Source: Candidatus Omnitrophota bacterium (lineage in GTDB: Bacteria > Omnitrophota > Gorgyraeia > 2-01-FULL-45-10). Taken from it: 51,622 bases of DNA. Of this stretch, positions 1 to 51,622 are shown one piece after another. The DNA is taken from NCBI GenBank assembly GCA_030695905.1, contig JAUYOL010000040.1, forward strand, positions 1 through 51,622. Reading direction: 5' to 3'. A program made the position numbers and the translations under genes. Below the pieces are notes generated by a model, which made no database searches, was not told the origin of the DNA, and saw nothing but the letters and a program-made list of their open reading frames with translations. Numbering within the stretch: the first letter of the stretch is position 1; every line of letters begins with the position of its first letter.

Positions 1-2
1 AG

Positions 3-65
3 TTCCCGGGGCACGCGTTCTTTGACATACGCGAGAAGTCTAACATTATCGAGATAAAATACTAA
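3..65 (+). CDS. 3' end of a gene cut by the window edge
   Basis: The third plus-strand frame is open from the left edge and ends at TAA (63-65), giving the 20-residue tail FPGHAFFDIREKSNIIEIKY. The ending (aromatic pair, acidic turn, then N-I-I-E-I) resembles the last strand of glyoxalase/VOC-type proteins, but the fragment is too short to assign. It would converge on the flavin reductase-like gene. The bases between it and position 143 contain no convincing gene or terminator. That it is coding at all is an inference from amino-acid composition. Confidence 0.35.
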   Translation, partial: FPGHAFFDIREKSNIIEIKY

Positions 66-143
66 ACTTTACGAAACTACAGGAGGTTCGTTACGCAAGA
101 GGTGTCTCTATTCTAATCTACCTCGACTGGGAAATTGGACATC

Positions 144-725
144 TTAAATAATACGGCTATCGGGGACACTGAATATCTTGCCGCCCAGGTGATGGATGAT
201 CTTCGGCCCCGCTTTCTCAGGGCACCATCTGTCGGTAAAAATGCCGCTTTGGGCTTCTGCATACACGACGTCACCGAGCACTATGTTGTACTTCTTAAGT
301 AGGGCCTTATCTCTACGAAGCTTACATTCCAACACGCCTATGGCTGATTTTAGCCGGGGGGATTTTATCTTCTTACTCTCTTCTTTAACCAGCCCATATT
401 CTTTAAACTTATCTACCCCTGCGCCTGAAACGCTCCCGAGCTTACGCACTACTTCAGCCATATCGCTTGAAGGTACATTGACAACAAAATCGCCCGTCTC
501 AAGAATAGCCTTATATATAAAGTGTTTCTCCCATATTTCAAGAGCTATTATCGGAGGATCGTCGGAAATAGGCATATTCCAGGCTATGGGCGTTATGCCG
601 GCCTTTTTCTTAAAAAGTGAGCTTACCAAAACAACCGGGCCCGGCCCTATAAGGCGGTATGCTATCTCCAATGGTATCTTTTTCTTCATCATCCTCCCCT
701 CGATCTTTTCGTTGGTCATCTTCAT
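144..725 (-). CDS. Flavin reductase-like (FMN-binding split barrel) protein
   Basis: The 193-residue protein matches the flavin reductase-like family, which binds FMN in a split beta-barrel. Typical features are the early VLVSS strand, the TPIAWNMPIS segment where flavin contacts usually lie, the core GDFVVNVP and a C-terminal LGDVVYAEA strand. Length is normal. The substrate is unknown; members reduce flavins or serve as electron carriers in anaerobes. The ATG at 725 lies exactly where transcription should begin from the -10 box at 732-737, so the mRNA may be leaderless. An alternative ATG ATG pair eleven codons in follows a GAGGGGAGG run, but the spacing to it is short. The gene is alone, not in an operon. 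Confidence 0.8.
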   Translation of the reverse strand: MKMTNEKIEGRMMKKKIPLEIAYRLIGPGPVVLVSSLFKKKAGITPIAWNMPISDDPPIIALEIWEKHFIYKAILETGDFVVNVPSSDMAEVVRKLGSVSGAGVDKFKEYGLVKEESKKIKSPRLKSAIGVLECKLRRDKALLKKYNIVLGDVVYAEAQSGIFTDRWCPEKAGPKIIHHLGGKIFSVPDSRII

Positions 726-731
726 GAGGTA

Positions 732-737
732 ATTATA
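732..737 (-). promoter_or_regulatory. Extended -10 promoter, predicted leaderless start
   Basis: On the minus strand the sequence reads TGATATAAT, a perfect TATAAT with a TG extension. Six bases separate it from the ATG at 725, which places +1 on the A of the ATG. No good -35 box is seen at the usual distance, as is common for extended -10 promoters. Confidence 0.6.
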
Positions 738-749
738 TCATGAATTTTG

Positions 750-1268
750 TCAATCCTGTTTAAATCCTATCCTGCGCTTCGGTGGTTCCGACGGCGGAGC
801 CATAAGTTGCCTGATAACTTCGAATATAGATTGAATTTCTACGTCGTGTTTTTCAAACTTTCTTTCAAGCTCATTGAGTTTATAGACTAACTCTTTATGC
901 GTCGATAAGATCTGTCTTAATTTAACGAATGCGCGCATTATAGCAATATTAACTTGAATAGCTCTCTTGCTATTAAGAACGCTGGATAACATAGCAACGC
1001 CTTGTTCCGTAAATGCATACGGATTAGCACGCCTGATGCCGCCCCAACTTGAAGTCACAAATTGTGACTTCAAGATTTTGTATTCATCTTCTGTTAGTTG
1101 AAACATAAAATCTTCCGGGAATCTATCCATGTTTCTTTTGACCGCTTGAATAAGTACTTTCGCTTCTACCCCATAAAGCTTTGCCAAATGAGCACTTAGC
1201 ATAACTTTATGGCCCCGAATAAGATTTATCTTATTCTCTATAACATCTTGAGGTATTATTCCCTCCAT
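750..1268 (-). CDS. ORF6N domain DNA-binding protein
   Basis: The 172-residue protein has the ORF6N domain over about residues 10-100, with the family's conserved stretch [20 protein letters not shown] (75-94) followed by [17 protein letters not shown] coiled-coil-like tail follows (about 118-150, [12 protein letters not shown]). ORF6N proteins descend from phage or prophage regulators and are presumed to bind DNA; a host target is not known. The start is well supported by CAGGAGG five bases before the ATG. Within the coding sequence sits a 27-base palindrome (1048-1074). No phage genes are nearby, so this is a stand-alone copy. Confidence 0.85.
1048..1074. repeat. 27-base palindrome inside the ORF6N gene
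   Basis: Two perfect 13-base arms, CTTGAAGTCACAA and TTGTGACTTCAAG, are separated by one base. It encodes LKSQFVTSS within the ORF6N domain. It could be an operator for the protein itself, an mRNA hairpin, or a by-product of codon choice. Confidence 0.7.
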
Positions 1269-1442
1269 ATTGCCTCCTGTTTTTTAGGTGATTACAAGTT
1301 ATAACACAATCCTCCTATCATATAAGACGTAAAAAGTGCCAAAATTGTTGCAATTTATTTTAAAATAGTTTACAGAAATTTTTACAACCGGCTGATTTAC
1401 TTGCAGTTATGTATGAATGGATTGCTTGTTGTGGGCTTACCT

Positions 1443-1667
1443 TTACCCTAATTTCTTGATGAACCAGACTTTGACTGCCGCGACTTTGTCGCCCTGGATC
1501 TCGATTATGCCGCTTTTGACTGTTCCTCCTGTGGCAAATGTCGATTTAAGCTCCCTTGCAATAGTCTCCAGCCTCTTGGATCCATAGGTGTGGAGGCCCG
1601 CGATGACCGTGACAGCTTTACCGGATCTTTTTTCTAATCGGATTTTTGGTGTTGGCGAACTTCCCAT
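1443..1667 (-). CDS. Short SUI1/YciH-type translation factor
   Basis: The 74-residue protein is the SUI1/eIF1 fold alone: [18 protein letters not shown], then the hallmark TGGTVK (46-51) and a closing [18 protein letters not shown]. coli YciH is about 108 residues; this one lacks the N-terminal part. Family members bind the small ribosomal subunit near the P site and affect start-codon choice. The ATG at 1667 is predicted to be the first transcribed base (box at 1674-1679), so a protein likely to influence initiation may itself be made from a leaderless mRNA. No operon partner is evident. Confidence 0.85.
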
Positions 1668-1673
1668 GGGGTA

Positions 1674-1679
1674 ATTATA
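1674..1679 (-). promoter_or_regulatory. Extended -10 promoter of the SUI1 gene
   Basis: The minus strand reads TATGATATAAT, then six bases (TACCCC), then the ATG of the SUI1 gene. The same 11-base string occurs upstream of the YvcK-like gene, and a close variant precedes the flavin reductase gene. Transcription would start on the A of the ATG. Confidence 0.6.
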
Positions 1680-1716
1680 TCATACAAAAATCCATTAAAA
1701 CCACTTCCAAAACAAT

Positions 1717-2286
1717 CTAAAACCAGTATACGGGATAATGTCTCTTGGGATTGGTCGACAGATTATTTATCAATAATGCAACGATCAACATTATTAAGGC
1801 GCCAACGAGAACTGGAAAAAATACATACCGATAACCAAGGGAATGAATTTTTTCTCCTCCAATTATCGCAATCAATGCGGTAGCTCCTCCGGGAGGGTGC
1901 AAAGTGCGTGTTAAGTGCATCGCCACTATTGCCACTGATACTGCCATGGGACCGGCCATGATAGGATCGTTGCCTGCTAATATAAAAACAGTAACGCCGA
2001 CAATCGCAGATAAGACATGGCCACCTATAAGATTCCTGGGTTGGGAGAACTCTGCCGAAGGAGCTCCATAAACAAGAACAGCAGAAGCCCCAAAAGATCC
2101 AATTAGGAATGAACTTTCTATGGGTGACAGCTTTAAGTATTTTCCACATATTGCAATAGCATAAATCCCGATGAATGCGCCGATCCATGACCATGCAATT
2201 TTACTCAACGGCTTCCGGGGAGGGCACTTTCCAGTTCCCTTCATTCTCAAAAAATAGTTTCTCATTTTTCCTGCCATTGTCTTCAT
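1717..2286 (-). CDS. HPP family integral membrane protein
   Basis: The 189-residue protein contains the signature HPPGGATALIA (about 130-140) and four to five hydrophobic segments starting near residue 30. This is the HPP family. Plant and cyanobacterial relatives have been linked to nitrite transport. The gene starts 17 bases after the octaheme cytochrome gene, so the two are probably co-transcribed and both could concern reactive nitrogen compounds; that link is inference. Start choice is uncertain: ATGs at 2286 and 2265 are both possible, the second preceded by GCAGGAAAA. Confidence 0.85.
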   Translation of the reverse strand: MKTMAGKMRNYFLRMKGTGKCPPRKPLSKIAWSWIGAFIGIYAIAICGKYLKLSPIESSFLIGSFGASAVLVYGAPSAEFSQPRNLIGGHVLSAIVGVTVFILAGNDPIMAGPMAVSVAIVAMHLTRTLHPPGGATALIAIIGGEKIHSLGYRYVFFPVLVGALIMLIVALLINNLSTNPKRHYPVYWF

Positions 2287-2303
2287 CTTTTAGCAGTTAT
2301 TTA

Positions 2304-3746
2304 TTATTTTACCTGATAACGCTTCTGAAAGCTCTCTTGTTCTTTTTTCCGCCGCGCGTCTTCTTCGGGATCCATCTTGTCGATGAACCATTTATGGTTA
2401 TCCGAATTCAAAACCTCATCGATCTTCACTTTTAAGGCCTTCGCCGCTTCGACTTTTCTGGGATCCGATGACTTAAGATTCTCATCCGCTAAAGTTTCAA
2501 GCTCCGGGATAAATTCGGCGTAAAAATTCTTCGCGACTTCATATGTCCCGTGCCAGTGGGTATAATCCGGCCCCATCATCGAGGCGCCATGACGCGCGCG
2601 TCGACCTTCGTGATGCCAAATTTCGTACCAGATAAAATCTATTCTGTTTCCAAAAGGTACCGGTTTAATGAGCGGTTTGGCGGCCTCCATCAGGGCCTGC
2701 CCTGGTTTGGCGAATTTTTCATGATATAGTTCGATCAAACTGTCATACTGTGTATAAAAACTCTCGACAAAAGGGTCACCGTGACAGTTCAAGCAAACAT
2801 CCTTCATATTCTTGCGCCGTGCCTTCCAGCCAATATCCTTTCCCGGAAGGCCCATGTTAGCGTCGGCGACTTCAGGCCTTATAGAGACAGCAGGCCTATT
2901 GTTCCAACTGATCCTCATCCCGACATCATGGGTCACGCCCTGAGAGGGGGTGGCACTCATATGACACGTAGCGCAAGTAGGCGCCGCGTTATAGTCTTCT
3001 CCGAGAACCCACTTCTCGTTGTCCAAATTCATCTTATGCTTGTTCGCGTAAAATGCGACGCCGTGTTTGGATTCTTCGTAAATCTCAATCTGAGGATGAT
3101 CCGGCCCCATGTGGCATTTGCCGCAATTTTCCGGATTCCGAGCTTGTTCCACAGAAAATTTATGCCTCGAATGGCATGCACTGCAGGATCCTTCCGAACC
3201 GTCGGGGTTTATGCGGCCTATGCCCGTATTGGGCCAAGTCGCCGGATCCAGTTTACCGTCCTTTAATACCTTAACCTCAGAGCCATGGCACTGCCAACAA
3301 CCATTCACTACCGCAGAGGAAACTCCATCGGGAAATCCTTCCGTCTTAAATCCGCGATTCCCCTCTACCACTTCAGCCAACCGGTTATCCTGGGAACCCA
3401 GAATTCGCGCGGCCTTCGAGTGATGTGAGCTGACAAATTCTTTGACTTCTTCGCTGTGGCAACGGGCGCAATCCTGAGGTGAAACTATCGTTGCTATCAT
3501 GACCCCGTTATGTTCGTACGCGTCCGGGTCCCCTGTCTTGGCCTGATGGCATTCGTAACAACTGACATTCGCCCGAAAATGTTTGCTGGCACCCCATTGC
3601 TCCACAATCGCCGGCGTCTGTTCCTTATGGCAGGCGATACACTCCTTGGATTCTCTAGAGATCGTTTCTGGCACCATACCGGCATTTGCCAAAGATACAT
3701 GAGGTAGCACGGATAAGATAATAACCGCAAAGAGAGTTTTTTTCAT
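2304..3746 (-). CDS. Octaheme c-type cytochrome, hydroxylamine oxidoreductase (HAO) family
   Basis: The 480-residue protein has a signal peptide (residues 1-22) and eight CXXCH heme sites beginning at C36, C63, C93, C150, C188, C208, C258 and C318. After them comes the segment WHHEGRRARHGASMMGPDYT (377-396), which I recognise as characteristic of HAO-type octaheme proteins. It acts in the periplasm. HAO-like enzymes interconvert hydroxylamine, nitrite, ammonia or NO. The oxidative ones carry a tyrosine cross-linked to the catalytic heme; Y395 lies in the region where I would expect it, but alignment is required. AAGGAGGT six bases before the ATG fixes the start. The HPP gene follows directly. 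No dedicated electron-transfer partner is seen. Confidence 0.85.
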   Translation of the reverse strand: MKKTLFAVIILSVLPHVSLANAGMVPETISRESKECIACHKEQTPAIVEQWGASKHFRANVSCYECHQAKTGDPDAYEHNGVMIATIVSPQDCARCHSEEVKEFVSSHHSKAARILGSQDNRLAEVVEGNRGFKTEGFPDGVSSAVVNGCWQCHGSEVKVLKDGKLDPATWPNTGIGRINPDGSEGSCSACHSRHKFSVEQARNPENCGKCHMGPDHPQIEIYEESKHGVAFYANKHKMNLDNEKWVLGEDYNAAPTCATCHMSATPSQGVTHDVGMRISWNNRPAVSIRPEVADANMGLPGKDIGWKARRKNMKDVCLNCHGDPFVESFYTQYDSLIELYHEKFAKPGQALMEAAKPLIKPVPFGNRIDFIWYEIWHHEGRRARHGASMMGPDYTHWHGTYEVAKNFYAEFIPELETLADENLKSSDPRKVEAAKALKVKIDEVLNSDNHKWFIDKMDPEEDARRKKEQESFQKRYQVK

Positions 3747-3770
3747 CGGAAGACCTCCTTTGATTCCGCT

Positions 3771-3800
3771 ATGTGGATTTGCTTTTTAAAAAACTGGCGG
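3771..3800. repeat. 30-bp direct repeat, left copy
   Basis: This copy differs from the one at 5980-6009 at two positions. It lies in the leader of the cytochrome gene, just downstream of a possible -10 box (3819-3824). It ends in TGGCGG, the same six bases that form the 3' end of the tRNA-Ser at the other copy. The core TTTTTAAAAA is self-complementary. Confidence 0.7.
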
Positions 3801-3837
3801 TGCGTAGATTTTGGTAATATTATACGCTATTTTTGAC

Positions 3838-4986
3838 TTATTCAATAGCACTTTGTCCAATTTCTCTAAGCCCTTTGCGCAGAGAAAATTGGCTCACGCC
3901 GAATCTTCTTGCTAGATCTGGAACTGAAGCAGATTCTATAGATTTGCCTTCCGCTTCCAGTAGTGCTTTTACAAGCAGCACAAACTTAGCCGGTTGGCTC
4001 TTTGAGACAAGGTTCTTAGGATCGAAAAAATCCCCCGTCATTTTAAAAGTCGCGCCCGGTATCTCTTTAAGCTCTATCCAGGCGTCTTTGCCGTAACTGA
4101 AATTCGCGTTCAAAAGCTTATATCTATCCTGCAGCGTCTCCAGCACTTTTATCATCTGCCGCCTAAGGTCCGCATCCTTCAATTGGTGGTCCATGCCCAA
4201 GCTAATAGCTATGTCTTCGAGTGAAATAAAAAAGCTGTTCTCACCGAGGCGGGACGATTCAGCCAGAAGCAGAAGATACATATCCATGGCGCGGTCAGCC
4301 ATGCGCTCAAGCATGGTTGAAAAACAATCGTGATTGTTCAAAAGTTTTGCGCTAACACTGACAATAGCGTCTTTCGGTAATGATTCAAGTGGCACTGGCC
4401 TATCAGGCCGCGGCTTTGGATCTTTTTTATCGCCTTCCAGAAGAAAGCGCCTCAAGCGCAAGAGTTTCGTTTTTGCAAGTTCCGGAGAATCTATTAATAC
4501 GGCAGATTCGTAATTACTTTTTAATGCGGCAATGCTCCAGTTCGTGCTACCATCCACAACATAGCGGCCATCCACTATGATAAGTTTGTCATGCAAAAGA
4601 TAGTATGGTGTGACTTTATAAATACGTGCGCCTTTTTCAGTAATAGGCAGAAAGATGCGGTCTATTTCCTCGCTTGACGGCATACCATGCCCAGGCTTGG
4701 TATTGATATATATCTCCACGCTGACACCTCTAGAGAGAGCCTCTTCCAGATCCTTCATCAAAAGCCGGACCGGGCCGGTCTCAGGAGGATTAAATATATA
4801 AAGAGACATGATGATAGATTCTTTAGCACTATCAAGCAATTGTATAACTGCTGGCTCGTATGCCCTGTCGGATATATCTTTAACCTTGGCGGGATAGAAT
4901 TCGCTCGCTTGATCAGCAGCAAATACGGGTAGGCATAAAGTAAGGATGATGAAAAATATGACTAATTGCAGTTTATTCGATTTCAA
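3838..4986 (-). CDS. Secreted phospholipase D-like protein with a C-terminal HTH-like region
   Basis: The 382-residue protein has a signal peptide (1-23) and one PLD domain (about 40-175). The catalytic motif is clear: H132, K134 and D139, followed by GSTNW (146-150). Single-motif PLD proteins usually dimerise to form the active site; substrates range from lipids to DNA. The remainder (about 205-382) is unusual: it looks helical with two segments resembling winged or plain helix-turn-helix regions (around 255-300 and 360-380). The start codon is TTG at 4986, inside the end of the upstream small gene (14-base overlap), suggesting translational coupling. No other start precedes the signal peptide. 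Confidence 0.8.
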   Translation of the reverse strand: MKSNKLQLVIFFIILTLCLPVFAADQASEFYPAKVKDISDRAYEPAVIQLLDSAKESIIMSLYIFNPPETGPVRLLMKDLEEALSRGVSVEIYINTKPGHGMPSSEEIDRIFLPITEKGARIYKVTPYYLLHDKLIIVDGRYVVDGSTNWSIAALKSNYESAVLIDSPELAKTKLLRLRRFLLEGDKKDPKPRPDRPVPLESLPKDAIVSVSAKLLNNHDCFSTMLERMADRAMDMYLLLLAESSRLGENSFFISLEDIAISLGMDHQLKDADLRRQMIKVLETLQDRYKLLNANFSYGKDAWIELKEIPGATFKMTGDFFDPKNLVSKSQPAKFVLLVKALLEAEGKSIESASVPDLARRFGVSQFSLRKGLREIGQSAIE

Positions 4987-5131
4987 TAGCTATACTCTCG
5001 GTATCTTCGGGTAGCTTTTTTGTTTCTTTATTATTGATCGTATACTGCCATTCATCATAATCAAATGCAACCGCATAACATCTGAATACTTCTTTTCCGT
5101 TGATTTTTACCACGAATCCGCCATCTGGCAT
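4973..5131 (-). CDS. Small hypothetical protein (52 residues)
   Basis: An ATG at 5131, preceded by AAAGGAG at the right distance, opens a 52-codon frame starting MPDGGFVVKING and ending ESIAIEIE. It is acidic, has no membrane segment and shows beta-rich composition. Its stop lies 14 bases inside the PLD gene and its start is 11 bases after the YiiX-like gene, so it is the middle member of a coupled three-gene unit. I do not recognise it. Confidence 0.7.
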   Translation of the reverse strand: MPDGGFVVKINGKEVFRCYAVAFDYDEWQYTINNKETKKLPEDTESIAIEIE

Positions 5132-5142
5132 ACATACTCCTT

Positions 5143-5817
5143 TTATTTTATGATTTCTAAAACCGGGTTACTTATGAAATCTGATGGTTTTACGCGCCAG
5201 CCATCATAGGGAGATACCGGATGTCCAGCTTCATCAAATGCGTCTACAATAAGTTCTGAGCAAAAATATGCCTTATCCATATGGCACCATTCGTCGACTA
5301 TTTTATTCTCAAATATAAAATTAAAACTGATGGGCACAAATGTGGAAACAACATAGAATATCAACCCTCCCCAACCGTATTTAAAACCTTTTTGCTCTTC
5401 GCAAAATTTTAATACTTTATCTATAACATCGTTATCCTGTATGTATTTATGCCGAAATGCCCGTATTAGATAACCATTCTTTAAATATATATTGATATCT
5501 TTCTCTATAATACCTTCCGGCTGTGCCTCCCAAAGCATGCCGTTCCCTCTATAGATAGCAGCGTGCGTCCAAAATCGGTGTTTTAATTTGCGCGTAAGAG
5601 CATTGGATAGCTGTATATACCAGGAATCGGCAAGACTCGCTTTTCCTGTAAGAATAATATCGCCCTTTTTAAGCACTGATATATCGCTAATAACATTTTC
5701 GGGTTTTGCGCTCCACCCAAATATAAAAAGACGAATCAAGCCAGTAATAATAAGAAGGATCACCAGCCAAGCTGCTGCTAAAATCGTAAATAAGACCAAA
5801 TACCATAGTGCTATCAT
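5143..5817 (-). CDS. YiiX-like membrane-anchored cysteine hydrolase
   Basis: The 224-residue protein begins with one long hydrophobic anchor (about 5-33). A permuted NlpC/P60-type papain fold follows: KKGDIILTG (50-58), catalytic-type H85 in WTHAAIYRG, GFKYGWGG (144-151) and the nucleophile-type C186 in YFCSELIVDAF. In this permuted family the His precedes the Cys, as seen here. Relatives (YiiX, YebB) are thought to cleave amide or acyl bonds in peptidoglycan or lipids. Together with the PLD-like protein next door this suggests a small envelope-acting unit. No strong Shine-Dalgarno is visible before the ATG. Confidence 0.75.
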   Translation of the reverse strand: MIALWYLVLFTILAAAWLVILLIITGLIRLFIFGWSAKPENVISDISVLKKGDIILTGKASLADSWYIQLSNALTRKLKHRFWTHAAIYRGNGMLWEAQPEGIIEKDINIYLKNGYLIRAFRHKYIQDNDVIDKVLKFCEEQKGFKYGWGGLIFYVVSTFVPISFNFIFENKIVDEWCHMDKAYFCSELIVDAFDEAGHPVSPYDGWRVKPSDFISNPVLEIIK

Positions 5818-5855
5818 TTATTTATCCCAGTCTCAAATATATTCCTGCGAAGGTA

Positions 5856-5929
5856 AAAGGGGACCGTTCTGATTTCAGTAATTTCAGAACGCCCGCCGCT
5901 CATTTCCGAAAAATAGAACCGTCCCCTTT
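5856..5929. repeat. Intergenic palindromic (REP-like) element
   Basis: AAAGGGGACCGTTCT at 5856-5870 is matched in inverted orientation at 5915-5929 with one mismatch. Between them lies a second small inverted pair (TTCTGA/TCAGAA). Elements with GGGGACSGTTC ends are, from memory, common dispersed repeats often linked to REP-type Y1 transposases; no transposase is present here. A further GTCCCC occurs at 5951. Confidence 0.6.
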
Positions 5930-5979
5930 ATGCCCTTTACTTTCTGGATCGTCCCCTTGTCACCCCCCTTGTCGCCTAT

Positions 5980-6091
<112 letters not shown>

Positions 6092-6140
6092 GCATAAATT
6101 TACTAAAAATCTATACTAAGCTGTTGACTCTTGCCATATA

Positions 6141-7361
6141 TTAAAAATGCTTTTTCAATACCGACAATATCTTATCGTTGCGGGTGAAATTCTCTGTGCG
6201 CCAGGAATAGACCATACTGCCTTTTTCCTTTGGCCACTGCGACGCGAATGTCTCCCAGCCCGCTACAGGGCCCTGACGATTGACCCATGCGGGATTACCC
6301 ACATATCTATAAATACCGTCGGGATAGGCTAAATTCGCTACCGTCTTATAATTCCAGTATGTCCAACTGAACCGATATTTTACGCAGGCGGCTATCATAT
6401 CGTCCACCCACTGGGCCTCGCCGTAGAAACCATCACGCGCATGGACGCCGAATTCGCCCAGATACAAAGGCACGCTAACCTTCTTCGCGAATTCATGGTA
6501 GGCCTTTGCCATCATATCGAATCTGTTTTGGTTCCATACTATACCATAGACCTTACCCGGGTAATGCAGGCCCTGTTCGAAGTGGTGCGTAAAATTTAAC
6601 GGCGCGTAATTGTGTATGCTATAGGCGGTATTATTATCTTTGGGCTTGCCCAAAAACTCAAGCCGCTGCGCCCACATATTGCCCTCCAAAAATAGTATAT
6701 GTTTCTTGTCGGTGCTTCTTATTTCGGTAGTGGCAGCTTCGTATAGGGAGCGCACCTTAGGCTCTTCGACGAAGCTTACAACGGGCTCGTTCAATATATC
6801 GTAGCCCGCTACGTTGGAACAATCCCTGTAGCGGTCAGCAAGGAAGAACCATAACCTTAAGTAGCGGTCCTTGTTCTGTTCATTATCAAATAATTCCGCT
6901 TTCCCGTAGGAATCGGAATGCCAATCGCAGTTCTGCGCGCCGGGCGCGGCGTGAAGGTCGAGTATGCAATATAGCCCGTACTTCTCACACCACTGGACTG
7001 CCCTATCCAGATATTTTAAACCTTCTTCATTCAAGCTGTACGGGCGATCCTCAAACTCTATCAACCTGTAATTAAACGGCAGCCTGATACAGTTGGCCCC
7101 CCAGCTCTTTATCGTCTTAAAGTCAGACTCCTGGATAAAAGTATCGCGGAAAGATGTAATGAGATCTTCGAGCGCGGGCTTGCCCAGGGCAATAGCGAAA
7201 GAAGATCTAAAATCATGCTCGGGTGTATTGCGCCCGCCGAACATGTAGCCTTCCATCATCAGCCAGCCGCCGAGGTTTACACCCTTTAAGAGGACTTCTT
7301 TGCCGGAGTCGTCAACTATTCGCGTTCCGCTTACCTTCAAGAGCGGCAGCTTTTTTGTCAT
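6141..7361 (-). CDS. Glycoside hydrolase family 5 (cellulase-type) enzyme
   Basis: The 406-residue protein opens with KGVNLGGWLM near residue 24, a segment typical of GH5 glucanases. It contains the acid/base motif DILNEPV and the nucleophile motif LGEFGV, the two glutamates that define this family. A histidine-rich SIHNYAPLNFTHHF segment lies between. The domain fills the protein and there is no clear signal peptide, so it may act inside the cell. Family members hydrolyse beta-1,4 or beta-1,3 glucans and mannans; the substrate is not readable here. Its ATG follows the stop of corA with no gap, so the two are translationally coupled. Confidence 0.88.
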   Translation of the reverse strand: MTKKLPLLKVSGTRIVDDSGKEVLLKGVNLGGWLMMEGYMFGGRNTPEHDFRSSFAIALGKPALEDLITSFRDTFIQESDFKTIKSWGANCIRLPFNYRLIEFEDRPYSLNEEGLKYLDRAVQWCEKYGLYCILDLHAAPGAQNCDWHSDSYGKAELFDNEQNKDRYLRLWFFLADRYRDCSNVAGYDILNEPVVSFVEEPKVRSLYEAATTEIRSTDKKHILFLEGNMWAQRLEFLGKPKDNNTAYSIHNYAPLNFTHHFEQGLHYPGKVYGIVWNQNRFDMMAKAYHEFAKKVSVPLYLGEFGVHARDGFYGEAQWVDDMIAACVKYRFSWTYWNYKTVANLAYPDGIYRYVGNPAWVNRQGPVAGWETFASQWPKEKGSMVYSWRTENFTRNDKILSVLKKHF

Positions 7362-8336
7362 TTATAACCACTTTCTGCGTTTAAAATATATAAGCATCGT
7401 AACTGTGATCGTCATCATAATGGCAAGGACGACCGGATAACCGAATTTACTGTTCAACTCCGGCATGTGCTTAAAATTCATCCCGTAAATACTTGCCACG
7501 AGAGTAAGGGGCATCATTATGGTAGCTATGATGGTAAGAGTCTTCATTACTTCGTTAAGCCGGTTAGACACAAGCGATGTATACGCTTCCATGGCGCCGG
7601 TAATAACGTCGCGCGATGTGCCTATAAGGTCGTTTAACCTTACCAGGTTATCGTATATATTTCTGAAATATATGACGTTCGCCGGAGAGATAAGCTCAAA
7701 ATCTCCGCGGGTAACGCTGGATATGACATCTGTCTGCGGGCCTATGGTGCGCCTTAGGTACATGATCTCATTCTTAAGATAATATATCTTTTTGAGGACC
7801 TCCTGATTGGGCTCCTTGAATAGCTCATCGGTCATCGCGTCCACAGAATTGTCGAATTTCTGGACGATAGGGAAATAGCTATCTACGCATGAATCGAGGA
7901 TGGAGTAAAGAAGCATATCCGCTCCATGCATCATCATCGGCGACTGTTTCTTGGTGCGTTCTTTACATACCGCTATAGAGCTAAGCGGGCAATTATGAAA
8001 GGTAATAAGAAAATTTTTTCCTAAACAGCAGTCCAGCTCCGCGGTCTTCACTTTCTCGTTTCCATTGGTACCGTTTGATTCGAGGGAAAACATTATCAGG
8101 AAGAAATAGTCTTTGAATTTTTCTATCTTTGGCCGGGCGTTAGGCATAATAAAATCTTCTACGGTAAGTGGGTGGAGATTAAATACCTCCGTAAGGAAAT
8201 CTATGTCGGTATCGTCTATATCGAGCATGTCTACCCAGACAAGCGAACGCTCGTCCTTGAGCGCCTCTGATATTTCCTGCGCTGACAATTCGGATTTTAA
8301 GCCCTTATCGGGATGATAATAGAATGACTCGTACAT
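7362..8336 (-). CDS. corA: CorA-type magnesium channel
   Basis: The 324-residue protein has the CorA layout: a soluble N-terminal domain, a long helix and two C-terminal transmembrane helices. The signature GMN is at residues 285-287 at the end of TM1, followed by a second helix and the basic tail KRRKWL. It conducts Mg2+ (sometimes Co2+ or Ni2+) down the membrane potential. Length is normal. It precedes the GH5 gene without a gap; the pairing has no obvious functional logic. Confidence 0.92.
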   Translation of the reverse strand: MYESFYYHPDKGLKSELSAQEISEALKDERSLVWVDMLDIDDTDIDFLTEVFNLHPLTVEDFIMPNARPKIEKFKDYFFLIMFSLESNGTNGNEKVKTAELDCCLGKNFLITFHNCPLSSIAVCKERTKKQSPMMMHGADMLLYSILDSCVDSYFPIVQKFDNSVDAMTDELFKEPNQEVLKKIYYLKNEIMYLRRTIGPQTDVISSVTRGDFELISPANVIYFRNIYDNLVRLNDLIGTSRDVITGAMEAYTSLVSNRLNEVMKTLTIIATIMMPLTLVASIYGMNFKHMPELNSKFGYPVVLAIMMTITVTMLIYFKRRKWL

Positions 8337-8363
8337 AATATAATGCTCCTATCAAGCAAAACA

Positions 8364-8454
8364 TGGCGGAGAGGGAGAGATTCGAACTCTCGTATCCCGT
8401 AAAGGATAACACGCTTTCGAGGCGTGCACCATCAACCAACTCGGCCACCTCTCC
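8364..8454 (-). tRNA. tRNA-Ser (anticodon CGA)
   Basis: The acceptor GGAGAGG pairs with CCTCTCC before G-CCA. The anticodon stem CACGC/GCGTG encloses CTCGAAA, giving CGA. A long variable arm is present. It reads UCG. The acceptor stem is identical to that of the GGA tRNA. Confidence 0.93.
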
Positions 8455-8470
8455 GTGCACGTATTAATAC

Positions 8471-8560
8471 TGGCGGAGGAAGTAGGATTCGAACCCACGG
8501 TGGACTTACGTCCACAACAGCTTTCAAGGCTGCCGCGATCAACCACTCTGCCATTCCTCC
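8471..8560 (-). tRNA. tRNA-Ser (anticodon TGA)
   Basis: The acceptor GGAGGAA (8554-8560) pairs with TTCCTCC before G-CCA. The anticodon stem GCAGC/GCTGT encloses CTTGAAA, giving TGA. The variable arm GTGGACGTAAGTCCAC is long. It reads UCA and, by wobble, other UCN codons. It lies 16 bases from the CGA tRNA, so both may come from one transcript. Confidence 0.93.
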
Positions 8561-8573
8561 GAGAATTACAAAA

Positions 8574-9230
8574 TTAAAAGAACAACTGCTTTATTACCGC
8601 TACGTAAATATATTGTGTTTGGCTCCATAAATCAAGGAAAAATTTACCTATCGTAAATCCCGGAAAGGTGAGCCCGAATATCATCGACATCACAATAATA
8701 TTTACTATATAGACTATAGCTATCGAGAAGACATATCCCGACTTTACTATATCAGGTTGTTTTACCTTCATTATCTCTACCGTCGAAATTATGTGGAACG
8801 CCAGAGTAAAGCCTATGAGAAACAGGAATATCGCGCCGTTGATAGGGTAAGATTGCGATACCACAAAATATATTATCGTTATGATGATCGTATATATAGG
8901 AAAAAAGTACGGGGCGAGTTCTATTATAAAGTTGGATTTAGTGGTCCCGACGGAGCCTCCCTCTTCTGAAACTTTGAAAGACTTTATCTTACCGCCGAAT
9001 AGCCATGCCACGCCGGCGTGTACGGCCTCATGGCCTAACACATAAAGATATGCCGGCTTGTAGAATAAAAGGTGCAGTATGGAATAAGATACTATGCCCC
9101 AGACAAAATAGCGCAGGTTGGCGGCAACTTCATTTATCAGGATAAAATTATCGTAGAACGCCTTTGTGGCGGCGTAAGCGACGGGTATCGCGAGTACGCC
9201 GATTACGAATTTGATTATAAGTTTTATCAT
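8574..9230 (-). CDS. M50-like membrane metalloprotease
   Basis: The 218-residue protein has about six hydrophobic segments. The zinc-binding HEXXH motif is H67-E68-A-V-H71 in LGHEAVHAGVAWLFGG, at the end of a membrane segment as in site-2-protease relatives. A downstream NPDG-type third ligand motif is not obvious, although SNFIIELAPYFFPI may occupy that place. Small M50-type proteins of this kind are poorly characterised; intramembrane proteolysis is inferred from the motif. The gene follows serS by 29 bases and may share its transcript. Confidence 0.65.
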   Translation of the reverse strand: MIKLIIKFVIGVLAIPVAYAATKAFYDNFILINEVAANLRYFVWGIVSYSILHLLFYKPAYLYVLGHEAVHAGVAWLFGGKIKSFKVSEEGGSVGTTKSNFIIELAPYFFPIYTIIITIIYFVVSQSYPINGAIFLFLIGFTLAFHIISTVEIMKVKQPDIVKSGYVFSIAIVYIVNIIVMSMIFGLTFPGFTIGKFFLDLWSQTQYIYVAVIKQLFF

Positions 9231-9240
9231 TTAGCCCTAA

Positions 9241-9280
9241 ACCGAGATTGCTTCAGGCGCTAAAGCGCCTTCGCAATGAC
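9241..9280. repeat. Hairpin repeat overlapping the 3' end of serS
   Basis: The minus strand reads TGTCATTGCGAAGGCGCTTT, then AGCGCCTGAAGCAATCTCGG. ATTGC pairs with GCAAT and AGGCGCT with AGCGCCT. This is a familiar dispersed bacterial repeat (by memory). It encodes the last residues V-I-A-K-A-L of SerS and its stop codon. Confidence 0.65.
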
Positions 9281-10537
9281 ATTTATACCGTCCATATACG
9301 GGACAAGAGCTTCGGGGATATTTACGCTTCCGTCCTTATTCTGATAATTTTCCAATATCGCCACTACAAGACGGGCGAGCGCCACACCTGAACCGTTTAA
9401 TGTATGCACAAAATTTGTCTTCTTCGTTTTACTGTCGCGGTAACGTATATTAGCGCGGCGCGCCTGGAAGTCTGTAAAGCAGGAACAGCTTGAGACCTCA
9501 AGATAAGCGTCCGTGCCCGCGGCATAAAGTTCTATGTCGTAGCATTTGGCCGCCGCAAACGATATATCGCCCGTGGCAAGCATTACGACCCTGTAAGGTA
9601 ACTTTAAGGCCTGCAGGACATCTTCGGCGTCATTCAATAATTTCTCGAGTTCATCGAATGAGGTTTCCGGTTTCGCGAATTTTACGAGCTCGACTTTATC
9701 AAATTGATGGATCCTGATAAGTCCCCTCGTATCCTTGCCGTAAGAACCTGCTTCACGCCTAAAGCAGGCAGAGTAGGCCGCATATCGTATCGGCAGCTGG
9801 CTTTCTTCTAAAACTTCGCCGGAATGAATATTAGTTACCGGCACTTCAGCAGTGGGGATTAAAAATAGATCCTCATCTTTTAGCCGGTACATATCTTCCT
9901 CTAATTTTGGGAGCTGCCCGGTGCCTGTCATGCTGCGCCTGTTTACCAGAAACGGCGGTAATATCTCGGTATAACCGTGTTTCTTTGTATGCATATCGAG
10001 CATAAAGTTTATGAGCGCTCTTTCAAGTCTCGCGCCAAGACCCTTGTAGAGGATAAAGTTTGACCCTGTTATCTTGGCCGCGGTGCCAAAGCATATAATA
10101 TCGAGGGATTCGGCAAGATCAATATGGTTTTTAGGATTAAACTCAAAAGTGGGATTTTTACCCCAAGACCTGACGATTTTATTGTTCTCTGGGCCGCCTA
10201 CAGGTAGTGATTTATCGGGTATATTTGGGATTATATACTTAATTTTGTCTATTTTTTGGTTAAATTCCTCCACTTTTGACTCTAAATCTGCTATTTTTTG
10301 GGAAACTGGCTTCATGCTCTCTATAATCTCTTTTGCGTTTCTTTTTGCCTTCATAGCGGCGGCTATTTCATCATTGGCCTTGTTTCTCTTAGAGCGCAAT
10401 TCCTCGACCTGGGCCAGCATCTTTCTGTGCTCTTCATCAAGTTTTAAAAGCTCATCGATATCGAGCTTATAGCCGCGATTTTTTATACCCTCTTTTACCA
10501 GCTCTTTATTGTCACGTATGAATTTTAAATCTAACAT
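9260..10537 (-). CDS. serS: Seryl-tRNA synthetase
   Basis: The 425-residue protein has the full SerRS plan: an N-terminal coiled-coil arm (about 28-105) that grips the long variable arm of tRNA-Ser, then the class II catalytic core. Motif 2 is FRREAGSYGKDTRG and motif 3 is GSGVALARLVVAILENYQ. It charges tRNA-Ser and tRNA-Sec with serine in the cytoplasm. AAGGAG upstream supports the ATG. It follows rtcB by nine bases and lies close to three tRNA-Ser genes. The last six codons and stop are supplied by a dispersed hairpin repeat, so the C-terminus may differ from relatives. Confidence 0.96.
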   Translation of the reverse strand: MLDLKFIRDNKELVKEGIKNRGYKLDIDELLKLDEEHRKMLAQVEELRSKRNKANDEIAAAMKAKRNAKEIIESMKPVSQKIADLESKVEEFNQKIDKIKYIIPNIPDKSLPVGGPENNKIVRSWGKNPTFEFNPKNHIDLAESLDIICFGTAAKITGSNFILYKGLGARLERALINFMLDMHTKKHGYTEILPPFLVNRRSMTGTGQLPKLEEDMYRLKDEDLFLIPTAEVPVTNIHSGEVLEESQLPIRYAAYSACFRREAGSYGKDTRGLIRIHQFDKVELVKFAKPETSFDELEKLLNDAEDVLQALKLPYRVVMLATGDISFAAAKCYDIELYAAGTDAYLEVSSCSCFTDFQARRANIRYRDSKTKKTNFVHTLNGSGVALARLVVAILENYQNKDGSVNIPEALVPYMDGINVIAKAL

Positions 10538-10546
10538 TATTTCTCC

Positions 10547-11983
10547 TTACCCTTTGATCACTCCAAGCGGCCGCATGCGGCAAACTTTTTTCGATACCCC
10601 GGCCCCCGCCACAACACCCACTACATCGTTTACGTCTTTATAAGCTTCGGGCGCTTCTTCCGCGAGTGTTTCCCTTCCGCTGGACATGACTATTATACCT
10701 TTATTTTCGAGTTCGCGCGATATAGATCTTCCGCGGCATGCCTTTATGGCAGCAGAGCGCGAAAGCCTCCTGCCTGCACCGTGACATGTAGAATAAAATG
10801 TCTCCTCGGCTTTTTTCGTTCCCGCCAATAGATATGAATTTCTTCCCATATCACCCGGTATTATTACGGGCTGGCCCGTCTTCTTATATTTTGCGGGTAA
10901 TTCCGAATGGCCCGGCCCGAATGCCCGCGTGGCGCCCTTTCGGTGAACACAGAGCATCTTCTCAATGCCGTCAACATTATATTTTTCTATTTTCGCTATA
11001 TTGTGCGCGACATCATATACCAGATCCATTCCAAGATCTTTAGGGCTCATTTGAAATACCTTCTCAAACGCTAATCTGGCAAGATGCATTAAACACTGTC
11101 TGTTCGCCCAGGCATAATTGGCCGCGCAGCGCATCGCGCCTAAATACGCCTTCCCTTCTTCCGAATTCACCGGAGCGCACGCAAGCTGCCTGTCGGGGAC
11201 GCTGATATTATATTTAGAAAGACACCTTATGAAATCTCTTGAATACTCATCGCAGACCTGATAGCCAAGGCCGCGCGAGCCCGAGTGTATCATCATCGTA
11301 ACATGACCTTTTTCTATACCGAATACCTGGGCCGTATCTTCGTCGTAAACCTCGTCGACAACCTGAATTTCGAGAAAATGGTTGCCCGAACCAAGAGTGC
11401 CGGACTGGTTCTTCCCGCGCTCGTATGCCCTCGATGAAACATTATCCGGGTTCGCGCCCTTTACAGCTCCATGCTCTTCGGTATATTCGAGATCTTCCTG
11501 CCTGCCATACCCATGCTCTACCACCCATTTCGAGCCCTCGACTAAGAGTTTTCTCTCTTCATTAGCGCTTACCCTTATGTCGCCTTTCGAACCCACGCCC
11601 GCGGGTATATCATTATAGAGAGCGTAAACGAGCTCTTTTAACTTAGGCTTTACTTCACTTTCTTTTAAATTCGTCCTGACGAGCCTCACGCCGCAATTTA
11701 TGTCGAAACCAACTCCTCCGGGCGATATAACGCCGCCTGCGTCTATATCGGTTGCCGCGACGCCGCCGATACAAAATCCATAGCCCCAGTGGATGTCGGG
11801 CATCGCGAGCGAATGTTTGACTATACCCGGCAACATCGCTACATTGGCGACCTGGTCCGCCGCTTTATCGCGGCTGATATCGTCGATCATGGCGGCACTC
11901 GCATAGATAATGCCGTCAACACGCATGCCTGTCTTGTAGCTTTTTGGTATGCGCCATCTATATTCGTCTATTCTTTCCAGCAT
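10547..11983 (-). CDS. rtcB: RNA-splicing ligase RtcB
   Basis: RtcB joins 2',3'-cyclic phosphate or 3'-phosphate RNA ends to 5'-OH ends using GTP and Mn2+. All key segments are present: GGVGFDINCGVRLVRT with the metal-binding Cys, GSGNHFLEIQ, HSGSRGLGYQ and the guanylylated histidine in VHRKGATRAFGPGH (H347 counted from this start). I chose the ATG at 11983, giving LERIDEYRWRIPK near the N-terminus as in the family, because GGAAGG lies six bases before it. A TTG at 12001 overlapping the archease stop is the alternative. It is the second gene of archease-rtcB-serS. Confidence 0.95.
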   Translation of the reverse strand: MLERIDEYRWRIPKSYKTGMRVDGIIYASAAMIDDISRDKAADQVANVAMLPGIVKHSLAMPDIHWGYGFCIGGVAATDIDAGGVISPGGVGFDINCGVRLVRTNLKESEVKPKLKELVYALYNDIPAGVGSKGDIRVSANEERKLLVEGSKWVVEHGYGRQEDLEYTEEHGAVKGANPDNVSSRAYERGKNQSGTLGSGNHFLEIQVVDEVYDEDTAQVFGIEKGHVTMMIHSGSRGLGYQVCDEYSRDFIRCLSKYNISVPDRQLACAPVNSEEGKAYLGAMRCAANYAWANRQCLMHLARLAFEKVFQMSPKDLGMDLVYDVAHNIAKIEKYNVDGIEKMLCVHRKGATRAFGPGHSELPAKYKKTGQPVIIPGDMGRNSYLLAGTKKAEETFYSTCHGAGRRLSRSAAIKACRGRSISRELENKGIIVMSSGRETLAEEAPEAYKDVNDVVGVVAGAGVSKKVCRMRPLGVIKG

Positions 11984-11997
11984 AACAGGCCTTCCAA

Positions 11998-12423
11998 TCA
12001 AACGTCAAAAATAATATCGACCTCATAGTAGTCGTCTGTCTTGATAATCTTTAAGTTGTAATAAGTGGCCGCTTCTATCTCGGTCTTGAGTCTGTTTCTA
12101 TTGTCACTAACCGCGCGGCCAAAGGCTTTTGCCCTAATAAGATCCGGCGAAAGTTCCAGAACTTTAAAATCATAAAATATTACGTGCTTGGTATAAAAAT
12201 TATATAGAAGTTCGTCGAGCCAGGATATGAGAAGCTCTTCGTGATTTGGCGCGGTAAGCTCCACTTGCTGTATTATTTCGCCTTTGAGTCCCTGGAGGTC
12301 GGCTATAATATCGAACATCGCGAACGCGGCGTTTTCGAAGAGTTCTTTTAAGGTCCTGCCAAAAACCCTTACGCCGATATCAGCTGTATGCGAAAACTGC
12401 TCGTATCGCTTTAGAGGCTGCAT
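11998..12423 (-). CDS. Archease, RtcB cofactor
   Basis: Archease activates RtcB by promoting its guanylylation and multiple turnover. The protein shows the family's opening FSHTADIGVRVFG, the central LLISWLDELLYNF and the closing LKTEIEAATYYNLKI. I place the start at the ATG at 12423 (141 residues) rather than the upstream GTG at 12441: a promoter (-35 TTGCTT, 17-base spacer, -10 TAAAAT) would start transcription two bases before 12423, which excludes the GTG. It directly precedes rtcB, the usual arrangement. Confidence 0.93.
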   Translation of the reverse strand: MQPLKRYEQFSHTADIGVRVFGRTLKELFENAAFAMFDIIADLQGLKGEIIQQVELTAPNHEELLISWLDELLYNFYTKHVIFYDFKVLELSPDLIRAKAFGRAVSDNRNRLKTEIEAATYYNLKIIKTDDYYEVDIIFDV

Positions 12424-12431
12424 AAAAACGG

Positions 12432-12460
12432 ATTTTATCACAAAATATGGGTTTAAGCAA
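12432..12460 (-). promoter_or_regulatory. Promoter of archease-rtcB-serS
   Basis: Minus strand: TTGCTT (12455-12460), 17 bases, TAAAAT (12432-12437) with a TG extension. Predicted +1 is about 12425, two bases before the archease ATG. The -35 box lies in the last codons of the upstream transporter gene. Confidence 0.55.
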
Positions 12461-14480
12461 TGGAAGCGGGTAGTTTGGCGTCACCTATTCTTATCGGCAT
12501 TATTATGAATGGAATGCCGTACTGGTGAAGCCTTCTTTGCACCGCGAATGTGGTATGGTTATAAAGAAGCTTGGAAAAGAATGTATCTTCGGGGAATACT
12601 ATCTGGCCGCCGAAGAATACGCTCTGAGGATAGTCATTAAATATATTCTGGGCAAGTTTTGAAATCTCTTCGGAAACATCTATACCTGTTGTATGGAATG
12701 ACCTGGCATAGAACCCCTGCCGCTCCATGAAACCAACATAATGGCTTAACTCTTCCCGCACATGCAGGTCAAGCGCTTCCATCTCTTCAGCGCCTTTAAA
12801 GTTACCGGCGTCCACCATGCCGGCTTCCATGAAGAAGAAATTCTTAAAATCATCGCCAAAAAGCCTTACCACATTGAAAAGCGTGTGCAGCCCCATGCCG
12901 TTAAAACCGCTTACAAGTATTACGGCTATTTTGGAGTCGGGATCAAATTTTGGCTTGCCGTTTTCACCCCTCGCAACTTTTTGGGCGGTCTCCTGCTTGG
13001 TAATCTCGGTAACATGGGCGAGCCTATCGAGATGCATAAGCTGTTTCTGTGTCCTATAATAGTAGCGCTTTATCATTATGGCGACACCGGCCAGGGCGCC
13101 GGTTATAAGAAGGGTTATCCAGCCACCTTCGTGAAACTTTATTATGACGACACTTGCCAAAATAAAAGCCGTTAGCATCAGGCCCAGGCCGTTTATGGTT
13201 ATCTTTTTAAACCAATTTTTTACCTTCTTCCTTTCTTTCCACCAGTGGCGCACCATGCCAAGCTGTGAGAGAAAGAATGTGATAAAAACGTTTATACTGT
13301 AAAGAACTACGAGTAATTTTACCGAGCCTTTACTCAAGAGCATTACCGCAAAAGCCGATATCCCCATGATGAGTATGCCGTTTTTAATGACAAAACGTTC
13401 GCTCATCAGGGCAAACTGGAACGGAAACCATCTGTCCTTCGCCATGTTGGCCAGTACGCGCGGCCCGTCGAGAAACCCCGCCTGTGCCGCGACAAATAGC
13501 AGCGCCGCTTCTGAAATAAGCGTAACTAAAATAAAGATATACCCGAGATTACTATTGCCCCATCCGGCAACAACATTCTCAAGAAGAATAGCGTTAAATG
13601 TTTTACCCGGCTGATGGCTTACTCTGAAGAACAGATACCCCAGCATTAATCCCGCGGCCACAAATGCCAGGGATATCGCCATATACCTCATCGTCTTCTT
13701 GCCGGTCTCCACCCTGGGCTCTCTTAAAATGGGCAGCCCATTGCTTACGGCTTCGATACCTGTGTAGGTTCCGGCACCCATACTGTAAGCGCGCATTATC
13801 AGCAAGAACATCCCTAATGTACCCAGCTCCAGCTGTGTCTTCTGGACATCCGAGGCTATATTGCCGGCCAACATCCCGAAATCCGAAGAATGTTTTACAA
13901 ATCCATAAACTATAATGAATACGTGCGTAATTAAAAATATCATAAATACCGGAATAAGCGGCATCACAGAATCTTTTACGCCTCTCATGTTCAGCACGAT
14001 AAGCAGAAACAGCGCCAAGACCGCAAGCGGCAATTTAAGATAGTAAAGATTTATAGGCAGAAAGCTGAATATAGCGTCGGCGCCGCTGGCCACCGATATT
14101 GTTATAGTGAGAACGTAGTCTATAAGAAGAGCGCACCCCGATACCATGCCTAAGGACGGTGAGAGAAGCTTGCTGGCGACTAAGTATCCTCCGCCGCCGG
14201 AGGGAAAGAGCTCTATAATATGCGAATAACTTGACGCGATCACAAATACCGTTATCGCTGTGGCTAAAGCAACGAACACTCCGAGGTGAGCGTGGCTGCC
14301 GAGCGTGCGGAACGCTTCTTCGGGACCGTAACAGGAGCTCGATAATCCGTCAGCGCCCAGGCCCACCCACGCGAAGAACGCTATCAGGGAAAGTTTATGA
14401 AAAATGCGCGGATCGCGAAGATTATGGGCCTTGCCCAATACAATATTTTTTACGCGCTTGAATAAAGAAAGTTTTTCCAT
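12453..14480 (-). CDS. KimA-like APC superfamily transporter
   Basis: The 675-residue protein has about 12 transmembrane segments (to about residue 475) and a soluble C-terminal domain of some 190 residues. The opening (FHKLSLIAFFAWVGLGADGL near 28-47, then SSSCYGPEEAF) and the SGGGGYLVASKLLSP segment fit the APC superfamily, and the size and cytoplasmic tail fit KimA-type K+/H+ symporters rather than plain amino-acid permeases. Substrate is therefore likely K+, but an amino acid cannot be excluded. The gene starts two bases after the hydrogenase maturation protease and may be read through from that operon. Confidence 0.75.
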   Translation of the reverse strand: MEKLSLFKRVKNIVLGKAHNLRDPRIFHKLSLIAFFAWVGLGADGLSSSCYGPEEAFRTLGSHAHLGVFVALATAITVFVIASSYSHIIELFPSGGGGYLVASKLLSPSLGMVSGCALLIDYVLTITISVASGADAIFSFLPINLYYLKLPLAVLALFLLIVLNMRGVKDSVMPLIPVFMIFLITHVFIIVYGFVKHSSDFGMLAGNIASDVQKTQLELGTLGMFLLIMRAYSMGAGTYTGIEAVSNGLPILREPRVETGKKTMRYMAISLAFVAAGLMLGYLFFRVSHQPGKTFNAILLENVVAGWGNSNLGYIFILVTLISEAALLFVAAQAGFLDGPRVLANMAKDRWFPFQFALMSERFVIKNGILIMGISAFAVMLLSKGSVKLLVVLYSINVFITFFLSQLGMVRHWWKERKKVKNWFKKITINGLGLMLTAFILASVVIIKFHEGGWITLLITGALAGVAIMIKRYYYRTQKQLMHLDRLAHVTEITKQETAQKVARGENGKPKFDPDSKIAVILVSGFNGMGLHTLFNVVRLFGDDFKNFFFMEAGMVDAGNFKGAEEMEALDLHVREELSHYVGFMERQGFYARSFHTTGIDVSEEISKLAQNIFNDYPQSVFFGGQIVFPEDTFFSKLLYNHTTFAVQRRLHQYGIPFIIMPIRIGDAKLPASIA

Positions 14481-14481
14481 C

Positions 14482-14976
14482 CTATGCCTTATCCTTCACT
14501 GCGTCTATTATAGCACTCGAAACGCCTTTTACCGAAGCCTTTACCTCTTTCGATGCCGGCTTGCCAAAACTGATATTTTTTGGCTGTATCCCTATAAATA
14601 TTATCCTGCATTTTATTGACTGGATAAAATAATCCATCATGACCTTGGCCGGAAGTTTGTGCGTCGAGAACGAAACACCTTCACCTAAATCTTCCGTCTC
14701 AAGCAAAAGTACCGCCCCGGGCTTTTCTTTAAGATCCGCGGTGTCTACTACTATAAGATGGGTCGGCTTGTACCGCTTTATTTCACCGGTAAGATTTTCC
14801 GGAGCAGTAGCGCCTAAAAATACCTTGAGCCGGTTATTCTTGGATTTTTTATGAATATTTTCCGCAACAAGCATGCCTGCGGCGTCATCGGCCCTGAATT
14901 CTGAGCCAACACCCAGTACGGCTATCCTTTTCGCGCCCTTAAGGCGCGCCTGGAGTTCCTTCGTCAGGCTTTGCAC
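14482..14976 (-). CDS. Hydrogenase maturation protease (HycI type)
   Basis: The 164-residue protein matches the HycI/HyaD protease family, which trims the C-terminus of the [NiFe] large subunit after nickel insertion. Seen are AVLGVGSEFRADDAAGMLVAE with the metal-ligand Asp/Glu pattern, LIVVDTADL with the second Asp, and SFSTHKLP with the conserved His. The start is GTG, overlapping the ferredoxin gene by 38 bases, with AAAGGTG at a good distance. It is the last hydrogenase gene of the operon and its expected substrate is the large subunit at 16345-17565. Confidence 0.93.
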   Translation of the reverse strand: MQSLTKELQARLKGAKRIAVLGVGSEFRADDAAGMLVAENIHKKSKNNRLKVFLGATAPENLTGEIKRYKPTHLIVVDTADLKEKPGAVLLLETEDLGEGVSFSTHKLPAKVMMDYFIQSIKCRIIFIGIQPKNISFGKPASKEVKASVKGVSSAIIDAVKDKA

Positions 14977-15322
14977 GCATCTTCACCTTTAACTTTGCCC
15001 TGTCGAGCGAGGCAAGTTCAAAATCGGATGTGGCTTCCAATGCTTTTTTGGGACATGAGTCCACGCATTGGGCGCAATATATGCATTTGGCGAGATCTAT
15101 TTCGCATTCAAATTTGCCTTCGGGGGTCTTCGTTATCGAGATCGCGTTCGAAGGGCAGTCCTTCATGCAAAATTTACAACCTATGCATCTTTCAGGATAG
15201 AATTTGAGCCGGCCCCGTAAATTTTTTATAGGCGCTTTTTTTACAAAAGGATATTTTGTCGTGGCAGGTTTTTTGAATATCGACTCTAGGACCTGCTTTA
15301 TCATCTTGCCCGGCCTTATCAT
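14939..15322 (-). CDS. Hydrogenase ferredoxin-like subunit (EchF/NuoI type)
   Basis: The 127-residue protein has two CXXCXXCXXXCP clusters: C46/C49/C52/C56 and C80/C83/C86/C90, each expected to ligate a [4Fe-4S] centre. This is the electron-input subunit of group 4 hydrogenases, linking soluble ferredoxin to the small subunit. The basic N-terminal tail (KKAPIKNLRGRLKF) fits docking to the membrane arm. An ATG at residue 7 is an alternative start. A palindromic repeat separates it from the NuoH-like gene. Confidence 0.93.
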   Translation of the reverse strand: MIRPGKMIKQVLESIFKKPATTKYPFVKKAPIKNLRGRLKFYPERCIGCKFCMKDCPSNAISITKTPEGKFECEIDLAKCIYCAQCVDSCPKKALEATSDFELASLDRAKLKVKMRAKPDEGTPGAP

Positions 15323-15324
15323 GG

Positions 15325-15398
15325 TTCGACTCCTTCCAGTCGCTCACCATGACCCTGAGCAAATCTGTCTAAAATAATTTGGCTGCGCCGAAGGGTCA
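15325..15398. repeat. Dispersed palindromic repeat within the hydrogenase operon
   Basis: The minus strand starts TGACCCTTCG and contains GCTCAGGGTCA, then GAGCGA and GTCGAA near the end. The same elements in the same order occur at 36131-36177. TGACCCT/AGGGTCA and related arms form hairpins. The TGA that ends the NuoH-like gene is the first codon of this repeat. Confidence 0.65.
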
Positions 15399-16337
15399 TC
15401 TTAAAAATACTCCTTTAATAATCAGGACGGTCAGAAGCTGCACAAATGCCAGCGGCGCTATATATTTCCAGCAAAGCTGCATCATCTGGTCTATTCTTAA
15501 ACGCGCGAAGACGGTGCGCGCAAGGGTCATAAGCGCTATGATAAACAAAACTTTTGCCAGATAAACTATAAACGCTAAAACTGGCGGCAATGTAAACCCA
15601 AACGGTAAAAATACCGCGGCCAGAAGTGAGGCGCCGACAATGGCTTCTATATCTATGCCCAGACGGAAGAGCGCCAAAAGCCTGCCGCTATATTCCGTAA
15701 AAGTCCCGGCCACTATTTCTGTCTCCGCTTCAGCGATATCGAACGGGACTTTTTCCAATTTACCCAGCATCGCTGCCAGCGATACGAAAAATCCTAAAAG
15801 ATTGAATGTCCAATACCACGGATGGGCGGTATAAAATACAGCCATCTCTTTTAATGACCATGTGTTAGCTAATAGAGCGGGTGATAGCATGCTGATAAAG
15901 AGAGGAACCTCGTACGCGAAAAGCTGGGTTATCGAACGCACCGCACCGATCTTTGAATACAATGAAGTCGAATACCAGCCGCCTAAAAAGAATGTCAGGG
16001 TAGGTATGGTTAAAAGATATAAAACTACGACAAGATCGCCTGTAAAGGAAAACAATCCCGTGTGATTCCATAAAGGTATATAAAAGAAGGCTGTTATAGT
16101 AGAAGTGATCGCGAATACGGGCATCATCTTAAACATTCTGGGATTTGCGTCTTCCGGTATTATATTTTCTTTCGAGGCAAGTTTTATAAAATCCGCCAGC
16201 GGCTGGAACCACGGCGGGCCGACTCTATTCTGTAAGCGAGCATGCAGCTTCCTGTCAAAATATTCAGCCGCCAACGCGAATACGCTTAAGAAGAAAATCC
16301 CCGGAAATACCAGAAGTTGAAATAAAGCTGCTGCCAT
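15396..16337 (-). CDS. Hydrogenase membrane subunit, NuoH/EchB-like
   Basis: The 313-residue protein has about eight transmembrane helices and the complex I subunit 1 signatures: LHARLQNRVGPPWFQPLADFIKL (31-53), then FDIAEAETEIVAGTFTEYSG (about 199-218), rich in the acidic residues of the quinone/proton pathway. It anchors the peripheral arm and couples electron transfer to ion movement. The stop codon falls at the first base of a dispersed repeat, so the extreme C-terminus may have been altered by repeat insertion. Confidence 0.94.
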   Translation of the reverse strand: MAAALFQLLVFPGIFFLSVFALAAEYFDRKLHARLQNRVGPPWFQPLADFIKLASKENIIPEDANPRMFKMMPVFAITSTITAFFYIPLWNHTGLFSFTGDLVVVLYLLTIPTLTFFLGGWYSTSLYSKIGAVRSITQLFAYEVPLFISMLSPALLANTWSLKEMAVFYTAHPWYWTFNLLGFFVSLAAMLGKLEKVPFDIAEAETEIVAGTFTEYSGRLLALFRLGIDIEAIVGASLLAAVFLPFGFTLPPVLAFIVYLAKVLFIIALMTLARTVFARLRIDQMMQLCWKYIAPLAFVQLLTVLIIKGVFLR

Positions 16338-16344
16338 CTTTTGG

Positions 16345-17565
16345 TTATTTCATCCTTTTATTAAATTTTTTATTCAACGAAGTGAAATCTATCCCCTGGT
16401 GCTGATACCAGTGGATACCGTATTCCCGCAATTCGTCCCATTTCATTGTCTTTTTCTTAGAACCTTTTTCTCTTACACCCACAAGCCTGTCGGTGCATGA
16501 AAAACATGGATCTATGGCCGCTATTACTATAGGCAAGTCGGCAAGCTGTCTATCTTCGAGCATCTTTGCGACGCACTGCACGTTAGCCAAAGTCGGAGCT
16601 CGGACTTTTACTCTTTCAGGCTTTTCGGTACCGTTAGATTTAACGTAGTGCATGCACTCGCCTCTTGGAGCTTCATACCGGCTAACTGCTTCTCCCGCCG
16701 GAATCTTCCTTGGCGCTTTTACCAAAATAGGGCCTTCCGGAATATTTTTGAGTGCCTGGCGGATTATCTTATAAGACTCCATCAGCTCCCCGCAGCGTAC
16801 CAGCGTTCTGCCATAAACATCGCAGTGGTTATCCGTAATAACTTTAAAATCCAGTTCGCTATATGCCGCGTAAGGGTCGTCGCGCCTGGTGTCTCTGTCT
16901 ACTCCCGAAGCGCGCGCCGTAGGACCGACCGCGCCTAAGGAAAGTGTATCTTTTTTCGATAATACACCTACCCCCGACAGGCGCTTTATGATAGTCGTTT
17001 CGGTAGTGGCTACCTCTATATAATATTTTGTCCTCTCTTCAAGCTTCTTTAGCCCCGCCAGTATATCTGCAACCTGATCGGGCGAAATGTCGCGCCTCAC
17101 ACCGCCGATAGCATTTATACCGTAATTGACGCGATTACCCGTGACTGACGCGAGAATATCCATAACTATTTCCCTGTCACGCCAGGTGTACATCAAAAGC
17201 GTATCAAATCCTATCTCATGAGCGGCAACGCCGAGCCATAACAGATGGCTATGCACTCTTTCAAGTTCGCCGACGATCGTCCTTATATAAAGCGCCCTTT
17301 TCGGCATTACCAGGCCCGCTATCTCTTCTACGGCCTGAACAAATGTTGTGGAGTGGACATGCGAACATATGCCGCATATGCGCTCCGTCAAATATATATC
17401 CTGTATATAGGTTCTCTCCTCGCATGCCTTTTCTATACCGCGATGATTATATCCGAGCCTTGCGACAAAATCCGTTATCTTTTCGCCTTTTAAGGCAATA
17501 AGGAAACTCTCCGGCTCTTTTAGCGCCGGATGCTGCGGGCCTATGGGTATCATTACTTTATGCAT
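16345..17565 (-). CDS. [NiFe] hydrogenase large subunit, group 4
   Basis: This 406-residue subunit carries the Ni-Fe site. Both cysteine pairs are intact: RICGIC (C64, C67) and DPCFSCTDR (C354, C357). That separates it from complex I NuoD, which lacks them. After R360 there is a 46-residue tail beginning LVGVREK, the position at which HycE-type subunits are cut by their protease; the protease gene is in the same operon. Closest architecture is Ech/Hyc/Mbh. It overlaps the 30-kDa subunit gene by eight bases. Confidence 0.96.
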   Translation of the reverse strand: MHKVMIPIGPQHPALKEPESFLIALKGEKITDFVARLGYNHRGIEKACEERTYIQDIYLTERICGICSHVHSTTFVQAVEEIAGLVMPKRALYIRTIVGELERVHSHLLWLGVAAHEIGFDTLLMYTWRDREIVMDILASVTGNRVNYGINAIGGVRRDISPDQVADILAGLKKLEERTKYYIEVATTETTIIKRLSGVGVLSKKDTLSLGAVGPTARASGVDRDTRRDDPYAAYSELDFKVITDNHCDVYGRTLVRCGELMESYKIIRQALKNIPEGPILVKAPRKIPAGEAVSRYEAPRGECMHYVKSNGTEKPERVKVRAPTLANVQCVAKMLEDRQLADLPIVIAAIDPCFSCTDRLVGVREKGSKKKTMKWDELREYGIHWYQHQGIDFTSLNKKFNKRMK

Positions 17566-18013
17566 GTTTTTTCCAGTCCTTCCTTAGAGGATACTCGCCT
17601 TCCGGCCAATCATCGGGAAGCGGATACCGCTTCCCCTCGGGAAGGCCCTCTACTTTAGCGCCTAATAGATCTATAACTTCTCTTTCATATATATCAGCGC
17701 CTTTGAAGCAATCCGTAATGGTCTTTATGCTTCCTTTTCCTTTAGGCACGGTTATCTTAAGGCTTAACATCCCTCCATCCTGCCTTGCAAGATGATACAT
17801 AAAACCCAGGTTGTCCCCTTCATCAGATCCTGTCATTGTGCAGAGAAATTCAAAATCCAATTCTTTCACGGCGTAATCAAGAACATCTCTAAAATTCGCC
17901 GCAGGGACATCGGCAAAGATCCTGCGCTCTCTCTGGACTTTTACCTTGTCTCCCAGGAACGCGAATTTGGATATCAGGTCGCTTTGTATTCTTTCTTCTT
18001 TTTTTGTCGGCAT
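17558..18013 (-). CDS. Hydrogenase 30-kDa-type subunit (NuoC/EchD-like)
   Basis: The 151-residue protein matches complex I 30-kDa subunits: LDFEFLCTMTGSDEG in the middle and the C-terminal signature YEREVIDLLGAKVEGLPEGK..LPDDWPEGEYPLRKDW. It sits in the peripheral arm between the small and large subunits and has no cofactor. It is fused to neither neighbour, unlike HycE, where this domain is joined to the large subunit. It begins on the last base of the small subunit gene's stop codon region (one-base overlap). Confidence 0.93.
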   Translation of the reverse strand: MPTKKEERIQSDLISKFAFLGDKVKVQRERRIFADVPAANFRDVLDYAVKELDFEFLCTMTGSDEGDNLGFMYHLARQDGGMLSLKITVPKGKGSIKTITDCFKGADIYEREVIDLLGAKVEGLPEGKRYPLPDDWPEGEYPLRKDWKKHA

Positions 18014-18489
18014 TATTTTTTCTTCTGCGCGCGTTCTTTTTCTTCCAGGCTCGATAACAACTTAACGACGCCGTCGATTATCGCCTTGGGGCTTGCCGGG
18101 CAGCCCGGGATATAAGCGGCTACCGGCAATACCGCGTCTATGCCAGACTCGACATTATAACAGCCGTCAAAAACTCCGCCTGAACAGGCGCAAGTCCCCA
18201 CGACAACTACAAATTTCGGTTCGGGCATCTGGCACCATATGCGCTTTAAGCGGGGCGCTATCTTTCTGGTGACAGGCCCGGAGCACATAATTATATCCGC
18301 GTGCCTGGGCGTGCCTTTCAGCTGCGCGCCGAAACGCTCGATGTCATACCTGGGTGTCAGGGCAGCCACTATCTCTATATCGCACGCGTTGCAGGCACCC
18401 GTATTGAAATGCAAAAGCCACGGCGATTTTAATCTTGACCAGTTTACCAGTTTTGTTATTACGCTCATAATATTTTTGTTGGGGGGCAC
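18013..18489 (-). CDS. [NiFe] hydrogenase small subunit (NuoB/EchC-like)
   Basis: The 158-residue protein carries the single proximal [4Fe-4S] cluster: C33 and C36 in NTGACNACDIE, a Cys in VVVVGTCACSGG, and one in YIPGCPASP. It is the short form without extra clusters, as in group 4 enzymes. The listed start is GTG at 18489; an ATG at 18468 (residue 8) is equally plausible and neither has a good Shine-Dalgarno. A 23-base tandem duplication lies just upstream. Confidence 0.94.
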   Translation of the reverse strand: MPPNKNIMSVITKLVNWSRLKSPWLLHFNTGACNACDIEIVAALTPRYDIERFGAQLKGTPRHADIIMCSGPVTRKIAPRLKRIWCQMPEPKFVVVVGTCACSGGVFDGCYNVESGIDAVLPVAAYIPGCPASPKAIIDGVVKLLSSLEEKERAQKKK

Positions 18490-18494
18490 TTTCC

Positions 18495-18540
18495 CGATTG
18501 GCTCGGAAAGCGTCTCCCGATTGAGTTAGAAAGCGTCTCC
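18495..18540. repeat. Two-copy 23-bp tandem repeat between hydrogenase genes
   Basis: Units at 18495-18517 and 18518-18540 share CGATTG and AAAGCGTCTCC blocks and differ at a few central positions. A partial third copy extends toward 18489. It fills the longest gap inside the operon other than the repeat at 15325. Confidence 0.75.
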
Positions 18541-18549
18541 AACTTTCTG

Positions 18550-18888
18550 CTACCTCCTGAAAAGAATAAATAGAGCCGTTATCGCGCCCGCCACATATAT
18601 AAGCGCCATCGCGAATGAACCGGCTGTCTGCGCCGGCACGGTTGTAACTACCAGCGCCACCACGTGTAGTATCGTAAACAAAAACGCGAACGGAAAGAAC
18701 GCGCTGTAATCGGGCTGTATCATGCTCGTCGGCATATCCTCGCCGCACGCGTATGCTTTTGTCGAGGCTTCTTCGCCGGTCTTCGGCTTATATGATATTC
18801 TCGATAGCAAAGATGAGCACAGAAGCACCGTTACCAGCACGACCACGAATGCCACCGGCGGTGTAAACATAAGTGAACTTATCGTCAT
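18550..18888 (-). CDS. Hydrogenase membrane subunit, NuoA-like
   Basis: The 112-residue protein has three hydrophobic helices. The loop KAYACGEDMP and the following PDYSAFFPFAFLFTILHVVALV match complex I subunit 3 (NuoA), where YECG precedes the second helix and an acidic residue lies within it. NuoA-like subunits occur in several group 4 hydrogenase complexes. It helps connect NuoH to the proton-pumping modules. Confidence 0.8.
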   Translation of the reverse strand: MTISSLMFTPPVAFVVVLVTVLLCSSLLSRISYKPKTGEEASTKAYACGEDMPTSMIQPDYSAFFPFAFLFTILHVVALVVTTVPAQTAGSFAMALIYVAGAITALFILFRR

Positions 18889-18891
18889 TGT

Positions 18892-19179
18892 TTATCCTTT
18901 TAAACTCTTTATATTGCCGGCGTCAAGCGATCCTGTATGCCTGTATATGCTTAATATAACACCCGCCATCACCGCTATTACAACCACTTCTATGACTATC
19001 AATGTTATGACTATAGACTGCGCAAGCGCTTCGCGGCCCGTCGCGTAACCCATCAGTATCAAAAGAAGCGTCACGGCCTTTGTGAGCAGTTCCAGGCCTA
19101 TGAGGACTCTCATTAAGTTGCGCGTAACGAGAACGCAATACAGCCCTGCGATGAATAACATTATTATTACCGCGATCAT
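18892..19179 (-). CDS. Hydrogenase membrane subunit, NuoK/MrpC-like
   Basis: The 95-residue protein has three helices with the NuoK/MrpC pattern: NLMRVLIGLELLTKAVTLLL, with a glutamate in helix 2, and VITLIVIEVVVIAVMAGVIL, with a glutamate in helix 3. These two intramembrane acids are part of the proton or sodium path. It overlaps the NuoJ-like gene by four bases and stops three bases before the NuoA-like gene. Confidence 0.9.
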   Translation of the reverse strand: MIAVIIMLFIAGLYCVLVTRNLMRVLIGLELLTKAVTLLLILMGYATGREALAQSIVITLIVIEVVVIAVMAGVILSIYRHTGSLDAGNIKSLKG

Positions 19180-19664
19180 TTTTTATTGCTCTCCTTGAAT
19201 AAAATAACTATACCAAATACGCCCGCAAGCACTATAACCACCTGCCCAAACAGATCCAGCGTCCGTGTATTCCAAAGTATATCCTGCACGCCAAGTTTCA
19301 CCGCTTCAGGCAGTATATGAAAGCTCGTCGGAACGACCGCCTTTGAAAAGACTATGCCAGCAATTATGATAATGACGGGTAGCGGCCAATATTTTTTTAT
19401 CCTCTTTTTTGATAATTCTATGGTCTCTTTATGCGTAAGAGGCTTCATAAGGCTTATTGCGCTTATAAATACCGCCGTGATTAGGCCGGCGCAGACAGAC
19501 AACTCAAATACGCCCGCAAGAGGCGAAGAGAGCCTGAATAATATTATGGCTATTATCGCGCTCGTTACAGCAAGGCCTAAAGCCGCCTTTAGAAGACTTC
19601 TCGTCATTACCGTCCAAAGGGCGGAGAGCACAACCGATATTAAAAGAATGCCGTCTATATTCAT
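19176..19664 (-). CDS. Hydrogenase membrane subunit, NuoJ-like
   Basis: The 162-residue protein has about five helices. LSSPLAGVFELSVCAGLITAVFISAISLMKP resembles NuoJ and the corresponding Mbh/Mrp subunits. A basic stretch (SKKRIKKYW) separates the two halves. Position between the NuoN-like and NuoK-like genes, with four-base overlaps on both sides, fits this role. Confidence 0.8.
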   Translation of the reverse strand: MNIDGILLISVVLSALWTVMTRSLLKAALGLAVTSAIIAIILFRLSSPLAGVFELSVCAGLITAVFISAISLMKPLTHKETIELSKKRIKKYWPLPVIIIIAGIVFSKAVVPTSFHILPEAVKLGVQDILWNTRTLDLFGQVVIVLAGVFGIVILFKESNKK

Positions 19665-21082
19665 CTTATAAATTGTGTAAGGTAAGCGTTAAATATTATC
19701 GGGAAAAACACCCCGACACCTATAGTAATTAAAGCCAATACTACCTGCACAGCGACAAAACCGAATTCCGCTTCTTTTATATCGCTAAAAGCTCCGGCAA
19801 GTTTTCCGAAAAATACTTTTCTCTGCATAGTTAACAGATACGCGAGCGTCAAAACACTCGCCATGATAGCTATTACCGCGTAAGCGTAATGGCCCGAGAA
19901 CCATAGCGCTATTATTATCATTAATTTGCTCCAGAAACCGGCAAAAGGAGGTATCCCGCTGGTCGAGAGAAACCCAACTAATGAAGTCGCTCCCGTGACG
20001 GGCATCTTTTCCGACAAACCTCCCATTGTATCCATATCTACCAGGCCCGTCTTTTTCTCGACAGCCGCAGAATTTACAAATAAAAGCGATTTAAATATCG
20101 CGTGGTTAAATAAATGAAATATGGCGCCTACCACGCCCAAAGCTATCCCGGTACCGAGCCCTGCCAGGATATACCCCACCTGGCTTATGCTCGAATAAGC
20201 GAGCATGCGCTTAAAATTGTTCTGGGTCAAAGCGGCGAAGGCGCCGAAAAGCATCGATATCACCCCGACAAGCAATAATACGCCTTTAATATTCCCGGTA
20301 AAACCGAATATTGCCGTGGTGAGCCTTATCAGCGTATAGATGCCAGAAACCTTTGTAACTATGCCCGCAAGTAAGACCGATACGGCCGAAGGCGCCTGCG
20401 AATACGCGTCGGGAAGCCAGCCGTGAAACGGCACCAGCCCCCCTTTTACAAAGAGGCCGCATATGAATAAACCTATCGCGAGTTTTACAATAAAAGCGTC
20501 GGAAGATACTAAGAGGGCCTGCCTTACAGCGGTAAACGACGTATCGCCGGCGACCAAAATGATAAGCGCTATGGATGAGAGCATCATTATGGTGGCTATC
20601 GCGGACATTACTATATATTTGAACGCGCCCTCGAGGGCCTTTTTTTCCCTATCCAGCGCTATAAGTATGAAAGCTGATACCGCGACTACTTCCAAAAATA
20701 CGTATAATGAGAATATGTCCTGCACCATGACTATGCCGCACATTCCGAGAGAGGCTATTATAAGAAGGTTGATAAAATTAAACCTTTTATCCTCATCGGC
20801 TATAGTGTAACGGCCCACCATAAGGCTGGTAAGCGATACTATGCCTATGGAAAGAATGACTATAAAACTCAAATGATCGACGGCAAAAGTGACCTTAAAG
20901 AATGTGTCTACCGCCTGAAGCTTATCTGTCCAAATCCCCGGATAATGGAATATAGCGAGGACTATCTGCATAAGGAATAATCCGAAAGCAAATATGAATG
21001 CCAACCGCCTCATGATATTACCAAGAGGCAGGTTAAGCACTATAACCCCAAAAAGCGGCAACAGTATAAGCAATGAGGGCAT
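19661..21082 (-). CDS. Antiporter-like hydrogenase subunit, NuoN/MrpD type
   Basis: The 473-residue protein has about 14 helices and the antiporter-family core. A glutamate lies in the helix FLEVVAVSAFILIAL, the family block LVPFHGWLPDAYSQAPSAVS follows (about 210-240) with the Lys-containing VTKVSGIYTLIRL, and LAYSSISQVGYILAGLG comes later. These charged residues form the ion channel in complex I and Mrp. It is the third antiporter-like gene in the operon and stands nearest to the hydrogenase core genes. Confidence 0.93.
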   Translation of the reverse strand: MPSLLILLPLFGVIVLNLPLGNIMRRLAFIFAFGLFLMQIVLAIFHYPGIWTDKLQAVDTFFKVTFAVDHLSFIVILSIGIVSLTSLMVGRYTIADEDKRFNFINLLIIASLGMCGIVMVQDIFSLYVFLEVVAVSAFILIALDREKKALEGAFKYIVMSAIATIMMLSSIALIILVAGDTSFTAVRQALLVSSDAFIVKLAIGLFICGLFVKGGLVPFHGWLPDAYSQAPSAVSVLLAGIVTKVSGIYTLIRLTTAIFGFTGNIKGVLLLVGVISMLFGAFAALTQNNFKRMLAYSSISQVGYILAGLGTGIALGVVGAIFHLFNHAIFKSLLFVNSAAVEKKTGLVDMDTMGGLSEKMPVTGATSLVGFLSTSGIPPFAGFWSKLMIIIALWFSGHYAYAVIAIMASVLTLAYLLTMQRKVFFGKLAGAFSDIKEAEFGFVAVQVVLALITIGVGVFFPIIFNAYLTQFIR

Positions 21083-21085
21083 TCT

Positions 21086-22951
21086 TTAACCGGCTCCTTT
21101 TATTAAAAACACTACTACCAGCACAGCGCCTGAAACAGCCAGTATTATATATCTTACATAGTTTCCGTTCTGAACTTTTCTTACCATGAAGGAAACGCCA
21201 TATGAAACTTTTACGCTAAAATCGTTATAGACCCAGTCTATAGCCTTGTCCATGCCCCATGTTACTTTTGATACCACGCTTACGAATTTTAACCCTATAT
21301 CATAGGGGTCGAAGAATCTCTTTTCGGCCTTTCCATATATATTGGAAAGGACCGGGGCATGATATATGTGATCGGCGGCCCTCAAACCCGATCCGCTTTT
21401 TTTCACGCCGTATATATGATTTAAGAGCGCTGCTATAAGCACAACTATGGTGACGACCACAAGCATGATATTTGTCGGAAATCCCGCGAATGTTTTACCT
21501 TCCAGCCAGTGTTCCGATACCGACGGCTGGATAAGACCGTTAATAGGCAGTGAATTCCACAGGCCGAACACTACGCAGATCAGCGCTATCACTACCATAG
21601 GAACGAGCATCGAAAGCGGCGCCTCTTTAGTGGCTTCCAATTTTGTCCTTTGCTTATCAATAAATGCCGCATGGCCCAGCTTTAAAAATGATGCCGCTGT
21701 GAGGAAGGAACCTCCTACCGCGGCCAGATAAAATACCATCCCGCGCTCCAGCGCGGCGTCATACACAAGCTCCTTGGAGAAGAAACCGTTAAATGGCGGC
21801 ACTCCGGATATCGAAACCGCGGCTATAACAAAACACGCGAATGTAACCGGCATCTTATTCCACAACCCGCCCAACTTGTTAAGATCTGTAGTGCCGGTCT
21901 GTTTTTCAACCGCTCCGCCCGTGAGGAAGAGGCAGCATTTGTATAATGAATTATTCAGCATATGGAAGAGTCCGCCTATAATACCCGCAGGTACAAGCGT
22001 GCCTATACCTAATATCATATAACCCACCTGGCTTATCGCGTGATACGAAAGCAGCCTCTTGAAATCTTTCTGTATCAATGCCATAGCGACGGCCAAAATT
22101 ATGGTTATAGCCCCGACGGACATCATGAGCGTGCTTACCCATGAATGCGGCTCGAGTTTGAACATATCCAGCGAAAGGCGGGTAAGAAAATATATCCCTA
22201 CCAGTTTTTCTATGGCCGCCGGCAGAAATGCCATGAATGGAAGCGGCGCATCTATAGCGGCGTCGGGTATCCATGTATGAAAAGGCATAGACCCGGCCTT
22301 CGCGATCGTCCCTATCATCAAAAATATGAAAGCCAGGCCGCCAAGGCCGGCTAAGGATATATGCATCTGCGATATTGAGTAAGTTCCCGCCATCTTGCCT
22401 GCCAACGCCGCGCCTACCATGAAACAAAGATCGCTTAGGCCCACTATAACAAATGCCTTTGTCGCGGTCTTGAACGCGTTTGGATTGCCTATGGCGATCA
22501 TCAGGAATAAAGTGGCAAGCAGGCCTTCCCAGAAGAAGAGCAGCAGCACCAGGTTGTCGGCAAGGACTGTTCCGTTTACGAAAGAAAGCGTGATAAGAAA
22601 ATAGGCGTAAAAAGATTTTGCATAATTTTTGTCCTTAAGGAATGCGTTTGAATAGAGAGCTATTAAAAATCCAAAAAATGCCGCGGCCAGCATTATGAAG
22701 GAGCTGAACTTATAGCATTTTAGGGAGAATTCGAAACCAAACCCCGCCCACGGAACGGAAAAAGCGATATTCTTATTGAATAATGTCGTGGCGGTCAGAA
22801 GCGTAGCGGCTGTCGCTATTAGGGCAATAATAGACCCCACCGCCGCGGTGTTAACACCGCGGCGGTGTAATATCTTATTCGGCGTTACGAGCGTCAGAAC
22901 CGCCCCTATGATAGGTATTAATATAGGTAAGAGGACCGTATTGCTCGTCAT
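21086..22951 (-). CDS. Antiporter-like hydrogenase subunit, NuoL type
   Basis: The 621-residue protein has the NuoL plan: about 14 core helices plus a C-terminal extension (from about 500) that ends in a further helix (YIILAVSGAVLVVVFLI) and may act as the lateral arm. Core motifs are SMPFHTWIPDAAIDAPLPFM, EKLVGIYFLTRL and LSYHAISQVGYMILGIG. The ALIHAAT-type segment of standard NuoL is replaced by AFLPAAIEKLVG, as in hydrogenase-linked paralogues. Codons 29-38 are a perfect 30-base palindrome. Confidence 0.93.
   Translation of the reverse strand: MTSNTVLLPILIPIIGAVLTLVTPNKILHRRGVNTAAVGSIIALIATAATLLTATTLFNKNIAFSVPWAGFGFEFSLKCYKFSSFIMLAAAFFGFLIALYSNAFLKDKNYAKSFYAYFLITLSFVNGTVLADNLVLLLFFWEGLLATLFLMIAIGNPNAFKTATKAFVIVGLSDLCFMVGAALAGKMAGTYSISQMHISLAGLGGLAFIFLMIGTIAKAGSMPFHTWIPDAAIDAPLPFMAFLPAAIEKLVGIYFLTRLSLDMFKLEPHSWVSTLMMSVGAITIILAVAMALIQKDFKRLLSYHAISQVGYMILGIGTLVPAGIIGGLFHMLNNSLYKCCLFLTGGAVEKQTGTTDLNKLGGLWNKMPVTFACFVIAAVSISGVPPFNGFFSKELVYDAALERGMVFYLAAVGGSFLTAASFLKLGHAAFIDKQRTKLEATKEAPLSMLVPMVVIALICVVFGLWNSLPINGLIQPSVSEHWLEGKTFAGFPTNIMLVVVTIVVLIAALLNHIYGVKKSGSGLRAADHIYHAPVLSNIYGKAEKRFFDPYDIGLKFVSVVSKVTWGMDKAIDWVYNDFSVKVSYGVSFMVRKVQNGNYVRYIILAVSGAVLVVVFLIKGAG
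22838..22867. repeat. 30-base perfect palindrome in the NuoL-like gene
   Basis: CACCGCCGCGGTGTT is followed immediately by its exact reverse complement AACACCGCGGCGGTG. It encodes HRRGVNTAAV (29-38), the loop between the first two helices. It contains no insertion target duplication that I can see. Confidence 0.85.
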
Positions 22952-22953
22952 TT

Positions 22954-24390
22954 TTAAATACCCATCATCTGTTTAATGGCGCCTTGGGCAAAAAGCGACG
23001 GATAAGCTATACATACGCCGCCGATAAGCGATAAGGCCGCGAGTAAGGCAACGCTGAATACCATTACCGGCGACCCTTCTTTTTCAGGAGCACCCTGCAG
23101 CCCGCCCAAAAATATCTTATTAAATATCCTGAATAGATAAAGGATTGTCAACAGCGCTATAAATATATAAGTGCCGACGAGCCACTCCTGCCCGCTGGCG
23201 GCAGCGCTTGCCAGGACCATGAATTTCGAGAAGAATCCTCCAAAAGGAGGCACCCCCATGACAGAAAAGGCGCATATTAGAAATGAGGCCGCCGTTATAG
23301 GCATCTTATTGAGAAAGCCGCCCATCTGGCTTATGTCTTTGGTCTTGGCATTCTGTTCCACTATACCGGCGCAGAGGAATAATCCCCCTTTTGCCAGGCC
23401 ATGCATCAATATAAATAATAACGAACCGGCAACTCCTATGGGCGTGCCTATCGCAAACCCTAAGAATATAAATCCTATCTGGCTTACAGTGGAATACGCG
23501 ATGATTCTTTTCATGTCAGTTTCAACCAATGCGGCGCCGGCGGATACAAGCGCGCTCAACGCGGCTAACCATGGCAGCGCAATATGCCACACCTGGCTAA
23601 AGGTAAATGTGGCGATAAATAACCTTGCGAATACATATACACCTATCTTTACAAGCACGGCCGCGTGGAGAAGCGCTGTTACTGGTGATGGGGCCACGCC
23701 TGCGTCGGGAAGCCATGTATGAAAAGGCAGTGTGGCTGATTTTGAAAGTATTCCGAACAGTATGAACATTACCACTATATTAGGTATGGGGTTATTCTGC
23801 AAAACTTCTTTTATTACAACCAGGTCGAATGAGCCGGTCTGTTGGAATATCATAATAAATCCGACCAGCATCACCAGCGAACCGAATACTGTTACTAAAA
23901 ATGCTTTGTCTGCCCGTAAAACATGCTTTGGCTCCCTGAAAAAGCCTATAAGACGCCAGCTTGCGATAGCCGTTATCTCCCAGAATAGATATATAAATAT
24001 AAGGTTGGAAGAAAATACTATGCCCATCATAGAGCCAAGGAATAGTGTTACCATAAGGTAATATTCGTTTTGATTGGTATAGTGGCTTATATAACCGAAG
24101 GAGTACAGGACTATTATCGCGCCTACCAAAGAAGAGACTATGGCCATGAATACCGCCAGCATATCGGCTGTAAGGGCAAAATTAAACCCCAGCGGAAATG
24201 GTTTTAATATCAATACCTTATTGCCCGACGCGACATGGGGTATAAGAAGGCATGATCCTACCAGGGAAACCAACACAAGGACTAAAGATGTCAGATTCCT
24301 TGCCCTGGTGGAAATAGCCCCTATAAAGGGAAGAAAAAGCGAGCCTACTATAGGAACAAAGACTACTGCTAATAAAATATTGGATTCCAT
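22954..24390 (-). CDS. Antiporter-like hydrogenase subunit, NuoM/MrpD type
   Basis: The 478-residue protein has about 14 helices and the motifs LFWEITAIASWRLIGF (with the key Glu), TLPFHTWLPDAGVAPSPVTA followed by LLHAAVLVKIGVYVFARL, and IAYSTVSQIGFIFLGFAIG. It is the first gene of the 12-gene hydrogenase operon. Its ATG follows a terminator-like hairpin and a GAGG at short spacing, so expression of the whole complex may be decided in this leader. Confidence 0.93.
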   Translation of the reverse strand: MESNILLAVVFVPIVGSLFLPFIGAISTRARNLTSLVLVLVSLVGSCLLIPHVASGNKVLILKPFPLGFNFALTADMLAVFMAIVSSLVGAIIVLYSFGYISHYTNQNEYYLMVTLFLGSMMGIVFSSNLIFIYLFWEITAIASWRLIGFFREPKHVLRADKAFLVTVFGSLVMLVGFIMIFQQTGSFDLVVIKEVLQNNPIPNIVVMFILFGILSKSATLPFHTWLPDAGVAPSPVTALLHAAVLVKIGVYVFARLFIATFTFSQVWHIALPWLAALSALVSAGAALVETDMKRIIAYSTVSQIGFIFLGFAIGTPIGVAGSLLFILMHGLAKGGLFLCAGIVEQNAKTKDISQMGGFLNKMPITAASFLICAFSVMGVPPFGGFFSKFMVLASAAASGQEWLVGTYIFIALLTILYLFRIFNKIFLGGLQGAPEKEGSPVMVFSVALLAALSLIGGVCIAYPSLFAQGAIKQMMGI

Positions 24391-24412
24391 CTGGCCTCAT
24401 TAACAACAAAAA

Positions 24413-24441
24413 TGTCTTCTAACGCGTCCCGTCAGAAGACA
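24413..24441 (-). promoter_or_regulatory. Leader hairpin/attenuator of the hydrogenase operon
   Basis: Minus strand: TGTCTTCT (24434-24441) pairs perfectly with AGAAGACA (24413-24420), the inner ACG/CGT also pairs, and a U-rich tail ATTTTTGTTGTT follows before the ATG. Upstream of it, TTCTAAC (about 24444-24453) can pair with GTTAGAA in the hairpin's 3' arm, a possible antiterminator. The same leader, with compensating G-U pairs, precedes the pyrophosphatase gene (38862-38890). Confidence 0.7.
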
Positions 24442-24465
24442 TATTAGTGTTAGAAATCAGATGAT

Positions 24466-24493
24466 ATTATATCAAATATCTGTTTTTTGTCAA
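24466..24493 (-). promoter_or_regulatory. Promoter of the hydrogenase operon
   Basis: TTGACA (24488-24493), 16-base spacer, TATAAT (24466-24471) with a TG extension. Predicted start about 24459, giving a 69-base leader that holds the hairpin. Confidence 0.8.
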
Positions 24494-24499
24494 TTATTA

Positions 24500-25900
24500 T
24501 CAAGCTCGTTTTTGCCGCGCATACTGGTCGTATGTTTTTTTCAGATTGAGAAAATCTATAGTTCCCGCAACCTTAGCTATACTTATTATCCATCTGTACC
24601 ATAAAAACTCCATACATGCCAGTATGCCAAGGTACATTACATATTTTAACCGGAATAACCTTTGCCGCTCGACAAAAGCCAATATGGAAAGCAGCGCCAC
24701 GAATGCCTGCGACAGAAGCATAAATAAAAAGAAAGCTGCAAAGATATTCCAATTAAGGACGCCTAAAATAGCGCCGACGGCTACCAATGCTATGCTTATG
24801 ATCTCGACAAAGACACCGAGAACCTCGTATAGGACAAAATATGGCATAGCAAGAAACCCGAACATCCCATACCGGGGGTTTAATGTCATATATTTATATC
24901 TCCACACAGTTTCATCGACAACTCTCTGCCAGCGATTGCGCTGAGATATCAAAGATTTTATGTCACCGGGCCCTTCTGTCCATCCCACATAGTAAGGCAA
25001 CATTATTATCTTGTACCCTTTTTCTCTATTCTTAACTATATAATCGTGGGCTCTGAATGTCAGCTCTATATCTTCGCATGTAAACTCGGCGGAAAATCCT
25101 CCAAGTTCATATAACACATCCTTGCGCCATACACCAAATCCGCCGGCGACATTGGGCATAGCATTGTATCTCGACCATGCCAGACGATTGCCTATAAATG
25201 AGCGCATATACTCTATATTCTGGTAGGCGATAAGCGGATTGTAAGAAAAACTATGATCGACAACCATCCCGTCTTTTATCTTAAATCCATTTACCAGGCC
25301 GAAAGAGCTCCCCGCGCCTATGATCTTATCAGGTTCTTTCCCGATTTGCGCCATGACGGTCAACAACGCATCCCTCTCAAGTATGGTATCGGCATCGACA
25401 ACACATATATAATCATATTTGGCCAGATTTAGGCCCGCATTGACAGCGCCCGCTTTTTTATTCCCCGCGTCCTTGTCTATAACCGTAACATTGGGACACA
25501 GCTTGCTCTTTAGTATCCCGCGGACCCTACCGTCTTTGTAATGTTTTATATACATAGAATCTGTCGGAATGAGTTTAAGTATCCCATCCATAATATCCAG
25601 AGTCTTATCCGTAGATCCGTCGTTTACAAGAATGATCTCGAATTCGGGGTAATTCAGGCTAAGAAATGATTTTAAGGAATCGGCTATCCAGTCTTCCTCG
25701 TTGTGAACGGGCACCACTATGGAGACCGGAAGCTTTAGAGGGGAAAGATAAAATAACGAATAATTCTCATCTTCGCCCTGCAGCGCTCTTTTCATTTCTT
25801 CGATGGAGCCGACGAGGGCGAGAAATATGTAATAAACCGTAAGGATCAAAAAGTATCCGATTGAGGCGATAAATACGGTATAAATAATCTTAGGAATCAT
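24500..25900 (-). CDS. Membrane glycosyltransferase, family 2
   Basis: The 466-residue protein has an N-terminal helix (about 8-33), a GT2 catalytic domain (about 55-330) and four or so C-terminal helices. Motifs are VPVHNEEDWI, VNDGSTDKT, CVVDADTIL (metal-binding DAD), CEDIELTFRAH (acid base) and QRNRWQRV. This is the processive-synthase layout of PgaC, cellulose synthase and E. coli YaiP. It should build or extend a polysaccharide and export it. It is the last gene of the receiver/YvcK/epimerase operon, four bases after the HEAT gene. Confidence 0.9.
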   Translation of the reverse strand: MIPKIIYTVFIASIGYFLILTVYYIFLALVGSIEEMKRALQGEDENYSLFYLSPLKLPVSIVVPVHNEEDWIADSLKSFLSLNYPEFEIILVNDGSTDKTLDIMDGILKLIPTDSMYIKHYKDGRVRGILKSKLCPNVTVIDKDAGNKKAGAVNAGLNLAKYDYICVVDADTILERDALLTVMAQIGKEPDKIIGAGSSFGLVNGFKIKDGMVVDHSFSYNPLIAYQNIEYMRSFIGNRLAWSRYNAMPNVAGGFGVWRKDVLYELGGFSAEFTCEDIELTFRAHDYIVKNREKGYKIIMLPYYVGWTEGPGDIKSLISQRNRWQRVVDETVWRYKYMTLNPRYGMFGFLAMPYFVLYEVLGVFVEIISIALVAVGAILGVLNWNIFAAFFLFMLLSQAFVALLSILAFVERQRLFRLKYVMYLGILACMEFLWYRWIISIAKVAGTIDFLNLKKTYDQYARQKRA

Positions 25901-25904
25901 AAGG

Positions 25905-27140
25905 TCATACCTTTTCCATTTTCATCAAAATTTCAAGGGCCTTTGTCCGCGCTTCAGGCTGGAGTTCACTCAAAACCGCGTCGAGCCCGGCGTGGGCCCT
26001 TGATCTGACCACGCCCTGTAACAGCCGCACTTCGGCATCTTTCGCTTTGCCTGACACTACTTCATTTAATAACTCTGCCAGATAGCCGGAATTCTGCAGG
26101 GCAAGAACCGAATATTTTTTCGGCACTTCGTCTTCACCGGCAAGAAATTTTTCTATATACGGCAGCGAGGCCTTTATATGTTCCGTCATCACGGTCTTAA
26201 CCGTCTCGACCACCGACCATGACGCATCGTTAATAAGCCCTATCACCTGGGGTATGGCCGCGTCCTCCATGACCTTGGACAACGCGAGGACCGCGCGGCT
26301 TCTCACCAGCCAGTTATCATCCTTAAGACGCGCCACAAGCGCCGGTCTTGCTTCGATGTTCCGGGTCTGGCGCAGGCAATCACAGGCAGCGGCGCGCACT
26401 TGAGCAGACTGATCATGCGCAAGTTTTTCCAATTTCTTGATATGAGCGGACGAAACGAACTTTGATAATAAGGTAAGCGCAAATAATCTTACTTTGGGAT
26501 CGTGATAATCTATCAATCCGGCAATATCATCGGCTATCTCTTTGGGGAAATCTTCAAGTATAGAGATGATCTTATATCCGCTCGCCGGATCCTTCTTTAA
26601 AAGATCTAACAGCACCCCGGCAGATTCAGGCGTTTTTATTTGCCCGAGTGAAATCATCGAAAAATACCCTATATCCTTGTCCTTGCTGTATATAAGCTTT
26701 TTAAGCAGAGCTACGGACGTCGCTGTCTGCGTATATCCAAGACAGAGCATCGCTTCTATCTTCTTCCACTTATTCCCTGACTTCGTTATGATATTTTCCA
26801 GAGCGGCAATATTATCCGGTTTTATAAAACAATTCCTGAAGAATCTTTGTTCTGTTTCATTAAAAAATGTGGTATCTATGTTTCTATTTGTTTCGATATC
26901 TATGTATTGTTGCGGCGTTATATCGCTAATTGAGGGCAAACAGACAGCGCTTGATGCTTCCTTATTGGCGAGTACTATTTCGTAGATATTATTTTTTAAG
27001 TCAAGGATGGCGCGGCGGCGCCTTTGCCACAAAAGGTCCTTGAAAAATATGGTAAAGAGTATAACTATATACGTAAGCGCTATTATCGCGAACAGCGCTA
27101 TGTTAACCTGCCAAACTACATCAGTATAATAATTATACAT
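25905..27140 (-). CDS. Membrane-anchored HEAT-repeat protein
   Basis: The 411-residue protein has one N-terminal transmembrane helix (about 10-33), a basic turn (WQRRRRAIL), and then a long alpha-solenoid from about residue 110. The HEAT-like units include KIEAMLCLGYTQTATSVALL, VRAAACDCLRQTRNIEARPALV and VRSRAVLALSKVMEDAAIPQVI. Such solenoids are scaffolds. Lying between the YaiO-like barrel and the glycosyltransferase, it probably assembles or positions the synthase. Its ATG follows the barrel gene's stop with no gap. Confidence 0.85.
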   Translation of the reverse strand: MYNYYTDVVWQVNIALFAIIALTYIVILFTIFFKDLLWQRRRRAILDLKNNIYEIVLANKEASSAVCLPSISDITPQQYIDIETNRNIDTTFFNETEQRFFRNCFIKPDNIAALENIITKSGNKWKKIEAMLCLGYTQTATSVALLKKLIYSKDKDIGYFSMISLGQIKTPESAGVLLDLLKKDPASGYKIISILEDFPKEIADDIAGLIDYHDPKVRLFALTLLSKFVSSAHIKKLEKLAHDQSAQVRAAACDCLRQTRNIEARPALVARLKDDNWLVRSRAVLALSKVMEDAAIPQVIGLINDASWSVVETVKTVMTEHIKASLPYIEKFLAGEDEVPKKYSVLALQNSGYLAELLNEVVSGKAKDAEVRLLQGVVRSRAHAGLDAVLSELQPEARTKALEILMKMEKV

Positions 27141-28004
27141 TTAGAACTTTGCCGATACGGCGTAATATATGGAGCGCTTTATAAATTTCGGGTCTTCTGT
27201 CCCGTAAGTGTACCCAAACCTGCAGCTTATACCTTTATATAAATTAATGCTAATCCCCGTAAAGAGTATGTACCCCTGTTCATCGGCGGCATCGGACCCG
27301 TTTATATCGTACAATCTGCCGCCGAAAGCTATGCCGCAGTTCCAGCGTAAAAATTTAGTTATCGCAAAATCGCCCTTGAATACACCGATAGAGGCGGTAT
27401 CGTGGCTCTCCATGTAGCTGGCGCCATAATTCGCGCTTAAGTAGCTGTCACCAAAATAATAAATGAGGCCGGGTGTAACCAGATGCGTATCGTCGCCCAG
27501 ACCTCTGTAAAGACGATATGTATAGCCTACTTGGCCGAAAAGATTTTCATAAATCCGGTGACCGTACTCGACTATGGATTGCAATTGATATAAGAACATC
27601 TTGCCGCCCCAACCCAAGCCGCCTTCAAAATGCGCATATTGGTCCTTATCCATATTTATATATGCGCCCAGACTTGCCGCATTGTTTTTATTATCAAACC
27701 TCTCCTGTTGAGAAATAAACATGTAGCCTGTGATATTTTTGCGAGTATAGCCGAAGGTATAGTCAAGTTCATTCCAATGCCCCCTCTTTGTGCCCTGAAG
27801 CACGTCGCCGGGTTCGTAATAGGCATCGTAATACCAACTGTCTTTCCCCGGTTCTTTCGCTGCCGTCACAGCAAGCGGCGGGGTTAGTTTCTGTACCAGC
27901 TGCTCTACATCGGCCTGTTCAGCGGCGTGAGCAGAAGAGCACGCCACTAAAAAAGATATCGCCATTGCGAAGAGGCCCTTAGGCCAACGAAGCAATCTAA
28001 CCAC
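27141..28004 (-). CDS. YaiO-like outer-membrane beta-barrel protein
   Basis: The 287-residue protein has a signal peptide (cleavage near SSAHAAEQ, about 27) and alternating amphipathic strands to a C-terminal phenylalanine (YYAVSAKF), the outer-membrane insertion signal. Content and length match the YaiO family; in E. coli yaiO lies next to the glycosyltransferase gene yaiP, a parallel to this operon. It may be a polysaccharide exit pore or a surface protein. The start is GTG, overlapping the receiver gene by eight bases. Confidence 0.8.
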   Translation of the reverse strand: MVRLLRWPKGLFAMAISFLVACSSAHAAEQADVEQLVQKLTPPLAVTAAKEPGKDSWYYDAYYEPGDVLQGTKRGHWNELDYTFGYTRKNITGYMFISQQERFDNKNNAASLGAYINMDKDQYAHFEGGLGWGGKMFLYQLQSIVEYGHRIYENLFGQVGYTYRLYRGLGDDTHLVTPGLIYYFGDSYLSANYGASYMESHDTASIGVFKGDFAITKFLRWNCGIAFGGRLYDINGSDAADEQGYILFTGISINLYKGISCRFGYTYGTEDPKFIKRSIYYAVSAKF

Positions 28005-28392
28005 GTTTTTCCCTGTATTTATCGGCTATTTCTATCGCGCGCGTTATATTTTTGATCTCTTCGGAAATATCCTGGCGTGACTTTACTATAAAACCCGTGG
28101 CGTTTAATTTTCCCGCCAATTTTATCCTCTCTTCATTGGAAAAAGCCGTAACCATGAATACCGGAAGTTTTGCATCAAGTGCGCGGATTTGTTTTAATAC
28201 TGCGATCCCGTCTGTGCCGGGCATCATTATGTCCAAAAGTACTGCGTCGGGCTTATCCGTCTTTACCGTATTCAGGGCATCTTCGCCGCTATTCAAGATT
28301 ATCACATCGTAGCCGCTTGCTTCGAGCCTGAGTTTCATCAGTTCGGTAAAATCTATTTCGTCATCTACTACCAATATTTTTTTCTTTGCCAT
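27997..28392 (-). CDS. Stand-alone response-regulator receiver domain
   Basis: The 131-residue protein is a receiver domain only. The acidic pair D10-D11, phospho-acceptor D54 in VLLDIMMPG, T82 and K104 are all present, so it should be phosphorylatable. There is no output domain, so it acts by protein contact (CheY/Spo0F style). AAGGAG before the ATG supports the start. It lies between the receiver-epimerase and the YaiO-like gene. No histidine kinase is in the window. Confidence 0.92.
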   Translation of the reverse strand: MAKKKILVVDDEIDFTELMKLRLEASGYDVIILNSGEDALNTVKTDKPDAVLLDIMMPGTDGIAVLKQIRALDAKLPVFMVTAFSNEERIKLAGKLNATGFIVKSRQDISEEIKNITRAIEIADKYREKRG

Positions 28393-28402
28393 AATAAACT
28401 CC

Positions 28403-29779
28403 TTAAATCCTGTCCAGTTCGGCGGGATTCTCTTTAAAATATAGATTCATCTTTTCCAATATCTCCTTTAGTGTTGTCTTCGGCACAGTTCCGGATATTC
28501 TCTTCAATTTGGCGAGGTCGGGTACCCTCTTTTTTATATCCTGGAAACTCGCACCGTAATATTTCCGGTATGGCTCAAAGACTATTTTCGACGAACTTTT
28601 CGTAATCTTCTTTATTTCCTGCGCCAGATCCTTGATGGATATTTCATTATGGGCCCCTAAATTTATTACTTCGCCGTTCGCGGCGTCGAGGCCTGCCAGT
28701 TTTATGATTATATCTATGGCATCATCCACATAAGTGAAGCATCGAACCTGCTTTCCGTCGCCATAAACCGGTATGGGTTCATTCTTAAGCGCGAATTTGA
28801 AGAAGCGCGGCATGACCATGCCATAGCTGCCAACCTGGCCCGGCCCGACGACATTGAACAACCTTACTATTGTAATCGGAAGGCCCCTCTCCTTATAGTA
28901 CCCTATAGCAAAAAACTCATCCAGCAATTTTGAGCATGCATAACTCCACCTATTTATGTCCGGAGGCCCTATAACAACATCGTCGCCTTCTTTGAAAGGA
29001 TACTTTTTCGACTTTCCATATACTTCTGATGTAGATGTAATCAATGTCTTGACGCCTCTTGCGGACGCATATTTCAAAACTATCGAAGTCCCTATGGTGT
29101 CGTATATGATGGTTTCAAGGGGTTTGTCGACAACGTTTTTTACTCCCACCGTTGCCGCAAGATGATATATAAGATCGCACTCTTCAACTGCCTTGCCTAT
29201 TATTGTTTCATCGGTTATAGAGCCAGTTATAAGATGAAAATTCTTATTATCAAGCGTACCTTTTAAATTTTCAAGGCTGCCGGAAGAAAAATCATCTATG
29301 ACGGCAACATTGTACTTTTTATCCAGAAGCTTTCTGACAAGTGCCGAACCGATGAAACCTGCGCCTCCGGTAACCAAAATATTCTTTACTATCCTGGTTG
29401 AAGCCTTTGCCCTTTTGAGAACGGCGTTTATCCTGGCAACAAGCTCCTTGCCCTCATAAGGCTTTGTCATGTGGTCATCCAGGCCCATCTCCAGGCCCTT
29501 AACCTTGTCGGAATGCTTTAAGTTAGCTGTAAGCATTATTACCGGCAGGTCCATATTCTTCTTATCGGCGCGCATCCTTCGTAAAACCTCATACCCGTCC
29601 ATGCCTGGCATAAGACAGTCCAAAATCACCAGGTCCGGTTTATCGGTCTTTAAAAAGTTAAGGGCTTCTTCACCGCTGTTTGCGCCAGAAACTTTAAAAC
29701 CTTCGGCCGCAAGCCTGGTTGAGATTAAGTCTACCACAAATTTTTCATCGTCTACAATGAGTATATGATCCTGACTCAT
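28403..29779 (-). CDS. Receiver domain fused to a sugar-nucleotide epimerase/dehydratase
   Basis: With the start at 29779 (CAGGAG nine bases upstream, ATGA overlap with the YvcK-like gene) the protein has 458 residues. Residues 1-125 are an intact receiver (D10, D11, D54, T84, K106). Residues 133-450 are an extended short-chain dehydrogenase: TGGAGFIG (137-144) binds NAD(P), and YACSK supplies Tyr280 and Lys284. The catalytic half resembles UDP-glucose/GlcNAc 4-epimerases or UDP-glucuronate decarboxylases. The junction is short (KRAKAST), and no frameshift is needed, so this is a true fusion. Phosphorylation controlling sugar-nucleotide supply is my inference. Confidence 0.92.
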   Translation of the reverse strand: MSQDHILIVDDEKFVVDLISTRLAAEGFKVSGANSGEEALNFLKTDKPDLVILDCLMPGMDGYEVLRRMRADKKNMDLPVIMLTANLKHSDKVKGLEMGLDDHMTKPYEGKELVARINAVLKRAKASTRIVKNILVTGGAGFIGSALVRKLLDKKYNVAVIDDFSSGSLENLKGTLDNKNFHLITGSITDETIIGKAVEECDLIYHLAATVGVKNVVDKPLETIIYDTIGTSIVLKYASARGVKTLITSTSEVYGKSKKYPFKEGDDVVIGPPDINRWSYACSKLLDEFFAIGYYKERGLPITIVRLFNVVGPGQVGSYGMVMPRFFKFALKNEPIPVYGDGKQVRCFTYVDDAIDIIIKLAGLDAANGEVINLGAHNEISIKDLAQEIKKITKSSSKIVFEPYRKYYGASFQDIKKRVPDLAKLKRISGTVPKTTLKEILEKMNLYFKENPAELDRI

Positions 29780-31113
29780 TTTAGATGCTCCTGTCTTATT
29801 ATTTTTATTAAACAATCGGCTATTTTTTGGTTGTCGTGACGAATCAGCTCTGTTTCGTGCGCAACATCCGCTATTATAATTTTTGCGTTTGTGATCCTTT
29901 TAATTTCAGAGATGTCGCCCACCTGAACAGGGAATTGCTTTTTTCTGGAATATCTTAAAAGCGCCCCTTTTGAAAGGGAACTGTTATCTGAAATTATAAC
30001 ATAATCGAGGCAATCCTGTTTCAAATATTTCACGATTTCTTTTATATGGTCCAAAGCGGTAAAATCAGAAGTTTCACCCGGCTTTGTCATGATATTGCAT
30101 ATATAGAATTTTTTAGATTTTGTTCCTGTGACAGCCTGCCGGATATCGCCTATAAGAAGATTTGTTATAACACTGGTATAAAGATCTCCAGGCCCCATTA
30201 TAACAATGTCGGCGTTAATAATAGACGCGAAGGAATTAGGATTGCATTTCGGGGGCGGCTCGTGCCAGCATTTTTTTATGCGTAAATCCGGCGGCCTTCC
30301 CTTACCCAGGTCAATATTACTCTCTCCTTTTATCACGGTCCCGTCTTCGAACAAAGCGCATAGTTTTGATTTTGTTATAGCTACCGGAAGCACTATACCC
30401 TGTATATTCAGTATATCGCTAAGACCGCTTACTGCCAGTGACATGGAACCTTTTATTTTTGTAAGCGCCGTTAATAATAAGTTGCCTAAAGAGTGCCCGA
30501 CAAAACATCCTCCTTCTGTAAACCGATATGTCATTATATCATTCATGGCTTCCGGCGCGGTGGAAAGAGCGACAAGTGAGCGCCTCACATCTCCCGGAGG
30601 CAGCACCCCGAATGATTCCCTTAGCTTGCCCGATGAACCGCCATCGTCCGTAGTGCTGACTACTGAAATGGGTAGCACGTCCGGCAAATTTTTTAGTCCC
30701 ATTAAAAGATTGAATAAGCCCGTGCCTCCACCCAGACAAACGATCTTTTTTCTATGATTAAGTATTGCCGTTAACCGAAGGCTTAACTCACGGAAATTAT
30801 AGGGTTTTAATATGTAATCTGACGATCCTATTTCACCGGCTTTTAGAACAGTGGAAATATTTTTTATGCCCGAAAAGACTACAAACTCTTTTTTTGACTG
30901 TTTTAGAAGTTTGAAGATTTTTTGCAGGGAACTGGATTTTAAAGGGTAATGGTCTGCGTCGAAAAGCACTATATCTATGCTTTTTTTGCGTAGTACAGAT
31001 ACTATCTCTTGATAATCTTGCGCTATTTCGATTTCAAGGGCAAGTTCGGATAAAGCAGGTTTGATTTCATCGACAAAGTTCTCTGAGCCTATAAGCAGGA
31101 ATTTTTTGTACAC
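29776..31113 (-). CDS. Receiver-like domain fused to a YvcK/CofD-type protein
   Basis: Residues 123-445 match YvcK (gluconeogenesis factor, CofD-like fold): CLGGGTGLFNLLMGL (127-141), STTDDGGSSGKLRESFG, PPGDVRRSL and IMGPGDLYTSVITNLLIG. B. subtilis YvcK is about 317 residues and binds UDP-GlcNAc. The extra N-terminal 120 residues have a receiver fold with D52 or D54 in VLFDAD and K103 in LKPYN, but the acidic pair is replaced by S10-E11, so phosphorylation is doubtful. The start is GTG with GGGAGGGGG upstream. It is the first gene of the six-gene operon. Confidence 0.9.
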   Translation of the reverse strand: MYKKFLLIGSENFVDEIKPALSELALEIEIAQDYQEIVSVLRKKSIDIVLFDADHYPLKSSSLQKIFKLLKQSKKEFVVFSGIKNISTVLKAGEIGSSDYILKPYNFRELSLRLTAILNHRKKIVCLGGGTGLFNLLMGLKNLPDVLPISVVSTTDDGGSSGKLRESFGVLPPGDVRRSLVALSTAPEAMNDIMTYRFTEGGCFVGHSLGNLLLTALTKIKGSMSLAVSGLSDILNIQGIVLPVAITKSKLCALFEDGTVIKGESNIDLGKGRPPDLRIKKCWHEPPPKCNPNSFASIINADIVIMGPGDLYTSVITNLLIGDIRQAVTGTKSKKFYICNIMTKPGETSDFTALDHIKEIVKYLKQDCLDYVIISDNSSLSKGALLRYSRKKQFPVQVGDISEIKRITNAKIIIADVAHETELIRHDNQKIADCLIKIIRQEHLK

Positions 31114-31140
31114 GATACGGCCCCCTCCCTACAGGAGCGT

Positions 31141-31146
31141 ATTATA
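31141..31146 (-). promoter_or_regulatory. Promoter of the receiver/YvcK polysaccharide operon
   Basis: The minus strand reads TATGATATAAT, identical to the SUI1 gene box. Predicted +1 is about 31134, giving a 21-base leader with a strong Shine-Dalgarno. The -35 region is poor. Confidence 0.6.
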
Positions 31147-31155
31147 TCATACAAC

Positions 31156-34100
31156 CTAATCTTCGAAGTTAATTTTTTTATACCTTTTGCGCTCGACCTT
31201 TGAAAATAGGCTATACGCGCACGGGACTACAAAAAGGGTAAGGAAAGTTGACACTATGACGCCGCCTATGACTGCCAGCGCCATGGGTATGCGCGTCTCC
31301 GCGCCCGGCCCTATAGCCATTGCCGGCGGGATCGCAGCCGCAATAGTGGAAATACTTGTCATCAGTATGGGGCGCAGCCTTATCGGGCACGCGGTAAGCA
31401 GCGCGCCGTTTACATCAAGGCCGTTTTCGCGCTGTTGGTTGGTAAAATCAACCAAAAGTATGGAATTCTTTTTTACGATACCCATTAAAAGTATTATTCC
31501 TATAATACTGTAAATATTCAACGACTGACCGAACATCCATAAAGCGATGAGGGCACCCGATATACTGAATGGAAGCGCCAAGAGCACTGAAAACGGATGC
31601 AGGTAACTATTAAACTGTGAAGCAAGGACCATGTAGGCTATCAGGATGCCAAGCCAGAACGCCAGCAGCAGGCTTGAAAAAGACTCTTTAAATGTCTGCG
31701 CGCTGCCGCTCAAAACCGCGCGATATCCTTCGGGTAATATCTCTTTGGCTATTTTTTCTACTTCTTTAAGCGCATCGGCCTGGGACTTGCCTGTTGCGAC
31801 GTTAGCGAAGACAGATATAGCCCTTTCTCTGTTGCGCCTTGTTATGGTAAGCGGTGTGGGTTTCCTTATAACATCTATTACATCGCCTAACCGGACGAGC
31901 TCTCCCCTGTTATTCCAAACCCAAAGCCTATTCATATCCTCGCTTGTGGTCCTTTGCGACGGGATCAGACGGATCCTTACATCGTAGCGCCTGCCGTCTT
32001 TCGTATATTTGGCTATCCTCTCTCCGCCAATCGACGCATTTATGGTGCTGCCTATCGTAGATATATTTACGCCTCTTTCATCGGCCTTTACGCGGTCGGG
32101 CTGCACACGTATTTCAGGGATCTTGGCGAGATAATCTGTGTCTACGTCCAACATCAGGTCGCTTTTCGACATTCTGTCCATTATCTTTTCGGAATATTGG
32201 GCCAATTTTTCCCAGTTAGGGCCTCTTATAGAAAATTCTATCGGAAAACCGCGTTTCGACGAAAAACCGCTTAATGACAGATCTTGTATAGCAGCTTTTA
32301 CATCCGGTATCTTATTAAGCTCTTTGCGGAATAATGCCATAAGCTGGCCCTGCGAAAGCCTGAATCTATCAGGCGGCACGACTGGACGGGCTTTAGGTTT
32401 TTTAAGCGTAATGAATATCATGCCTGAATTGACCTCGCCACCGCCAAATCCGCCGATGACAGTAAAGCATCCTTCTACCTCCGGACGACTTAAGACAAAT
32501 TTTTCGGCCTGTTTAAAACGCTCGTCGGTAAACATTATTGATGAACCGACCGGCGCCTGCAGGCGGCACATAAACATGCTCTGGTCCTGCGAAGGAAGGA
32601 ACTCTTTACGCAGTGTCTTTACAAAAAGAAGTGAGCCGATAAAGAACAAAATGGCAACTACTATCGTTAACGTTTTCATCCTTAAAACATATACGAGTGC
32701 CTTATGATATATCTTGGCAAGAATCTTAAAGCTTGCGTCAACCGCTTTACCTATAAATGTAATTCTTTTCCCTACTTCCAAAAATTGCGCGCATCTCATA
32801 GGCGCAAGAGTCAACGCTTCCAATAATGACAGCGCGACCGCGACAGATATCGTTACACCGAATTGATAAAAGAATTTACCTATTATGCCGTACATAAACG
32901 CGACAGGAAGGAATATGGCTATTAAAGCTATTGTCGCGGCAAGCGCCGCGAATGTGATCTGATTAGCGCCTTTTCGCGCGGCCTGGACTTTTTCGACGCC
33001 CTTTTCCCGGTATCGGACTATATTCTCCAATACCATGATAGCGTCGTCGACGACTATACCTATAGCAAGTGATAGGCCAAGAACGGTAAATGTATTTAAT
33101 GTAAACTTGTAAAAATAAAGGATTATAAATGTTCCGAGTACGGATGTCGGTATGGCAAGTAATATGTTTAGGGTTGCGCTCCATGAGCCAAGGAAGAGCC
33201 AACAGACCAAAGATGTGACAATGGCCGAAAGTATCAACATAAATATAAGTTCGTTTATCGCGTCTTCGCTGAACTTTGTCCTGTTAAAACGGACCGCTAT
33301 TTCCATCTCCTTGGGTAAGGTCTTTTTTATCTCTTCAAAACGTTCCAGGACTTTATGCCCTACTTCTACTTCATTGGCGCCACGCTGTTTTCGTATACCA
33401 AGGCCGACGGTAGGCTTTCCGGATGAACGCGCTATGCGCCGCACATCAGCGAGGCCGTCTTCGATAGTGGCGACATCCTTGAGATAAAATGGTTTAAATA
33501 TAGGCTGGCCGTTTCTTTTGGGTATCAACAGATTTTCAAATTCTTTCGCTGTGGCGGCCTCACCCATAACTCTTACATTATATTCTTTTTCGGACGTCTC
33601 TATGCGCCCTGCGGGGACTTCTCCGTGCTCCTGCTGGACGGCATCGACTATATCCTTTACGGTAAGCTGATATTTGTCCAGCTTTTCAGCGTCGACCCAT
33701 ACCCTTAAATTTCTTTCGACAAATCCGCCTAAAAATATATCTCCCGCGCCGGGTATTGTGGCAAATTGGTCCTTTAGATGGTCCTGGACATATGTCATTA
33801 TGTCGCGGGTGGGCATCGTGGTCGACGAAACCGCGAGCCAAACTATAGGCTGATCTTCCGGGTTTGTTTTACTGATAACGGCGGGGTCCATGTCTTTGGG
33901 AAGCGAGCGCTGTGCCTGGTCCACCTTCGCCTTAACGTCTTGCAAAGCCGCGTCTATATTCCTTGATAGTTCAAATTCTACACTTATGCCCGCTGAACCC
34001 TGCCGTATCGAGGAGGATATCTCGCGCACACCCTCTATACCCATGAGAGAATCTTCCACTATATCTACGACATCCGTTTCCATTATTTCAGGTGCGGCGC

Positions 34101-34257
34101 CCTCCCATGTCAGATTGACCGAAACAACCGGAAAATCCACATCGGGCAGCTGTCCGACACCCAAGCGGTCATAACTTATAAAGCCGAATATTATCAAGGC
34201 CGCCATCAGCATCCACGCGAATACCGGATTTTTAATTGAAATGTCAGATAGTGTCAT
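31156..34257 (-). CDS. RND efflux pump, inner-membrane transporter
   Basis: The 1033-residue protein is a complete RND transporter (AcrB/MexB type): N-terminal helix, two large periplasmic loops and 12 helices. The proton-relay pair is in SLAIGIVVDDAIMVLEN (helix 4). Other family blocks are FLPSQDQSMF and VLASQFNSYLHP. Substrates cannot be read from sequence; the neutral D-D pair favours drug-type (HAE) over heavy-metal pumps. The gene overlaps the TolC-like gene by 14 bases. No membrane-fusion adaptor gene lies in the operon. Confidence 0.94.
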   Translation of the reverse strand: MTLSDISIKNPVFAWMLMAALIIFGFISYDRLGVGQLPDVDFPVVSVNLTWEGAAPEIMETDVVDIVEDSLMGIEGVREISSSIRQGSAGISVEFELSRNIDAALQDVKAKVDQAQRSLPKDMDPAVISKTNPEDQPIVWLAVSSTTMPTRDIMTYVQDHLKDQFATIPGAGDIFLGGFVERNLRVWVDAEKLDKYQLTVKDIVDAVQQEHGEVPAGRIETSEKEYNVRVMGEAATAKEFENLLIPKRNGQPIFKPFYLKDVATIEDGLADVRRIARSSGKPTVGLGIRKQRGANEVEVGHKVLERFEEIKKTLPKEMEIAVRFNRTKFSEDAINELIFMLILSAIVTSLVCWLFLGSWSATLNILLAIPTSVLGTFIILYFYKFTLNTFTVLGLSLAIGIVVDDAIMVLENIVRYREKGVEKVQAARKGANQITFAALAATIALIAIFLPVAFMYGIIGKFFYQFGVTISVAVALSLLEALTLAPMRCAQFLEVGKRITFIGKAVDASFKILAKIYHKALVYVLRMKTLTIVVAILFFIGSLLFVKTLRKEFLPSQDQSMFMCRLQAPVGSSIMFTDERFKQAEKFVLSRPEVEGCFTVIGGFGGGEVNSGMIFITLKKPKARPVVPPDRFRLSQGQLMALFRKELNKIPDVKAAIQDLSLSGFSSKRGFPIEFSIRGPNWEKLAQYSEKIMDRMSKSDLMLDVDTDYLAKIPEIRVQPDRVKADERGVNISTIGSTINASIGGERIAKYTKDGRRYDVRIRLIPSQRTTSEDMNRLWVWNNRGELVRLGDVIDVIRKPTPLTITRRNRERAISVFANVATGKSQADALKEVEKIAKEILPEGYRAVLSGSAQTFKESFSSLLLAFWLGILIAYMVLASQFNSYLHPFSVLLALPFSISGALIALWMFGQSLNIYSIIGIILLMGIVKKNSILLVDFTNQQRENGLDVNGALLTACPIRLRPILMTSISTIAAAIPPAMAIGPGAETRIPMALAVIGGVIVSTFLTLFVVPCAYSLFSKVERKRYKKINFED

Positions 34258-35605
34258 TTAATGCCTCCACTATATCTTCTCCCATAGAAACGCGCAGCTG
34301 CCAATAGAGTCTCTTGGCTTCATATATCGCGTGTATATAATTTCTCTGGGCGCCCTGCAGCGTCTGTATCGCCGCCAGGACATCGAGGTTGCTGACAAGG
34401 CTCCTCTGGTAATCTTTTCTCTGCAGATAATAATTTACTTTTGCCGTATGAAAAGCTTTTTTAAGATTTTCATGAACCGCAAGCGCGGTATTAAGCTTCA
34501 CATACGAGTCCTTAATATCATATGGCGCGTATCTTTTCAGCCTCATATATTCCAGTTCTCTCTGATGCGCCCTTAATTTATATTCCTTGGATTTACCCAG
34601 GATTTCCGTTCCCTCAAATATCGGAACATCTATCTTAAGCATTATATCCCAATCTGTGCCTTTGTCGAATGCCGTCCTTTGTGTATAAAAGTTACCCTGC
34701 CAGCTGACTGTCGGCAGAAAATCACTATTTACTACATCGAGTTCTTTTTCCGCGAATTGCCACGCGTAATCCGCGGCTTTGATATCGGGCCTGTTTATAA
34801 ACTTGGATACATAGTAATCTTCCTGCATAAGAAATGTGGGAATCTCATATGAATCGGATACCTTATCTATGGGAATACCGACAAGAAATTCCAATAACTG
34901 CCGCGCTACCGTCTCCTGGCTTTTCACGACTTTTAAATCCGCTTCTACGGTGTAAAGCTGGGCTTTGGCGTTTACAACTTCACTTTGCCGTGACCTGCCC
35001 AAGCCTTCTCTTAATTTAAGCTCCTTGATACGATCAATTAACGCTTTTTTAACTCTTAAAGTTGCTTCCAAATCTTTTCTCTTCTCTACATAGAGGTAAA
35101 AGGAATTGGATACGTCCACTAAGAGCAGCTGTTGGGCGCGGATCTTCTCCGAGGTACGTTGTTTTTTTTCAAGGCCGCTTCCGGACATCGCGGCAAGCGC
35201 CTTGAAGCCCGAGAAGAGTGTTTGTGTTATTTGAAATTGGCGCTCGGAAAATTTAGCGGGCTTTAAAGTACTAAGTGTTGAACCGGTATTATTAGGTGTT
35301 GCCTCCTGCAGGTCGGTCGATTGAAATGAAATGTAAGGCATCATGATAGAAAGGGCCTGCAAAAACCTCGCCTCTGCCACCTTTATTGCGTCGGCGCTGA
35401 TGGCTATCACTTCACTCTGCTTCAGCGCAAGCTGGTAGCAATCCGCCAGGCTCAAAGGCATCGAGGGATTAATTGTTATCTCTTTCGCTTCCTTATCCGT
35501 CTCGATGCTATTCAAAACAATAGGCACATCTTTGGCAAAAGAAACGGGGGTAGCCAGGATTAATACAAGTAGAATTATAATAAATCTGTTTAACATCTTG
35601 TTCAT
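34244..35605 (-). CDS. TolC-like outer-membrane efflux channel
   Basis: The 453-residue protein has a signal peptide (about 1-24) and the two-fold repeat of coiled-coil helices and strands of the TolC family. Markers are SLADCYQLALKQSEVIAISADA, ARFLQALSIMMPYISFQ, INRPDIKAADYAWQFAEKEL and FLPTVSWQGNFY. It forms the exit duct for the RND pump encoded next. It follows marR by eight bases. Confidence 0.9.
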   Translation of the reverse strand: MNKMLNRFIIILLVLILATPVSFAKDVPIVLNSIETDKEAKEITINPSMPLSLADCYQLALKQSEVIAISADAIKVAEARFLQALSIMMPYISFQSTDLQEATPNNTGSTLSTLKPAKFSERQFQITQTLFSGFKALAAMSGSGLEKKQRTSEKIRAQQLLLVDVSNSFYLYVEKRKDLEATLRVKKALIDRIKELKLREGLGRSRQSEVVNAKAQLYTVEADLKVVKSQETVARQLLEFLVGIPIDKVSDSYEIPTFLMQEDYYVSKFINRPDIKAADYAWQFAEKELDVVNSDFLPTVSWQGNFYTQRTAFDKGTDWDIMLKIDVPIFEGTEILGKSKEYKLRAHQRELEYMRLKRYAPYDIKDSYVKLNTALAVHENLKKAFHTAKVNYYLQRKDYQRSLVSNLDVLAAIQTLQGAQRNYIHAIYEAKRLYWQLRVSMGEDIVEALNDTI

Positions 35606-35613
35606 ATATGACT

Positions 35614-36054
35614 TTATGCGCTCAAGCCTTCCCTTATACGGGTTAATATCTTTAAATAATCTTCTCTTTCGGTGTTTGATAACACGGCAAATATCTTTAT
35701 GACCATCTGGCGCTTATGTTCAATAACGTTCTTTATCGTCTTGTCGCCCTTTGCTGTAAGCTTCACCATTATCACGCGCCTGTCATTAGGCACAGAGATC
35801 CTGGCAACATAGCCTTCCCTCACAAGCCTGTCTACTATACCTGTCATCGCGGCAGTCGTCACATTCATGGAACGCGCCATATCCGACATATTTAACTCAC
35901 CGCTCTTATGAATGAGCTCCATTATGGCAAGCTGCGGCAAAGTTACTTTTACCTTATAGAACTGGCCTGTCTGTTGTTTTAAGAAATCTCTCCAGATGGC
36001 CGCCATATTCTCGGTTACCTTGTCGGCAAATTCAGCGAGATTAATGTCCGTCAT
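35614..36054 (-). CDS. MarR family transcriptional regulator
   Basis: The 146-residue protein has the MarR winged-helix domain: LPQLAIMELIHKSGELNMSD, recognition helix region MNVTTAAMTGIVDRLVREGYV and the wing RISVPNDRRVIMVKLTAKG. It leads the efflux operon and probably represses it through the 16-base palindrome over its own -10 box. TTAGGAGG before the ATG supports the start. Ligand unknown. Confidence 0.93.
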   Translation of the reverse strand: MTDINLAEFADKVTENMAAIWRDFLKQQTGQFYKVKVTLPQLAIMELIHKSGELNMSDMARSMNVTTAAMTGIVDRLVREGYVARISVPNDRRVIMVKLTAKGDKTIKNVIEHKRQMVIKIFAVLSNTEREDYLKILTRIREGLSA

Positions 36055-36090
36055 ATTAAGCCTCCTAATATTAAGCTCTATTAATAGTTA

Positions 36091-36128
36091 ATATAGTTAA
36101 CTATATCATACCTCCGCGCATTTGTCAA
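36091..36128 (-). promoter_or_regulatory. Promoter and MarR-type operator of the efflux operon
   Basis: TTGACA (36123-36128), 17-base spacer, TATAGT (36100-36105). A perfect 16-base palindrome ATATAGTTAACTATAT (36091-36106) covers the -10 box and predicted +1 (36093), and an ATTAAC-type half site continues downstream. Binding there would block RNA polymerase. Confidence 0.75.
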
Positions 36129-36130
36129 TT

Positions 36131-36177
36131 CCTCGACTTCGCTCGGGATTGACCCTGAGCTTTTGTCGAAGGGTCAA
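36131..36177. repeat. Dispersed palindromic repeat
   Basis: The minus strand carries TGACCCTTCG, GCTCAGGGTCA, GAGCGA and GTCGA in that order, as at 15325-15398, but with a shorter loop. From memory this family is widespread in unrelated bacteria. Confidence 0.65.
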
Positions 36178-36200
36178 ATTTTCTCACATATTGAAGGGAT

Positions 36201-36404
36201 CCCCCGAGGGATGGGGTATTGAGCGGGACGTACGAATTGCGAGCGGGCATGGTTCCCGCCAAATACCTTTAAAAACAAGGCTACCGCATAACATAATAGG
36301 GCTATTCTACATTATTTGGCGGGAGAGCGAGCAATGAGTCCGAGCTTACTTTTCCTCGCAGGGGAAAAGTAAGCGTTCCCGCGAAGTACCCCATCCCTCG
36401 GGGG
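36201..36404. mobile_element. MITE-like or structured element with nested inverted repeats
   Basis: An 18-base perfect inverted repeat (36201-36218 with 36387-36404) bounds 204 bases. Inside, a 12-base perfect pair (36254-36265 with 36313-36324) and a 12-base hairpin with a 7-base loop (36344-36374) fold separately, and GCGGGA/TCCCGC extends the outer stem. No gene lies inside. It occupies the 439-base gap between marR and hppA along with the repeat at 36131 and the hppA terminator. No target-site duplication is evident. Confidence 0.55.
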
Positions 36405-36434
36405 GCGCTTACGAGAAGAAGCGGATGTAAAAAT

Positions 36435-36464
36435 AAAAGGGGGAAACTTGCGTCTCCCCCTTTT
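36435..36464 (-). terminator. Terminator of hppA
   Basis: Minus strand: AAAAGGGGGA, ten-base loop, TCCCCCTTTT, then ATTTTT. It lies 30 bases after the hppA stop codon. Confidence 0.85.
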
Positions 36465-36493
36465 AAAGATTTGAAACTGTGCTGCTGTATCTG

Positions 36494-38821
36494 TTACGCC
36501 GCTACCATCTGCTTGGCCGGCCTTTTACTCTTTAATATCGACCACACCACGACCGCGCATAACGCAGCCACTATGATCCAGCCTGTAACGCCAAGTTTAT
36601 TATACTGAACTACTATAGGCGCGATTATGACGGAAACCAAATTTACGACTTTTATCATCGGGTTAAGGGCCGGGCCTGCCGTATCCTTTAAAGGATCTCC
36701 AACCGTATCACCTACTACACTGGCCTTATGCCTTTCCGAACCCTTGCCCGTATTCGCCACAAGATCCTTGACCTCGTCTTCTATCGTCTTCTTTGCATTG
36801 TCCCATGCTCCCCCGGCGTTTGACATGAATACCGCGAGAAGCTGGCCCGAAAGTATTATACCCGCCAGAAACCCTCCGAGCGCTTCGACCTGAAGCACCA
36901 GGCCTACAAGTATTGGCGAAAGTACACATATAAGCGCAAGACTTACCAGCTCTTTCTGCGCTGCCGTAGTAGATATCGCCACCGCTTGTTTGTAATCAGG
37001 TTTGACTTTTCCTTCAAGAACGCCAAGTTTAAACTGACGGCGCACTTCCAAAACTATCAGCGAGGCGGCCCTGCTGACCGCCTGTATAGAGAACGATGAA
37101 AACAACCACGGTATAGCGCCACCTATCAGCATGCCTACAAATACTTGAGGCACGGAGACGCGGATACCGACTGAACTTAACTGATCCGCCAACGGCACTC
37201 CCATCGCTGCCTGAACTTTACTGACGTCAACCATATATGAACCGAATAGTGACACCGCCGCGATAACCGCAGAACCTATCGCAACTCCTTTTGTTATAGC
37301 TTTTGTAGTGTTGCCTACCGCGTCGAGGTCCGACATGATCTTGCGAGCAGACTTAACGTCCTGACCATTCTCCCCGTGCCATGCCATTTCGCCGATACCA
37401 TTAGCATTGTCGGAGATGGGCCCGAACGAATCCATCGCCACGTTGTTGCCTGTCAGTGTCAACATACCTATGCCGGTCATTGCTACGCCATAAAGGACGT
37501 ATGTGACCTTCTCTACGCTTGTTATATTGGGTATGGTACCGAATATCAATATCGAGCCAAATATCGTCGCTGCTATTACGAGAGCCGCCCAAACACTTGA
37601 TTCATATCCTACCGCCAATCCGGAGAGGATCGTAGTAGCCGGACCTGTCTGAGTGGATTTACTGATCTCTTTGACAGGCTTATAGTGCGTGCCGGTGAAA
37701 TATTCTGTCAGACGGTCTATAGCGATAGCCAATAAAACTCCGAGAGTTGTCGCTGCAAACGGCCTCCACCAACCACCGGGTATCTGTGTCATATAGAAGA
37801 AGGCGAGCGCGCCGAATAGGCCTACCGATATTACGGCAGAAGTTAGATATCCTTTGAATATAGCCTTCATAGCGTTGCCGCTCTTTGTCCCTAAAGAATC
37901 TCCCTTAACCGCGTATGTGCCTATTATAGAGCACAGGACTCCTATGCCGCGCACAAGCAATGGATATACTATCCATTCAAGGCGATGAGTTATATGGTAT
38001 AAGGCCAATCCTAATATAAGACCTGCTACAATAGTGACTTCGTATGATTCAAATATGTCCGCTGCCATACCCGCGCAATCACCTACGTTGTCTCCGACTA
38101 AGTCGGCTACTACCGCCGGGTTTCTCGGATCATCTTCAGGAATACCTGCTTCGACTTTTCCTACGAGGTCGGCCCCTACGTCAGCCGCTTTGGTATATAT
38201 ACCGCCGCCGACTCTCATAAATAGAGCAAGTAATGTTCCTCCGAATCCGAATCCTAATAGCGCATCGGGAGCCGCGATACCGAATATTATAAATATTATT
38301 GTGCCGCCGAATAAGCCGAGCCCATCGGTAAGCATGCCTGTGATAGTTCCCGCGCGATAAGCTATTTTTAGCGCTGTGTTAAACGAGGTCTTCGCGGCAT
38401 GCGCTACGCGCACGTTTGCCTGAACCGCCATACGCATTCCGAGCTGCCCTACGAGTAGCGAAAAGATAGCGCCCATGACAAACGCTACGGCCCTGCCTAA
38501 TCCTATGATGAGACGAACTGTCGATTCGGATTGTCCTGCAAACCTCTGCATGGCCTCCGATGATGGCGGAACTATATAGACAGAATAGAATAGTGCAAAT
38601 ACCAGGACTCCTATAAGAGGAAGTATCGTCTTAAGCTGCTTCTGCAAGTACGCGTTCGCGCCCTCGCGGATAGCATTCCATACTTCCTGCATCTTTGCGC
38701 TGCCCTTATCTTCGCGCAAAATCTGGTGGCGAAGTAAGAGAGCGTAAAGAAGTCCCAAAAGGGAAACTCCTAAAACACTCCAAATTGCGACCATTTCAAA
38801 AAAACTAAGCCCATACATCAT
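36494..38821 (-). CDS. hppA: Membrane-bound pyrophosphatase, K+-independent type
   Basis: The 775-residue protein is a complete ion-pumping pyrophosphatase of about 16 helices. The substrate-binding segment is TKAADVGADLVGKVEAGIPE, followed by the DDPRNPAVVADLVGDNVGDC region, and a third Asp-rich site is DTVGDPLKDTAGPALNP. It hydrolyses PPi and pumps ions outward. At the position that separates the two classes it has GNTTKA with Lys507. Lys marks K+-independent enzymes, which are proton pumps; Na+-pumping members carry Ala there. It is transcribed alone from a strong promoter through a hairpin leader shared with the hydrogenase operon. Confidence 0.96.
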   Translation of the reverse strand: MMYGLSFFEMVAIWSVLGVSLLGLLYALLLRHQILREDKGSAKMQEVWNAIREGANAYLQKQLKTILPLIGVLVFALFYSVYIVPPSSEAMQRFAGQSESTVRLIIGLGRAVAFVMGAIFSLLVGQLGMRMAVQANVRVAHAAKTSFNTALKIAYRAGTITGMLTDGLGLFGGTIIFIIFGIAAPDALLGFGFGGTLLALFMRVGGGIYTKAADVGADLVGKVEAGIPEDDPRNPAVVADLVGDNVGDCAGMAADIFESYEVTIVAGLILGLALYHITHRLEWIVYPLLVRGIGVLCSIIGTYAVKGDSLGTKSGNAMKAIFKGYLTSAVISVGLFGALAFFYMTQIPGGWWRPFAATTLGVLLAIAIDRLTEYFTGTHYKPVKEISKSTQTGPATTILSGLAVGYESSVWAALVIAATIFGSILIFGTIPNITSVEKVTYVLYGVAMTGIGMLTLTGNNVAMDSFGPISDNANGIGEMAWHGENGQDVKSARKIMSDLDAVGNTTKAITKGVAIGSAVIAAVSLFGSYMVDVSKVQAAMGVPLADQLSSVGIRVSVPQVFVGMLIGGAIPWLFSSFSIQAVSRAASLIVLEVRRQFKLGVLEGKVKPDYKQAVAISTTAAQKELVSLALICVLSPILVGLVLQVEALGGFLAGIILSGQLLAVFMSNAGGAWDNAKKTIEDEVKDLVANTGKGSERHKASVVGDTVGDPLKDTAGPALNPMIKVVNLVSVIIAPIVVQYNKLGVTGWIIVAALCAVVVWSILKSKRPAKQMVAA

Positions 38822-38861
38822 GATGACTGCTCTCCTTTTCTATATTATTGCAAACAAAAAA

Positions 38862-38890
38862 TGCCCTCTAGCAAATATCGCCAGAAGACA
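38862..38890 (-). promoter_or_regulatory. Leader hairpin/attenuator of hppA
   Basis: Minus strand: TGTCTTCT (38883-38890) pairs with AGAGGGCA (38862-38869) using three G-U pairs, with an inner GCG/TGC pairing, then CATTTTTTGTTTG. Upstream is CTAAGAGACTAAGG. The hydrogenase leader has the same TGTCTTCTGRCG, the same arm and tail, and a matching CTAA-N2-CTAA upstream. Changes between the two keep the stem paired. Confidence 0.7.
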
Positions 38891-38915
38891 CCTTAGTCTC
38901 TTAGCTTGGTTAATG

Positions 38916-38944
38916 ATTATAATATGGCTGCTTATATTTGTCAA
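38916..38944 (-). promoter_or_regulatory. Promoter of hppA
   Basis: TTGACA (38939-38944), exactly 17 bases, TATAAT (38916-38921). Predicted +1 about 38909, leaving an 88-base leader. AAAGGAG lies ten bases before the hppA ATG. Confidence 0.88.
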
Positions 38945-38979
38945 CCCCTTATAGAGGTTCATCGCGGGAAATAGAGAGA

Positions 38980-39138
38980 ATGACAACCGTCTGGGCGGGA
39001 ATAGAAAATATTATAGGTAACTACCTGCCGAGGCATACCTTCCAGGGTAATTTAAACGCTATCCTTTCCGCAATAATGCTAGCTCTTGTCATAATAGTAT
39101 TTGTCGAATCCCTGAAGAAAATACGCAAGCTTATATAA
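38980..39138 (+). pseudogene. Small membrane protein or remnant of a CstA-type gene
   Basis: A 52-codon plus-strand frame from ATG 38980 (AGAGAG upstream; a TTG at 38938 is the alternative) encodes MTTVWAGIENIIGNYLP..., then one hydrophobic helix (about 24-43) and the basic end SLKKIRKLI. The order of an ENI..NYLP loop, NAILSAIMLALVIIVF and a basic tail resembles, from memory, the extreme C-terminus of carbon-starvation (CstA) transporters. If so, the rest of the gene is gone: stop codons lie upstream and the frame abuts the hppA promoter. It could instead be a genuine small protein divergent from hppA. Confidence 0.4.
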
Positions 39139-39150
39139 TCTATTTATCTT

Positions 39151-39567
39151 TTATTTACCCGCAAAATCGGCTTTTGCCGCGATATTAAGGCTCTTAATAC
39201 CCAACTCATTCATTATATCCAGCACAGCCACCACATCCTTAAAACGAGCGAGCCTATCCGAAAAAAGCACCACCTTAAGAGACGGGTTATTCTTGTACAG
39301 GGCTGTCATCTTATCTTTTAGGTCTTCTTTTGTTATCAGATTGCCGTCGAGATATATGATACTCTTGCTGCTTACCGTTATATCCACCTGATTTGACACG
39401 TCGGAAGTTTTCGCGCTCCTGGCATTTGGCAGGTTTACTTTTATGCTCGTCTGAACGATCAAAGGCGTCGTTATCATAAATATTATCAAGAGCACAAGTA
39501 TGACGTCTGTAAAAGGTGTTATATTTATTTCAGCTATTGCCCTGGGTTTTCTCAGACGCACATTCAT
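39151..39567 (-). CDS. ExbD/TolR-type biopolymer transport protein
   Basis: The 138-residue protein has one N-terminal helix beginning with the family signature AEINITPFTDVILVLLIIFMIT (about 12-33); the Asp in TPFTD is the proton-carrying residue. A periplasmic domain follows. With the ExbB-like partner it converts proton motive force into work across the periplasm. It overlaps that gene by four bases. No TonB or TolA gene is in the window. Extension to an unusual system is not indicated. Confidence 0.93.
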   Translation of the reverse strand: MNVRLRKPRAIAEINITPFTDVILVLLIIFMITTPLIVQTSIKVNLPNARSAKTSDVSNQVDITVSSKSIIYLDGNLITKEDLKDKMTALYKNNPSLKVVLFSDRLARFKDVVAVLDIMNELGIKSLNIAAKADFAGK

Positions 39568-40181
39568 TTTGCTTTAACCTTAACCAGGTCCATGGTCTCG
39601 GATGCGCACAATTCCATGTCTGTGATAAAATTATCTATTCTTTTGATAAAGTAGTTGTATGCCACGACCGCAGGCACTGCTACACACAGGCCTGCCGCTG
39701 TGCACACAAGCGACTCCGATATACCGTTCATTACCACATTTATGCCACCCGCGCCGGCTGTAGCTATATCGCCAAACGCTCTCATTATTCCCAATACCGT
39801 CCCGAAAAGCCCTATATAAACCGCTATGCTTCCTATTGTGCCAACTACTGTCGTGCGCTTCTCGAGTAGATTGGTCTCTACTACTATGGTGCGTTCCATA
39901 TTATTTGATATCTCTTTTTCGGTATGCTTGGCGAAACTCAATCCCGCGTGGACAACATTTGAAAACGGTGTATTTTTTTTGTCGCATATCTTCAAAGCGG
40001 CTTCAAGATCGTTTTTTTCAAGCTCTTTCTTTACTCGCGCCATAAGGTCCGCGCGTTTTATTCTGGATCTTGAGCGATAATACATATACCGCTCTATTAT
40101 AATGGCTATAGATAATACCGAGCAGAATATAAGAATATATATCGTAACCCCGCCCGCCATTATTAATTGGATCGCTGTCAT
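39564..40181 (-). CDS. ExbB/TolQ/MotA-type proton channel protein
   Basis: The 205-residue protein has three helices with the family layout: an N-terminal helix (about 10-30), a cytoplasmic loop, and the pair starting VGTIGSIAVYIGLFGTVLGIMRAF and ESLVCTAAGLCVAVPAVVAYNYF. AAGGAG eight bases before the ATG supports the start. It forms the channel for the ExbD-like protein. The two genes stand as a pair between the hppA region and an APC permease. Confidence 0.93.
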   Translation of the reverse strand: MTAIQLIMAGGVTIYILIFCSVLSIAIIIERYMYYRSRSRIKRADLMARVKKELEKNDLEAALKICDKKNTPFSNVVHAGLSFAKHTEKEISNNMERTIVVETNLLEKRTTVVGTIGSIAVYIGLFGTVLGIMRAFGDIATAGAGGINVVMNGISESLVCTAAGLCVAVPAVVAYNYFIKRIDNFITDMELCASETMDLVKVKAK

Positions 40182-40215
40182 CTATTATTCTCCTTTGTCC
40201 ACCATAAGGCAAACT

Positions 40216-41772
40216 TTATGATTTATGAAGCTCACTATTTCTTATACCGTAAGTGAAATATACTATCAACCCCACAATAAGCCATATAATAAACCTGATC
40301 CATGTCACACCCGGCAATCCCGTCATAAGAAATATACACGCGGCAACACCCAATAACGGCGTAATAGGATTTAGCGGAACTTTAAACGCGCGGTGCTTGT
40401 GGGGCTCTTTTACCCGCAATATTATAACTCCAAAACAGACCAAGGTAAACGCAAAAAGCGTCCCTATATTTGTAAGATCGACCATCTCCTCAATATTGGT
40501 AAACGCGGCAAAGCACGCCACTACAGCGCCGGTGAGCATCGTCGTGACATGCGGTGTCTTGAATTTCGGATGGACATGAGAAAAGACCTTGGGCAAAAGC
40601 CCGTCGCGCGACATCGAAAAGAATATTCTTGCCTGGCCCATAAGCAGTACCAGCAATACCGCTATATGCGCCGCGACAGATCCGAACGCTATGATGCCTG
40701 CCGCCCAATTTAATTTTATATGCTGCATAGCAAGCGTAAGCGGCTCGGCCTTTTCGTGTGCCAGTGTATCTTTCAATGTATTAAACGGTATTAACCCTGT
40801 AAATACGCCCGCGACGATCATATAGATTACCGTACAAACGAGCAGAGATCCAATAATACCTATAGGTAGGTCGCGTTTCGGATTTTTCGTCTCCTCGGCC
40901 GCGGTCGATACCGCGTCGAATCCTATGTACGCGAAGAATACTATAGCCGCGCCCGCTTTTATCCCAGCAAAACCGTTAGGGGCAAATGGGATCCAATTTT
41001 GAGGTTTTACGTAGAACACTCCTACAAGAACAAAAAATGCCAAGACGATAAGCTTGACCGCTACTATGATCTCGTTAAATCTGGAGCTCTCCTTGATGCC
41101 TCTGACTAAAAGCGCCATAAGTGATATTACTATCAGGAAGGCCGGTATGTTGCAAATGACGGGCACTCCTAAAAATATGGGCGCGTTATGCACAGCCTGC
41201 CATGTGCGCTGTAGCCCGGGGTCCAGTTGTTCAAAAGGCACCCCCTGACATAACAGAGCCGATGCCTTTTCGAAACCCTTTAACGCTGTCCTAAAATCTA
41301 TCGTAGACCACGCCGGCAGTATAATGCCAAAACCTTTTAAGAATCCGACAAAATATCCCGACCAACTTATAGCGACAGCTATTGCCCCGACGCCATACTC
41401 AATCATCAGATCCCAGCCTATTATCCACGCCACTAACTCTCCAAATGTGGCGTAAGAATATGTATATGCGCTTCCGGATATCGGAACCAGCGCGGCCAAT
41501 TCCGCGTAGCAGAGCGCGGCAAACGTGCACGCTATAGCCGTAATGCCAAATGATAATATTAGCGCCGGCCCGGCGCCCGGCCGCAACGCGTCTCCTGCGG
41601 CCGCCGTTCCGACGGTCGCGAAGATACCCGCGCCTATTATAGCGCCCATGCCCAACAGTACGAGATCAAAAGCGCTAAGAGCCCTCTTTAGCCTCGTCTT
41701 AGGGTCATGCGTCTCGGCTAATATTGAAGTAAGAGATTTTATTTTGAATAATTTATTTGTAAGATGTTTCAT
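40216..41772 (-). CDS. APC family amino-acid permease
   Basis: About 518 residues from the ATG at 41772, which I prefer over 41790 because it gives the usual cytoplasmic start KHLTNKLFKIKSL. There are 12-13 helices. Family blocks are DLVLLGMGAIIGAGIFATVG near residue 40 (the substrate-binding GAIIGAGIF), SGSAYTYSYATFGE and VFFAYIGFDAVSTAAEE. The match is to cationic amino-acid transporter-like permeases (YfnA group). It overlaps the P-type ATPase gene by 20 bases. Confidence 0.9.
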   Translation of the reverse strand: MKHLTNKLFKIKSLTSILAETHDPKTRLKRALSAFDLVLLGMGAIIGAGIFATVGTAAAGDALRPGAGPALILSFGITAIACTFAALCYAELAALVPISGSAYTYSYATFGELVAWIIGWDLMIEYGVGAIAVAISWSGYFVGFLKGFGIILPAWSTIDFRTALKGFEKASALLCQGVPFEQLDPGLQRTWQAVHNAPIFLGVPVICNIPAFLIVISLMALLVRGIKESSRFNEIIVAVKLIVLAFFVLVGVFYVKPQNWIPFAPNGFAGIKAGAAIVFFAYIGFDAVSTAAEETKNPKRDLPIGIIGSLLVCTVIYMIVAGVFTGLIPFNTLKDTLAHEKAEPLTLAMQHIKLNWAAGIIAFGSVAAHIAVLLVLLMGQARIFFSMSRDGLLPKVFSHVHPKFKTPHVTTMLTGAVVACFAAFTNIEEMVDLTNIGTLFAFTLVCFGVIILRVKEPHKHRAFKVPLNPITPLLGVAACIFLMTGLPGVTWIRFIIWLIVGLIVYFTYGIRNSELHKS

Positions 41773-44464
41773 GATTTTTATCCATAGCAAATTTCCATAT
41801 CTCCATTGCCCATAATGGAAATGATGAAATAACTATGACAAGGGTCCAGTCCAACAGCCCCAGCGGTTCCGTCTTAAATACCTTCTGCAAGATAGGCACA
41901 TAGACTGCCGCCATCTGCAGCAGGAATGAGATAAATGCCGCCAATATAAGTTTCTTGTTTGTAAAAACCCCCAGTTTAAAAATGGAGACCGTCATACTTC
42001 TACAATTAAAAGAATGGAATAACTGACTGCAGGACAACACTATGAATGCCGCGGTCCTTGAGCGCTCTATGCTCCCTTTTTCTATAAACAACACAAAAGC
42101 AAACGCGGCTAAACTGCAAAATGCAATGAACGAACCCTGGCCCAATATCAAAACCGCCTTCTCTTTGGTAACTACAGCCTCGGTGCTCTTGCGCGGAGGC
42201 TTCTGCATTATCTTTGGATCGACCGGATCTACCCCCAGCGCCAAAGCAGGAAGGCCGTCGGTAACAAGATTTACCCATAATATATGTATAGGTAATAGCG
42301 GTACCGGAAGACCGATAATAGAAGCTGTAAACATCACAAGTATCTCACCCGCGTTACAGGAAAGAAGATAATGGATAAACTTTTTTATATTATCATAGAT
42401 GCCCCTGCCCTCTTCGACAGCCGAAACTATCGAAGCAAAATTATCATCCGTCACTACCATATCGGAGACTTCTTTGGTAACATCTGTTCCTGTTATGCCC
42501 ATCGCAACGCCTATATCCGCTTCTTTGACGGCCGGCGCGTCATTAACACCGTCTCCTGTCATCGCGACAATATCGCCGTGCCTGCGCCAGGCGCGCACAA
42601 CTCTTAGCTTATGCTCCGAAGATACGCGGGCATAAACAGAGATGCTCTTCACTTTTTCATATAGAGCGTCGTCACTTAATTTGTCGAGCTCCTCGCCGCT
42701 TAAAGCTATGGGCCTTTCGTCAAAGATCCCAAGTTGTTTTGCGATAGCGACCGCTGTATTTTTATGATCGCCTGTTATCATCACTGCCTTTATTCCCGCT
42801 GTCTTACATTCATGTATGGCTTTTTTTACTTCATCGCGCGGGGGATCTATCATAGCGAAGAGGCCGACAAATGTAAGGCCGCTCTCTATGCTTTGTGAGT
42901 CAAATTTATCCGGAATACCGTCCAATTTTCTGTAACCTACCGCAAGCACGCGCATCGCCTGGCTCGCCAGCTCATTATTCATATTACGAATGATAGTCTT
43001 ATCCTGTTCTGTCAGCCTTCTGGACAATCCGTTCTCTTCTATACCGGCACAATCATCCAATAATATATCGGGAGCACCTTTAACAAAAGCGGCCAGCCCG
43101 CCGCCTGACTTGCGGATCATCGTCATTTTTTTGCGTTCAGAATCAAATGGGATCTCATCAACAAAGGAAAATTCTTTTTCAAGACGCTCTTTCCACATAT
43201 CGGCCTTGGCCGCGGCGGTTAAAAGCGCTCCTTCGGTAGGATCGCCCACAATTTTATATGTGCCTTCGCTTTGATTAAGCGAGGCTCCGTTACAAAGCAC
43301 TCCACAACGCAGTAACATTTCCAATTCACGATATTCAGAGATCTTCACTTCTCTTTTGTCAAAAATGATATTACCTTTGGGCTCATACCCTATGCCTGTT
43401 ATATCGAACAGTTTCCCAAGCGTGTATGCTTTTTGCACGGTCATCTCATTTTTTGTAAGAGTGCCCGTCTTATCTGAACATATTACCGTGGCACAGCCTA
43501 AGGTCTCTACCGAGGGCAGTTTTCTGATAAGAGCGTGTCTTTTAACCATCCTGTGGACACCCATCGCAAGCGCTATTGTTACCACCGCCGGCAATCCTTC
43601 CGGTATCGCCGCTACGGCCAAGCTCACAGCAGTTAAAAATACATCTATTATTTTGCCGCCGCGCAGCCATTCCAGCAGGAATACAAAACCAACAAGCGCG
43701 AAGCATAAAAACACTATCCACTTGCCAAACTCTTCCAGTTTTTTCTGTAATGGTGTTGTCTCCCGCGCGGCACCCTGCACCATGCCCGCTATCTTACCCA
43801 ATTCTGTACGCATGCCCGTATAAGCAACCAGCGCCCTTGCCTTGCCGGACGATATCGAGGTTCCCATATATACCATATTGGCTCTATCGCCAAGCGGTAC
43901 TTCCTTTTCATTTAAAACATGTATCGTTTTTACTACAGGGGTGGATTCTCCGGTAAGGCTTGCTTCCTGTACGCTGAAATTGGCCGTCGCCCACATAAGA
44001 CGGCTGTCCGCGGGAACACTGTCCCCGGCTTCTAATTCTATAAGGTCGCCGGAAACCAGCTCTGAAGAAGGGATAACGCCATGCTGACCATCGCGAATGA
44101 CTTTAGAGGAAGGGCTCGACAGTTTTTTCAGCGCGGCCAACGATTTTTCAGCGCGATACTCCTGAATAAAGCCGAGTATGGCATTCAATATGACTATGGC
44201 TACTATAGCAAAAGCGTCTACCCATTCCTGAAGAAATCCGGAAACCAAGGCCGCCCCTATCAGTATCCAGATGATGAAATCCTGAAATTGCTCTAAAAAT
44301 ATAGCAAAAGGCCCTACGCCTTTTTTTTCAAGAAGCTGGTTAGGGCCGAAATCAGATAAGCGTTTCTTGGCTTCAGCGACGCTAAGGCCTGCGCTAAAGT
44401 TACTTTTTAATACTTCGGCTGCTTCCTGATAAGTTATATTGTAGAATTTTGTTTCGATACTCAT
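41753..44464 (-). CDS. P-type Ca2+/Mn2+-transporting ATPase
   Basis: The 903-residue protein has the P2A layout: cation-transporter N-domain, 10 helices, the actuator motif SLTGEST, the helix-4 ion site PEGLPAVVTIALA, the phosphorylated Asp331 in CSDKTGTLTKNEM and the hinge MTGDGVNDAPAVKEADIGVAMG. It resembles SERCA and yeast Pmr1. It exports Ca2+ or Mn2+ from the cytoplasm with ATP. It starts one base after the GDT1-family gene, with AGGAAGG as ribosome-binding site. Confidence 0.94.
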   Translation of the reverse strand: MSIETKFYNITYQEAAEVLKSNFSAGLSVAEAKKRLSDFGPNQLLEKKGVGPFAIFLEQFQDFIIWILIGAALVSGFLQEWVDAFAIVAIVILNAILGFIQEYRAEKSLAALKKLSSPSSKVIRDGQHGVIPSSELVSGDLIELEAGDSVPADSRLMWATANFSVQEASLTGESTPVVKTIHVLNEKEVPLGDRANMVYMGTSISSGKARALVAYTGMRTELGKIAGMVQGAARETTPLQKKLEEFGKWIVFLCFALVGFVFLLEWLRGGKIIDVFLTAVSLAVAAIPEGLPAVVTIALAMGVHRMVKRHALIRKLPSVETLGCATVICSDKTGTLTKNEMTVQKAYTLGKLFDITGIGYEPKGNIIFDKREVKISEYRELEMLLRCGVLCNGASLNQSEGTYKIVGDPTEGALLTAAAKADMWKERLEKEFSFVDEIPFDSERKKMTMIRKSGGGLAAFVKGAPDILLDDCAGIEENGLSRRLTEQDKTIIRNMNNELASQAMRVLAVGYRKLDGIPDKFDSQSIESGLTFVGLFAMIDPPRDEVKKAIHECKTAGIKAVMITGDHKNTAVAIAKQLGIFDERPIALSGEELDKLSDDALYEKVKSISVYARVSSEHKLRVVRAWRRHGDIVAMTGDGVNDAPAVKEADIGVAMGITGTDVTKEVSDMVVTDDNFASIVSAVEEGRGIYDNIKKFIHYLLSCNAGEILVMFTASIIGLPVPLLPIHILWVNLVTDGLPALALGVDPVDPKIMQKPPRKSTEAVVTKEKAVLILGQGSFIAFCSLAAFAFVLFIEKGSIERSRTAAFIVLSCSQLFHSFNCRSMTVSIFKLGVFTNKKLILAAFISFLLQMAAVYVPILQKVFKTEPLGLLDWTLVIVISSFPLWAMEIWKFAMDKNHETSYK

Positions 44465-44465
44465 A

Positions 44466-45038
44466 TTAAGCGCCTTCCTGGATTAAGACTCTGTACGCGC
44501 TGATAATGCCGAACAATATAAAAACTATCGCGGAAAACCATTTAATAGCTTTTTCAGGCACATGTTTACGCATCACTGAACCAACGATTATTCCTATAAT
44601 ATTTGCGGCTAACATCGCGAGTGTCGCTCCCATCAATACACTAAACATATCTCTATACTTGATTGAAAGACTCATAGTTGCAAGCTGTGTTTTGTCACCC
44701 ATCTCGGCAAGAAGGAAGGCTATCCCGACCGTAGCAATCGGCCCAAGACCGGAACGCTTCTTATCCTCATCCTTAATTTTATCTTTCTTAAGAGTCCATA
44801 GCCCGAATATTATGAAAGATAGCGCCGCGATAAGGGAGATGACTTTTATAGGCACGATCGTGATCAGGATCTGGCCGGCAATAACCGCTATCGCATTACA
44901 CAGAAGGGTTGCCAGAAATATCGCGATGAGTACTTTTTGTATACTGTATTTGGCAGCGAAGGCCATCGCAAGAAGCTGTGTCTTGTCGCCCATCTCCGCC
45001 AAAAGCACAAGCATGAAAGATGCTACAAATGCCGTCAT
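44466..45038 (-). CDS. GDT1/TMEM165 (UPF0016) family cation exporter
   Basis: The 190-residue protein has six to seven helices in two inverted halves, each with the family motif: AEMGDKTQLLAMAF (from A14) and AEMGDKTQLATMSL (from A111). These sites bind Mn2+ or Ca2+, which are exported in exchange for protons. Length is typical. It is the first gene of a pair with the Pmr1-like ATPase. A promoter at 45061-45089 gives only a 16-base leader, too short for the yybP-ykoY Mn2+ riboswitch that often precedes this family. Confidence 0.94.
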   Translation of the reverse strand: MTAFVASFMLVLLAEMGDKTQLLAMAFAAKYSIQKVLIAIFLATLLCNAIAVIAGQILITIVPIKVISLIAALSFIIFGLWTLKKDKIKDEDKKRSGLGPIATVGIAFLLAEMGDKTQLATMSLSIKYRDMFSVLMGATLAMLAANIIGIIVGSVMRKHVPEKAIKWFSAIVFILFGIISAYRVLIQEGA

Positions 45039-45060
45039 AAATATGTCCTTATTGACGGCT

Positions 45061-45089
45061 ATTTTATCATTTAAGGGAATTTATTACAA
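45061..45089 (-). promoter_or_regulatory. Promoter of the GDT1-ATPase pair
   Basis: TTGTAA (45084-45089), 17-base spacer, TAAAAT (45061-45066). Predicted +1 about 45054; AAGGAC lies before the ATG. Confidence 0.6.
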
Positions 45090-45105
45090 GAGTATATGGA
45101 ACAAA

Positions 45106-45131
45106 AAATCCCGAATTTCACTTCGGGATTT
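45106..45131 (-). terminator. Terminator, works in both directions
   Basis: AAATCCCGAA and TTCGGGATTT pair around a six-base loop. On the minus strand TTTTTTGTT follows, ending toxin-antitoxin transcripts before the GDT1 promoter. On the plus strand CTTGTTTTT follows. Confidence 0.85.
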
Positions 45132-45207
45132 CTTGTTTTTGTTGAGGGGCTGATTTATGCCTTTATATAATACGCTAAGTGACAAAAGCTTGTTTTGGAG
45201 AGGCCCA

Positions 45208-45456
45208 CTAGTTCGCCTGAGCGATCCGATGGATGACTTCGGATATAAACGTCTGATATCTAATACCCAATTGCCGTGCTTTATGTTTGATATTCACAAG
45301 GTCATGACTATTTACACGGATGTTTAAAACCGCGTCCTTCTTCCTTGCGGCTATAGCATTAATGATCTGCTCATATTCTTGCTTCTCTACCGGAACAAAA
45401 TGCTCAAGACTATCTTCGATGGCCTGCTCTTCTCTGGTTAATTTAATCTTTCTCAT
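45208..45456 (-). CDS. Antitoxin, ribbon-helix-helix (BrnA/CopG-like)
   Basis: The 82-residue protein has a C-terminal ribbon-helix-helix unit: DAVLNIRVNSHDLVNIKHKARQLGIRYQTFISEVIHRIA. The N-terminal half (REEQAIEDSLEHFVPVEKQEYEQI) is charged and probably wraps the toxin. It should neutralise the protein at 45443-45712 and repress the promoter through the TGTA/TACA repeats. It overlaps the toxin gene by 14 bases. Confidence 0.85.
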   Translation of the reverse strand: MRKIKLTREEQAIEDSLEHFVPVEKQEYEQIINAIAARKKDAVLNIRVNSHDLVNIKHKARQLGIRYQTFISEVIHRIAQAN

Positions 45457-45712
45457 AATGCCTCCCCTTCTTGTAAAGTTTCATTAATTTTCTACTTGGA
45501 TATATTGTTTTTAAAAATATTGTTTCTCCTTCTGTAACATACGGCACAGCCCATAAATAGCCTTTGTGCTGATAAATAAGTATCTTTTGATTTTCCTTTG
45601 TGGAATGCTTACGTATATCAATTAGCTTAGAAGCGATAATTTCTTCAAACGAAACGCCTCGCGTTCGTTTCAGTCTTTCGCTCTTAAGAGTATTCCATTG
45701 AAGTTGTTTCAT
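45443..45712 (-). CDS. Toxin of a toxin-antitoxin pair
   Basis: From the ATG at 45712 the protein has 89 residues: LQWNTLKSERLKRTRGVSFEEI, a central KILIYQHKGYLWAVPYV and the end IFLKTIYPSRKLMKLYKK. This pattern matches BrnT-like (RelE-fold) toxins, which cut RNA. The order toxin first, antitoxin second is that of brnTA. I prefer 45712 over the listed 45724 because the promoter would start transcription near 45718, between the two ATGs. Confidence 0.8.
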   Translation of the reverse strand: MKQLQWNTLKSERLKRTRGVSFEEIIASKLIDIRKHSTKENQKILIYQHKGYLWAVPYVTEGETIFLKTIYPSRKLMKLYKKGRHYEKD

Positions 45713-45724
45713 TTGTATATACAT

Positions 45725-45752
45725 ATTGTATTACAAAATTGCTTTAAGTCAA
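45725..45752 (-). promoter_or_regulatory. Toxin-antitoxin promoter with operator-like repeats
   Basis: TTGACT (45747-45752), 16-base spacer, TACAAT (45725-45730). TTGTAATACAA overlaps the -10 box and the perfect palindrome TGTATATACA follows at +1. Both fit autoregulation by the ribbon-helix-helix antitoxin. Confidence 0.6.
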
Positions 45753-45804
45753 GAGAAAAGTAAGAGAGGTTTATTTTAGAGAGCTACCCGGACATGCATG
45801 TGTG

Positions 45805-45839
45805 CTTAAAAAATGTCCGGCTTGTAAGGCCGGACATTT
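45805..45839 (-). terminator. Terminator of the giant gene
   Basis: Minus strand: AAATGTCCGGC, seven-base loop, GCCGGACATTT, then TTTAAG. The stem is perfect (11 bases). It lies 26 bases after the stop codon. Confidence 0.9.
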
Positions 45840-45864
45840 ATGTCTTTTTCAGAACAATAAGAAA

Positions 45865-48800
45865 TTATGCGGCTTCTGCAAACTTATGTGCCGCTTCGTG
45901 GAGAAGTTCAATTCTTTCACGCTCGACTATACCGCAAACTTTGCCGAGAGCATCTATTATCTTTTTAACTATTTCAGTTATGTCGAAAGTAGTAACGCCT
46001 TGTAAGTCAGTAACAGGGTCACCGTTGACCTTGAAATAATAGTATCTTGCCGTATGAACCTTAGTTCTTATATCAGCGATTGTGTCAGCGTAGAATATTC
46101 TTTCATTCTCTGGCTTACCTTGATTTAACTCATCTATTAATGCCCTTTGCCTATCATTGGTAGCTATTACAGCGACTCTCATGCCGGATTTTACCAGCTT
46201 TGGTAGGAGCACTCCTAATCCATTGTCAAATGTAACTTGTTCCGAAAAAATGAATGTTGCCTTGTCTTGCTCAATAACATTCTCTATTTGTAGAAGGTGC
46301 AATAACTCCGCGACAAAATCGGCAACTTTTGAATTATTCTCATGCCACTCCTGTGGAAGTATTTCTACGGCTTTTCTTACGGCCGTGGCTAATGATTGCG
46401 TACCGGGTAAAAGCTGTCCTACGACTTTTGGATGCCCAGCAACTATTTCTAAAACTTGGTTATCTTTTAAAGTTTCCGATCTGAAAGGTAATATATTTTC
46501 CCCGTTAATTTTAACAGCTACTCCTCCTGATTTTTCAACAAAATAAGCACCTGCTGAAACATCCCAGATAGGACGTTTTGCATCAACATAAGCCATTGGA
46601 TTTTCTCTTCCTCCCATTGCAACCATAGATAAGGCCATACCTGATGACTTACCAATACGATCTAACTTCAAGCCTTCAATATTCAACGATCCAGTAATGT
46701 CTCTATAGACTAGCACCGTGCGCCCATTAAAATTATTTTCGGATTGATCAAAGCTTATTTGTTTCCTATTAAAAGCGGCTCCTTCTCGAATTTCAGAAAC
46801 AAAGAACCCGTTCTCTAATTCAGAAGCCTCAAAGATAGCGCCTTTCTTACCACTAATAACTTGTTCTGGAGCAATAAAAAATGCTGCAATCACATCACCA
46901 TGATATATTAATGAAAGGACACTCCCAAAATAATTACTGGCAGGATTAATAAACTGACGGGTACCATCGATAGGATCAATAACTATCTCAAATGGTGAAT
47001 TATGATTTCTTTGATTAATACTTTCAATTCTTTTCCCTAAATTTCCTTCGGTTTCCTCTGCTATAACTCGAAAAGGGAAGCCTAATTGTTTCTCTAATTG
47101 ATCTAAAATATAAGTCTGGACTTCAAAATCAGCTTCAGTAACAACTGATTGATTGGCAGATTCTTGCCCAGGCTTATATTTAACCTTGACGTTAGCTTGA
47201 ACACGCCACTTATTTATAATCATTCCTACATCTAGCATTGTTTTTTTCATTACTGGCATCGCTGTAGCAAGTTTTTCCATCACCTCGGAAGGCAATTTTT
47301 CGCGAGACCTGGTTTGCGGTGTTAAACGCGCACTTTCATTAGAAGCTAAAAATTTTAATTGATTAACCGCAAACAACCACGCACCTACGCCTTTTTGTCC
47401 TGAGAGCAAAGATGCAGCAACCACATGTGGATTATCAGTATCAAATCGGTCCAACGAAATTCCTCCTTCGCGATTAATCAGTATTTCACCATTTCCACCT
47501 GTTTGACCTTGGTCATCTAGCGTAATGAAAGGCTTTCCTTCCAGTAATTCACCAAATTTTTGAATAGAGAGGCCCTTATTAGCACCTTTTGGCTTAATTT
47601 CAATGCTCTCGCCCGACCAAGAAAATTCTACTTCAATTTTTCTAGACGTAAAGAAAGATAAAATCTGCGATTCCAAATGGGATATAAAGACCTTGTCTAA
47701 TCCTACTTCATTAGCACGTGGGATCTGAACTGTTATTGTTCGCGACTTGAAGATAATAGCAGCAAGATCTTGATAACGCACCTGATATTTATCTCGATAG
47801 TAATCATTTAATATCGGGAAAATAGTTTGATAAAAAGCCTGCTGAGATTCTGCCGATCCAACTGGAGATGAAGCACCAAAATCATAAATAATGTTTGGGT
47901 TGCCTACATTAAATCCATAACTAGAATCTTCGGGGAAAACATCTATATAATTCAAGGCCCATTGGTCAACTCCTAAGGCTGCTCGAATTCTATCGACCAC
48001 TTCTTTTACATCTCTGGCACCACCGACTTGCTTCCCTGAAGCATTAAATCTTCTAAGACTTGGATTAATTTCATAAGCACGGGAGGTGGTAAATCCAATG
48101 CGAACCCGTCCTTTCAATTTTTTTGCTATATTTGATATTGCCTCATCAGGAACAATTCGGTTTTCATCTGTCAGCGAGTAATCAATGTCTGTCAAGATTC
48201 CATACCAGCTACATTGCTTAAGATTTTCAAATCGGCTATGATGATTGAACGCATTAAGAATTGCTTGTTTAAGTTCGTCTTTACTTATAGAGGACTTGCT
48301 ACCCAATACAAAATGAATATCTGGCGCAACCGTAAATTCCAACATTCGTTGGGTGTAAAGCGCGAGTCTGACCTCATTCACCTCAAAGATCATTGGTTCT
48401 TTTATCTCGGAATGTTCTTTCACCCATTGCTTCAGATTTTGCGTTTCTTCTTCATTAAGAGCCGATAGCGTATTCACATTAATTTGCCCCAAGGTAACAA
48501 ATACTTTAGCGGCCTTTCCTGCTTCCGGAACTTTCCACTTCAGATCAAATCCTGCTTCCATGAAAGACTTTTGAAGATGACTTAACCCGCCTCCTTCTAC
48601 CTCCCCTACTAAAATGATGTTACCTTCGCATCCATCACTAAAGGCAACTTTCTTAAAATGTATTTTGTAACCTTGAGCCATTTCAATGGCCTGAATAACT
48701 TTTTCAAAATCAACCTTTGACAAATTCTCTTCCTTAACAGGCTGATCTTGAGACCTTAACATAGCTCCCACAGTCGCATGCGAAAAATCGCTATTAATTC

Positions 48801-51408
48801 TAAATTTACCGTTAGTAACAGCGAGGATCTCTTCTCTCCACCTCGTAAGAATGTTTCCAGATGTCCCAGTTATAGGATGTCCAGCCACAACAGTTGCTCC
48901 ATAATTCGTTTTTGCATTTTTCTTGGTTAGCTCTTCAACTTTGGCAAGGTCTAGGCCCAGGATTTCAGCATTCCTTTCCTTCGCTGGACGGACACCTTGC
49001 TGCTTCTTTTCAAAGGCATCGATTAAAGCAATTGCTTTTGAATGGGCGTCGCGAATCACTGATCTTTTTGCTTCGTCACTCTCAATGGATAGTAGCGATC
49101 GAAAAACCCTATCAATCTCTCTTCGAAAATCTCCAATGACAAACATGGCACTAATTTTTAAAAACTCAAGCTGCTCTTGTGCGCCAGTTTGACTTAATTC
49201 GGGACTTATTGGAAAGTTTTCGCCTGTCAAAAACATTCTAAGATTTTCTAAAAACTTATCTGTATTTCCTTCCCTCAAATCTGATATTACCAAGTCCCAT
49301 TGTAAGCCAACCGGTAATACGCCACTGTCATTCTTTTGAATGAGTCGGATACAGTTTACGCTTTCCGCAAAAAATACATTTGAAACATCTTGAGCTCCTA
49401 AGATATCAAAATAACCACCTAATAGCCTGAGCTTCTTTTCGATTTCTCGTAATGGCATTCTGCTATCTCTTATTGCTACCGTAGGAGTATAAACATCAGG
49501 ATAATTTCTTTCCATCGTATATATATCTTTTTGAATTTCTGAATATAAATCGAGGATTTTAGGCATAAGCGTCATTGATTCTACGGCCAAGGATAAACTA
49601 ACTAAACGAGATAATCTTTTCCGGATTTTTTCAGGAGCTATAAGTCCATATCTATTTGTTTGAGTAAATTGCTGTGAATGATTTCCAAGGATAGCATGGA
49701 TGGTCGCCTCGTCTTTTTTCTCTTCCATTAATACATAGTTCTTATAATTCCATTCTAGTCTATGGAGCAAATTAGCTGCTAATTCATTCATATCCTCTGG
49801 ACTATCTAGATCAAAATCCTGCAAAAAGAGTTTTGGAATATACACCACTAATCGTGAGCGACCAATGCCGATGGGACGTGCGACTTGATTTTGACTATCT
49901 ACAAATAGAATCGGCATAGGAGAATCGACTTCCACTATAGTAATCAGGCTTTTAAGCCACCCGATCTTATCAACGAAAGTATTTAGCTCATCTGTCAATC
50001 CATCGGCTTTTCTCTTGGCTACCCACCACTCAATAATACCAAGCGCTTTATCTATTTTTTCTTTGGCTCCCGGGGCTTGTGATTCTACTAATCTGCCCTC
50101 TCCTAGCCTTGTAGTCTTGGCGAATATTGAATCATTGCTTTTGTAAAGATAAGCCATAGGCCAAGATGCGGTTGATCGATCTCCCCTTATGCGATAAGAC
50201 TGGCTGGGTTTTGTTAACATTAAATTATTTTCAAAATTACTATCACGGAAAATACCCTGAATAATATTTTCAATGAAAGGCTTTGCCTTTGGCGATTCCC
50301 TGCCTTCTTTAAAAAGAATGCCCAGCGCAATAACGTATTTTTCTGGCTGAATGTCTTCTTGGCTACGCCTTCTTATTAGTCTTCTATTACCCAAATGTAG
50401 CCTGTTTCTAAGAATTCCCCATATTACATCTGATGAAATAGCTTTTAATGCCTCGGCTTCTCTTCTTGTTTCAGATATTTCAGCTTCCGTGAATACAAAA
50501 TCGTTGGATAATTCTTTAATCAAAATATCGAGAATATCCTTGTAATCCGGATGCGTTTTTCCATCTTTCAATGCTAGCCGCCAAAGATCGCTCGATGTTT
50601 TATGTGCAATGAGCTCCTCTAATTCAAGAGCAAGACTCCCCGTATTTTGTGGTTCTTGTGCCATCGCATAATCTCTATTCATTACATCTGGATGCATGGC
50701 AAAAGTAAGGCTTGCAAATTCGTTAGCTAAAGATTGGTTTGTGATATTATTGCTCTGTTCTATTTGTTGCTGTATTTGGAGATTGTCTTTTTCAAATCTT
50801 TCTCGCATCGATATTATAAAAGCGATTATTTCTTCCTCGGTAGTTAATTTTTGCCCTTTAAATTCCTCATCAAATAATTCCTTCGCCCTTGTTGACCGCG
50901 CCCTTATTTCATGAAGTAAGCGGCCGATTATTTTCTTCCTTCCTTCTTTTGAATCTTTTTCACTTTCTAAGGCGAACACGGTAACATAGGTGCCTGCGTG
51001 GCCCCATGCTTTTTGTCCATCAAATATCGGCAGTTCATTTTCATTTTTTACGAATATTATTTGAACCTTCCCGCCAGCGGAAGCAAGGGTTGTTTTAAGC
51101 CTAGTGAGCATACTATTAGCGCCACAAGCATTTATAGAGCGCATAAATTCTTCTTCAAGATATGGGATAGCCGAGAGACTTTTGGCTCTGCCGGAATTTT
51201 GCTTTATGAATTCATCGATAGGTTCTTGATGTGAGGCAAGTCGTTCTTCCATCAAATTGTGCATTTCTTTGTAGACTTTTGGATTGCCGGCAAGAGGAGC
51301 GAGGATGTCTGAATCAGCCAAAACGACTGTGCTGGCGTAAAATAGGCATACCAAGACCATTGCTATAGGCTTTAATAAAATGCTATATCTCTTTCTATAT
51401 CCAACCAT
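45865..51408 (-). CDS. Giant exported multidomain protein with an IMPase-like domain
   Basis: From the ATG at 51408 the protein has 1847 residues. It starts with a basic stretch and a signal or anchor helix (about 8-30), then ADSDILAPLAG. Residues 30-800 are helical and unassigned. At H877 an HATV motif with FVTLG at 970 suggests a decayed 2H-phosphoesterase-like fold. D1074-I-D-Y-S-L-T-D resembles a HAD-type DXDXT site. Residues about 1380-1690 are inositol-monophosphatase-like: EET, then DPIDGTRQF (from D1478) and WDVSAGAYFVEKSGG (from W1615), so the metal ligands are present. A last region (about 1700-1847) is unassigned. The ATG is favoured over the GTG at 51417 because the promoter places +1 near 51411. 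Numbers are approximate outside quoted motifs. Confidence 0.8.
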   Translation of the reverse strand: MVGYRKRYSILLKPIAMVLVCLFYASTVVLADSDILAPLAGNPKVYKEMHNLMEERLASHQEPIDEFIKQNSGRAKSLSAIPYLEEEFMRSINACGANSMLTRLKTTLASAGGKVQIIFVKNENELPIFDGQKAWGHAGTYVTVFALESEKDSKEGRKKIIGRLLHEIRARSTRAKELFDEEFKGQKLTTEEEIIAFIISMRERFEKDNLQIQQQIEQSNNITNQSLANEFASLTFAMHPDVMNRDYAMAQEPQNTGSLALELEELIAHKTSSDLWRLALKDGKTHPDYKDILDILIKELSNDFVFTEAEISETRREAEALKAISSDVIWGILRNRLHLGNRRLIRRRSQEDIQPEKYVIALGILFKEGRESPKAKPFIENIIQGIFRDSNFENNLMLTKPSQSYRIRGDRSTASWPMAYLYKSNDSIFAKTTRLGEGRLVESQAPGAKEKIDKALGIIEWWVAKRKADGLTDELNTFVDKIGWLKSLITIVEVDSPMPILFVDSQNQVARPIGIGRSRLVVYIPKLFLQDFDLDSPEDMNELAANLLHRLEWNYKNYVLMEEKKDEATIHAILGNHSQQFTQTNRYGLIAPEKIRKRLSRLVSLSLAVESMTLMPKILDLYSEIQKDIYTMERNYPDVYTPTVAIRDSRMPLREIEKKLRLLGGYFDILGAQDVSNVFFAESVNCIRLIQKNDSGVLPVGLQWDLVISDLREGNTDKFLENLRMFLTGENFPISPELSQTGAQEQLEFLKISAMFVIGDFRREIDRVFRSLLSIESDEAKRSVIRDAHSKAIALIDAFEKKQQGVRPAKERNAEILGLDLAKVEELTKKNAKTNYGATVVAGHPITGTSGNILTRWREEILAVTNGKFRINSDFSHATVGAMLRSQDQPVKEENLSKVDFEKVIQAIEMAQGYKIHFKKVAFSDGCEGNIILVGEVEGGGLSHLQKSFMEAGFDLKWKVPEAGKAAKVFVTLGQINVNTLSALNEEETQNLKQWVKEHSEIKEPMIFEVNEVRLALYTQRMLEFTVAPDIHFVLGSKSSISKDELKQAILNAFNHHSRFENLKQCSWYGILTDIDYSLTDENRIVPDEAISNIAKKLKGRVRIGFTTSRAYEINPSLRRFNASGKQVGGARDVKEVVDRIRAALGVDQWALNYIDVFPEDSSYGFNVGNPNIIYDFGASSPVGSAESQQAFYQTIFPILNDYYRDKYQVRYQDLAAIIFKSRTITVQIPRANEVGLDKVFISHLESQILSFFTSRKIEVEFSWSGESIEIKPKGANKGLSIQKFGELLEGKPFITLDDQGQTGGNGEILINREGGISLDRFDTDNPHVVAASLLSGQKGVGAWLFAVNQLKFLASNESARLTPQTRSREKLPSEVMEKLATAMPVMKKTMLDVGMIINKWRVQANVKVKYKPGQESANQSVVTEADFEVQTYILDQLEKQLGFPFRVIAEETEGNLGKRIESINQRNHNSPFEIVIDPIDGTRQFINPASNYFGSVLSLIYHGDVIAAFFIAPEQVISGKKGAIFEASELENGFFVSEIREGAAFNRKQISFDQSENNFNGRTVLVYRDITGSLNIEGLKLDRIGKSSGMALSMVAMGGRENPMAYVDAKRPIWDVSAGAYFVEKSGGVAVKINGENILPFRSETLKDNQVLEIVAGHPKVVGQLLPGTQSLATAVRKAVEILPQEWHENNSKVADFVAELLHLLQIENVIEQDKATFIFSEQVTFDNGLGVLLPKLVKSGMRVAVIATNDRQRALIDELNQGKPENERIFYADTIADIRTKVHTARYYYFKVNGDPVTDLQGVTTFDITEIVKKIIDALGKVCGIVERERIELLHEAAHKFAEAA

Positions 51409-51417
51409 AGTACACAC

Positions 51418-51445
51418 AGTATATCACGCACTAAATACAGGGCAA
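51418..51445 (-). promoter_or_regulatory. Promoter of the giant gene
   Basis: TTGCCC (51440-51445), 16-base spacer, TATACT (51418-51423) with a TG extension. Predicted +1 about 51411, a 3-base leader with no room for a Shine-Dalgarno. Confidence 0.6.
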
Positions 51446-51584
51446 GATTAAATAACTTACTTTTTTATTACTTAATATTTATGTATTGTTTCCCACTCGT
51501 GGTGACTGGAATCGAAGTTTTTAGTTGTGTTTTTTAGTCGTTTATAATAATAGTGTATAATTGCAGTTGATTGGAGGTGCTGAT

Positions 51585-51622
51585 ATGAATGATAGCGGTG
51601 TAGTCTATAGTTTACGAAAGAA
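51585..51622 (+). CDS. 5' end of a gene cut by the window edge
   Basis: GGAGGTG lies seven bases before an ATG at 51585, opening MNDSGVVYSLRK to the edge. TATAAT boxes occur at about 51544 and 51556. It is divergent from the giant gene. Too short to identify. Confidence 0.55.
   Translation, partial: MNDSGVVYSLRK

Follow-up and report, generated by a model that had tools for sequence, protein, structure and literature searches.

The locus raises the question of whether a polysaccharide operon that contains a lone receiver, and precursor proteins fused to further receivers, represents a distinct means of controlling polymer production, or whether its receivers are incidental. Synthase-dependent exopolysaccharide systems such as Pga, Bcs and Alg contain a processive membrane glycosyltransferase (GT2) and an outer membrane barrel in each operon, sometimes together with precursor enzymes. 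The operon studied here, six genes on the minus strand at 24500–31113 of the window (the whole 51,622-nt stretch of DNA that was analysed), shares the GT2 and the barrel, but differs in having precursor proteins fused to receivers and in its putative cytosolic regulator, which consists of an intact receiver and a membrane HEAT protein instead of the PilZ/c-di-GMP control of Pga/Bcs/Alg-type systems. Pfam searches of the six proteins found no PilZ or DNA-binding output domain, and no periplasmic TPR scaffold, a feature of the synthase-dependent systems, within the operon; TPR proteins adjoin the locus in some relatives. With a probability of about 0.6, the sequence is best read as a synthase-dependent surface-glycan system under post-translational two-component control, in which a GlmR-like protein carrying a pseudo-receiver handles UDP-sugar supply.

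The core of the system is made up of the lone receiver (27997..28392), a YaiO-family barrel with a signal peptide-like N-terminus (27141..28004), the HEAT protein (25905..27140) and the GT2 (24500..25900); the first two genes overlap by 8 bp, the barrel and HEAT genes abut (gap 0) and 4 bp separate HEAT from GT2. The GT2, a membrane enzyme, matches Glycos_transf_2 (Pfam, 2e-26) and carries the processive-synthase motifs DADT, CED and QRNRW, as read from the sequence; its best NCBIfam models are PgaC/IcaA, yet it scores far under the PgaC cut-off, and its PDB relatives are hyaluronan synthase and cellulose synthase. The barrel exceeds both the Pfam YaiO cut-off (25.8 bits versus 23.9) and that of TIGR04390 (40 bits versus 32), although to our knowledge an export role for YaiO barrels is unproven. 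The HEAT protein (HEAT_2, Pfam 4.5e-27) consists of an N-terminal membrane helix followed by RRRR and a HEAT superhelix, which is predicted to be cytosolic on the basis of the positive-inside rule.

The lone receiver contains the complete set of phosphorylation residues (D10, D11, D54, T82 and K104) and, like the receiver of the REC-SDR fusion, matches Response_reg strongly (3.6e-25 and 2.7e-30 for the two, Pfam). As the earlier note observed, both retain their phosphorylation residues; the DD pair, D54, T/S and K are present in all sequenced homologues. REC-SDR (28403..29779, minus strand) consists of this intact receiver (residues 1–125) followed by an extended SDR nucleotide-sugar enzyme with a TSEVYG motif and the catalytic residues Y280xxxK284. 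Both motifs are shared with UDP-glucuronate decarboxylase, ArnA and LegB-type SDRs, which lack the N-terminal receiver; the closest in sequence are UDP-glucuronate decarboxylase/ArnA-type enzymes, but scores fall below all equivalog cut-offs. The enzyme, initially labelled an epimerase, is more accurately called an extended SDR, with no substrate implied. Its true start is most likely the ATG at 29779, which is preceded by AGGAG and gives a 4-bp overlap with the REC-YvcK gene; the listed TTG start at 29815 lies upstream, within the YvcK gene.

REC-YvcK (29776..31113, minus strand, GTG start) pairs an N-terminal receiver-like domain (residues 1–118) with a YvcK/GlmR-type, CofD-like UDP-sugar-binding domain (residues 121–440; CofD 8.9e-81 in Pfam, and 301.7 bits against TIGR01826, cut-off 196). 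The N-terminal domain matches Response_reg at 3.7e-6, under the gathering score, but AlphaFold2 gives it the (βα)5 receiver fold with block pLDDT values of 80–94, and Foldseek places it close to the PhoB and ArcA receivers (target TM-score about 0.8). As the earlier note observed for this protein, the acidic pair is lost, and it is absent from all 47 REC-YvcK receivers examined, with the acceptor aspartate retained in 38. The domain is a pseudo-receiver, with the fold and without the active-site pair, as are FrzS and the ALR domains (PMC12632262); it differs from these in that the acceptor aspartate is mostly kept and its output is a UDP-sugar-binding GlmR-like domain. The text of that review, which calls the activation mechanisms of pseudo-receivers a mystery, makes no mention of outputs of the CofD or epimerase type (PMC12632262). 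Alignment to 2HZB/2O2Z places the UDP-GlcNAc site at T131, N340, Y388 and R425, corresponding to T14, N218, Y265 and R301 in the Bs protein (PMC5482804); the four residues are invariant across 22 homologues, and the putative uridyltransferase residues are also kept. These features are common to YvcK/GlmR (CuvA), from which REC-YvcK differs in its N-terminal pseudo-receiver and in forming a single clade of its own (100/100). The source genome also encodes an ordinary YvcK, adjoining HPr and EI.

That the YvcK receiver has been kept across its clade without a metal-binding pair, with conservation peaking at the acceptor aspartate and the β5–α5 PYNxRE stretch, would suit an arrangement in which the receivers are mainly docking modules that hold precursor enzymes and synthase at the membrane as a metabolon, with phosphorylation playing a minor part; a HEAT protein is, moreover, a typical binding solenoid. 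This is unlikely, with odds of roughly one in five, since all homologues of the other two receivers have the full set of phosphorylation residues, and histidine kinases linked to these receivers occur in relatives. A histidine kinase gene lies directly upstream of the lone receiver in three loci (L072, L074 and L075) and of REC-YvcK in L122, one is linked in L117, and the six-gene set of genome G317 is immediately preceded by a receiver and a PAS histidine kinase of 1368 aa. The window itself contains no histidine kinase gene; approximately nine are present elsewhere in the source genome.

Under two-component control, a trans-acting histidine kinase in the source genome would phosphorylate the lone receiver and REC-SDR. 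The phosphorylated lone receiver may then bind the predicted cytosolic HEAT solenoid and so gate the GT2, the position held by PilZ/c-di-GMP in known systems, whilst REC-SDR, its enzymatic activity presumably altered by phosphorylation, would be activated or recruited in step to supply one precursor. The pseudo-receiver, expected to be unphosphorylated, could serve as a docking module whose conserved β5–α5 face pairs with HEAT or with the intact receivers, and the resulting complex would place the synthase under GlmR-type control, whether by UDP-GlcNAc sensing, by GlmS activation or by accessory uridyltransfer. The putative polymer would exit via YaiO. A bolder proposal, which we regard as tentative and somewhat short of even odds, is that this constitutes an undescribed control class in Omnitrophota and Myxococcota that replaces c-di-GMP, with one kinase signal read jointly by the synthase complex (through the receiver on the membrane HEAT adaptor), the receiver-SDR precursor enzyme and, via the constitutive pseudo-receiver, a UDP-GlcNAc-sensing GlmR paralogue. 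Literature searches for YaiO with HEAT and glycosyltransferase, YaiP with YaiO, and receiver with epimerase and exopolysaccharide returned nothing relevant.

The distribution of the genes was surveyed in 384 Omnitrophota genomes. Both fusions also occur outside this genome, in other genera and families, and the full six-gene order is retained in two further genomes, G023 and, in another family, G317; the arrangement is therefore beyond chance. An apparent loss of the lone receiver in G023 was rejected, as tblastn finds the gene, masked by a false ORF. Of the 16 core clusters (REC-YaiO-HEAT-GT2) that could be evaluated, 13 have an intact receiver. REC-SDR was found in six genomes from three families, always beside the core (5/5 evaluable), and in none of the viral contigs searched. 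REC-YvcK is present in 42 of the 384 genomes and in three Myxococcota. Several of its genes lie in other polysaccharide loci, with PelG (L125), Poly_export (L037) or UDP-sugar dehydrogenase (L039 and L040), and it adjoins HEAT and GT2 again in L149 and L184; many are in non-glycan contexts, beside NUDIX, acylphosphatase and DNA ligase genes in family f8 and near AAA/HD-domain genes in another class.

The earlier note had treated the six genes as one system. The conserved core bears this out in part, but YvcK and SDR join it as optional extras, and the genes stay together in G023, G317 and partly in others, with the majority of REC-YvcK genes located away from the core. Core clusters are most often without the REC-YvcK/REC-SDR pair, and the SDR and YvcK of G317 resemble those of the window more closely (77% and 65%) than the housekeeping YvcK does (52%), which fits block transfer. 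Two neighbours co-transcribed by chance or horizontal transfer, a glycan core and a precursor or envelope-homeostasis pair answering to separate kinases, could account for this pattern. We consider this slightly less likely still than the docking arrangement, because REC-SDR was never found away from the core, REC-YvcK turns up again in Myxococcota and close to HEAT-GT2 pairs whose GT2s belong to distant lineages, and all three receivers are missing or broken in one relative.

In that relative (G020, a single MAG, 86% complete) all three receivers are missing or broken, whilst the SDR, barrel, HEAT and GT2 remain; REC-YvcK is scored as absent there on the basis of a contig that is intact at the site and a negative genome search. 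The lone receiver is intact in five of five loci with a fused SDR and in none of three with an unfused one (Fisher p = 0.018, with rows that are not independent). In the three Myxococcota loci an intact receiver, a TM-HEAT protein and REC-YvcK lie near each other, with a related GT2 in two (L256 and L185); in L182 the GT2 match is on a separate contig. The GT2s of L134/L184 and L185 were rejected as orthologues, being too distant, so the linkage there is a recurrence of the part list and not the same operon.

Recurrence across families, and partly in Myxococcota as well, indicates that the receiver-wired operon is probably a real and undescribed way to switch polymer production on and off. An ordinary exopolysaccharide operon with incidental receivers and no special control logic is very improbable: receivers are abundant in these genomes, but a single-clade fusion retained across the phylum, repeatedly linked to the same partners, and conserved receiver active sites do not fit it. 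The phosphorelay interpretation offered earlier finds partial support in the kinases adjoining receivers in several relatives, the retained UDP-GlcNAc-site and SDR catalytic residues and the G020 pattern, but not as an obligatory six-gene unit. If correct, receivers would directly wire a sensor kinase to sugar-nucleotide supply and a polymer synthase, and would do so in a large phylum of uncultured bacteria with no need for transcription or a second messenger; the operon would be a natural case for studying pseudo-receiver function and the regulation of GlmR/YvcK activity, and G020, with its enzymes kept but each receiver missing or broken, and the Myxococcota loci make the model testable.

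The order and domains of the six genes are as first described, with intergenic gaps of −8 to +10 bp, except that the upper coordinate is 31113 rather than 31146. The gap between it and the RND pump gene (31114..31155, minus strand) contains an extended −10 element (TATGATATAAT) and a GGAGGGGG ribosome-binding site, and is the likely start of the operon; upstream genes differ among relatives. Downstream, a terminator-like hairpin with a 13 bp stem and a T-run (z = −5.9) is located at 24412..24442 on the same strand.

The six genes lie on the minus strand from 31113 to 24500, with successive gaps of −4, 10, −8, 0 and 4 bp, and the window sits within contig C40 of a 1.82-Mb genome that is 97.5% complete. 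The 42-bp gap ahead of the operon carries an extended −10 element and a strong ribosome-binding site, and a terminator-like hairpin with a 13-bp stem follows the last gene (z = −5.9, rated strong). Pfam/NCBIfam matches confirm the earlier note's domain assignments for all genes except one: the receiver (REC) fusion of the proposed receiver-epimerase stands, but an extended SDR nearest to UDP-glucuronate decarboxylase/ArnA/LegB fits the enzyme better than an epimerase (REC-SDR). Within 24493-24412 on the minus strand, a perfect sigma-70-like promoter (TTGACA-16-TATAAT, with a TG extension) is located just 5' of this hairpin and of an NADH-dehydrogenase/antiporter gene that starts at 24390; the region, which has no Rfam match, is possibly an attenuated leader or small RNA.

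Residue comparison upholds the claim that two receivers retain every phosphorylation residue and that the one fused to the YvcK/GlmR UDP-sugar-binding domain (REC-YvcK) is degenerate. The acidic pair, acceptor Asp, Thr/Ser and Lys are kept in all 8 homologues of the lone REC (one cut by a contig end) and in 5/5 REC-SDR receivers. None of 47 REC-YvcK homologues has the acidic pair; 38 retain the acceptor Asp, 37 the Ser/Thr and 21 the Lys. Apart from the Asp, the best-conserved segment is K/R-P-Y/F-N-x-R-E at beta5-alpha5. AlphaFold2 (22 sequences) predicts that residues 1-118 fold as (beta-alpha)5, and in Foldseek the protein matches PhoB/ArcA-type receivers, at a target TM of about 0.8, as well as the YvcK structure 2O2Z (0.79). 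Since the acidic pair is absent throughout and a receiver fold is predicted, this domain is classed here as a pseudo-receiver that probably does not respond to phosphorylation.

The REC-YaiO-HEAT-GT2 core is present in 18/384 genomes of the class, as judged by HEAT, with an intact lone REC in 13 of the 16 evaluable clusters (contig ends truncate two others, in G005 and G025). In one genome (G012) YaiO is absent and REC lies immediately 5' of HEAT, and at three loci (L072, L074 and L075) histidine kinase genes are immediately upstream of the lone receiver. The search for the REC-SDR architecture and its co-occurrence, suggested in the earlier note, found it in 6/384 genomes from three families, with 5/5 evaluable cases lying inside a core cluster whose lone REC is intact. 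The same six-gene order occurs in two relatives, G023 and G317 (the latter of another family), with flanking genes that differ from those beside the operon here; in G317 a 1368-residue PAS histidine kinase plus receiver is immediately ahead of the six genes. The four REC-SDR-linked REC-YvcK copies form one clade (support 100/95). REC-SDR carriers are not grouped in the GT2 tree, and the association has therefore spread or persisted across lineages. Identity between the window genome and G317 is 77% for the SDR and 65% for REC-YvcK, against 52% for the housekeeping YvcK, which fits, but does not prove, acquisition of the block by horizontal transfer.

Receiver loss is seen in G020, a genome of the window's family whose GT2 is sister to that of G023 (support 100/98). 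Its SDR, 79% identical, starts exactly at the SDR domain without a receiver, its lone receiver survives only as a frame-broken remnant with 11 residues of the N-terminus and 19 of the C-terminus, and REC-YvcK is missing, while SDR, YaiO, HEAT and GT2 are all intact. Two further genomes (G364 and G112) have the core and an unfused SDR with the receiver absent. An intact REC accompanies 5/5 fused versus 0/3 unfused SDRs (p = 0.018, indicative only as the sequences are related). This joint loss and retention suggests that the receivers function together.

The search for receiver-YvcK proteins, likewise suggested earlier, shows that the fusion is not unique to this genome: it occurs in 27/384 genomes sampled from the class, in 42/384 from the phylum and in three Myxococcota MAGs. 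Fifty REC-YvcK proteins form one clade separate from housekeeping YvcK (support 100/100), and the window genome has an additional ordinary YvcK adjoining HPr and EI. The UDP-GlcNAc-binding residues demonstrated by mutation in B. subtilis YvcK (PMC5482804) correspond to T131, N340, Y388 and R425, invariant in 22 homologues, and the residues predicted for uridyltransferase activity in Listeria GlmR (PMC10128056) are retained in the window's REC-YvcK as D156, D157 and N318. B. subtilis GlmR directly stimulates GlmS (PMC7525490). Neighbouring genes include PelG, polysaccharide export, UDP-sugar dehydrogenases and a PAS histidine kinase. In family f8 (L118, L123, L126, L127) the genes flanking REC-YvcK regularly encode NUDIX, acylphosphatase and NAD-dependent DNA ligase proteins; the role of REC-YvcK is therefore broader than the six-gene operon. 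Genes for a HEAT protein and for a GT2 from a distant lineage come after REC-YvcK at L149 and L184. In the Myxococcota, where overlapping high-GC frames make gene starts uncertain, a stretch of 13 kb in L256 holds GT2, intact REC, TM-HEAT and REC-YvcK, L185 has a divergent HEAT-REC-GT2 adjoining REC-YvcK, and L182 has REC-HEAT and REC-YvcK with a GT2 match on a separate contig.

Beyond the observed part list, active sites, linkage and correlated presence, a control scheme can be proposed. A histidine kinase, of which the genome has about nine outside the window, would phosphorylate the lone REC and REC-SDR; the phosphorylated lone REC would act on HEAT, gating GT2, and the pseudo-receiver may couple GlmR-type UDP-sugar control to the system. 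The HEAT solenoid is probably cytosolic, because RRRR follows its single N-terminal membrane helix, and no output domain pointing to transcription is found in the operon proteins. The individual parts are already known. The open-access literature searched yielded no report of the six-part combination, nor of YvcK or a sugar-nucleotide SDR carrying a fused receiver, and there is a fair chance that this variant of synthase-dependent polysaccharide systems represents a new mode of control.

Several other arrangements were observed. REC-YvcK occurs with AAA protein and HD/HD-GAF genes in another Omnitrophota class (L168-L179), alongside a histidine kinase/response regulator pair at L176 and L178. 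At L142:3730-5901 REC-YvcK has as its neighbour a radical SAM/SPASM protein with a fused GT2 domain. At L244:7293-10064 (G000:C36) a UDP-glucose/GDP-mannose dehydrogenase is split by an in-frame intein with a LAGLIDADG match, placed at the catalytic cysteine motif (GPGVGGH|C...HN|CIPIDP). In the window, 45865-51417 encodes an 1850-residue protein whose sole recognised domain is an inositol monophosphatase near the C-terminus.
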